NCBI GenBank assembly: GCA_903926075.1
Contig: CAIYHQ010000114.1
Coordinates: 1 to 39,679 of the forward strand
Direction of reading: 5' to 3'
DNA: 39,679 bases
From: an uncultured Methanomicrobiales archaeon
GTDB taxonomy: Archaea > Halobacteriota > Methanomicrobia > Methanomicrobiales > Methanospirillaceae
The notes under the pieces were generated by a model. It worked only from the letters and a program-made list of their open reading frames with translations, was not told where the DNA came from and searched no databases. Shown here one piece after another: positions 1 to 39,679 of the stretch (positions within the stretch are counted from its first letter, which is position 1; each line of letters starts with the position of its first letter). The position numbers and the translations under genes are program-made.

Positions 1-86
1 GGTGCTTTTGAAAAAAATCCATGGATTACAAAATGTAAGTTGCTATCTAATAAATTAACTGAACAGACCCCTTTGAAAGTATGTAC

Positions 87-991
87 TTAAAGGGCTGAAT
101 AGTTACACAATTTCCTACTAATAATCAACCTTATAATTGAAATTTGAATGAAGACTTCTGTAATATCATCATTCTTTGATTTCATATGTCTAAAAAGATC
201 CTAACTTTTTAACTCCTTGAAGAGATTCTTAATATCCATCATGCATAATACAACGACACTATATCTTTTCCCAAAGGGTCATTTTCAGGAATATTTGTGA
301 AGTATGTGTGATACTCGTCAGTTTTTTCGTCAAATATTACTATAAATCGCATATTTACGGTTGATTCTGTTTTCTTTTTACTATCATTGAAATACTTGAC
401 AGCCACTCGTGCATCAATGGTAAGTTTGTATGATCGGATCGATTCAATGACTTTATGAATGTCCTGTCCAATCAGTTTCGTTTAGATTTTTTCTGGGACA
501 TCTAGGCTTATCGAAACCACTAGAGATTTTGTAATTGTTTTTAATCAAGTCAAATAAAACTCTCTGTATGAATTTATTTTAGCAAACGAATCAAATTTAA
601 AAAAGCCCCTATCCTTACGGAATAAAATACTTTTCACCCATTGACCAATGGTCAGAGTTTTTGAAGGATTGGTTTTTTCCGGAAAAAATTCTATAGTTTT
701 CGACCCATTGCAAACAAAATTCAATAATAAAGAGACTTTTATTCCTACTGCAATCCTTCGTGCTCGTATTGCAGGATATTTATCAGCAAAATAATGAAGT
801 GCTCTTAAATCATGTTCGGATGAAGCATACCAAAAAAGATGAGGTTCATTCATACTGAATTCCAGCTCAAATTCCTCCATGCATTTGGTCCATTTACTCT
901 CATCGCATTTGTTGACGGGAGATAATTCATTTAAAAAAAGGATGCTTAGAATGGTAAATATTTTATTGTCATACACTCTAAAATTTCCCAT
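87..991 (-). pseudogene. Decayed IS4-type DDE transposase
   Basis: The 5' half is an open frame of 148 codons (991 down to 545). It contains the run RARRIAVGIKVSLLL and then TLTIGQWVK, which fit the central part of IS4-type transposases. Reading on in the same frame past a TGA near 547 gives LVVSISLDVPEKI, another stop, then about 78 codons including YHTYFTNIPEND, the usual block before the catalytic C-terminal helix. A frame change near 245 continues with LFKELKS, a stop, and IIRLIISRKLCNYSAL, ending at 87. At least three stops and one frameshift make it non-functional, and the YxxRxxxE-like helix is ruined. The family call rests on motif memory; no terminal repeats were found. An annotation pipeline may call only the 545..991 piece, as a hypothetical protein. 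Confidence 0.68.
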
Positions 992-1105
992 AATCTGTAT
1001 GGTATAAATATTAAAAATATGAAATAAATTAGTTAATATAATTTATTATACCTTCTTATATTCAAATGCGATCTAAATAAAAACTAAAATATACTGAGGG
1101 AAAAT

Positions 1106-2599
1106 TTGACTCCAAAATTTCGTGCACTCATACTAACTGCAATTCCTATTGAATTTGCTGCTATTAGCGAGTATTTGTCTGATATAAAAAATGAGGACAA
1201 TAAATATGATATTGGGATAATATCCTTGAATAACATTTGTTGGGAAATTGTATTAGTTGAAACTGATATGCTTAATGCTGCTGCAGGAATAGAAACAACA
1301 CAAGGTATAATCAAATATAATCCAGACATTGTCCTTTTTGTTGGGATTGCTGGTGGCATAAAAAAGGTTTCTCACGGAGATTTAGTTTGTCCGCAAAAAG
1401 TAATTGGTTATGAGTCAGGAAAAGCAGATGATGACTATAAACTCCGTTTAGAAGAATATCGCCCAAAAGACGACATGGTACAACTTGCCAGAAACGTAAT
1501 TAGGGGAAAAAAATGGACTGAAAGAATAATCAGAAAAGAAAATAAAGAAAATATAAACGTAATTGTAGAGCCCATGGTATCCGGAGAAAAGGTAATTAGT
1601 TCAACGAAATCAGATCTTTATAAATCTATTGCTCAAAATTGCAGTAGTGCTGTTGCAGTAGATATGGAAGGAGTCGGATTCCTTCAAGCAATTCATAAAA
1701 ATCAAAATCCTGATGCACTTCTTATTAGGGGAATTTCTGATCTCATTGATGATAAAAACGATGAAAATGATGCTAAGTGGCAGCCAATTGCAGCACAAAA
1801 TGCAGCGGCTTTTGCATTTGAAGTATTAGCTCTATATGGTCAAACTCAACAAAATAATAAAAAACCTTCATTGAATACCAAATCAAAATTCACATCTCAA
1901 TCTCCTCCTCCTATCTCACCACCTAAAAATCTCCTTAAACCTAAGTTAACTTCACATTACAAAATTCTTTTAGGGATAGCTGGTTTTTTGATCATAATTG
2001 CATTAATGTTCACAACGGGGGTGCTACCAGGCCCTTTTGGTAATATAATAAAACCCATGATACCAATGACTCCGACAAAATTACCACAGGCCACAACCCT
2101 TTCAGCGGCTATAATGGCAGTTCCCGGGAATGGTACTGAATTGGATTGGGAGAGGGAAGGCACGCTAAAACAAATTAACCACGATTACCTAGGAGCTAAT
2201 TATGCATATATTAAGGCAATAGAATTAAATCCTAATAGTTCTATGAACTGGAGAAATTTAGGTAATAACCTCATTTCAATTAAGAAATATTCAGAAGCAG
2301 TAGAAGCTTTCGACAAGGCAATATATTATGACTCGAATAATACAGGTGCATGGATTGACAAAGGTAGTGCTTTAATTTATCTGGGAAAAAATTCAGAAGC
2401 TCTCAGTGCCTTCGATCATGCAATATTATTAGATCCAACACAAAAGCAAGCTTGGCATAATAAAGGCGTTGTTTTAAAGAGTATGAAACGATATCCAGAA
2501 GCTCTCAGTGCCTTTAAAAAGGCCATTGCTATCGACCCTAATCTTCAAATAGCCATTGACAATAAAACAGAAATCGAGAAGATGATGAATTTGAAGTGA
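1106..2599 (+). CDS. Nucleoside phosphorylase-like (PNP/MTAN fold) membrane protein with TPR repeats
   Basis: Start is TTG, chosen because GAGGG lies at 1096-1100 just upstream. Residues 1-245 form a PNP_UDP_1-type domain: GIAGG near residue 81, VDMEG near 187 (ribose-binding Met-Glu) and GISDLID near 210 (catalytic Asp region). A Pro/Ser/Lys-rich linker follows, then one predicted membrane helix at about 287-308. Residues 350-490 carry about four TPR units (repeated EAxxAFxxAIxxDP pattern). Housekeeping MTA/SAH nucleosidases are about 230-250 aa, so the membrane and TPR parts are additions. PNP-family domains joined to repeat domains are known as predicted effectors in prokaryotic conflict systems, so an NAD/nucleoside-cleaving defence role is possible but not shown. 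The gene stands alone, with decayed mobile DNA on its left. Confidence 0.82.
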   Translation: MTPKFRALILTAIPIEFAAISEYLSDIKNEDNKYDIGIISLNNICWEIVLVETDMLNAAAGIETTQGIIKYNPDIVLFVGIAGGIKKVSHGDLVCPQKVIGYESGKADDDYKLRLEEYRPKDDMVQLARNVIRGKKWTERIIRKENKENINVIVEPMVSGEKVISSTKSDLYKSIAQNCSSAVAVDMEGVGFLQAIHKNQNPDALLIRGISDLIDDKNDENDAKWQPIAAQNAAAFAFEVLALYGQTQQNNKKPSLNTKSKFTSQSPPPISPPKNLLKPKLTSHYKILLGIAGFLIIIALMFTTGVLPGPFGNIIKPMIPMTPTKLPQATTLSAAIMAVPGNGTELDWEREGTLKQINHDYLGANYAYIKAIELNPNSSMNWRNLGNNLISIKKYSEAVEAFDKAIYYDSNNTGAWIDKGSALIYLGKNSEALSAFDHAILLDPTQKQAWHNKGVVLKSMKRYPEALSAFKKAIAIDPNLQIAIDNKTEIEKMMNLK

Positions 2600-3120
2600 G
2601 GAAATAAAAAGAGAGAAACAAATAAGAAATTTAGATAAATTCCTCAAATCTAAGTTTCAATGGCTATTTCACGGTTGATTCAATTATTACCAAACTTTGC
2701 CATAAAAGAATACGCGTGTTCTTGGTTTAATTTATTTCTGCCCAAAACCAAGAAATAATTAAACGGCTTCCAACCTAATTATAACCGTTCCTATAGTAAT
2801 CATTTATATGGTGGAAAATTAGTATCAGATTTTCAATTTTTCATTTCAGAGCATGAATATTTAAAAAGTCAGGAACCTAATGCCAATTATTATTTTTATA
2901 TTGTTTATGAAATAAATTAAAAATTACCTAAAATTAAAACAATTCATGGTCACAAGTTGGATAGAACATTCATACGCCAAATAAAGTACCGAGTTGCAAT
3001 TTAGGAAAAAAACGTTGATAAAATGACTGAATAAATTATCACATGTTATTTTGAATTTTATTGAGATGAAGAAGAAAGAATTCAAAATAACCTTATTAAC
3101 ATCAAAATTTTTAAAACCAA
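2600..3120. other. AT-rich intergenic region without recognisable genes
   Basis: About 520 bases with frequent stops in all frames. I see no RNA gene, no convincing inverted repeat and no coding remnant. The right end leads into the promoter of the first histone gene. Confidence 0.6.
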
Positions 3121-3480
3121 GCCGGAAATCTTATCTATTCTAAAAGATATGTTTTATTAGGCAAAAATTATGGCAGAATTACCAAGTGCAGCAGTAATAA
3201 GAATCGCAAAGGCCATCGGGGCCGAGCGTGTGGGAAGCGATGCAGTTAAAGTGATGGTAGAGAAAGCAGAGGAATACATCGGCCAGCTAACAAAAGAAGC
3301 AACCAAATTGGCCACCCATGCCGGAAGGAAGACACTCAAAGAAGAAGACATTGACTTGGCAGCTCAGAGCTTCAAATAACCATTGAGAGAATACCCCCAA
3401 TAAATCACCCTTCTTTTTACCCCTCCCTCCTCATCTGTATCACCGACGCCCCAACCGCCTCCCTATTCTCCGCAACCTCA
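3121..3480. repeat. Duplicated histone segment, copy 1
   Basis: This stretch matches 4461..4813. Similarity covers upstream DNA (AATCTTATC, then TAAAA, then AGGC before the start codon), the whole histone gene, and about 100 bases of non-coding DNA after the stop (CACCCTTCTTT, CTCCGCAACCTCA). The shared flanks show that the two histone genes came from one segmental duplication, not separate acquisition. Confidence 0.8.
3170..3379 (+). CDS. Archaeal histone (HMf-like), copy A
   Basis: The 69-residue protein is one histone fold with no tails, the usual length for methanogen HMf/HMt histones. It begins MAELPSAAVIRIAKAIGAER (helix 1 and loop 1), continues with the long helix 2 around VEKAEEYIGQLTKEATKLA, and ends with the family's HAGRKTLKEEDI, which forms loop 2 and helix 3. 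Such proteins dimerise and wrap DNA. A weak AGG lies upstream of the ATG. Its paralog at 4510 differs mainly in loop 1 and helix 2. Confidence 0.97.
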   Translation: MAELPSAAVIRIAKAIGAERVGSDAVKVMVEKAEEYIGQLTKEATKLATHAGRKTLKEEDIDLAAQSFK

Positions 3481-3663
3481 CCGGAAGCTGTGACAATACG
3501 ACCGGCGTCGGTGACAACGTCATGCGAAACTACCTGACAACCTTGCGAAACTCTCCGCAAATCAGACCGCAACACACCCATCACGACCTCGAAGCTTGCG
3601 AAACAGATAACCGGTGGTAATGCATGGACACACATCTATCAGAATTTAGGATTCAACTCAGTT

Positions 3664-3903
3664 TTAGAGCCATAAAGAGGGAAATGAACTGATAGAGACG
3701 AGAAAGAAAAAGATTCTTGACACTGAACAAAGTGGAACGGATCCTTCACTCTGCAATTCCCCAATAGGAATAAGATGCTTTTTGAGAAATGAGAGTACGG
3801 TATCCATTAGGTCACACGCCTCTTCCTGGCTCATTGCACCACCCACGTCACCGCCATATCTGATGGTGACAGCGTAAGGAGTCAGATAAGCAAGCCTTTG
3901 GAT
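3664..3903 (-). pseudogene. 5'-truncated HEPN-domain remnant
   Basis: In frame from 3903 the translation reads IQRLAYLTPYAVTIRYGG, then EEACDLMDTVLSFLKKHL. This fits the C-terminal helices of HEPN proteins paired with minimal nucleotidyltransferases (YAVxxRYP, then EEAxxxxxxAxxVxxFVKxxL). A stop codon lies in frame directly before it, and no N-terminal HEPN helices or RxxxxH motif are visible, so the gene is truncated. It lies 28 bases after the nucleotidyltransferase gene on the same strand, the normal arrangement of an MNT/HEPN toxin-antitoxin pair. The extension after KKHL does not look like HEPN. Confidence 0.6.
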
Positions 3904-3931
3904 TTAAATTGGAAGAGAAATTTCCGCATCT

Positions 3932-4249
3932 TCATTCTGCCTCATAGAGCGTCCTTCCTTCACGAATACTGAAAAACAATGTCGAACCTATAGGTGGATT
4001 GCCGATTTCACTAATGGAACTTACAAGAATATCAACTCCAATACCTGGTGCAACCCTTCCAATTGTATTACGTACTTCAGCCATCTTCCGGCCTTTTTCA
4101 GAGACCTTTTCAAAAACAACTAAAAGTTCGAGATCTGAATCTTCTGTCTGTTCACCACAGGCATACGAACCAAACAAAATAACCTGTTGAGGATGTTCAA
4201 TTGCGACAACCCGTTCGACAATCTTCTTAATATCAGTATCAGCTAGCAT
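3932..4249 (-). CDS. Minimal nucleotidyltransferase (MNT family), likely orphan antitoxin
   Basis: The 105-residue protein has the nucleotidyltransferase signature ILFGSYACGEQTEDSDLELL near residues 24-43, with a further acidic residue in VDILVSS. In this family GS plus a DxD pair hold the metal-nucleotide complex. Here the second acidic residue is Glu (DLE), a change that may weaken or retain activity. MNT proteins usually work as antitoxins that modify or bind a HEPN ribonuclease. The HEPN partner immediately downstream is truncated, so this gene may now be an orphan. It sits between the two duplicated histone segments and points against them. Length is normal for the family. Confidence 0.85.
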   Translation of the reverse strand: MLADTDIKKIVERVVAIEHPQQVILFGSYACGEQTEDSDLELLVVFEKVSEKGRKMAEVRNTIGRVAPGIGVDILVSSISEIGNPPIGSTLFFSIREGRTLYEAE

Positions 4250-4460
4250 GCAATTTTGTCTTTTTGTAAATACCTGTTCTCTACTATGCTATTAATTCTC
4301 TTTCTCCATCTATGCAAGATATCCATTCACTCAGGTGGTTTATGATCACCTCCATTAAGAAAAAATCTGATTCTTTATCCTTTTTTAATATCCTGGTCAG
4401 CCAAGACAATCTTCTTCTCTTTACTTTGATAATTATCAGGGTCTCATAATAAAAGATCAT

Positions 4461-4813
4461 CCCGATAATCTTATCCCTCTTAAAACAAACCCTATTTCAG
4501 GCTAAATTCATGGCAGATTTACCTAGTGCAGCAGTAATCAGAATCGCAAAGGCCAACGGAGCCGAGTGTGTTGGAAGCGATGGAACTAAAGTGCTGATAG
4601 AGAAGGCAGAGGAGTACATCGGAAATCTGATAAAAGAAGCAACTAAACTGGCCACCCATGCCGGAAGGAAGACACTCAAAGAAGAAGACATTGACCTGGC
4701 AGCTCAGATCTTCAAATAACCATCGAGTGATTATTCCCAATAACTCACCCTTCTTTCACCCCTCACTCCGCATCACCGACTCCCTCACCGCCTGCCTTTT
4801 CTCCGCAACCTCA
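4461..4813. repeat. Duplicated histone segment, copy 2
   Basis: Counterpart of 3121..3480, with the same order of upstream DNA, histone gene and about 95 bases of downstream DNA. Read on the minus strand, both downstream tails end in similar peptides (GEVAENREAV and SEVAEKRQAV, each closing shortly after in an EG stop). The duplicated unit may therefore also include the 3' end of an older, now decayed gene. Confidence 0.78.
4510..4719 (+). CDS. Archaeal histone (HMf-like), copy B
   Basis: A 69-residue single histone fold, very close to the protein at 3170. The last part (ATKLATHAGRKTLKEEDIDL) is identical and the N-terminus is nearly so (MADLPSAAVIRIAKANGAE). Differences cluster in loop 1 and the start of helix 2: a Cys in ECVGSDGTK instead of RVGSDAVK, and IEKAEEYIGNLIKE instead of VEKAEEYIGQLTKE. 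These lie around the DNA-contacting loop and the dimer helix, so the two may form homo- and heterodimers with different DNA affinity. A Cys is unusual in these small histones. Confidence 0.97.
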   Translation: MADLPSAAVIRIAKANGAECVGSDGTKVLIEKAEEYIGNLIKEATKLATHAGRKTLKEEDIDLAAQIFK

Positions 4814-4918
4814 CTATACGAGGCACCGGGATTCTCCTGGAACAGCCGCCATATCAAGTTCCTGGTGTTCCCCTTCGATTCCACATCCTCATCAATCGAT
4901 GACTCTCGCGAAAATCAG

Positions 4919-4966
4919 TTGTCACCTCTTGACAACCTGTGACAACACCGGTCGCGACTTTGACAA
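4919..4966. promoter_or_regulatory. Cluster of TGACAA boxes, possible operator
   Basis: TTGTCA at 4919 and TGACAA at 4930 form a perfect inverted repeat with a 5-base spacer. Further TGACAA boxes start at 4940 and 4961, so spacing is 10 and 21 bases, close to whole helical turns. The cluster lies about 100 bases before the COG1361 gene. Similar TGACAA boxes occur after the first histone gene (3491, 3512, 3535). Function is inferred only from spacing. Confidence 0.3.
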
Positions 4967-5062
4967 CATTATTGAAAAGACTACAATTACAATGATATTG
5001 ATATCAGTAACATTAATTTAAACTCTGCACGTATACCATAAAAGATGGGAGAATCGCTTTAT

Positions 5063-6367
5063 ATGCGGTATCGGGATTGGCGACAAATAGTATTGGTTTT
5101 TCTTGTTCTATGTACTGGGGCTGGGTTTTGTATCATTCCCTGCCAGGCAGGCGAAAAATACTTTTCAGGTGGGCCTGAACTTTTCGTATCTCTTGATTCA
5201 AGTAACGAGTTAGTCCCAGGGACAACAACAGATATACCGCTTGTTCTTCAGAATAAAGGGAAAATCACGATGGAATTTTATAATTATTACACTATTCAGC
5301 CTGATTATATCCCGACGACTGCGAAATTTGCGACAGTTATGCTTTTACCAGGAAATGCCCCGCTGAAGGTCAAGTCAAATCCCCAGGCTGTTGGTGATAT
5401 CCCGGCAGGAGTGGTAGTCCCTGCCGATTTCACGGTCGAAGTTCCGCAGGACGCAAAGGCCGGTCATTATCTGATGCAGGCGGTCGTCACCTACCAGTAT
5501 GTCCCGGTAGTTGAACAACAGAGCAGTACCAATATTGAATATTATTTCAAGGATGAAAAGGTCGTTCTTCCGGTTCATGTCGTAGTAAAGCCGATGGTCG
5601 ACATTTCGGTGGAAAATACCGACAGTAAGGACCTCCATGCGGGCGGTGAAGGGTATGTCACGTTTACTATACGGAATACCGGTAATGATACGGGTAACCG
5701 GGCATCTATCTTTTTGGCAGCTAGTGCCGGAAGCCCGGTCGTCCCATACAGTGACGGGATTTATGTCGGAGACCTGCCTCCGGGCGGGACTGCAGAGCCC
5801 CGCTTTAAAGTCTCGGTATCTGAAAATGCAGACCCTACACAGTTTTATCCGCTCGATATGTATGCAACTTACAATGACTTTGAAGGAAATACCGTCCAGT
5901 CACCAACAATAAGCACCGGGGTAAAATTCGGGGAAAAAGTACGTTTTGAACGTACAGGCCCGCCATCAGTACTTTACCCTGGAAAGACAGGGATTCTAAG
6001 TGCCACCTACAGGAATTCAGGGAATACTACCGTTTACAATGCACAGGCCCGCATCAGTGTTATTGCCCCGTTTTCAAGCGATGATGCCACTGCGTACCTG
6101 GGTGACTTATTGCCAGGACAATCGGCAACAGCTGTATTCAGTGTTAAAACTGACAAAGGAACAACAATAAAAGCCTATTCGGTCAATTCACAGATACAAT
6201 ACACAAATTCCGACAATACCGCGTTTGTTACTGAAAATATCCCTGTGATTATAGATGTGCAACCAGAATCAGGTAACTGGATAATTATTGGCCTACTGCT
6301 TATTGTTATCATACTGGGAGGAGCATATTTCTGGCACAGGAGAAAGAAGACACGAGCGATAAATTGA
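5063..6367 (+). CDS. COG1361-type secreted/S-layer-like protein with C-terminal membrane anchor, paralog 1
   Basis: I prefer the ATG at 5063 because GGAG lies at 5048-5051 and the N-terminus becomes a normal signal peptide (basic start, hydrophobic stretch VLVFLVLCTGAGF, cut near CQAG). An in-frame ATG at 5045 is the alternative. The body holds repeated immunoglobulin-like NEW3/CARDB modules, seen in recurrent phrases such as NTGNDTGN and YRNSGNTT followed by LPPGGTA or LLPGQSA. One membrane helix (IIIGLLLIVIILGGAYFW) and a basic tail close the protein, so most of it faces outside. It overlaps or abuts the next gene, a paralog, and both converge with an RND exporter. This set recurs in methanogens and suggests an envelope-export function. 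Substrate unknown. Confidence 0.8.
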   Translation: MRYRDWRQIVLVFLVLCTGAGFCIIPCQAGEKYFSGGPELFVSLDSSNELVPGTTTDIPLVLQNKGKITMEFYNYYTIQPDYIPTTAKFATVMLLPGNAPLKVKSNPQAVGDIPAGVVVPADFTVEVPQDAKAGHYLMQAVVTYQYVPVVEQQSSTNIEYYFKDEKVVLPVHVVVKPMVDISVENTDSKDLHAGGEGYVTFTIRNTGNDTGNRASIFLAASAGSPVVPYSDGIYVGDLPPGGTAEPRFKVSVSENADPTQFYPLDMYATYNDFEGNTVQSPTISTGVKFGEKVRFERTGPPSVLYPGKTGILSATYRNSGNTTVYNAQARISVIAPFSSDDATAYLGDLLPGQSATAVFSVKTDKGTTIKAYSVNSQIQYTNSDNTAFVTENIPVIIDVQPESGNWIIIGLLLIVIILGGAYFWHRRKKTRAIN

Positions 6368-6375
6368 CGGTTTCT

Positions 6376-7740
6376 ATGACCTTTCCGTGTCAAAATCACA
6401 AGGTGAAACGAGGAGGTTTACAGCTAACCCTGATTTTCTGCCTGGTCTTCTCTTTTTTCCTTTGCTGCACACCCGCGTTTGCAATCAGTTACACTTACCT
6501 GGATACAGGTTCGCAACCTGATCTAGTTGCGCATACAGAGGGCGATACCAGGTATTATCCGGGTGATACATTCCAAATGAGTGTTCTCCTCACAAATAAA
6601 GGAAGAGACACGGCAATGCAGGTTGCTCCGCGATTATCAGCAGGAGCGTATGACCCAAGTACAGCACTGGGGGTAACCGTAACGCCGGATGCCGCAGACG
6701 CCCCGGTCACATTAAAGACTCTCCCTGTTGTTGTCGGCGATATTGGTCAGTGGGACGAGGCCAGGGTCACTATCTATGGGACCGTCCGCGAGAATGCGAC
6801 CCCGGGTGTCTATCCTATACAAATCGTGGTGGCTTTCAACTATGTGTATGCAATACCCATGACCGATAGCAGTTACTCATCGATAAACAAGCTCTACAAC
6901 CAAAAAGTACAGACTCTCCCTGCAAGACTCATTGTCATGAGCGAAGTCAAACCATCAATAATCAGTGAAAAATATGAAAACATGGTACCTGGTACACAGG
7001 GGTACGTGATAGCGGAAGTCAGAAATACAGGATATGCGACCGGAAATAAAGTCCTCCTGGGAATTACACCTTCTGACAACATCACTTTCCAAATGGTTGA
7101 TGAAGGCGTTTATCTCGGAAGATTCGGTCCGGATGAGACTGCATCGGTTCGGGTGAGGATAGCGGTAAAAGAGAATACTGCCGCCGGGTCTTACCCTGCA
7201 GTTCTCGATGGTAAGTATTGGGATGCTGATGGAATAATCCATACAATAAAACCGGTCCATATGGGTATTACAGTATCCAGGGGTGCAGTTATTGAAGCGA
7301 TAACGAAAGATCTGACTATTTCACCTGGGGCAACAGAGACAATAAATGTAACATATAGAAATACCGGCGACACTCCAGCTATCAACGCACAGGCACGAAT
7401 TATTGGAAACCAGGTGATTATTCCTGTGAGTGATTCTGTTTCATTTGGAATTCTTGGTCCAGGAGAATCGAAAACTGCACAATTTCGTATTTCTGCAAAG
7501 TCGCCAATCGCAGGAAAAAAGTATGATGTTGATACTGAGGTGAAATATCAGGATGGACTGGGAGCTCTCATGCTATCAGAAAAAATGAGTTTTGGGATCC
7601 TGGTTCAAAAACAGGAAGGTCCTGGTGCAATACTCTCAAATCCCGTTTACCTCATTATCATTGCAGGGATATTTGCAATCCTTATCTATGCAGTCTGGAA
7701 ATTATATCAGAAACGTTCCCTGAATAATTCAGTGCCCTGA
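6376..7740 (+). CDS. COG1361-type secreted/S-layer-like protein with C-terminal membrane anchor, paralog 2
   Basis: This is the second of two adjacent paralogs, with the same architecture: signal peptide (LTLIFCLVFSFFLCC, cut near AFA), several NEW3/CARDB-like beta modules, and one membrane helix (VYLIIIAGIFAILIYAVWKL) with a basic tail. Shared module phrases with its neighbour include VTYRNTGDTPAINAQARI here and the matching YRNSGNTTVYNAQARI there. The start is uncertain: ATG at 6376 is given, but TTG at 6364 overlaps the preceding stop and would imply translational coupling, and neither has a strong ribosome-binding site. The 3' end overlaps the convergent exporter gene by 12 bases. Function beyond envelope localisation is unknown. 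Confidence 0.78.
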   Translation: MTFPCQNHKVKRGGLQLTLIFCLVFSFFLCCTPAFAISYTYLDTGSQPDLVAHTEGDTRYYPGDTFQMSVLLTNKGRDTAMQVAPRLSAGAYDPSTALGVTVTPDAADAPVTLKTLPVVVGDIGQWDEARVTIYGTVRENATPGVYPIQIVVAFNYVYAIPMTDSSYSSINKLYNQKVQTLPARLIVMSEVKPSIISEKYENMVPGTQGYVIAEVRNTGYATGNKVLLGITPSDNITFQMVDEGVYLGRFGPDETASVRVRIAVKENTAAGSYPAVLDGKYWDADGIIHTIKPVHMGITVSRGAVIEAITKDLTISPGATETINVTYRNTGDTPAINAQARIIGNQVIIPVSDSVSFGILGPGESKTAQFRISAKSPIAGKKYDVDTEVKYQDGLGALMLSEKMSFGILVQKQEGPGAILSNPVYLIIIAGIFAILIYAVWKLYQKRSLNNSVP

Positions 7741-9957
7741 AGGCCGGAGCGTTTCAATTTTCCCAGCAAGGGTCAACATGGCAGGCATTATCACAATTGC
7801 CCCGATTAGGGAAAAGATGACAACAATCACTGTTCCAAGTCCGAACCCGGACAGAATCGGGAACGAGGAAACCATAAGTGCCGAAAACCCGGCCGCTGTG
7901 ACAAGACCTGAGACTATAACTGCTGATCCGATCTTTCGTACCGCTTCCAGGATAGCCATTTGGCGGTCACCTGATTTTTCGTATTCTTCAAGGTAGCGTT
8001 CCATGACAAGAATGGTATATTCTGACCCCACACCAATGGTCATGGAACCAAGTACTGCTGTAAGCATATTGTAACTCTGACCCAGTGCAATCATCGCAAG
8101 CGAGTTCCACCCGATAACGCTCATGATCGGCACAAGCGGGGTCAAAGCTACACCTTTCCGGTAGACTACAAGCAGGAAGAGGAATATAAGTATAAAACCA
8201 AAAATTGTAATCAGGTCCTTGTTCTCAACTATCTCGTCCGTAAGGAGGGTATAGAGGGTAAAGTCGCCGGTTGGGACGACCTCTGCACCAGGTGGGGGTT
8301 CGAGCCAGTTAATTTCCCTTACAATGTTGTCAGAGAATGCCCGTTGCTCGTTGACACCCATATTGATGGTGTTAATCATGATAACTGAGGTAGTGTGATC
8401 AAGTTCGTAAGGGCTCAGCTGGTCTCGTGGTATGGTACTAATGACCCGGTCAAGTTCCACCTGGTTCACAGGGAGTTCGCCATTGTTAAAAGACCTGACT
8501 AGAGTTGAAACACTGGAAATGCTTGATATCTGGTTGTAATTGCCGACAAGTTGTGTACTTATACGATCAGTCCACAATACCCCGTTTACAGTACTTGCAT
8601 CAAGTCCACTTACATACAAAGGAAGTGGTGTGAGCAATCCGGCTACTGACTGGACCTCGTTAGAGACCACCTGTGCAGGCAGGTTTGCAGGGGCAAACGA
8701 CTCTTCGGATGTATCAACTGGAATTCCCTTGTCCATGACTAATCCTATTGATGCGAAGACCACCGAGATTAGTACAATAAGACCTGCTATTTTCACCACA
8801 CGAGTAGCAATCCATGTAAGACCTATGCCATAAGCAGATACAATAAGGTCCGATATTCCTCTGCCGGGTGGTTTTGGTTCATAATTGAGCAAATGGGCAA
8901 AGACTCCGAAACCAAAAAGCGAGGTGAAAAAGCAACATACTATTCCAAGTATGGATACCGTGGCAAAGGTCTGTATCATTGGGATGGGGGAGATAAACAT
9001 CACGATAAAACCTAGTGATGTGGCTCCGAGTGCGGTGAGAACAGCGGGACCCGTTTTTGTGAGTGTCTCGGTAAGAGCGGATGCCATGTCCTTCTCCCTT
9101 CGTTCATCGTCAAACCGCGAATGGAACTGGACCGCGTAATCAATACCGAGTCCAAGGAGGATGGGGAAAGCCGCCAAAGCCCCATCATTCGCAGGTATCC
9201 CGAGAATACCCATAATCCCGAACGTATAAAAAAGGCCAAAGCTTAAGAGGAGCACAGGAAGCATCCAGAACCTAATCTTTGAGTAAAGGAGGTACTTGAC
9301 AATGAGCATGAAAGCCAAGCATGCAATAATCAGGATATTGAACTCCCTGATTATCGCGTCCTCAATCTGGATATTGTACGGGGTATTTCCAGTCAGTTCT
9401 ATTGAAACAGCGGGTGGGAGTGTTGCCTGATCAATTGTGGCAACTACAAACGGCTCAATATTCTGGGACAAGTCAGTTGACACGCCCTGATCAATAAATA
9501 CATATGCAAGGGCAGTCTGTGGGTCAGGAACAAACTGTTTTTTGGTATCTTCCGGTAGGTTATCTATTATTTTCTGAATTCCGGCACTATCACCTGGTAT
9601 AACACCGTAATTATTCTGAGCGACAATATCAGCGATGGATTCAACTGAACTGACCTGGTTAATTCGTCCTACCTGTTTTTCAAGAATTAGAAGATCTTTC
9701 AGGAGCTCCGGATTTGCAGCACTCGTCCCCTTTATCAACAGGACATAGGAATCCTGCCCGTACCTGTTATTATATAGGTTGTAAACGATACCCGACTGGG
9801 ACTGCTTGTCCATGTACTCATCGGACATGGTCTGGGGAGGGATCATGGTCATGCAGCCAATGGCAATTATGGCAAACACAATCATTATTGTAAGTACTGC
9901 TTTCGGGTGCTGGTTCACGACTGAAGCAACACGGCTAAACAGGTCTTCAACCTTCAT
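7729..9957 (-). CDS. RND/MMPL-family exporter (COG1033)
   Basis: The 742-residue protein has the two-fold RND layout. An N-terminal helix (AVLTIMIVFAIIAIGCMTM) precedes a large external domain, then a six-helix bundle with GLGIDYAVQFHSRFDDERRE. The second half repeats this: external domain, then a bundle with TIGVGSEYTILVMERYLEEY. The Asp and Glu in the GIDYA and GSEYT positions are the expected proton-relay-type residues of MMPL/SSD-like transporters. Archaeal members of COG1033 have no outer-membrane partner and are thought to move lipids or hydrophobic molecules, or to work with surface proteins. Its convergent neighbours are two anchored COG1361 proteins, so a joint envelope role is plausible. 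Confidence 0.9.
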   Translation of the reverse strand: MKVEDLFSRVASVVNQHPKAVLTIMIVFAIIAIGCMTMIPPQTMSDEYMDKQSQSGIVYNLYNNRYGQDSYVLLIKGTSAANPELLKDLLILEKQVGRINQVSSVESIADIVAQNNYGVIPGDSAGIQKIIDNLPEDTKKQFVPDPQTALAYVFIDQGVSTDLSQNIEPFVVATIDQATLPPAVSIELTGNTPYNIQIEDAIIREFNILIIACLAFMLIVKYLLYSKIRFWMLPVLLLSFGLFYTFGIMGILGIPANDGALAAFPILLGLGIDYAVQFHSRFDDERREKDMASALTETLTKTGPAVLTALGATSLGFIVMFISPIPMIQTFATVSILGIVCCFFTSLFGFGVFAHLLNYEPKPPGRGISDLIVSAYGIGLTWIATRVVKIAGLIVLISVVFASIGLVMDKGIPVDTSEESFAPANLPAQVVSNEVQSVAGLLTPLPLYVSGLDASTVNGVLWTDRISTQLVGNYNQISSISSVSTLVRSFNNGELPVNQVELDRVISTIPRDQLSPYELDHTTSVIMINTINMGVNEQRAFSDNIVREINWLEPPPGAEVVPTGDFTLYTLLTDEIVENKDLITIFGFILIFLFLLVVYRKGVALTPLVPIMSVIGWNSLAMIALGQSYNMLTAVLGSMTIGVGSEYTILVMERYLEEYEKSGDRQMAILEAVRKIGSAVIVSGLVTAAGFSALMVSSFPILSGFGLGTVIVVIFSLIGAIVIMPAMLTLAGKIETLRPSGH

Positions 9958-10147
9958 GCCACTTACCTATACCTTACCATAAGTCTCTCCCGGGAGGCGT
10001 TTAATTATTGTTATCATCTCTCAAAGAGTATTATGGAATGTTGTTATTTTTTCCTCTGTAGGACACGACTGAGATCAAAATCGGGATTTTATACGAGAAC
10101 TCATGAGATAACTTTCGCATCATATTTATCTTATTTAAAAGGAGTTC

Positions 10148-10756
10148 CTATATTCCGGGTTTCAGTTCCAATAGCCCAGGAAAAAAAGGATACCCCTGGG
10201 AATCGTGAATTTCCTGAATCCGGGTTTTATACCTATGTATATCTAATTCGATCTCCTCCGAATCGGAAGTAAAGTAGCGGGAAAATTTTTCAAGCATGTA
10301 AAGTGTTTTTTGAAAGTTATAGAACTCATCGATTAGGTGGTGATCTGAAATTTTATTTTTCAGGCTCTCAATTTCTGTCGTGTATTTAATGAAACGTTCC
10401 ATGATGCTCGTCAGAATATTTGAGAGTTCCGATAATTCCTGAGGTTTTACAAGATAATCCTCGATATATTTCCCATACTGATTGATCTCCTTGAGATCTG
10501 GTAATTTTCCGGAACACATCGAAACAGCCAGTGCTCGAGTTCCTGGATCCTGTTTTATTGCACAGAGTGTCTCCCATCCGTCCATCCCTGGCATCATAAT
10601 ATCAAGTAGAATAATATCAGGGTGCACAGTTCTAAGCATTTCGATACCCTCCCTGCCTCCAGGTGCCGAGTGAATGATATGACCTTCCAGGTTTAGGAAA
10701 AGGGTGAAAATTTCTCTAATGTCATCATCGTCGTCTATAAGTAAAATGACACTCAT
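10148..10756 (-). CDS. Response regulator, receiver domain with helical tail
   Basis: Residues 1-120 are a complete receiver: acidic cluster LIDDDDDI, phosphoacceptor Asp in ILLDIMMPGMDGWETL, and conserved Lys in DYLVKPQEL. The conserved Thr/Ser before the Lys appears as Ser in VSMCSG. The remaining ~80 residues are predicted helical, carry no DNA-binding domain I recognise, and may mediate protein contacts. The start codon overlaps the stop of the upstream gene by four bases (ATGA), so it is translationally coupled to the receiver-PAS protein. Such output-less regulators are common in methanogen phosphorelays. Confidence 0.9.
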   Translation of the reverse strand: MSVILLIDDDDDIREIFTLFLNLEGHIIHSAPGGREGIEMLRTVHPDIILLDIMMPGMDGWETLCAIKQDPGTRALAVSMCSGKLPDLKEINQYGKYIEDYLVKPQELSELSNILTSIMERFIKYTTEIESLKNKISDHHLIDEFYNFQKTLYMLEKFSRYFTSDSEEIELDIHRYKTRIQEIHDSQGYPFFPGLLELKPGI

Positions 10757-11787
10757 TGCAGATCAACTTCCTCGTTTTGTTCCTGGAAGGACTTATTGAA
10801 CATAGGGCGATGTTTTAGGAAGAACTGCTGGACCTTTTCAGATTCAAGCCAGCCCTTATCAAGCTGGGTCACAAGGTTGTTAATAATTCCAACCTGTTTA
10901 TTGATAGCATCACCGTATTTCGTATGATCCAGTGACAGGTACCCCTTGATTACCTGGAGAGGGTTTCGGATCTGGTCGTTTAAAATCTGAAACTGTTCCA
11001 TATTTTTTCCAATCTGTGAGATCCCCTCTTCTTTTAATTTTTCGTCCAGATGTTTTCGGTGAGTAATGTCGTGAGACTGAATGACAATTCTAATATTAGT
11101 TCCGGTTCTGTCGGCAACAGGATACACCATTGTCTCAAACCATCGGTTATTCCATTCCTCTTCGAAATATGTCGACCTTCCCGTAATAGGGGATGTGATT
11201 ATCCGGGAAAGCATGTCAGATAAAACTGGTGAGGTGAGAAGGTCCCCAATAACCTTTCCGACAAGTGCATCAGGCATCTGTCCCAGTTTCTTTGCCATGG
11301 ATTCATTGATTGCGATAATCTTTCTTTCGCTGTTGATAAGTACCAGGTCATCCGGAACCGTATTAAGGAGCGTGCGTATTGTCTGGTCGCGTTCTTTGAG
11401 TTGCCGTTCGATCGCTGCGTTATAGAGCGCAATCTCAATAGTGGTCTGGATCTGCCGTTCGTTGAAGGGCTTTAGGATATAGCCTGACGGTGTCGTCTTT
11501 TTCGCCCGGTCAATGATCGCCTGGGTGGCAAAAGCGGTGACATAAATTATAGGGATGCCCAACCGCGAGCGAATCTCTCCTCCCGCCGTTATCCCATCCA
11601 TCGAGCCCAATAGGTTGATGTCCATCAGGATAAGGTCAGGGAGGTGTTTAAAGGCTAAGGCAATCGCATCCTCACCAGTGTCTGCAATGCCTGGGACTTC
11701 GTACCCAATCTCGGTAAGCATCTCACTCATGTCATCAGCTACTAATGCTTCGTCCTCGATAACGAGTATCCTTATCTTTTCAGTCAT
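10753..11787 (-). CDS. Receiver-PAS protein with degenerate histidine-kinase-like tail
   Basis: The start at 11787 is chosen because GAGAGGAAAAT precedes it; the frame is open 23 codons further upstream without a good site. Order: receiver (about 1-120; LVIEDEALVADDM, LILMDINLLGSMDGI, GYILKPFNE), PAS (about 135-260; NSERKIIAINESM to QSHDITHRKH), then a short helical segment resembling the dimerisation part of a kinase. In that segment the usual His position reads ILNDQIRNPLQVI, so the phosphorylatable His appears to be Asn, and no ATP-binding domain follows. It is therefore probably not an autonomous kinase but a phosphoacceptor or scaffold working with the receiver encoded next and perhaps the large kinase at 12020. 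Those roles are inferred. Confidence 0.85.
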   Translation of the reverse strand: MTEKIRILVIEDEALVADDMSEMLTEIGYEVPGIADTGEDAIALAFKHLPDLILMDINLLGSMDGITAGGEIRSRLGIPIIYVTAFATQAIIDRAKKTTPSGYILKPFNERQIQTTIEIALYNAAIERQLKERDQTIRTLLNTVPDDLVLINSERKIIAINESMAKKLGQMPDALVGKVIGDLLTSPVLSDMLSRIITSPITGRSTYFEEEWNNRWFETMVYPVADRTGTNIRIVIQSHDITHRKHLDEKLKEEGISQIGKNMEQFQILNDQIRNPLQVIKGYLSLDHTKYGDAINKQVGIINNLVTQLDKGWLESEKVQQFFLKHRPMFNKSFQEQNEEVDLQ

Positions 11788-12019
11788 ATTTTCCTCTCGT
11801 CTAATTTTTCTGGTTCTCTTATCACGTGGAACTGTAAATCGGAAAACACATTCCATTCTCCTGCTCTTATGATTTAATATACTACCTGTCCTGCATTACC
11901 AGCCGGCGAACCAGGGAGAAAGCCGCTTGGTGGATGTAACCCTCTCCAAAAAACAACCCTGCCAATGAGACCCTCACTGTTGTCTTATGTAATAAGGATA
12001 AGCATGTCCCTCTCGTTGG

Positions 12020-15000
12020 TCATTTCGCAGACCCATCCGTGGTTTTCGGTTTATCCGTTTTTGGAATTGAAAACACAAACTTCGTGCCATTAGAACGGTC
12101 GATTGTCATGATGCCATGGAGCTGGCGGGTCAGCGAATTCACGAGCCTGAGCCCGAGTGACTTCTGTTTCTTCAGCGTGATATGAGGTGGCATTCCTACA
12201 CCATCGTCGGCGACAATGAACGTCAGGGTAGTCGGATTCTCTGATGCAGAAACTGTAATCTTCCCACTTTTTTTCCCAACAAATGCATACTTTAAGCTGT
12301 TGGTGATAAGTTCATTGCTAATAAGACCGAGGGGAATGGAGGTATTGATATCCAAAAAAATGTCCAGGATATTAAGATCGAACCGAATATCATGATTTGC
12401 TGCCTCGTACGTATCGAAGAGTCCTGATCCCAGTGAACGGAGATAGTTTCCCAGGTTGATATGGGAAAGGTCTTTGTCCCGATACAAGTGCTCATGGATT
12501 AGTGCCATCGAACGTACCCGGTTCTGGCTGTCCTTTAAAGCTTCTATAGTAGGGAGATCCGTAGTCTTACGTATCTGTAAGTTCAGGATGCTTGTAATTA
12601 TCTGGAGATTATTTTTTACCCGGTGGTGGATCTCTTTGAGGAGGGTCTCTTTTTCGGCAAGCGATCTTTCGACAAGCTCTGTCATCATCTCTCGTTCAGT
12701 AACATCTCGTGCTGATGCATAGATAAGGTCCCCTGCGGGAAACAGACGCCACTCGATCCACCGGTATGACCCGGACCTGTGACGATAGCGGTTAGTGAAT
12801 TGCAGGACTATTTTACCTTGACTCAGTTCAGACATTGCATTAAGAGACGCCTCTGTATCGTCAGGATGGACAAAATCAAGGAACTGTTTCCCCTCCAGTT
12901 CGGCAGGGCTGTACCCAAGAGCCAATTCCCATTCCCGGTTCAGGCGTCTGAAATGCCCATCTTTATCCGCGATAAAGAGCAGGTCGAGCGTGTTTGTAAA
13001 GTAACCATCCAGTTCCTTGTTTTTCTGGCTTAGCGCTTCTTCTACCAGTTTACGTTTGTTAATGTCCCGTATGTTGCACTGGATAACTTTCGTATTGTTC
13101 ACTTCATAGACATTACTTAGGAATTCCACGGCTATCTTCCGTCCATCTGCGGTTTCTAGTGGTAGATCTTCGTATCTGATATATTCCTCCCGTTGCAATT
13201 CCTGGAAGTTATCTTTGTTGGCAATGATGTCCTTGAACAACCCAATCTCCCAGATTTTTTTTCCAAGGAACTGTTCACGCGAGAATCCCAACAGTTTTAT
13301 CAAAAAAGGGTTAACTTCGACTATCTGCCCGGTATCAGCATCGAGCATAAGTATGCCGTCCTGTGCTGTCTCAAAGAGTCGTCGATACCGCATCTCTGAT
13401 TCTATTTGTGACTCTTCAGCAATTTTGCGTTCGGTATTGTCCCTTATGTTGCACTGGATAACCTTCGTATTGTTCACTTCATAGACATTACTTAGGAATT
13501 CCACGGCTATCTTCCGTCCATCTGCAGTTTCTAGCGGGAGATCTTCGTATCTGATATATTCCTCCCGTTGCAATTCTTGGAAGTTATCTTTGTTGGCAAT
13601 GATGTCCTTGAACAACCCAATCTCCCAGATTTTTTTTCCAAGGAATTGTTCATGTGAGAATCCCAACAGTTTTACCAAAAATGGGTTCGCTTCGACTATC
13701 TGCCCGGTTTCGGCATCGAGCATAAGTATGCCGTCCTGTGCCGTCTCAAAGAGGCGGCGATACCGCATCTCTGATTCTATTTGTGCCTCTTCAGCAAGTT
13801 TTCTGTCGGTAATGTCCCTTATGTTGCACTGGATAACTTTCGTATCGTTTACTTCATAGACATTACTGACAAATTCCACGGCTATCTTCCGTCCATCTGC
13901 GGTTTCTAGTGGTAGATCTTCGTATCTGATATATTCCTCCCGTTGCAATTCTTGGAAGTTATCTTTGTTGGCAACAATGTCCTTGAATAGCCCTATCTCC
14001 CAGATTTTTTTTCCAAGGAACTGTTCACGCGAGAATCCCAACAAGTTTATCAAAAATGGGTTCGCTTCGACTATCTGCCCGGTATCAGCATCGAGGATAA
14101 GAATGCCGTCCTGTGCCGCCTCAAAGAGGCGGCGATACCGCATCTCTGATTCTATTTGTGCCTCTTCAGCAAGTTTTCTGTCGGTAATGTCATGAGCAAT
14201 GGTAGAAACCCCGATTAGATGGTATTGTGCATCTCTTATCTGGGATGCTGTCAGGTTCACGTTGATAAGTCCGCCATCTTTCTTCCGGCGCAGGGTTTCG
14301 TAACGGACGACCGGTTCGCCTTTTCTGATCCGTTCAAGAATTAACCCGGTGTCGTCAAGGACTTCCTGCGGTACCAGTAACGAGATACTCTCTCCGAGCA
14401 TCTCTTCTGCAGAATAACCGTAGATCCGTTCGGCACCGGTATTCCAGCTCGTAATGGTCCCATCCAGCGTTTTACCAATGATCGCATCTCCCGAATACTC
14501 GATAATCGAGGCAAGACGAGCGCGTTCCTCTTCAGCAAGTTTGCGCCCGGTATTGTCCCGAATATTGCACTGGATGACCCTTGTATTGTTAACTTCATAC
14601 ACATTACTGACAAACTCCACGGCTATTTTCCGTCCATCTGCGGTTTCTAGCGGGAGATCTTCGTACCGGATATATTCCTTCTGTTGCAATTCTTCGAAGT
14701 TATCTTTGTTGGCAATGATGTCCTTGAACAGCCCTATCTCCCAGATTTTTTTTCCAAGAAACTGTTCATGCGAGAATCCCAACAGGTTTATCAAAAATGG
14801 GTTTGCATCTACAATTTGCCCAGTGTCGGCATCGAGGATAAGTATGCCGTCCTGTGCCGCCTCAAAGAGGCGTCGATACCGCATCTCTGATGCTATTTGA
14901 GCATCTTCTGCCCGTTTACGCTCGCTGATGTCACTTATCGCGATACGAACTGTGATCACCCCCTCACCGTCGACAAGCATGATCCCCTCCAACCATGCCG

Positions 15001-15487
15001 GAAACAGTGAACCATCAGCCCGTATGAGATTGAGTGTGCAGGTATGTTTTCCGATATTTTGCCGAATATTTACGAAATACTGGTCCCACGTGTCATGATA
15101 TTCTGGAGCAATGAAACGTCCTAATCCATGGTTGACCAGATTGCTCCGTTCAACCCTAAGAAGCGTTGCTCCAGTGAGGTTCACCTCCTTAATCAGTGCC
15201 CGGTCGTTTAATGTGAGATACCCGAGCGGGGCGAATTCGTAGAGGTCGAGGAACTTATCCCGCGAATCTTCGAGTGCGAGATGAGACAGTCTAAGTTCTT
15301 CTGCCTGTGCCTCGAGCTCGACCTGATGGATTCGGATTTCGGGGATCAGTTCTTCAAGGTTCTGGACTTTCAGGTCAGGAGAGATTACTATCGTTTTGGT
15401 AATTTCTTTCTCTTTAGCATCTCTTATAGCGTTTTTGAAGGCCTCATTGTCTTCCTTCTTATTCTTTCCTTTTTTTCCTGCTATCAT
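12020..15487 (-). CDS. Multi-PAS sensor histidine kinase (HisKA_2/HATPase), cytoplasmic
   Basis: ATG at 15487 is preferred because AGGGG lies a few bases upstream; GTG at 15514 is the alternative. The ~1155-residue protein has no membrane helix. After a coiled-coil-like N-terminus come seven PAS domains: a first one (about 80-200), a repeat unit, a different PAS (KTLDGTITSWNTGAERIYGY), three more repeat units in tandem, and a final PAS (IADKDGHFRRLNREWELALG). Then a HisKA_2 phosphoacceptor (LLKEIHHRVKNNLQIITSIL) and an HATPase domain (NELITNSLKYAF, VADDGVGMPP, GLRLVNSL). This is the LytS/HWE-like type that usually signals to separate receivers; two receiver genes lie just downstream. Ligands are unknown. 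Confidence 0.93.
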   Translation of the reverse strand: MIAGKKGKNKKEDNEAFKNAIRDAKEKEITKTIVISPDLKVQNLEELIPEIRIHQVELEAQAEELRLSHLALEDSRDKFLDLYEFAPLGYLTLNDRALIKEVNLTGATLLRVERSNLVNHGLGRFIAPEYHDTWDQYFVNIRQNIGKHTCTLNLIRADGSLFPAWLEGIMLVDGEGVITVRIAISDISERKRAEDAQIASEMRYRRLFEAAQDGILILDADTGQIVDANPFLINLLGFSHEQFLGKKIWEIGLFKDIIANKDNFEELQQKEYIRYEDLPLETADGRKIAVEFVSNVYEVNNTRVIQCNIRDNTGRKLAEEERARLASIIEYSGDAIIGKTLDGTITSWNTGAERIYGYSAEEMLGESISLLVPQEVLDDTGLILERIRKGEPVVRYETLRRKKDGGLINVNLTASQIRDAQYHLIGVSTIAHDITDRKLAEEAQIESEMRYRRLFEAAQDGILILDADTGQIVEANPFLINLLGFSREQFLGKKIWEIGLFKDIVANKDNFQELQREEYIRYEDLPLETADGRKIAVEFVSNVYEVNDTKVIQCNIRDITDRKLAEEAQIESEMRYRRLFETAQDGILMLDAETGQIVEANPFLVKLLGFSHEQFLGKKIWEIGLFKDIIANKDNFQELQREEYIRYEDLPLETADGRKIAVEFLSNVYEVNNTKVIQCNIRDNTERKIAEESQIESEMRYRRLFETAQDGILMLDADTGQIVEVNPFLIKLLGFSREQFLGKKIWEIGLFKDIIANKDNFQELQREEYIRYEDLPLETADGRKIAVEFLSNVYEVNNTKVIQCNIRDINKRKLVEEALSQKNKELDGYFTNTLDLLFIADKDGHFRRLNREWELALGYSPAELEGKQFLDFVHPDDTEASLNAMSELSQGKIVLQFTNRYRHRSGSYRWIEWRLFPAGDLIYASARDVTEREMMTELVERSLAEKETLLKEIHHRVKNNLQIITSILNLQIRKTTDLPTIEALKDSQNRVRSMALIHEHLYRDKDLSHINLGNYLRSLGSGLFDTYEAANHDIRFDLNILDIFLDINTSIPLGLISNELITNSLKYAFVGKKSGKITVSASENPTTLTFIVADDGVGMPPHITLKKQKSLGLRLVNSLTRQLHGIMTIDRSNGTKFVFSIPKTDKPKTTDGSAK
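13056..14180 (-). repeat. Three tandem 375-bp PAS-coding repeats
   Basis: Three units repeat at exact 375-base spacing (for example TTGCAC at 13074, 13449 and 13824). Each encodes a 125-residue PAS plus linker with very few changes. DNA is nearly identical, so the duplication is recent or kept alike by gene conversion. Confidence 0.92.
14545..14919 (-). repeat. Fourth, separated copy of the PAS-coding repeat
   Basis: The same 375-base unit as at 13056-14180, separated by a different PAS domain (its TTGCAC is at 14565, 741 bases from the next copy). It is somewhat more diverged than the tandem three. Confidence 0.88.
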
Positions 15488-15551
15488 TCTAGTCCCCTGC
15501 CCTCGTGCCTTCACCGCTCCTCCACATCACTATCAACACCAACACCTTGAA

Positions 15552-15899
15552 TCATGCCTCATTCCTGGAGAACAGGATAACCGGAATCTGCCCGAATTTT
15601 GTCAGTAATTTGATTAGGAACCGGATGCCATTCATCCTCGAAATCAGGTACTCAGATATAACCGCATCAAAATTTTCCTTATTCAGAAATACTAATGCCC
15701 GGAGTGCTAATGGAGTAGTAGTAACAAAAAAATCAAAGAATTCCTCTAATAACCGTTTACCTATGTAGAGAAGGTCCTTTCTTTCGTCCAAATAGAGGAC
15801 CTGGAGAGCAGATGACATTACATCAATTTGACTTAGTGGTTGTTCAAGTTCATACTTGTTTGGGTTGATTTCTAAAAATCGTATCAGTCGCTTGGACAC
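15552..15899 (-). pseudogene. Degenerate receiver-domain remnant
   Basis: From about residue 30 the translation follows a receiver domain: VLYLDERKDLLYIGKRLLEE (normally VDDEPDLLEIGK), then FDAVISEYLISRMNGIRFL (normally DAIVSDYQMPxMNGIEFL) and PVILFSRNEA before a stop. The phosphoacceptor Asp has become Glu, and the domain ends before the conserved Lys and last helices. The first 28 residues are not receiver-like and overlap the end of the precursor gene upstream, so translation may start at the internal Met (15818). It lies 64 bases before the large PAS kinase and may be the relic of a receiver once linked to it. It could still make a protein. Confidence 0.6.
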
Positions 15900-16168
15900 T
15901 TATCATAACGACAAGCTTGATCTTCGCAGGTGAGCCCGCAATGACCGTCCTTACCACAAGTGGGATGCCAGGTACCTCCAGCAACGGCGTTTAATTCTTC
16001 ATCAGATACCTCTTCCCTCGCCTGTTTTAATTCATCGTCTGTAAAATTAAACCCAGCTTCCGCAATAAACTTTTTCCGGTCCTGTGTTTTTGTTTGCTTT
16101 AAGGAATCTTCAAATGATTTATCGGACTTTACCTTTGTCATGAATTGTTGTGCACTCTCAAGACTCAT
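15884..16168 (-). CDS. Nif11-type RiPP precursor peptide 1
   Basis: 94 residues: a 65-residue leader (MSLESAQQFMTKVKSDKSFE and on, with AGFNFTDDELKQAREEVSDE) ending NAVAGG, then a 29-residue core. The leader fits the Nif11-like leader family (TIGR03798 type), whose double-Gly end is the usual cut site. The core begins TWHPTC, continues KDGHCGLTCEDQAC and ends with a fifth Cys before PSD. It is the last precursor of the minus-strand array. There is no Shine-Dalgarno sequence before the ATG, but an AT-rich element 20-36 bases upstream is shared with precursors 2, 5 and 6. Likely substrate of the two radical SAM enzymes and possibly the flavin oxidase upstream. Confidence 0.92.
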   Translation of the reverse strand: MSLESAQQFMTKVKSDKSFEDSLKQTKTQDRKKFIAEAGFNFTDDELKQAREEVSDEELNAVAGGTWHPTCGKDGHCGLTCEDQACRYDKCPSD

Positions 16169-16187
16169 GGAAGGTTATTATGTACTT

Positions 16188-16204
16188 GATAAGGAAATAC
16201 TTTT
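16188..16204 (-). promoter_or_regulatory. Putative promoter of precursor 1
   Basis: AAAAGTATTTCCTTATC on the minus strand begins 36 bases before the ATG, the TATA-box distance expected for a leaderless archaeal mRNA. The whole 36-base leader is almost identical to that of precursor 5. Confidence 0.5.
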
Positions 16205-16256
16205 AGCTGCGTTATACATACATGTCATGACATCCTGCGTTAACATTCCGAATAAA

Positions 16257-16538
16257 TTATGGAATTTCACATTGATTTGTACACCCATTATTTTCGCATG
16301 CTTTTCCACAATGGCCGTCTGTTGTGCAATCAGGATGCCAGGTTCCTCCAGCGACTGCATTTAATTCTTCATCAGATATTTCTTCTCTGACCTCTTTTAA
16401 TTCAGCATCAGTGAAATCAAACCCTGCATTAGTAATGAACTGCTTTCTATCCAGCGGTTTTGTCTTCTTCAGGGAATCCGCGAAAGATTGGTCTGATTTG
16501 ATCTTTGTTATGAAATGCTTTGCGCTATCGAGACTCAT
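16257..16538 (-). CDS. Nif11-type RiPP precursor peptide 2
   Basis: 93 residues: 65-residue leader ending NAVAGG and a 28-residue core starting TWHPDC, then TDGHCGKACENNGC and a fifth Cys in TNQC. In the leader it is closest to precursors 3 and 4 (SDQSFADSLK, KPLDRKQFI). It directly follows a decayed copy of the oxidase tail at 16616, mirroring how precursor 6 follows the intact oxidase. Hence it probably descends from a duplicated oxidase-precursor block. No Shine-Dalgarno site; the promoter-like element resembles those of 1, 5 and 6. Confidence 0.92.
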   Translation of the reverse strand: MSLDSAKHFITKIKSDQSFADSLKKTKPLDRKQFITNAGFDFTDAELKEVREEISDEELNAVAGGTWHPDCTTDGHCGKACENNGCTNQCEIP

Positions 16539-16560
16539 GGAAGGTTATTATGCATCTGAT

Positions 16561-16575
16561 GACAAAAATAGTTTT
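16561..16575 (-). promoter_or_regulatory. Putative promoter of precursor 2
   Basis: AAAACTATTTTTGTC on the minus strand begins 37 bases before the ATG, and the sequence next to the ATG (CATAATAACCTTCC) is the same as for precursors 1 and 5. Confidence 0.45.
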
Positions 16576-16615
16576 TTGTTGAGTGTGTTCATTCAAACAA
16601 CTTAACCTTAATACA

Positions 16616-16810
16616 TCATTCCCTGAATCCAATACCAGTCCATAAGCCTGCTATGAGGCCTTTTTCGACTTAATGATACTGTGATGTAAAGATTTCAGGT
16701 ACGTTTAGAAGTGAGGACTAAGCTGACAATTTCTGTAGAGTGAGGAGATACATGAAAGGAGGCCATTATTCTATTGATCTTGTGGAAGGAATCTGTACCC
16801 TCACACTGGC
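16616..16810 (-). pseudogene. Remnant of a second flavin oxidase/toroid gene (3' end)
   Basis: The last codons read VEKGLIAGLWTGIGFRE and stop at 16616. This matches the end of the intact oxidase at 20400 (VDKGLIAGAWAAIAIRE). Further upstream, short matches reappear in shifting frames (LHHS for LYHS; PPFMYLL for EPVLYYL), so several indels and stops have accumulated. Beyond about 16810 I see no similarity. Its place, 77 bases before precursor 2, mirrors the 59-base gap between the intact oxidase and precursor 6. Confidence 0.6.
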
Positions 16811-17080
16811 CTGCTGAACAGAATATATGTGTCGTGTTGAGACGATGAGTCATTATTCAATAATATTCTGAAGTTATAACAACTCTAAAAATTTTTCAAC
16901 CGTTAAATCAGCATCCCTGATGATGATCCGCAAAGTCCCACGGGCAACCCTGGATGATTGGGAACAGTCAGCGGGCGTCTGACTGGATGCATTAGATGGA
17001 TATGACTTCCTTTCTGGTCGCTGATTTTATAACCCAGTTTACCGAGGATTTTTACTACTTCCTTACCGGACAGGATAGGA

Positions 17081-17094
17081 ACCCAAGTTTGCCA
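17081..17094. repeat. Insertion sequence terminal inverted repeat, left
   Basis: ACCCAAGTTTGCCA, the exact reverse complement of 18655-18668. Confidence 0.88.
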
Positions 17095-17190
17095 GTTAGG
17101 TCAACTAACCTGTAGAAAGTGTAAACTATCTCAACCAATTTTTTGTCAGGAAAACCAATTTGACAGTCGATCAATTTTTCACATATAACC

Positions 17191-18618
17191 TCATGAAACC
17201 CCCCAGTTTGACCTTAAAATCATCATGTTAATAGCATCGAAGTTGGAGTAGACATACGTTTTAGTCTTCCGTTCCCATGAGTCCACGGTAACTGTCAAAT
17301 TCGATAGAGATTTTTTGATGAATTTTGTGGCTGTATGCTTCAGGTCAGATATTTCATATCTCATCAGCGAGACGAATAACTGAGCAATAAAACCAATGAT
17401 TGTTGCCCCATAAATGCTATTATTAGTCCATACTCTCAATGGTTTGATTTCAATCTCATTCTTCAGGGAGTTGAAAATCTTCTCGATTGAGTCTTTTTTT
17501 CGGTAAGTCAGAAGAGCTTCTTCAAGTGTCAAATTCTTACTTGATTTCAAGCAAAAAAATCCCTCTCTGCCTGTTATGATCTTTCCTTCGAGCAGTTCAA
17601 CCGCCTCTTCTTCACTAAGTTCCACAAGTTTTGTCTGGATGAAATATTCTACATCGATTAGCAGGTTATTAATCCTGAATCGTTTTGGTAGATTTTTCCC
17701 ACAATCTATGCTATCCTGTATAGCCTTTGCTTCATGAATCTGTCTCAATATTTTTCTCGCTCTTGATTCCAGTTGTTCTTTTTGAAGATTTTTTGAGAAG
17801 TAAAGATAATTTATACTGTTGGGCTTTTCGATTTTAATCCCTTTAATCCCCTTTTCTTCGTCAATTGTAACCGGATGGTATTCGTCAAATTTCGAAATTA
17901 TTCGGTCATCACTTTTGTTGAGCTTCTTTGCAGTCATGTACTGCAGATTGTCTGCCCGGATCATTGCAGTATTTGTGATACTGTTTGCGCCTTTATCAAA
18001 AATTACAAGGGAGTCTTTTTTTAGCCTATCTTTTATCTGGAGATAGGTTTTTTCGAAGTGTTTCTGATCGTTTGTATTACCTGGTTCAATGGTCAGTCCA
18101 ACCGGGATGTTTATCGGATCCGCAAGTTCACTGATACCAAGAGTAATCTGTTTTTTATCAGGTCGGTGATCACGACTGTAACCGTACTTTCCGAGTTTTG
18201 CTTCATTGCCATGCAGGACAATACTAGTCCAGTCCATATTGATGTCAGTATGCTCAAAATCATATCTTTCAAATATGACGTCTTGGATGTCGGAAATAAT
18301 CTGTTCCTTGTTTGCTCCGAGAGTTTCTAGAATACGATAAAGAGTTCTTTCACTTAATGATTCAAGGTCAAACATTTCAAGGACTTCATCTCGGTGTATC
18401 CATTCATGAGCCCGTTTTATGCTGAAATTATCATTCAATTTGTAACTGACGAGGGCTTTTAATAGCTTATTGATATCTATTCCATTTTTCTTGTGTTTCC
18501 CGAATATTTCACCGCAATTCAAAACATGATACAGCTTTTCAACAGCATAAATTGTTCCGATAGGAAAGGATATATTTAGGTTGGGAACAATTTCATAGGT
18601 TCCTGGTTTTTTGGGCAT
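17191..18618 (-). CDS. DDE transposase (IS1634/IS4-like)
   Basis: The intact 475-residue protein has acidic catalytic candidates in DINMDWTSIVLHG, in LVIFDKGANS, and a Glu in YRKKDSIEKIFNSLKNE, matching the Y-xx-R-type C-terminal signature of IS4-superfamily transposases. The N-terminal region (KLLKALVSYKLNDNFSIKRA) is helical and probably binds the ends. Length and motif spacing fit IS1634 better than short IS4 members, but I did not verify the family. It fills nearly all of the element. It is unrelated in sequence to the dead transposase at the left end of the window. Confidence 0.88.
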   Translation of the reverse strand: MPKKPGTYEIVPNLNISFPIGTIYAVEKLYHVLNCGEIFGKHKKNGIDINKLLKALVSYKLNDNFSIKRAHEWIHRDEVLEMFDLESLSERTLYRILETLGANKEQIISDIQDVIFERYDFEHTDINMDWTSIVLHGNEAKLGKYGYSRDHRPDKKQITLGISELADPINIPVGLTIEPGNTNDQKHFEKTYLQIKDRLKKDSLVIFDKGANSITNTAMIRADNLQYMTAKKLNKSDDRIISKFDEYHPVTIDEEKGIKGIKIEKPNSINYLYFSKNLQKEQLESRARKILRQIHEAKAIQDSIDCGKNLPKRFRINNLLIDVEYFIQTKLVELSEEEAVELLEGKIITGREGFFCLKSSKNLTLEEALLTYRKKDSIEKIFNSLKNEIEIKPLRVWTNNSIYGATIIGFIAQLFVSLMRYEISDLKHTATKFIKKSLSNLTVTVDSWERKTKTYVYSNFDAINMMILRSNWGVS

Positions 18619-18654
18619 AAATCAATTAGACCAGGAACACTCTTATTCTTTTAG

Positions 18655-18668
18655 TGGCAAACTTGGGT
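18655..18668. repeat. Insertion sequence terminal inverted repeat, right
   Basis: TGGCAAACTTGGGT, pairing with 17081-17094. Followed by AGGA, the same four bases that precede the left repeat. Confidence 0.88.
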
Positions 18669-18682
18669 AGGAAGTCTGTCCG

Positions 18683-18886
18683 TCATATGTCCACTGCGAC
18701 AAAGGTTTCTTTCACACCTGGACGGTGATAGAGGGGAATACCATCACGTGCGAGTGCGCTGAGGTGTAATTCGATAGCTTCGCCAATATTTTTCTTTGCC
18801 TCATCCTCGGTTTTTCCCTCCCCTGTTATTCGACTATCAACTAATAATGTCTGCACAGGGAGTATGGTTCTCACATGCTTTTCCAC
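18683..18886 (-). pseudogene. hicB: HicB-like antitoxin, 5' end fused into a precursor gene
   Basis: The part from about residue 20 on (ITGEGKTEDEAKKNIGEAIE, then LHLSALARDGIPL) matches the HicB/UPF0150 core with the usual C-terminal strand (ETFVAVDI). The only Met start lies at 18886 inside precursor 3. The first ~18 residues do not look like the HicB beta-strand start, so the original 5' end seems lost and replaced by the 3' end of the precursor gene. Its stop overlaps the ATG of hicA, the standard hicBA coupling. Since hicA is broken, selection on this gene is probably relaxed. It might still be translated from an alternative start. Confidence 0.65.
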
Positions 18887-19115
18887 AGTGACCGTCTTTT
18901 GAACAACTTGGATGCCAGGCCCCTCCAGCTACATCGGCTAATTCTTCATCTGAAACTTCTTCCCTGACCTCTTTCAGTTCAGCATCTGTGAAATCAAATC
19001 CTGCATTCATAATAAACTGCTTTCTATCCAGCGGTTTTGTCTCCTTCAGAGAATCCGCGAAAGATTGGTCTGATTTGATCTTTGTCATGAACTGCTTTGC
19101 ACTTTCGAGACTCAT
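18837..19115 (-). CDS. Nif11-type RiPP precursor peptide 3
   Basis: The start is the Met of MSLESAKQF at 19115, by comparison with the other precursors; the frame is open 18 codons upstream. The product has 92 residues: a leader ending ADVAGG and a 27-residue core, AWHPSC, then KDGHCGKACENHTPC and ADIIS. It lacks the fifth Cys of precursors 1, 2, 5 and 6, and it is the only core starting with Ala rather than Thr. Its last codons run into hicB-related DNA, so the C-terminal residues may come from a recombination joint. Promoter region resembles that of precursor 4. Confidence 0.9.
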   Translation of the reverse strand: MSLESAKQFMTKIKSDQSFADSLKETKPLDRKQFIMNAGFDFTDAELKEVREEVSDEELADVAGGAWHPSCSKDGHCGKACENHTPCADIIS

Positions 19116-19140
19116 AGAATGATATTTTTTTCCTATCCAG

Positions 19141-19155
19141 TTAAAGATTATGATT
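19141..19155 (-). promoter_or_regulatory. Putative promoter of precursor 3
   Basis: AATCATAATCTTTAA on the minus strand, 26-40 bases before the ATG. The stretch between it and the ATG (ACTGGATAGGAAAAAAATAT) is of the same type as for precursor 4 and differs from that of precursors 1, 2, 5 and 6. Confidence 0.4.
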
Positions 19156-19228
19156 CTTTCTTTAATCAATCATGCTACGATTTAAGTGATTCATATCTTC
19201 CTTAATTTTCTATCATAATCTGATTTTA

Positions 19229-19507
19229 TTAAGTCGGACGTATATCTTTACAAACATGATTTTCGCATGATTTTCCACAGTGACCGTCCTTTGAGCAACT
19301 TGGATGCCAGGTCCCACCTGCGACAGCGGTTAATTCTTCATCTGACACCTCTTCTCTAACCTCTTTCAGTTCAGCATCCGTGAAATCAAATCCTGCATCC
19401 AATATGAACTGCTTTCTTTCAACTGGTTTTGTCTGTTTAAGAGTATCCGCAAAAGACTGGTCTGATTTGACCTTTGCCATGAACTGCTTTGCACTCAGAA
19501 GACTCAT
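19229..19507 (-). CDS. Nif11-type RiPP precursor peptide 4
   Basis: The start is the Met of MSLLSAKQF at 19507, aligned with its paralogs; seven further codons are open upstream. 92 residues: a leader ending TAVAGG and a 27-residue core, TWHPSC, KDGHCGKSCENHVC, KDIRPT. It carries four core Cys; the fifth Cys seen in precursor 5 (KDTC) is Arg-containing sequence here. The region SKDGHCGK is shared with precursor 3, and the promoter type also pairs it with 3, so these two probably arose from each other. Confidence 0.92.
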   Translation of the reverse strand: MSLLSAKQFMAKVKSDQSFADTLKQTKPVERKQFILDAGFDFTDAELKEVREEVSDEELTAVAGGTWHPSCSKDGHCGKSCENHVCKDIRPT

Positions 19508-19530
19508 TGAAAGATATTCTTTTCCCAAAT

Positions 19531-19545
19531 AGTTAAATATTATGG
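19531..19545 (-). promoter_or_regulatory. Putative promoter of precursor 4
   Basis: CCATAATATTTAACT on the minus strand ends 23 bases before the ATG; followed by a GGGAAAAGAATATC stretch related to that of precursor 3. No Shine-Dalgarno sequence. Confidence 0.42.
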
Positions 19546-19614
19546 TTTGTTTTGTACATTTTAATAAGATTTAATTGATTACTATCTTCTATTCATTTGA
19601 ATAATAAACTGATA

Positions 19615-19896
19615 TTATTCAACTGGACAAGTATCTTTACAAACATGCTTTTCGCATGTTACTCCACAATGACCATCATTTGAGCAATTAGGATGCCAGG
19701 TCCCTCCAGCAACGGCATTTAATTCTTCATCTGATATCTCTTCCCTGGCCTGTTTCAACTCATCGTCAGTAAAATCAAACCCTGCGTCAGTGATAAACTT
19801 TTTTCGGTCTTCTGTTTTTGTTAGTTTCAGGGCATCCGCAAATGATTTATCGTTTTTTACCTTCTTCATGAATTTTTGTGCACTTAGAAGACTCAT
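19615..19896 (-). CDS. Nif11-type RiPP precursor peptide 5
   Basis: 93 residues: 65-residue leader (MSLLSAQKFMKKVKNDKSFA, later DDELKQAREEISDEEL) ending NAVAGG, and a 28-residue core TWHPNC, NDGHCGVTCEKHVC, KDTCPVE with five Cys. Leader wording pairs it with precursor 1 (KTxDRKKFI, FTDDELKQ), and so does its upstream DNA, which is almost identical to that of 1 over 36 bases. That link between opposite ends of the array supports block duplication. No Shine-Dalgarno site. Confidence 0.92.
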   Translation of the reverse strand: MSLLSAQKFMKKVKNDKSFADALKLTKTEDRKKFITDAGFDFTDDELKQAREEISDEELNAVAGGTWHPNCSNDGHCGVTCEKHVCKDTCPVE

Positions 19897-19915
19897 GGAA
19901 GGTTATTATGTACGT

Positions 19916-19932
19916 GATAAGGAAATAGTTTT
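19916..19932 (-). promoter_or_regulatory. Putative promoter of precursor 5
   Basis: AAAACTATTTCCTTATC on the minus strand, starting 36 bases before the ATG; one base different from the element of precursor 1. Confidence 0.5.
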
Positions 19933-20055
19933 GGTTGTCTTTAATAAAATCAAATCGGGCAATAATTAAAAGTTAGAAATCATGGGAGAATTTTCTCTTT
20001 AACTTCCCAACATAAAAAGAAAATAAATTCCTTCTTAATATCAATTTCAGTTTAT

Positions 20056-20340
20056 TCAAAATTCACATGGTTCTTTGTTACAGGGACTATGGTTTTCACA
20101 TGTTCTTCCACAATGACCATCATTTGAGCAATTAGGATGCCAGGTCCCTCCAGCGACAGCGGTTAATTCTTCATCTGTGACTTTTTCCCTGGCCTCTTTC
20201 AATTCAGCATCAGTAAAATCAAATCCTGCATTTGTAATGAACTGCTTTCTATCCAGGGATTTTGTTTGCTTCAGAGAATCAGTAAATGAGGTATCTGTTT
20301 TAATCTTTTGTAGGAATTGCTGTGCACTTTCGAGACTCAT
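20056..20340 (-). CDS. Nif11-type RiPP precursor peptide 6
   Basis: 94 residues: leader (MSLESAQQFLQKIKTDTSFT and on) ending TAVAGG and a 29-residue core TWHPNC, NDGHCGRTCENHSPC, NKEPCEF with five Cys. It is the first precursor after the oxidase gene (59-base gap), so it may be co-transcribed with the maturases as well as from its own promoter. Like precursor 3, it has four rather than three residues between the CE and the next Cys. Confidence 0.92.
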   Translation of the reverse strand: MSLESAQQFLQKIKTDTSFTDSLKQTKSLDRKQFITNAGFDFTDAELKEAREKVTDEELTAVAGGTWHPNCSNDGHCGRTCENHSPCNKEPCEF

Positions 20341-20359
20341 AGACTGATATTGTATGCCT

Positions 20360-20376
20360 GATAAATAAATACTTTT
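20360..20376 (-). promoter_or_regulatory. Putative promoter of precursor 6
   Basis: AAAAGTATTTATTTATC on the minus strand, 36 to 20 bases before the ATG; same position and wording as in precursors 1 and 5. It lies in the short gap after the oxidase stop codon. Confidence 0.5.
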
Positions 20377-20399
20377 GTCAGGTGAAATTATTTAAACTG

Positions 20400-22595
20400 C
20401 TATATTACCCCCGATTCCCTGATTGCAATGGCAGCCCAGGCCCCGGCTATAAGACCTTTGTCAACAGAGTGATACAACCGGCTTCTTTCCCTGGTTTTCT
20501 TTACAAGATAGTACAATACAGGTTCCCCTCCTTTGTGGAGTCCTTCCGGGCATGCCAGTTTAAGAAACCTTATTCCGGAAATTAATGCAGTTCGTACCTC
20601 TTTTAGTGAGATTACACTTCCTGTTGCGTAAGGTGAATTGTACCACAAGCTAAGGATTAACAGTGCTGCCGAGGTATCAATGACTGAAGAATTTACCGTT
20701 CCATTTCGAAAGGAGGATAGTACTGAACTGGTCGCCCGTTCTACTAAAGAAATTGCGTATTCATCTCCCTCTATGAGTAGACGAACTGCATACAATGTCG
20801 TTATCATCTGTGAAGGAAACCACTTGCCTTGCCATAACCCGTCATTTTTTTGATTTTTCGAAACAAATATGCGACAGGAAGAGATTACAGGGGAGTATCT
20901 TTCAGAATCAATGAGGCCCAGAAGATACCCGGCATGGGCTGTAGCATCAATGGAAGGTCCAAGCCAGTATTTATTTTCGCTCTTACAAATCGTGTTAAAT
21001 GCTCCTTCTTTTACGTTATACCAGGTCTTTATAAGTTGTTCTGCACTTTTTCGAATAAACCCGTCATCAGATTTACATGAGATAAGGCCTTCAAGGACAG
21101 GGAGAGTATCTTCAGCAGTCACGCCAAAACCATTCTGGTATTCCCATAATCCTTCCTGAGAATTTTCAATAAGGTATTTTTTCAGGTCTCTGTCATGCGA
21201 GGCCTGAAGGACTATCCCATAAAAAGCGATATTACCCGCCTCATATTTCCTGACAAACCTGGGAGTTTCTTTGAAGAGATCATACACCCACACATCAGTT
21301 AGATACCGGTAATTCCAGGTATCCGGACCGGGACCGAATCCATGTAATCGTCTTACTGCTGCTGCTTGTTTTATTCCAGATATAACCGCAGCACTCATTC
21401 CGTACGGCATAGGGTTCTCTCTCTCAACAAACCCCCACTCACCTGCAAGATAAATTCCGGGAAATGGCCTTAATACTTCCGGACGAAACTCTTTAACCAT
21501 TTCCTCTGTTATAACAGGTCCGACTGCTTCCCATCGTTTTATATCCTGAAATATTTTGTGAGATTGTTTAATTTCCCCGATTTCAAGGAGACAGATTGTG
21601 CTCCAGGCCTCTGCAAGGATCTTATCATCATCCATCTCAAGGGCCAGATCTGCTTTTTGTCCTGCATAATAGATGACAAGAAGATTATAACCTGTCTTCC
21701 CTGTGTTCTGTTTAATTACAGTGCTAATTGGTCCGTCCGGCACTACAATGTATGAAAAATCCTTGATAAACGCTCCTTTCAACCCAAACACAACAGTAAT
21801 ACCAGGCCTGTAGCAGATTAAATCAAGAAATAATTTCAGATCATCAGGGATAACCGGAAGAATATTTTGTACATAGGGAGAAGGTACAGTAATAATTACT
21901 GCTTTTGAATAAGTAGTGAATAAAACTCCATTCTTAGCAAATTCAATGCACACTTTCTCCCTATGATTCAGTACCTTTGTGACTAAAGCTTCGGTTACTG
22001 GTTCTATCCCTGCTTTCTTCAACCGTTCCAGAAATAAATCAGGAATAATTCTGTTTCCTCCCTGAAAATGCCGGGTTTCATGAAGCGACCAGGCATCACG
22101 GTAACGCTCTCCGACATAATCTTTCATCTCACCTGGATGGATAACCTTGAAAAAAGCATTCAGCAGATGATATTCTTCATCGTCTGAATTAATTCTTCGT
22201 TGTTCTATTGCAATCTGGGCCTGAAGCGAAAGGAAAGGGTCTATCTCATCAAGGCAGTCCTGAACAGAACCTCCTAAAATCGTCTTTCCATTATACCTGA
22301 TACCGATACAGGAGGGTTCAGTTATTAAATCAGGAAGGCTGCATGAAAAAGGAAGATATTTTGGGGAAAATCCAAAGATAGCCCCTACGTCATAGCACAC
22401 TCCTTCGTTTATTCTTGTTTCAACTCTTCCACCCGTATTAGCTTCTTTTTCGAGGAGGAGAATTTTCTTGTCTCTGAGTTTCCATGCTGATGCCAGGCCT
22501 GAGAGACCGGCACCAACAATAATGACATCATACATTTCATCAATTGATAAATACGGGTCACCTGACCTGAGTACACTGTTTTCAATCAGGTTCAT
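20400..22595 (-). CDS. FAD-dependent amine-oxidase-like enzyme fused to an alpha/alpha-toroid domain
   Basis: Residues 20-430 are a flavin oxidase of the amine oxidase / phytoene desaturase / protoporphyrinogen oxidase class. Evidence: dinucleotide fold DVIIVGAGLSGLASAWKL (22-39), LLLEKEANTGGRVET (46-60), and near residue 380 the FAD-closing motif GIYLAGEWGF followed by PYGMSAAVISG. Residues ~440-731 are helical with terpene-cyclase/prenyltransferase-like repeats (SQEGLWEYQNGFG, NDGLWQGKWFPSQMITTLYA, EGLHKGG), an alpha/alpha toroid. No secretion signal. A second start is possible at residue 21. It lies between the radical SAM genes and the precursors, all on one strand, so I infer a tailoring role on the peptide, perhaps side-chain or backbone oxidation with the toroid holding the substrate. 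A substrate unrelated to the peptide cannot be excluded. A decayed second copy is at 16616. Confidence 0.85.
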   Translation of the reverse strand: MNLIENSVLRSGDPYLSIDEMYDVIIVGAGLSGLASAWKLRDKKILLLEKEANTGGRVETRINEGVCYDVGAIFGFSPKYLPFSCSLPDLITEPSCIGIRYNGKTILGGSVQDCLDEIDPFLSLQAQIAIEQRRINSDDEEYHLLNAFFKVIHPGEMKDYVGERYRDAWSLHETRHFQGGNRIIPDLFLERLKKAGIEPVTEALVTKVLNHREKVCIEFAKNGVLFTTYSKAVIITVPSPYVQNILPVIPDDLKLFLDLICYRPGITVVFGLKGAFIKDFSYIVVPDGPISTVIKQNTGKTGYNLLVIYYAGQKADLALEMDDDKILAEAWSTICLLEIGEIKQSHKIFQDIKRWEAVGPVITEEMVKEFRPEVLRPFPGIYLAGEWGFVERENPMPYGMSAAVISGIKQAAAVRRLHGFGPGPDTWNYRYLTDVWVYDLFKETPRFVRKYEAGNIAFYGIVLQASHDRDLKKYLIENSQEGLWEYQNGFGVTAEDTLPVLEGLISCKSDDGFIRKSAEQLIKTWYNVKEGAFNTICKSENKYWLGPSIDATAHAGYLLGLIDSERYSPVISSCRIFVSKNQKNDGLWQGKWFPSQMITTLYAVRLLIEGDEYAISLVERATSSVLSSFRNGTVNSSVIDTSAALLILSLWYNSPYATGSVISLKEVRTALISGIRFLKLACPEGLHKGGEPVLYYLVKKTRERSRLYHSVDKGLIAGAWAAIAIRESGVI

Positions 22596-22647
22596 ACTTC
22601 CACTATCACCTTCCGAATTGTTTTATCTGGTTGTTATCCTTGTTTTA

Positions 22648-24132
22648 TTAAAAATCAAAAATGCATGATCCTTTTTTCAGAATCCCGACCTCCTCAAGAA
22701 ATTCACGGTCTCCAGGTTGGTATAGGCTATCTACATGGATTGCAAGCTCTGACTCTTTTCTCATCATATCGCATGAATGCTCAGGTGGATGAAAAATGTT
22801 ACCTGTAAGAACAAGGTTATCATATGCACAGGACCCTCCACACGCAAACCGTGCAAAACACTCTATGCATTCAGCGTTTTCCAGGAGCTGGTGAGATTCA
22901 AAACAGAGTCTTTTGCAAGGTCCTTGTGTATGGATTGAACCAAGACAAAATTTTTCCGCACCAACAAAACGGTGGCATGGATAGATCTTCCCATCTACTG
23001 CGACAACAAGCATTGACCTTCCGACAGCACAGAACTGATATTTTTTATAAGGTTCCCACCCAGATAAAATACGAGTGATCTTCCGGTTTTTTTTAATTTC
23101 TACTAAAACATCTGATTTATGGTTTTTCAAAGCTGATACTGCTGTCTTTACCTGTTCCTTAAGGTTTTCGTATTCTTCAAGGTATATTCTCTCCTCTTTC
23201 ACTCCCTTTTTATCAGAGGAATTGTATTCGTCGATATCAGTTTTCATGCAAAAATCTGCAGGATCTTTTTTATTCTCTATTTCCAGGAGACAGGGAGTTG
23301 CTGGAATTACCTGACAATCTGAAAATCCCAGCCTTTTTAGTTCTTTTAAAACAAGATTTTCATCAGCATCTTTCCATAATGTAGCCCTGACATGTAAATC
23401 AGGTATCTTTTCCTGCAATTTTCGTATATTATCAATTACCAGCTCATATGAGTCCTTACCATTCTTCATGATGCGATTATTTCTCTGGTACTCTGGAGGG
23501 CCATCAAAACTTATGAGTGGGCGAATTCCTTCAGCAACAAAAAAATCTATTATCTCATCATTAAGCAGCGTGGCATTTGTGGTAAGGCCAAAGGAAACTT
23601 TCTTTCCTGGTTCTTTTTCTTTTACATAAGAGACGATATCGCGGATTAATGAAAAATTCAGCAGAGGTTCACCGCCAAAAAAAACGAAAGTCAGTTCAGG
23701 AGCCTCTTTAGCTTCAAGGATGAACCAGTCAACTGCCAATTTAGCTGTTCTGATGTCCATGTGACCGCGACCACCATAATGTCCTCCCTGTCCATAGCAG
23801 TAAACACAAGCCATGTTACATTCCTGTGTGACCATAAGTTCCATTGTTCTTAGCTGGAGGACATGAGGTAGTGCTGTTTTCCATGCTTTCCTGTCAAGTT
23901 CAAGATATCCAGGGTAATCCCGGGGATCATCCGGACTCGCTATAAGTCTGAACCTGTAAAATAATTCAATCTCTTCAGAATTAGCAAGTGCCTCCATCTT
24001 TCCTTCTCTTTCTAAAAGGAATGAATATTCACTTTCATTAATACAATCATAAAAGAGAGACCTGGTCCTAAGGACATAATACCTTTTATCGATTGTGAAA
24101 ACATGAAACGGTTTTATTCGGATATTTTCCAT
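22648..24132 (-). CDS. Radical SAM/SPASM peptide maturase A
   Basis: 494 residues. The N-terminal ~95 residues (PFHVFTIDKRYYVLRTRSLF) resemble the substrate-recognition start of QhpD/SCIFF-maturase-type enzymes. The radical SAM core begins TQECNMACVYCYG, with C105, C109 and C112 binding the SAM cluster; FFGGEPLLNF and TTNATLLND follow. The SPASM region (from about residue 368) has C368, C386 (DGKIYPCH), C396, C422, C425, C431 and C435 (CFARFACGGSC) and C454, enough for two auxiliary 4Fe-4S clusters. C406 and C410 are extra and absent from enzyme B. This class forms thioether or other links on Cys-rich peptides, so the precursors are the expected substrates. AAGGG precedes the ATG. Transcribed after enzyme B. 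Confidence 0.93.
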   Translation of the reverse strand: MENIRIKPFHVFTIDKRYYVLRTRSLFYDCINESEYSFLLEREGKMEALANSEEIELFYRFRLIASPDDPRDYPGYLELDRKAWKTALPHVLQLRTMELMVTQECNMACVYCYGQGGHYGGRGHMDIRTAKLAVDWFILEAKEAPELTFVFFGGEPLLNFSLIRDIVSYVKEKEPGKKVSFGLTTNATLLNDEIIDFFVAEGIRPLISFDGPPEYQRNNRIMKNGKDSYELVIDNIRKLQEKIPDLHVRATLWKDADENLVLKELKRLGFSDCQVIPATPCLLEIENKKDPADFCMKTDIDEYNSSDKKGVKEERIYLEEYENLKEQVKTAVSALKNHKSDVLVEIKKNRKITRILSGWEPYKKYQFCAVGRSMLVVAVDGKIYPCHRFVGAEKFCLGSIHTQGPCKRLCFESHQLLENAECIECFARFACGGSCAYDNLVLTGNIFHPPEHSCDMMRKESELAIHVDSLYQPGDREFLEEVGILKKGSCIFDF

Positions 24133-24189
24133 TGAATCCCTTTATAAGAATGGTCTTAATTATCGATTACTTCGTATGATATCTAATAT

Positions 24190-24203
24190 CTTTAAATATA
24201 TGC
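24190..24203 (-). promoter_or_regulatory. Putative promoter of maturase A
   Basis: GCATATATTTAAAG on the minus strand, a TATA-like box about 60 bases before the ATG, in the 132-base gap between the two maturase genes. Maturase A may thus be transcribed separately from B. Confidence 0.4.
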
Positions 24204-24264
24204 CTCATCATTCGAAAAAATTTTCTGGATAAAGCGTGAATATCCTGGAAAACCGATTTATCAT

Positions 24265-25743
24265 TTATAAAAGATCGAATATATTAAGTTCTTTTCTCAC
24301 AAAGCCATTCTCTAATAGATACTTCCTGTCCTCTTTGTTCATCTGACTATCCAGGTAAATAGCAAATTCAATCCATGCTTTCTTCTTTGCACAGTATTCA
24401 GGTGTTGGATGATAAATATCCCCATTTACTCCATAATTTTCATATGCACAGGATCCACCACAGGCAAACCTGGCAAAACAATGCTGACACTTTTTATTCT
24501 CAACAATCTGATGAGTTTCAAAGAATTTTCTGGGAACCGGTCCCGGGGTGTTAATTGAACCGAGACAGAACTTTTCAAGGCCGATAAAACAGTGGCAGGG
24601 GTATATCTTTCCATCCACGGCAACGGTCAGCATCGATCTGCCGACTCCACAGTACTGGTACTTTAGATGGGTCTGCCAACCTGATAGCATCCTTGATATA
24701 TCTCGCGGTCTCACCAGTTCACGTAGCGTTGCAGTGTCCCGGGCCTTCATTGCCTCCAGGGTTTTTTTAACCTTGTCCTTCAAACTGATAAATGTCTGTC
24801 TTTGCATTGTTTCTTCTTCAGGAGAACATTGTGCAGGATCAGTATCATTCTCTGGAATAAGGGTTTCATGTCCCAGACTCGGTTCCTGAAGATCAAGGAG
24901 AGAGGGTCGTGCTCGATTTGTCCAGAAATTGGTGAATCCATAATCTTTTAACGTCTGGAGCACAAGTTCCTCGTCTGCATCGCCCCATAATGTAGCACAG
25001 GCAGGCAGTTGCGGGATCTTCTTCATTAGTCGCCTGACATTCTGTATTACTATGTCATGCGAATCGCGACCGTTCTTAAGGATTCGGTTATGCCTTTGGT
25101 ACTCAGGTGTGCCATCAAAACTGATAAGCGGTGTAATCCCTTCATTTCTCAAAAAGTCAATAATTTCGTCGTTTAAAAGGGTGGCATTCGTAGTAACACC
25201 AAAAAGAAGCTTTTTCCCTGGAGCTTTTTCCTTTACATATGACACAACTTCCTGGATAAGAGGAAAATTCAGGAGCGGTTCACCACCGAAAAAACCAATT
25301 GATATCTCTTCAGTATCAGGATTCTGTGAAAGATACCAGTCAACTGCCTTCCTCGCTGTGTCGCTAATCATATACCCCCCTTTGTCGTACCGGCCTTCTT
25401 TTCCATAACAATAGATGCAGGCCATATTACATTCCTGGGTAACCATAAGTTCTAGCGCTTTTAATTGCAGGAGATAAGGGCGGGCTGTATTCCAGGCTTT
25501 TTTATCGATCTCAAGGTATCCCGAAGAATCAGTAGGATCAGAAGGACTTGCAATCAGCCTGAGACGTATAAGCCTTTCTTTTTCATCCGGTGCTATTTCA
25601 GTCTGAAAAACACCCTCTCTTTCTTTTAACCAGATATAGTCGCCCTCATCTAGAATGTCATAAAAAAGTGTTCTCGTCCTGATAACAAAAAAAAGGTCAT
25701 CGACACAGAATGTATGAAACGGTTTCAAACTGATTATTTCCAT
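24265..25743 (-). CDS. Radical SAM/SPASM peptide maturase B
   Basis: 492 residues and clearly a paralog of enzyme A over the full length. It has the same PFHTFCVDD-type N-terminus, C105/C109/C112 in TQECNMACIYCYG, FFGGEPLLNF, TTNATLLND and ISFDGTPEYQRHNRI, and a SPASM region with C365, C383, C393, C419, C422, C428, C432 and C451. The middle (about 265-340) diverges most from A, and it lacks A's two extra Cys. Paired paralogs suggest separate modification steps or a heterodimer; an inactive partner is unlikely because all cluster ligands are present in both. It is the first gene of the RiPP locus and has a TATA-like box about 25 bases before the ATG. Confidence 0.93.
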   Translation of the reverse strand: MEIISLKPFHTFCVDDLFFVIRTRTLFYDILDEGDYIWLKEREGVFQTEIAPDEKERLIRLRLIASPSDPTDSSGYLEIDKKAWNTARPYLLQLKALELMVTQECNMACIYCYGKEGRYDKGGYMISDTARKAVDWYLSQNPDTEEISIGFFGGEPLLNFPLIQEVVSYVKEKAPGKKLLFGVTTNATLLNDEIIDFLRNEGITPLISFDGTPEYQRHNRILKNGRDSHDIVIQNVRRLMKKIPQLPACATLWGDADEELVLQTLKDYGFTNFWTNRARPSLLDLQEPSLGHETLIPENDTDPAQCSPEEETMQRQTFISLKDKVKKTLEAMKARDTATLRELVRPRDISRMLSGWQTHLKYQYCGVGRSMLTVAVDGKIYPCHCFIGLEKFCLGSINTPGPVPRKFFETHQIVENKKCQHCFARFACGGSCAYENYGVNGDIYHPTPEYCAKKKAWIEFAIYLDSQMNKEDRKYLLENGFVRKELNIFDLL

Positions 25744-25762
25744 AAGTTCTCAAATATTCAGG

Positions 25763-25775
25763 TTATTTATATGAG
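25763..25775 (-). promoter_or_regulatory. Putative leaderless promoter of maturase B
   Basis: CTCATATAAATAA on the minus strand, centred about 25 bases before the ATG at 25743, the spacing expected if transcription starts at or next to the start codon. No good Shine-Dalgarno sequence is present. Confidence 0.5.
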
Positions 25776-25922
25776 TTCCATATTCATCAATATGGTGCTG
25801 TCCTCTTATGTCGATGCCAGAGTTCTAATTGGTAGATAATTGACACAATGAGCATCTCGGTAGCGTCTGTTATCGCTGGTCATGCCTATCCTAATGTCTC
25901 TTATATCAGATAGTATCATTAC

Positions 25923-25939
25923 ATATATAATATAAAACT
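25923..25939 (+). promoter_or_regulatory. Putative promoter of the chemoreceptor gene
   Basis: ATATATAATATAAAACT, a TATA-like box about 44 bases before the ATG at 25975, facing away from the RiPP locus. Confidence 0.45.
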
Positions 25940-25974
25940 GTTTAAGACCTTAAGATTTTTAATTAATCGTTAGC

Positions 25975-28224
25975 ATGAGTGAGATTACTATGAACAACAT
26001 ACAATCTGAAGATAAAGGAGATGAATCCAGTGGTCTCCAGGAAATTTTTGACAACTGTCCTTATCCAATGCTTATTATTACAAATGGTGTTTATGTTGAG
26101 GCGAATGAAGCCGCGTTTAACATCTTCAAAGCAAAAAAGAGGGAAGATATCATTGGTAAACCTCCGGATATTTTATCACCTTCCACGCAACCTGACGGGT
26201 TATCATCCAATGATAAAGCTCGTGACATTATAATACGTGCTTTGAAGGGTTCTCATGAAGTATTCGAGTGGCAGCATTCTACACTTGAGGGTAAGCCTTT
26301 TTTTGCTCGGGTCAATCTGAAGTCATTCCTTTATAACAATACTCTATCCATCATGGTGGCTTTCGAGGATATTACTCTTCAAAAAGAACGTGAAATCGAG
26401 CTGGAAACTTCAAAAATGAATATGCAGACGATATTTAATTCCACTCCCTACGCAATGTTGGTAATTACTGATGGAGTTTTTGTTGAGGCAAATATATCTG
26501 CACTAACTCTGTTTGGAGCCCGGTTAAAAGAAGATATCATTGGAAAACCTCCCTCTATTCTATCTCCAAAGAACCAGCCTGATGGTACACCATCTGACAC
26601 TGTGGCTCTTAAGTATCTAAAGAATGCAATTGACGGGGCTACTGAATCATTTGACTGGGTCCATCAGAAATTTGACGGGAGGTTGCTGGATTGTCGCGTA
26701 ATTCTTGACAGAATCAAATATAATGGTAAAGATTCTCTTATAACTGTTATTCAGGATCTGACTGAACAAAGAAAGCAGGAGAGAGAGATAATAAGACTTA
26801 AACAGAAAGCTGACTGGATAATTGATAATAATCCTGCCCTGATGTTTGTCGTGGGAAAAGAACTGGAGATTAAAAAAGCAAATGAAGCATGGTCAAAAAC
26901 TTCCGGTTATTCTATTGAGCAGATTCTACAGATGAAAATTACTGACTTCAGTGTTTCAGAAAGAGAAGGGGGAAGTTTGAAAGATGCCTTATTAACACTC
27001 AAAACAATATCAGGGAATTTTAAAATGGAAGCTCCAAACGGAACTTTTTATTTTAGATATTTCTATGTCCCAATGGTGAGTGAATCAGGAGAAGTCGATG
27101 AGATTCTCGCAGTATATTTTGATGAGACCAACATTAAAAAGCTTCAGCAAAAGCTAGACACAAATATAGATGAGATTGCCTCTGCACTGAAAGAGCTTGC
27201 ATTGAAGAACCTGACAATATCAGTACAGGTACATCCTGAAGACCCGCTTGCCATTGTAAAAAATAATCTAAACTTAATGACAAGTAATCTTCGCACAGTT
27301 CTCAAGGTTATTCTTTCTGATACAGAATCACTTGACAGATCAATAAAGGACATCAGTAATAATACAAAAGACCTTGCCGAGGCATCAACAAGTGCTGCAG
27401 TAGCAAGTGAAAAAGCAGCAGCCGACATATCAGAACAAAAAAAAGAACTTGAAGATATAGGAAGAGATGTATCAGACATGTCTGCATCCATTGAAGAGAT
27501 AGCTGCCGGTGCTCTTGAAGTTCGTGATATCACGATACAAGTTGCGAAGTCAGGGTCTGAAGCCCAGGCGCTTGGCAATGATGCAACTCAACAGATGAAA
27601 GTAGTTGAAGAAGTCTCAAAAGTTTCAGTAGAACAGATAAGGGACCTGAATAACCAGATGAAAGAGATAGGAAAGATAGTCCGTTTGATATCAGATATTG
27701 CAAGCCAGACAAACCTTCTCGCGCTAAATGCCGCAATTGAAGCAGCCCGAGCCGGAGATGCCGGACGTGGCTTTGCTGTAGTAGCTGGTGAAGTTAAAAA
27801 TCTCGCAGGTGAGTCCAGGGATGCAACACGTAATATTGAAGAGGTAATCACGAGACTGATGGACGGCAGCAATAAGACCGCATTGTCAATTGAAAATGCA
27901 TATAATGCGATTGTTGCTGGAATTACAGCAGTAAAAACAACAATTCAGGGCCTTGACCAAATAGTTCATGATACTGGGATTGCATCTGGCAGCATATCCG
28001 ATATTTCAAAAGCGACAGAAAGTCAGGCAAAGGCGACAAACCGGGTAAACCAGAGTATTGAGATGGTCAGGGGGACAATTTCTGCAAACCTCGTTCAGAT
28101 GTCAACACTTGCAGCAAACTCGGAAGAATCGAGTGCTGCAACTGAAGAGATAGCGAGTGCGACATCCATAATAACAGATATGATTGAACAGCTTAGGAAT
28201 AAAATTAATGAATTTAGGTTATAA
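25975..28224 (+). CDS. Soluble PAS-containing methyl-accepting chemotaxis protein
   Basis: 749 residues, no membrane helix. Three PAS domains: about 16-130 ([20 protein letters not shown]), 138-262 ([20 protein letters not shown], a close duplicate of the first) and 270-385 ([20 protein letters not shown]). A linker follows, then the signalling helical hairpin with its conserved tip [20 protein letters not shown] and the descending arm. It should pass cytoplasmic signals, perhaps redox or ligand via the PAS domains, to CheA/CheW; no che genes are in the window. An internal Met at residue 6 has a better ribosome-binding site (GTGAG) and may be the true start. It is divergent from maturase B, so a link to the peptide locus is possible but unproven. 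Confidence 0.93.
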
Positions 28225-28316
28225 ACGAGTTTAAAAATTTTTATGGGTTTTTCCTTCGGATTTTACTGAAAGGTTCCAGGATCTGATATTAACAAATTAC
28301 CTGTCGAATGACAACT

Positions 28317-30776
28317 CTATGCTTCAACCATAATATCCACTTCAATAAATTTTCCATCCCAACACTCATCCAGGTTAAAAAGAACTCCTTTCAGTATACC
28401 TGGAGTGTTTATCTTCATTTTCAGGATGTATTCATACATTCCCTTTTGAAGGTCAGATAGTCTCCAGGTCCCGATCTCAATATTGTCAAGGAAGATTATT
28501 ATTTCTCCTTTTTCCGATGATACTGCTGATATAATTTCGATACGGATTTTCAAATTCCCTGAACTGACCTGGTAACCATCAAATAGAACAGTCCTATCGT
28601 CATTTGTCTGTATTAAATCGATAATTTTATGATATGATTTATATTCTGAATAAGGAGGACACGGATGTGCTACACTATCAATGTTCCTACTTGATTTTGA
28701 CTTCATAATTAAGCGACCATCGGGTACCAATTTTTTTGGTTTCATATGAAACAACTTATTGATCGTGTTATTTCCTGCCCCTCCACAACCGATTATCTTT
28801 ATACTAGCTGTAGTAAATACATCCTCGTCCCAACCTTCTGGTAATGTATTAGGGACCGCAATAGTGATATCAGGCACAATTCCGTTTTTTTCCGATACTC
28901 CTATAAATGCAGTAAGTGTTGAAGGAACTCCAAATCTTATTGATTCCTCTATTAATAAGTGCCTGAGTTCATCTGCAAAAAAATTCTTTTTGTTTTCGGG
29001 ATAAACGGCTGCTGTATTTTCATCTATTTTTAAGTCGTAACCCACAGTTTTCAATCGTTCTCTGATCTTATCCGGATCAGCAAATGATTTTTGAATAAAT
29101 TCAAGGGCCTGTATCTTTGCGGCTCCGAATAAAATTTTAATGGATGATGAAAGTGCATTATCTCCTGGTATTGCAGTTGTAACTCCAATTGTACCTGACT
29201 TTGCAGACATAAGTGAGAGGTTAACCGCATCACCCGTAAGTGAGGTTCTTCCATAAAGAAAAACTGGTGTTCCAGGCCGGATATCACCTATATCAATACT
29301 AGATATCCCTTTTTTAGATTGTCTGAAACCTGGGACATCAAAGAAATGGCTATCTGTTTTAAGAATTGCATCGTAGAATAAAGGTTGTTGCCAGCTTAAA
29401 AGGATCTCTTTGAGGACTTTTCCAACTTCAGCCTTGTCAGTGAGAAATTTTGCAACACCACCACCGAGCCTGGCAAGCTCAGTTGTCAGGAATGCATTTG
29501 GCGAGGAGTCGATAGTTATCACACTGATCCTTCTTGAATTGTAATTCATCTTCATGGATTCGGCCAATAAAAGTATCCTTGACTCGTCTGTAACCTGACC
29601 GTCAGTTATCACAACAATATGACGTGAAAACTCACCTTGAATCTGTCTTTGATTTATCGCCTGCTCCAGGGCAACACCAAGTTCGGTACCTCCGAATAGA
29701 GATATATTATTGACAAAAGACTTTGCACTTTCAATATTTTCAAGACTTGTCTTCATAAAATGGTTTTTACTGGCCCAGGCAGTTTTATCTGAAAATATGC
29801 ATATATTGAAAAAATCATTATCACATAGAGTATCCAGAAAAGCAAACAGACTGCGTTTCGCTGCCTCCCATTTTGAACCTTTCATTGAACCCGACTGGTC
29901 AACGACAAGGATAATTTCCCTTGGGATAGTATTTAAGTATATTTTTTCAGGAGGATTAACAAGGGAGATTATATAGCGATGCCCACTTTCAGTGTCATCA
30001 ACAGACCATGCAGTTAACATCTTTTTCTCTCCACTTGTTGTCCAGTGGAGTACAAAGTCCCTGTCTGGGATTTTGTCCTGGAATTTGATTCTTGTCCCAT
30101 CAGGTTCATAAATTACTTCAGTATCAGGTTTTACACTGGTTACCTGGACAGCGGGTTTAAGTAAGAGATCCAAAGAAAATTTATAACCCGGGTCTATGGC
30201 ACTGAGTAATGGATTAGCCTGTATGGCTGGATGTTTTTCATCACTCCTTATGTAACGGGGAGCAATTGTCAGGGGTATACGGACTTCCCATTCCTGCATG
30301 ACTGCTCTTGCGAGCACAGTAAAAGTTGTTTTTACAGTTACTTCCATATCAGGGCAAATTCCGGTAAGGTGGAGGGTGAAAACATCAGCTGATTCCCGGG
30401 TGACAAGTGCAGCCTTTTTTCCTTCACTAAAAGCTCTATCATAGTTCTCTTCAGCAAGTGTCCTCTCAATAAGTTTTGTTCTGATTACTTCATCACCAAA
30501 CGTGACTAAAACCTCTGAAACTGCAGCATCTCCAGGGAGAGGAAATCGATATAGGGCTTCAATTGGAGTTGAATTAAATTCCCGTGAAAACAGGAAAGTC
30601 TGTGAGAGTATAAGTGACCCGATTGGCCCATGAAAGGTTCCTTTAAGTTCCGATCTTTGCAATGGGACAAACAAATCTGAGTAAACTTTTCCCTCTTTCT
30701 TTGCATCTTTTAGGATTTCCAGGACTCCGGTCCCGGTTGGAATGCTGTTTTCATAAAACAATGCATTAATTGCCAT
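28317..30776 (-). CDS. VIT and VWA domain protein with FtsZ-like loop near its C-terminus
   Basis: 819 residues, no signal peptide. The N-terminal ~170 residues form a VIT domain (ALYRFPLPGDAAVSEVLVTF, RTLAEENYDRAFSEGKKAAL). A VWA domain follows from about 285, with a complete metal-dependent adhesion site: VVDQSGSMKGS near 294, a Thr in GGTELGVAL, and VITDGQVTDE. Proteins with VIT plus VWA are usually adhesion or scaffold proteins; this one looks cytoplasmic. Near residue 658 it contains IKIIGCGGAGNNTINKL, which matches the glycine-rich nucleotide loop at the start of archaeal FtsZ, though the rest of FtsZ does not follow. The last ~130 residues look beta-rich. It starts three bases after an HTH gene, so the two form an operon. 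Confidence 0.85.
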   Translation of the reverse strand: MAINALFYENSIPTGTGVLEILKDAKKEGKVYSDLFVPLQRSELKGTFHGPIGSLILSQTFLFSREFNSTPIEALYRFPLPGDAAVSEVLVTFGDEVIRTKLIERTLAEENYDRAFSEGKKAALVTRESADVFTLHLTGICPDMEVTVKTTFTVLARAVMQEWEVRIPLTIAPRYIRSDEKHPAIQANPLLSAIDPGYKFSLDLLLKPAVQVTSVKPDTEVIYEPDGTRIKFQDKIPDRDFVLHWTTSGEKKMLTAWSVDDTESGHRYIISLVNPPEKIYLNTIPREIILVVDQSGSMKGSKWEAAKRSLFAFLDTLCDNDFFNICIFSDKTAWASKNHFMKTSLENIESAKSFVNNISLFGGTELGVALEQAINQRQIQGEFSRHIVVITDGQVTDESRILLLAESMKMNYNSRRISVITIDSSPNAFLTTELARLGGGVAKFLTDKAEVGKVLKEILLSWQQPLFYDAILKTDSHFFDVPGFRQSKKGISSIDIGDIRPGTPVFLYGRTSLTGDAVNLSLMSAKSGTIGVTTAIPGDNALSSSIKILFGAAKIQALEFIQKSFADPDKIRERLKTVGYDLKIDENTAAVYPENKKNFFADELRHLLIEESIRFGVPSTLTAFIGVSEKNGIVPDITIAVPNTLPEGWDEDVFTTASIKIIGCGGAGNNTINKLFHMKPKKLVPDGRLIMKSKSSRNIDSVAHPCPPYSEYKSYHKIIDLIQTNDDRTVLFDGYQVSSGNLKIRIEIISAVSSEKGEIIIFLDNIEIGTWRLSDLQKGMYEYILKMKINTPGILKGVLFNLDECWDGKFIEVDIMVEA

Positions 30777-30779
30777 TTT

Positions 30780-31103
30780 TCACACATCTCTGAAATTTTC
30801 CCGCTTCGTGCTGCAGGACTGTAAATATTCATCGATATCATCATCAGTAATCCGGTAAGCCTTTCCAATACGGAAAGCGTGGAGTTCTCCGCGGCGGATA
30901 AGTTCCCTGATTAGCTCATCCTTAACCTTCAGGCGTTCTGCAACTTCCGATATGGCGTAGAAATGCTGGTCAGCGAAAATTTTCCTTTGCCTGGAAGCAC
31001 GCCGCCGCCCGAGTGCTATAAGGTATGGTTCACCTGGTTGTGGAGGCGTTGGATCAATATCCCCGGATTCACCAGATAGCCATTCTTGGTCATTATTTAT
31101 CAT
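30780..31103 (-). CDS. Excisionase-family helix-turn-helix regulator
   Basis: I take ATG 31103 (MINNDQEWLSG) as the start, giving 107 residues; the open frame upstream is AT-rich and looks non-coding. Residues ~48-100 form an excisionase/MerR-like HTH domain: FYAISEVAERLKVKDELIRE, LIRRGELHAFRIGKAYRITD, DDIDEYLQSC. Such domains bind short operators and often control their own operon. The gene precedes the VIT-VWA gene by three bases and is preceded by inverted and direct repeats at 31113-31164 that could be its binding sites. GGTAG precedes the ATG. Confidence 0.8.
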   Translation of the reverse strand: MINNDQEWLSGESGDIDPTPPQPGEPYLIALGRRRASRQRKIFADQHFYAISEVAERLKVKDELIRELIRRGELHAFRIGKAYRITDDDIDEYLQSCSTKRENFRDV

Positions 31104-31112
31104 TTCTACCAC

Positions 31113-31164
31113 ATGTATACAGATACATTTCGTGATATAACTGTATAAAAATGTATAAAACAGT
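31113..31164 (-). promoter_or_regulatory. Repeats upstream of the HTH gene, possible operator
   Basis: ATGTAT and ATACAT form a perfect inverted repeat with a 4-base spacer at 31113-31128. At 31140-31164 ACTGT and ACAGT bound a segment that holds TGTATAAAA twice, 10 bases apart (31142 and 31152 on the plus strand). The region is 10-60 bases before the HTH start and also includes TATA-like DNA, so autoregulation is likely but inferred. Confidence 0.45.
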
Positions 31165-31398
31165 ATAAGTATAAATAAGTTACTATAAACACAATGAAAT
31201 CTTACTGTCCTTAATGGTATGTATAATGGTGAATCTACCGGATTAAGTCTAATTTTACCTTTAACTTGCCGGCCTTTAGATAAAGGCTGAAAATAATATC
31301 TTTGAATCAAAATCTGAAAAAGTGATAAAATGACAGTTTCATTTACCTTATTGTACCTTCATTTATACTTATAGATTAATTATTCTCAAAAAATTAGA

Positions 31399-31413
31399 CA
31401 TTTGTATAAATTT
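31399..31413 (+). promoter_or_regulatory. Putative promoter of the coenzyme M operon
   Basis: TTTGTATAAATTTAC-like TATA box about 60 bases before the first gene. The DNA from 31311 to 31464 is very AT-rich and has no open frame. Confidence 0.4.
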
Positions 31414-31464
31414 ACCGTACTATAAGGAAATAATTAATAACCAATACCTCATATAATATCATCT

Positions 31465-32232
31465 ATGACAATAATACATGAGATAACTGTTCTTCCAGGG
31501 ATTAACAAACAGGGAGAGAGAGAAGAATTCATTCCTATCATCATCAGGCCGGGTGACTGCCTTTCAATTGTCGGCCCTACCGGGTCGGGTAAAACAGCAT
31601 TTATCAATGATATCGAGGTTTTTGCACAGGGGGACACTGCAACCAAACGTATTGTTCTCGTTAACGGTGAAGTGCCGGATGAAATGCTTGTCCGTGACCC
31701 TGCACAGAAACCGATAGCGATGATAACACAGAACACAAAATGCTTTGCAGATTTAACAGTAAATGATTTTCTCATAATGCATATCAAGGCCCGGGGATTA
31801 TCTGATGCCAGTATTGTTGACAGGGTTATCTCTGTTGCAAATGGGTTTACCGGCGAATATGTGACTCCTGAGATGAGGGTGACCTCGTTATCAGGTGGAC
31901 AGACAAGAGCCCTCCTCATTTCAGACGCCCTTGTTATTGGAAACAAACCTATAATTCTCCTTGACGAGATAGAAAACGCCGGAATTTTCAAAGAAAAAGT
32001 TATTTCATGCCTTAAAAACAATAAAAGAGCTGTTATTTTTGTAACTCACGACCCATATGTTGCTCTTCTCTCTGAAAGGAGGATTGTTATGAAAAACGGA
32101 GCTGTTACAAAAGTCATCGAACCGGGTCCGTCTGAAGAAGCAGCTCTATTTGAGATACGCAGGATGGACGAATGCCTTCATTCCCTGCGTGAACGCATCC
32201 GTTCCGGTGAACAGATACTTGGAATCGCGTGA
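31465..32232 (+). CDS. Soluble ABC-type ATPase, first gene of coenzyme M operon
   Basis: 255 residues, a single nucleotide-binding domain: Walker A GPTGSGKT (about 36-43), Q-loop ITQNTK, signature LSGGQTRALLISDALV, Walker B PIILLDEIENAG and switch His in VTHDPY. There is no membrane helix and no permease gene nearby, so it is not an ordinary transporter. Soluble ABC ATPases in methanogens include SufC and the AtwA component of methyl-CoM reductase activation, but this is neither by length and neighbours. Its stop overlaps the next gene by four bases (GTGA). I infer ATP-driven assembly or activation of a metalloprotein in the same operon, possibly the DUF39 protein. Confidence 0.85.
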   Translation: MTIIHEITVLPGINKQGEREEFIPIIIRPGDCLSIVGPTGSGKTAFINDIEVFAQGDTATKRIVLVNGEVPDEMLVRDPAQKPIAMITQNTKCFADLTVNDFLIMHIKARGLSDASIVDRVISVANGFTGEYVTPEMRVTSLSGGQTRALLISDALVIGNKPIILLDEIENAGIFKEKVISCLKNNKRAVIFVTHDPYVALLSERRIVMKNGAVTKVIEPGPSEEAALFEIRRMDECLHSLRERIRSGEQILGIA

Positions 32233-32948
32233 TACAACGAATGATACTTATCATTGTGGCAGGGCCGCCGAGTTCAGGAAAAACCTCGGTTATACGGCAA
32301 ATAATCAGGCATTTCATATCAGAAAAAAAGATAACATATCTCAAGATTGATGTGGTTCAGGCCTTTGAGGATGAGGAGTTAAAAAAAGAGTTTGGAATCC
32401 CTACAAGGAAGGTATATTCCGGGGACCTTTGTCCTGACCATACCGGAATTATGGTACTTGAGGATGCCATAACCTGGGCAGAAAATGAAGAGGCTGACAT
32501 TTTAATATTTGAAAGTGCGGGCTTATGTCTGAGATGCACTCCCTATACTACACAGTCTCTTGGAATCTGTGTAATATCTTCAATAAGTGGTGTTAATGCA
32601 CCTCTTAAAATGGCACCTATGGTTGCCCTTGCAGATATTGCGGTCGTGACAAAGACAGACCTTATCTCGCAGGCAGAGAAGGAAGTATTTCGTGAGTGCA
32701 TCGAAAAAGTCACAAATACTACAGAGATAATTGAAACAAATGCTCTTGAAGGGACCGGACTTCGGTATCTTATGAGGAGGATCAATGAAGCTCCCACTCT
32801 TGCAAAAGGTGATAAAGTCCTTCTCAGAGGTTCTCCACCACTTGGAGTCTGTACCATATGTGTTGGAAAGAAGGAAATCGGATGGCAGCACCATTTTGGA
32901 GTGGTACGCCCTCTTGATGGAGCAGATAACATCTATAGGGGGGATTAA
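32229..32948 (+). CDS. HypB/UreG-like P-loop GTPase
   Basis: 239 residues. Walker A is VAGPPSSGKTSV (about 10-21), an Asp switch lies in YLKIDVVQAFED, and the base-specificity motif is VVTKTDL. This arrangement fits the SIMIBI metallochaperone GTPases HypB, UreG and CobW. Cys pairs occur in SAGLCLRCTPY and, near the C-terminus, in VCTICVGKKEIGWQHHFG; the latter, with two His, is a plausible metal site. It starts with GTG overlapping the ABC gene; ATG 32241 is an alternative. The order ATPase, GTPase, Fe-S protein suggests cofactor or metal delivery to a downstream enzyme. Exact function unknown. Confidence 0.82.
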   Translation: MIQRMILIIVAGPPSSGKTSVIRQIIRHFISEKKITYLKIDVVQAFEDEELKKEFGIPTRKVYSGDLCPDHTGIMVLEDAITWAENEEADILIFESAGLCLRCTPYTTQSLGICVISSISGVNAPLKMAPMVALADIAVVTKTDLISQAEKEVFRECIEKVTNTTEIIETNALEGTGLRYLMRRINEAPTLAKGDKVLLRGSPPLGVCTICVGKKEIGWQHHFGVVRPLDGADNIYRGD

Positions 32949-33564
32949 TATAACCTGGTCACCACCCGGAAAGGACTGTGGTGTATGCGGGGCGAGGACA
33001 TGCAGTGAATTTATGGACCTCGTTTCGATTGGTGAAAAGAAAGAAAGCGACTGTACCTTTTATTCCAATTCACAATCAGTACTTCCTGAAAAACGGGTAT
33101 ATAGTGGCACTGACTGTGTTGGAAATAGTTATGATTTTGTTTTGAATCCTCTCCCTGGTGAACCATCTGCAAGAAAGTTTATTATACCGTTTAGACCTGA
33201 TATCGTGGAGAAATGGGATATAAAACCAGGACAGATTATTACTGGCAGGCCTGCAGGTCCAGGTTGCCCGGTCTATCATGCATTAAAGGTTCTGGATGCA
33301 AATCCGGTAACAGGAGTACTTGCCTGTCATACTGTCGGCCCGCTTGTTGCAAGAACACACGATGTAATGGATCTCCAGGCGTATAATGTCCATGCTTTTG
33401 AAGGGACCGTCACTGTTATAAAGAAAGCACCAATGTTCGGACGCCGCCAGTGGTTTCTTCCCGGCCTTTGCATGCTTGACCTAGCACACACTGCAGTCGT
33501 GAACATGGTCCTTGAAAAATCATATGGTCTTCACATCCGGCTTGAGGATATAAGGATATTATGA
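32917..33564 (+). CDS. Small Fe-S cluster protein
   Basis: I place the start at ATG 32917, which overlaps the GTPase gene by 32 bases; the frame is open 44 codons further upstream but would overlap far more. The 215-residue protein has C21, C24, C29 and C46 in GKDCGVCGARTCSEFMDL and SDCTFY, the Cx2Cx4Cx16C spacing of the 4Fe-4S domain found in RnfB and the corrinoid Fe-S proteins. The C-terminal two-thirds (RKFIIPFRPDIVEKWDIKPG, GRPAGPGCPVYHALKV, LDLAHTAVVNM) belong to no family I can name. Further Cys in GPGCPVYH and LACHTVG are candidates for metal or electron chemistry. The stop overlaps the next start by four bases, so it is tightly coupled to the DUF39 gene. Confidence 0.78.
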   Translation: MEQITSIGGINITWSPPGKDCGVCGARTCSEFMDLVSIGEKKESDCTFYSNSQSVLPEKRVYSGTDCVGNSYDFVLNPLPGEPSARKFIIPFRPDIVEKWDIKPGQIITGRPAGPGCPVYHALKVLDANPVTGVLACHTVGPLVARTHDVMDLQAYNVHAFEGTVTVIKKAPMFGRRQWFLPGLCMLDLAHTAVVNMVLEKSYGLHIRLEDIRIL

Positions 33565-34808
33565 AGTCATTGTCAATTGTTAACAAAAAGATAGAAGAGG
33601 GTCAGGCAACAGTTCTAACAGCTGATGAATTCAAAAAAAGGGTAGAAGAAGGGGAAAAATTCACTGTTGACGATGTAGATGTTGTTACAACCGGTACATT
33701 TGGGATAATGTCTGGGACAATGGCTGTCTTTAATTTTCCATTTATGCCCCCAAATACCTTTGAGAGGGCTAAAGCAGTTTTTATGAATGGAGTCCCGGCA
33801 TTCCCTGGCCCCTGTCCAAATGAAAGGCTCGGTGAGATTGATGCAGTGGTCTATGGCACTTCAACCCGGGACAGTTCGTACGGTGGCGGCCACCTGTTCC
33901 GTGATCTTGTAGAGGGAAAATCAGTTCACATAAGTGTGGATACCGGGGAAAAGGTTCTCGAATCTTATATCTCCTTAACTGATATGCGTTATGCAGTAAT
34001 GCAGACAACGAGGGCAGCTTTTAGGAATTATCATGCAATGGTAAATCCGGATTCTACCGAAATCAGGACAATATTCTCAGTAACAGGACTTAAAGGCCCG
34101 TTTAAAGAGGCATCTGTATCCGGATGCGGGAGTATAAATCCACTTGAAAATGATCCTGATTTTCATGTAATCGGGGTTGGAACACCTGTCCTTTTCAATG
34201 GTTCAAATGGATATGTTATGGGAATTGGTACCAGGGCAAGCAAAAAGAAGCCGAATATCTCGACTTTTGCAAACATGAAATATATGGATCCAACTCTTAT
34301 GGGTGGTTTTATAACCTCGCATGGCCCTGAATGCCTTGTTTCTATCGGAATACCGATCCCTGTCCTAGATGAACTGACATTAATGAACCTGTTGAAACAG
34401 AATTCAGATTCACCTATGCCGGTTACAGACATAAGGACCAGGACACCGATAGGGGAATCTGATTATGGCTGCATCTGGGATAAAACCGATATAATGGTCA
34501 GGGTCCATAAGGAACTTTGTATTAACTGTGATGAGTGTAAAGTCCGTTCACTCTGTCCAACCTGTGCCATAACAGAAGAATATGATATTGACCGCCATTA
34601 TTGTGTGAATTGCGGCACTTGCGTAAATAACTGTCCGTCACATGTCTTTACGGCAGACATGGGGAGAATTACGCTTGGAAATGATATAATACCTGTAACC
34701 CTCAGGCAATCTGACCGCTCCAGGGCTATACGGGTTTGTTCAATGCTTAAGAGAAAGATAATAAAAGGAGAATTCAACCTGAATGAGAGGATAATGCCGA
34801 TAGAATGA
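33561..34808 (+). CDS. DUF39/COG1900 protein with ferredoxin tail (methanogenesis marker 16 type)
   Basis: 415 residues. The first ~310 residues are the DUF39 fold, with the conserved active Cys in VSGCGSINPLEND, TTGTFGIMSGTMAVFNFPF and VMGIGTRASKKKPN. The last ~100 residues are a two-cluster ferredoxin, LCINCDECKVRSLCPTC and YCVNCGTCVNNCPSH. A related DUF39 protein (MA1821 in Methanosarcina) is needed for homocysteine formation from aspartate semialdehyde, by a persulfide-based conversion of an aldehyde to a thiol. In this operon with cysteate synthase and ComDE, the matching reaction would be sulfoacetaldehyde to coenzyme M. The assignment to that step is inference; family membership is firm. 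Confidence 0.88.
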   Translation: MKSLSIVNKKIEEGQATVLTADEFKKRVEEGEKFTVDDVDVVTTGTFGIMSGTMAVFNFPFMPPNTFERAKAVFMNGVPAFPGPCPNERLGEIDAVVYGTSTRDSSYGGGHLFRDLVEGKSVHISVDTGEKVLESYISLTDMRYAVMQTTRAAFRNYHAMVNPDSTEIRTIFSVTGLKGPFKEASVSGCGSINPLENDPDFHVIGVGTPVLFNGSNGYVMGIGTRASKKKPNISTFANMKYMDPTLMGGFITSHGPECLVSIGIPIPVLDELTLMNLLKQNSDSPMPVTDIRTRTPIGESDYGCIWDKTDIMVRVHKELCINCDECKVRSLCPTCAITEEYDIDRHYCVNCGTCVNNCPSHVFTADMGRITLGNDIIPVTLRQSDRSRAIRVCSMLKRKIIKGEFNLNERIMPIE

Positions 34809-36079
34809 AAGAAAAGTACTCTGTTGTATGTAGCGAATGTGGTGAAATTGTTCATGACAAATATGCCCAGTCATGTTCACACAACCATTCCGGCCTTCTG
34901 AAAACTGAATATTCAAAAAAAGATCTTGTTGTCCATAATTCTTTCGGAATATTCAGGTTTTCTGACTGGCTTCCTGTAGAAGGAGAGATTTTGGTTGAGT
35001 CTCGGCCTGTAACTTTCCATAATGCTGATCTTTCAAAGGAAACCGGGTTATCCAACCTTTCTTTAACCTTCTCAGGTTACTTTCCTGAAGAAGGTGCAAG
35101 GATGCAGACCTGTTCATTTAAAGAACTCGAAGCAGTCCCAACACTTCAGAGGATGATTAACAGGAAAAAAGAGGTTCTGATAATAGCTTCAGCCGGAAAT
35201 ACTGCTCGTGCATTTGCCCAGGTATCGGCTATCTCGAAAGTGCCTGTAATTCTCGTAGTTCCTGAGAATTCTCTATCACGTCTTTGGACTACAGTTGAAT
35301 CTGAGAATATTCTGCTTATAACCGTGAAAGGCGATTATTCAGATGCCATTGAATGTTCACGCAAAATTACTTCAGTTGAATGCGTAATCCCTGAAGGAGG
35401 TGCAAGGAATATCGCAAGAAGGGACGGGATGGCAACTGTTCTCATTGATTATGTCATGACAAAAGGTCATCTTCCCTTGCATTACGTGCAGGCTATCGGC
35501 AGTGGAACTGGTGCAATTGCAGCGAATGAGGCTGCAAAACGCTTTTTAAAAGCAGGGAGATATGGTTCTGAACTTCCACATACTCACCTTGCACAGAATG
35601 CCCCTTTCACACCAATGGTTTCAGCATGGAGGGAGGGGAGGAGAGACTTAATACCTGACATAGATATGCCTGATGCACGTGAATCAATTGCAAAAGTCTA
35701 TGCAGATGTCCTCACAAACAGAAACCCGCCTTACAGCATCCGGGGCGGAGTTTTTGATACAATGACTGACAGTAACGGTCTCGCATATGCAGTAACAAAT
35801 GAAGAAGCGAGGTCTGCCGGAAAGCTGTTTACCGATTGTCTTGGTGTCGACCCTGACCCTGCCGCAGCAGTCTCCCTTGCTGCATTATTGCAGGCAGTTG
35901 ACTCGCATTCAATAAAACCCAGTGATTCAGTACTATTAAATGTGACCGGAGGAGGTTACTCAAGGGTAAAAGAGGACTTTACATTAATTCCCGTTCCAGT
36001 CACAATAAAGCTGCCGTCCAATGAACCTGGGATTGAAGTCCTTAAAGATATTTCAGGGTGGGTGAAGGAAAATGTCTGA
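34805..36079 (+). CDS. Cysteate synthase (PLP, threonine synthase fold)
   Basis: 424 residues. The N-terminus holds a CxxC pair (VVCSECGE) and a further Cys/His group (SCSHNH), as in the small ribbon of this family. The PLP Lys is probably that of QTCSFKELEAV near residue 103; the phosphate-binding loops are SAGNTARAF and, later, IGSGTGAIAA and VTGGGYSRV. Family knowledge: cysteate synthase makes cysteate from phosphoserine and sulfite, the entry of the Methanomicrobia route to coenzyme M. Cysteate is then transaminated to sulfopyruvate, the substrate of the next gene. Starts overlap on both sides (4 and 8 bases). Threonine synthase is the alternative, less likely beside ComDE. Confidence 0.9.
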   Translation: MKEKYSVVCSECGEIVHDKYAQSCSHNHSGLLKTEYSKKDLVVHNSFGIFRFSDWLPVEGEILVESRPVTFHNADLSKETGLSNLSLTFSGYFPEEGARMQTCSFKELEAVPTLQRMINRKKEVLIIASAGNTARAFAQVSAISKVPVILVVPENSLSRLWTTVESENILLITVKGDYSDAIECSRKITSVECVIPEGGARNIARRDGMATVLIDYVMTKGHLPLHYVQAIGSGTGAIAANEAAKRFLKAGRYGSELPHTHLAQNAPFTPMVSAWREGRRDLIPDIDMPDARESIAKVYADVLTNRNPPYSIRGGVFDTMTDSNGLAYAVTNEEARSAGKLFTDCLGVDPDPAAAVSLAALLQAVDSHSIKPSDSVLLNVTGGGYSRVKEDFTLIPVPVTIKLPSNEPGIEVLKDISGWVKENV

Positions 36080-37211
36080 CAGGGATCTTATTTCAGTCCT
36101 TAAGTCCTGTGGAACTGACCTTGCAATTACGCTTCCTTGTGACAAAGCAAGGGAGCTTTTTTTTGATATCCCTAAATATTTCAGGCATGTAGGGATTGTC
36201 CGCGAAGAAGATGGAGTAGGCATTGCGGCTGGTGCCTATCTTGGAGGTGCGAAACCCGTTCTCGTTATCCAGAGTTCAGGAATTGGAAATATGCTCAACG
36301 CACTCATGTCCCTTTCAAGGTTATACAGGTTCCCTCTTCCGGTAATTGCAAGCCTGAGGGGCGGGCATGATGAGGCAATCGCTGCACAGGTTCCTTTCAA
36401 TTCCCGCCTCCCCTCGGTCCTGAAAGCTGTACAGATTCCGTATTGTGTTATCAACACCCCTAAAGATCTCTGGAAGATAAGGGACCTAATCACAATGTCG
36501 TTTAAAAAAGAGATTCCGGTCGTTGGGCTTATTTCACCTTCTGTCTTCAGAAATGCAGAACCAGTTCCCGAAACAGCGAGAACTCCCGCTTGTCTCGCAG
36601 GAAGGATGGATTCTTCACAATGTATGGATCTTCCTGCTCCCTCAATGACACGATACGGTGCAATTCAGACAATAATGGACACAATCAAAGATGAACTCAT
36701 TGTCACGAATATCGGGGTCCCTTCTAAAGAGGTTTATGCAATCCGTGACAGGCCAAAAAACTTTTACATGCTCGGGAGTTACACACAGGCCTCATCCATA
36801 GGCCTTGGACTTTCACTTTCTACTGATGAAAAAGTCACAGTAATTGACGGAGACGGAAGTCTCCTCGGGTCATCGGTACTTCCGGTAATTGGTGAGGAGC
36901 AACCCAGGAATTTGAGAATAATCTGTCTTGATAACGGAACATTTGGAAGTACAGGAAATCAGCCGTCTCCTGCTTCCGGAAGAGCTGACCTTGCGACTAT
37001 TGCATATGGTTCAGGGATACAAAGTCCATTTACAGTTTCAGAGAAAAGTAAGCTTGTTGAACTCTTGAATTCAGATATTCCAGGTCCTCTTTTTATAAGG
37101 TTTATTATCAATCCGGGTAATAGCAGTGTCCCGAATATCCCCTTAAGTCCTATCGAAATCAGGGAGCGTTTTATGGGAGCGATTCGAAAAGAAAGTGATC
37201 AATCAAAATAG
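36072..37211 (+). CDS. comDE: Sulfopyruvate decarboxylase, fused alpha and beta subunits
   Basis: 379 residues, combining both subunits that are separate in Methanocaldococcus (comD, comE). Residues 1-160 are the alpha part (PYR domain; GIVREEDGVGIAAGAYLGG with the catalytic Glu, then VIQSSGIGNMLNALMSL). Residues ~190-379 are the beta part with the TPP motif GDGSLLGSSV near 258, ending in an Asn in RIICLDNGTFG. It decarboxylates sulfopyruvate to sulfoacetaldehyde for coenzyme M. Start overlaps the cysteate synthase stop by eight bases. It is the last gene of the operon, followed by a short T-run near 37293. Confidence 0.93.
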   Translation: MSDRDLISVLKSCGTDLAITLPCDKARELFFDIPKYFRHVGIVREEDGVGIAAGAYLGGAKPVLVIQSSGIGNMLNALMSLSRLYRFPLPVIASLRGGHDEAIAAQVPFNSRLPSVLKAVQIPYCVINTPKDLWKIRDLITMSFKKEIPVVGLISPSVFRNAEPVPETARTPACLAGRMDSSQCMDLPAPSMTRYGAIQTIMDTIKDELIVTNIGVPSKEVYAIRDRPKNFYMLGSYTQASSIGLGLSLSTDEKVTVIDGDGSLLGSSVLPVIGEEQPRNLRIICLDNGTFGSTGNQPSPASGRADLATIAYGSGIQSPFTVSEKSKLVELLNSDIPGPLFIRFIINPGNSSVPNIPLSPIEIRERFMGAIRKESDQSK

Positions 37212-37303
37212 CTACAATTTTTGCATTTGGGATCTATGTTGCAGTCCAGCATAAATTAGCAATTCAGGGTTAGTTTTCAATATCCAATTAAAAGTCGGCT
37301 TTT

Positions 37304-37540
37304 TTAGGTAGACTTTCCCTTTTGAGTATGAGGACCAACACTTATCCCATTTCGAATGAATTCCATCCGAATTGATTTTTCATTATCATATTCACTCTGG
37401 GTGAGAGGAATGACATCTATTGGTATATGATAACGCTGGACAGTTTTAACAATATGTTTGCCAAGGAGATGATAACGATTTGAAAATTCATAATTAAGAA
37501 AATTATTTCCCAATATGAAAGAAAAGCTATTCTTACGCAT
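37304..37540 (-). pseudogene. Possible nucleotidyltransferase C-terminal remnant
   Basis: 78 codons. The stretch YHIPIDVIPLTQSEYDNEKS followed by IRMEFIRNGISV has the pattern seen at the end of small nucleotidyltransferases (PIDVI, then a charged segment, IREAIxxGVxL). The GSxxxGxxxxDSDxD active site is absent, so it would be a 5'-truncated remnant. It lies in the 395-base gap between comDE and the acetate transporter, where I see nothing else. Could also be non-coding. Confidence 0.3.
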
Positions 37541-37606
37541 TTATTTTAATTGGTGTGCTGCACTATCATAATAAATGCCAGTTTATTGAATCGGATTTGA
37601 TAATAC

Positions 37607-38203
37607 ATGTCTGAAAATATCATTAACCCAAATAGAGTTGTTGAGATTAAAGATATTACTGCAGGAGCGGGAGCTCTGGGACTCCTTGGATACGGAATGC
37701 CTGGTGTTCTTATAAGTCTTGCAAATGCAGGGCTCATACAGTCAGGGTCTGCAATACTTAGTATGGTTATCTTCATGGGAGGACTCGCTATGTTCACTGC
37801 CGGTCTGATGGAGTGGAAAAAGGGAAACACTTATGGCATGGCTGCCTATGCATCTTATGGCCTTTTCTTCTTCTCGTTTGCTGCTATTATGATCCTGCCC
37901 GTTCTCGGGCTTTCAAAAGACACGGGTGGACCGGGTACTATGGCAGCATATCTCGCTCTCTGGGGACTTTTCACGTTAATTCTGTTTATTGGTTCCCTGA
38001 AAATGTCACGCGCACTACAGGTCGTACTTGGGACTCTGGCGATTGTATTCTTCCTTGAAGCTGCAGGAGCGGCAACCGGAAATGGCCTCTTCATTATAGT
38101 TGCAGGTTATGTAGGAATAATAAGTGGATTTGCAGCGATTTATACTGCATGTGCACCGATCCTGAATGATATCTATGGGAAGACTGTCGCACCGCTAGGA
38201 TAA
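37607..38203 (+). CDS. Acetate/succinate transporter, GPR1/FUN34/YaaH family
   Basis: 198 residues with six predicted membrane helices, the normal size of archaeal AceTr proteins. Family signatures are visible: AGALGLLGYGMPGVLISL (position of the NPxPLGLxxF motif) and the block IFMGGLAMFTAGLMEWKKGN with the conserved GLxEwxkGNTxG. Hexameric relatives (SatP, AceTr) import acetate with a proton. Many Methanomicrobiales need acetate as a carbon source, which would explain the gene. It is monocistronic; an AT-rich region precedes it and a T-run follows. Confidence 0.93.
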   Translation: MSENIINPNRVVEIKDITAGAGALGLLGYGMPGVLISLANAGLIQSGSAILSMVIFMGGLAMFTAGLMEWKKGNTYGMAAYASYGLFFFSFAAIMILPVLGLSKDTGGPGTMAAYLALWGLFTLILFIGSLKMSRALQVVLGTLAIVFFLEAAGAATGNGLFIIVAGYVGIISGFAAIYTACAPILNDIYGKTVAPLG

Positions 38204-38254
38204 GAGGTAAAATAAATTAATCGAAATTAAAGACTTTTAAGGAATATCTCTCTC

Positions 38255-38262
38255 TTTTTTTT
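38255..38262 (+). terminator. Oligo-T transcription terminator candidate
   Basis: Eight consecutive T 52 bases after the transporter stop, in the gap before a convergent gene. Archaeal polymerases stop at such tracts. Confidence 0.45.
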
Positions 38263-38303
38263 AGAAATCTGAATATTAAACCTATCAAAAATTGGTAAGA
38301 TAG

Positions 38304-39449
38304 TTAATGGGCCCTTTTTGCAATCTCCTTAACTGCCCTTGAGATAAAACAGCACTCTTCAGGCGTATTAAGAAAAGAGAGACTGATTCTCGTGGTCCCT
38401 TTCGACTCATTCAGTTTTTTATGAAGCAATGGTGCGCAATGGAGGCCGGTCCTCACAATTACACTGTATTTTTTTAAAAGGATATATCCGACATCGTCAC
38501 ATCCAAGTGATTCAATGGAGAGGGATATCACTGGAAGATCAGGGTCCGGGTTATCGAGAGTGATGTTTTCGTAATCTTTCAATTCGTCTATTATAAAGTG
38601 TGTCAGTTTCTTACAATGATTGTGAATTTTGTCAGGACCCTGGCTTGTGATATATCTTGTCCCGGCCCAGAGGGAGACAATACCCGGGTAGTTGTGCGTT
38701 CCAGCTTCAAACCTTTCAGGCATCTCTTCAGGGTGCTTTAAGTTTCCTGAATCTGTTCCTGTTCCTCCCTGTCTTACAGGTTCAATCTGCTTGTAGTCCT
38801 TAATCAGGAACCCGCCAGTTCCAGGCAGGCCAAAAAGGTATTTATGGCCCGTAAAAACGAAAGCATCTACCGGGAGCCGATTAAAGTCAACAGGAACCAT
38901 CCCTGCGGTCTGGGCTCCGTCGACAATAAAAAACACACTGTTATTATGGAGCATTTTTCCGGTTTTTTCAATGTTTTGTATTGTACCAAGTACGTTGCTC
39001 CCATGAGTGAATACGGCAAGTTTTGTTTCAGGGAGTAACAGATCTTCAACTGACTCCTTTGAGATGTAACCCCCCTCTGCAGGAACAATACTAAGACTGA
39101 CCTTACCCTTTGATTCGAGCGTGCTTAGAGGTCTTAGTACCGAGTTGTGCTCAAGTTCTGAGGTCAGGACATGAACAGGTTCATCAGTATTGTTGCAAAA
39201 ACCATGAATCAGCATGTTTAGTGAATCTGTTGCATTCTGCGTAAATATTACATGATCAGGGTCAGGACAATTAAAGAAAGTAGCAAGACTCTCCCTTGCC
39301 AGTCCAAGGTAATCCTGCAAGCCCTCTATTGAACTTCTCCCTCTCTCAAAATAAGGACATTTTAATGATTCCTGCACTGCCTCTAGGACTTCTGCAGGTT
39401 TTGGCCAGCTTGATGCAGCATTGTTACAATAAATCAATTTATTTTTCAT
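38304..39449 (-). CDS. Cysteine desulfurase-like class V aminotransferase
   Basis: 381 residues. PLP-enzyme landmarks in order: YCNNAASSWPKP, FTQNATDSLNMLIHG, the His of SELEHNSVLRPL, the Asp of FIVDGAQTAGMVPVD, the Schiff-base Lys of FTGHKYLFGLPGTGGFL, and a catalytic Cys in VRTGLHCAPLLHKKL. This is the group II (SufS/CsdA-like) layout, closest to the cysteine desulfurase family often annotated TIGR01977. It releases sulfur from cysteine as an enzyme-bound persulfide. Many methanogens lack IscS and use sulfide directly, so its role is uncertain; it might feed persulfide sulfur to Fe-S or thiol assembly. A second, unidentified gene lies upstream on the same strand. Confidence 0.9.
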   Translation of the reverse strand: MKNKLIYCNNAASSWPKPAEVLEAVQESLKCPYFERGRSSIEGLQDYLGLARESLATFFNCPDPDHVIFTQNATDSLNMLIHGFCNNTDEPVHVLTSELEHNSVLRPLSTLESKGKVSLSIVPAEGGYISKESVEDLLLPETKLAVFTHGSNVLGTIQNIEKTGKMLHNNSVFFIVDGAQTAGMVPVDFNRLPVDAFVFTGHKYLFGLPGTGGFLIKDYKQIEPVRQGGTGTDSGNLKHPEEMPERFEAGTHNYPGIVSLWAGTRYITSQGPDKIHNHCKKLTHFIIDELKDYENITLDNPDPDLPVISLSIESLGCDDVGYILLKKYSVIVRTGLHCAPLLHKKLNESKGTTRISLSFLNTPEECCFISRAVKEIAKRAH

Positions 39450-39498
39450 GGATTTATCTCTACGATAATTCTGTTTCGGCTACAAATCTAATAACACA

Positions 39499-39511
39499 GT
39501 ATAAAATAATG
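39499..39511 (-). promoter_or_regulatory. Putative promoter of the desulfurase gene
   Basis: ATTATTTTATACT on the minus strand, about 50-60 bases before the ATG at 39449. GTAGAGAT before the ATG may serve as a weak ribosome-binding site. Confidence 0.42.
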
Positions 39512-39573
39512 GTTATGAATTGCAAAAAAGGTATACCTCATTTCCTATGAAAAACAATGTGCGTTTAAAAAAA

Positions 39574-39679
39574 TTAAATTATATTGGGGTCGGGTTTCCT
39601 TAAATACACATTTGCATCAACCAATACTTTGAGGAGTTCTTCAAGTGATATTTCACTTGGAATTCTCAAATTAATTAGA
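39574..39679 (-). CDS. 3' end of an unidentified gene, cut by the window edge
   Basis: The last 34 codons are open to the edge: LINLRIPSEISLEELLKVLV, then DANVYLRKPDPNII and a stop at 39574. It reads like ordinary coding sequence (charged helix, no rare pattern), but I cannot name a family. It lies 124 bases before the desulfurase gene, same strand. Confidence 0.5.
   Translation of the reverse strand, partial: LINLRIPSEISLEELLKVLVDANVYLRKPDPNII

Follow-up and report, generated by a model that had tools for sequence, protein, structure and literature searches.

A three-gene module encoding an ABC ATPase, a GTPase, and an iron-sulfur protein is linked to sulfonate formation in methanogens and Clostridia and may serve sulfite supply

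What do three genes with no assigned place in the pathway do at the head of a coenzyme M operon? To our knowledge, methanogens always require coenzyme M to form methane, and in both archaeal routes to this cofactor sulfite is added early. For strict anaerobes that live on sulfide, the source of this sulfite has been described as unclear, and siroheme proteins running in reverse have been both proposed and doubted (PMC3448663; PMC6286981). In the window analyzed here, the whole 39,679-nucleotide stretch from an uncultured Methanomicrobiales archaeon, genes encoding a soluble ABC-type ATPase, a HypB/UreG-like GTPase, and a COG2000-type Fe-S protein are followed by those for MMP16, cysteate synthase, and ComDE (Table 1). 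The original prediction described the first three as lacking an assigned place. The literature says the same: a figure legend lists an ATPase, a Ni-binding GTPase, and a COG2000 Fe-S protein as frequently encoded near coenzyme M genes, "role unknown", and the figure gives example neighborhoods from six methanogen orders (PMC12068725, Fig. 2B and legend). The three genes of the window are of the same kinds and in the same kind of location as these published loci. In Methanosarcina acetivorans, the same study (Chadwick et al. 2025, PMC12068725) used deletion, complementation, and transcriptomics to show that MMP16 is the principal coenzyme M synthase, genetic proof for the suggestion that the DUF39 protein performs the last step. 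Linkage of the three genes to coenzyme M genes is hence already published; unlike that legend, we report linkage to bacterial ComA/ComB, an association that is closer with the sulfite-using step than with MMP16, and some carriers that have no COG1900 protein, none of which was found in the literature searched, nor was any paper connecting the three genes with sulfite.

Table 1. Features of the coenzyme M operon and its upstream region in the window
Feature	Coordinates	Strand	Basis
AT-rich intergenic region, probable archaeal promoter of operon	31311..31464	+	sequence reading
Soluble ABC-type ATPase, 255 aa, module gene 1	31465..32232	+	ABC_tran 48.2 bits (cutoff 25)
HypB/UreG-type GTPase, 239 aa, module gene 2	32229..32948	+	cobW/HypB/UreG 49 bits (cutoff 20.7)
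COG2000-type Fe-S protein, ~215 aa, module gene 3	32917..33564	+	PF04060 32.1 bits (cutoff 23)
MMP16, coenzyme M synthase / ComF, with ferredoxin domain	33561..34808	+	TIGR03287 502 (cutoff 364); HcyBio 326 (26.2)
Cysteate synthase (phosphoserine + sulfite -> cysteate)	34805..36079	+	TIGR03844 578 bits (cutoff 325)
ComDE, sulfopyruvate decarboxylase, alpha/beta fused	36072..37211	+	TIGR03846 226 (221.5), TIGR03845 177 (148)

All six ORFs were confirmed on the same strand of the window (31465-37211, +). In agreement with the 4- to 32-base overlaps first noted, neighboring genes overlap by 4 bp (ABC/GTPase), 32 bp (GTPase/FeS), 4 bp (FeS/MMP16), 4 bp (MMP16/cysteate synthase), and 8 bp (cysteate synthase/ComDE), the 32-bp value applying to an Fe-S protein start at 32917, where homologs begin, within an ORF that opens at 32785. 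These overlaps suggest that the six genes are cotranscribed. MMP16, cysteate synthase, and ComDE are clustered and all score above curated cutoffs, confirming the proposed assignment to coenzyme M synthesis and placing the operon in the phosphoserine route. Divergent from the operon lies a gene for an HTH_17 (excisionase-type) DNA-binding protein, a possible regulator (30780-31310, -). Directly downstream of ComDE is a GPR1/FUN34/YaaH-type transporter gene (37607-38203, +), followed by a class V aminotransferase gene (cysteine desulfurase-like; 38304-39449, -); a YaaH-type gene also occurs upstream of the three genes in Clostridia locus L084, a recurrence possibly due to chance.

Each of the three proteins carries conserved motifs or ligand residues. 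In the ATPase, Walker A (GPTGSGKT), LSGGQ, DEIENAG, and the H-loop THD are conserved among 20 homologs, and no permease was found in the operon or as a recurrent neighbor in 59 archaeal loci, upholding the earlier description of an ABC ATPase without a permease. SufC and AtwA (methyl-CoM reductase activation) are soluble, nontransport ABC ATPases that work with Fe-S partners; the ATPase would resemble them in combining a missing permease with a putative Fe-S partner, although the operon has no SufB/SufD or MCR activation genes. The GTPase has C68-P-D-H71 and C100/C103 invariant across 42 aligned homologs, as well as invariant C208/C211 and H222, and its predicted fold matches HypB and UreG (Foldseek 2wsm, 4hi0, 5xkt; E 1e-8 to 2e-9). 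It shares with these proteins the Pfam domain, fold, P-loop, and Cys/His positions, its CPDH aligning with the UreG CPH motif and C100/C103 presumably placed where HypB has a further ligand. It scores far below both equivalog cutoffs (HypB, 60.9 vs. 121.2; UreG, 32.5 vs. 204.2), and unlike HypB and UreG it has an extra C-terminal CxxC and His. Nor does the operon contain the urease or hydrogenase genes of their nickel-insertion context. The Cx2Cx4Cx16C spacing predicted for the Fe-S protein is exact (C21, C24, C29, C46) and invariant in 49 homologs. This N-terminal four-Cys cluster domain (PF04060) is where its likeness to the corrinoid/iron-sulfur protein large subunit ends, the two being set apart by a C-terminal beta domain with invariant C117, H121, C185, and H191. 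No PDB match to the whole predicted model (pLDDT 88.5) was returned by fold search, and neither sequence nor fold search matched the beta domain.

Scanning GTDB contigs with the Fe-S protein alignment returned 80 loci, Class I methanogens (Methanococci, Methanobacteria) being outside the sample. The ABC ATPase, GTPase, and Fe-S protein genes, hereafter the module, were together in all but a few truncated loci and in the same order except in L055 and L074. Conservation of this order across Methanomicrobiales, Methanosarcina, Methanomassiliicoccales, and Clostridia argues that the arrangement is not due to chance. Clostridia carriers included the isolates Heliobacterium chlorum, H. mobile, Heliophilum fasciatum, and Pelotomaculum propionicicum in addition to many MAGs, and bacterial GTPases were ~55-63% identical to that of the window. 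The 17 sampled Clostridia formed one clade in each of three single-gene trees (support of at least 0.999), indicating that the three genes travel together. Pieces of a methanogen-type coenzyme M operon were also found in MAGs labeled Nitrospirae (L044), Nanohalarchaeota (L048), and Bacilli (L097), most likely through contamination.

The original prediction cast the three proteins as a maturation machine for the DUF39 protein, that is, one loading a metal or Fe-S cluster into MMP16. The module adjoins MMP16 in many methanogens, and its GTPase is similar to HypB and UreG, both nickel chaperones. At some Methanosarcina loci (L039-L042, L045), and likewise in G155, the neighbor of the module is MMP16 and not cysteate synthase, which also counts against a tie to the latter. 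Module distribution nevertheless rejects MMP16 maturation as a general role. In Clostridia, neither MMP16 nor cysteate synthase nor ComDE was found beside the module, and a genome-wide search for HcyBio/COG1900 (PF01837) found none in 9 of 21 module-positive bacterial genomes, including the isolates H. chlorum, H. mobile, and Heliophilum fasciatum; occurrence in organisms without a DUF39 gene is what the prediction itself had named as evidence against it. Among archaea, the Methanoregula-type relative G049 (single contig, 99% complete) encodes ABC-GTPase-FeS-cysteate synthase-ComDE with no MMP16 over the family cutoff, a layout shared by ~10 of the 80 loci, mostly from Methanoregula, and G036 likewise combines the module with cysteate synthase, no MMP16 exceeding the cutoff. 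As to co-occurrence with MMP16, proposed earlier as a check, 37 of 39 module-positive Halobacteriota genomes had MMP16, and 40 MMP16-bearing Halobacteriota genomes lacked the module. Furthermore, a passage of PMC12068725 cites the MMP16 homolog MJ1681 as functional in E. coli, which on that account would need no methanogen-specific maturase there. We consider MMP16 maturation very unlikely; the distribution data remove a plausible lead, and the comparative evidence shifts the three genes from MMP16 to the sulfite-using step. G155 carries two MMP16 genes, of which one adjoins cysteate synthase and the other is in convergent orientation to the module (G155:C96, G155:C149). The genome of the window itself has a second HcyBio/COG1900 gene (G000:C130:13863-14876, -, in a 520-aa frame), probably a homocysteine-forming L-ASST, so the backup for MMP16 described in the literature is likely available here.

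Cysteate synthase is unrelated to ComA, and the two act on different organic substrates, with sulfite common to both. Sulfite use has been described for ComA (PMC3087415) and for cysteate synthase (PMC12713407). Across 158 Halobacteriota genomes, cysteate synthase was encoded in all 39 module carriers vs. 31 of the 119 other genomes (Fisher 4e-18), a closer association than with MMP16, and across 129 Bacillota genomes ComA was encoded in 13 of 14 module-positive vs. 37 of 115 module-negative genomes (p 1.5e-5), both tests ignoring shared ancestry. Of the Clostridia-type genomes that contributed module loci, 18 of 19 also encoded ComA. Exceptions to co-occurrence with a sulfite-using, C-SO3-forming enzyme were G160 (L084), L055, and L074. 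Gene order follows the same pattern. In bacteria, L085 and L099 read ComA-ComB-ABC-GTPase-FeS (ComB being 2-phosphosulfolactate phosphatase) and L102 reads ComA-ABC-GTPase-FeS, as does L096 across an assembly gap; a ComA-ABC fusion in L096 was rejected, since the shared frame merely spans that gap. The module lies between cysteate synthase and ComD in L143 (CysS-ABC-GTPase-FeS-ComD-ComE) and is missing from its sister L135 (CysS-ComD-ComE), while L144 reads CysS-ABC-GTPase-FeS with MMP16 elsewhere; in L145, the module is unlinked from pathway genes. In nine relatives from the taxonomic order of the window that lack cysteate synthase (G003, G013, G043, G055, G060, G075, G105, G115, and G134), the module and MMP16 are absent as well. 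Together, these data provide strong evidence that the module is linked to sulfonate formation. Its presence in bacteria that make another sulfonate, not coenzyme M, suggests that it probably supplies the sulfite needed by both pathways.

We therefore tentatively propose, with slightly less than even confidence, that the three proteins constitute a transferable module acting at a sulfonate-forming step, where its most likely task is to supply sulfite. Sulfite as the product, the sulfur source, the metals, the division of labor, and the energetics are inferences within this model. Sulfite, or an enzyme-bound activated form, would be passed to cysteate synthase in methanogens or to ComA in Clostridia. 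The Fe-S protein would be the redox or catalytic part, with a [4Fe-4S] cluster and a second, putative Cys2His2 metal site that the HypB/UreG-like GTPase may load or gate. The soluble ABC ATPase would couple ATP hydrolysis to this Fe-S/metal chemistry, a coupling proposed because conversion of sulfide to sulfite is uphill in a strongly reducing cytoplasm. On a bolder and rather doubtful version, the three proteins are an unrecognized, ATP/GTP-driven sulfite-making enzyme requiring neither siroheme nor APS and working through sulfide oxidation or reduction of other sulfur species, whereby the Fe-S protein with its second metal site would form sulfite for sulfonates in strict anaerobes of both domains. 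If true, such an enzyme would answer where methanogens obtain sulfite for coenzyme M. The module accompanies sulfite-using enzymes in archaea as well as in bacteria and so provides named candidate genes for this gap.

The same co-occurrence and adjacency data would be expected if the module, instead of making sulfite, activated, protected, or channeled it, acting as a carrier that assembles with cysteate synthase or ComA, keeps toxic sulfite bound at a metal site, and passes it on. A carrier, unlike a source, could be dispensable, which fits the 45 pathway-bearing Halobacteriota genomes that lack the module. Two nucleotide hydrolases look excessive for such a task, and both cysteate synthase and ComA were characterized as purified single enzymes with free sulfite; we regard a carrier as unlikely. 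Alternatively, the module could mature a separate, unlinked metalloenzyme that makes sulfite. Maturation systems typically include NTPase pairs, a HypB/UreG-like GTPase with invariant Cys/His motifs is consistent with one, and the L145 arrangement shows that the module need not adjoin pathway genes. Set against this, no further gene family was clearly recurrent beside the module in the 59 archaeal loci, coenzyme M genes aside, and the published candidates, siroheme sulfite-reductase-like proteins, are also encoded by relatives without cysteate synthase. Such a client also appears unlikely.

That the ABC ATPase instead energizes a transporter for sulfonate, coenzyme M, or sulfite, with its membrane part encoded elsewhere, would suit its canonical, intact ABC motifs and its nearest solved relatives, which are transporter subunits. 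In four Methanoregula loci, a substrate-binding-like protein is encoded divergently upstream of the module (L035:4969-5910, L036:4899-5945, and L043:4927-5910, minus strand; also L038), with no permease; its resemblance to SsuA/TauA was judged by eye only. In archaea, permease genes are not recurrent neighbors of the module, and a transporter leaves the accompanying GTPase and Fe-S protein unexplained, making this the least probable of the readings considered here.

Counting against supply of sulfite by the module are the many genomes that have the pathway without it; the module is hence replaceable. ATP sulfurylase was also missing from 35 of the 45 such Halobacteriota genomes, so either another sulfite source exists or assemblies are incomplete; 9 of the 45 had neither ATP sulfurylase nor a siroheme protein. 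ATP sulfurylase, the enzyme of sulfate activation, was rarer with the module in both Halobacteriota (2/39 vs. 10/45, p 0.025) and Bacillota (1/13 vs. 14/37, p 0.039), weak associations uncorrected for ancestry. As a substitute for the module, this enzyme thus varies in the right direction yet covers only those 10 of the 45 and 14 of the 37 genomes without the module. Siroheme proteins were encoded in 37 of 39 module-positive genomes, hence the module is rarely the sole candidate sulfite source. Siroheme sulfite reductase failed to explain module absence; PF01077 is nearly ubiquitous, including in relatives without cysteate synthase, and is therefore uninformative. The Dsr-LP/alSir reverse sulfite reductase hypothesis targets the same missing step (PMC3448663; PMC6286981). 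Unlike the module, the siroheme family to which these enzymes belong also occurs in those relatives.

The two loci with altered gene order, from Auribacterota (L055:5726-16631) and UBP3 (L074), carry FeS-epimerase-ABC-GTPase inside a pseudaminate-type cluster with PseB, PseC, weak PseF and PseG matches, and a NeuB/PseI-like protein. No ComA was found in either genome, and the epimerase had no match to a sulfite-using enzyme. An SQD1-like sulfosugar synthase was considered and set aside, as the epimerase matches the common GalE/RmlB type and its hits included no sulfoquinovose synthase, though we keep it as a lead. These loci may hint at a sulfonated sugar or may contradict the sulfite model; the cluster possibly makes a sulfonated nonulosonic acid.
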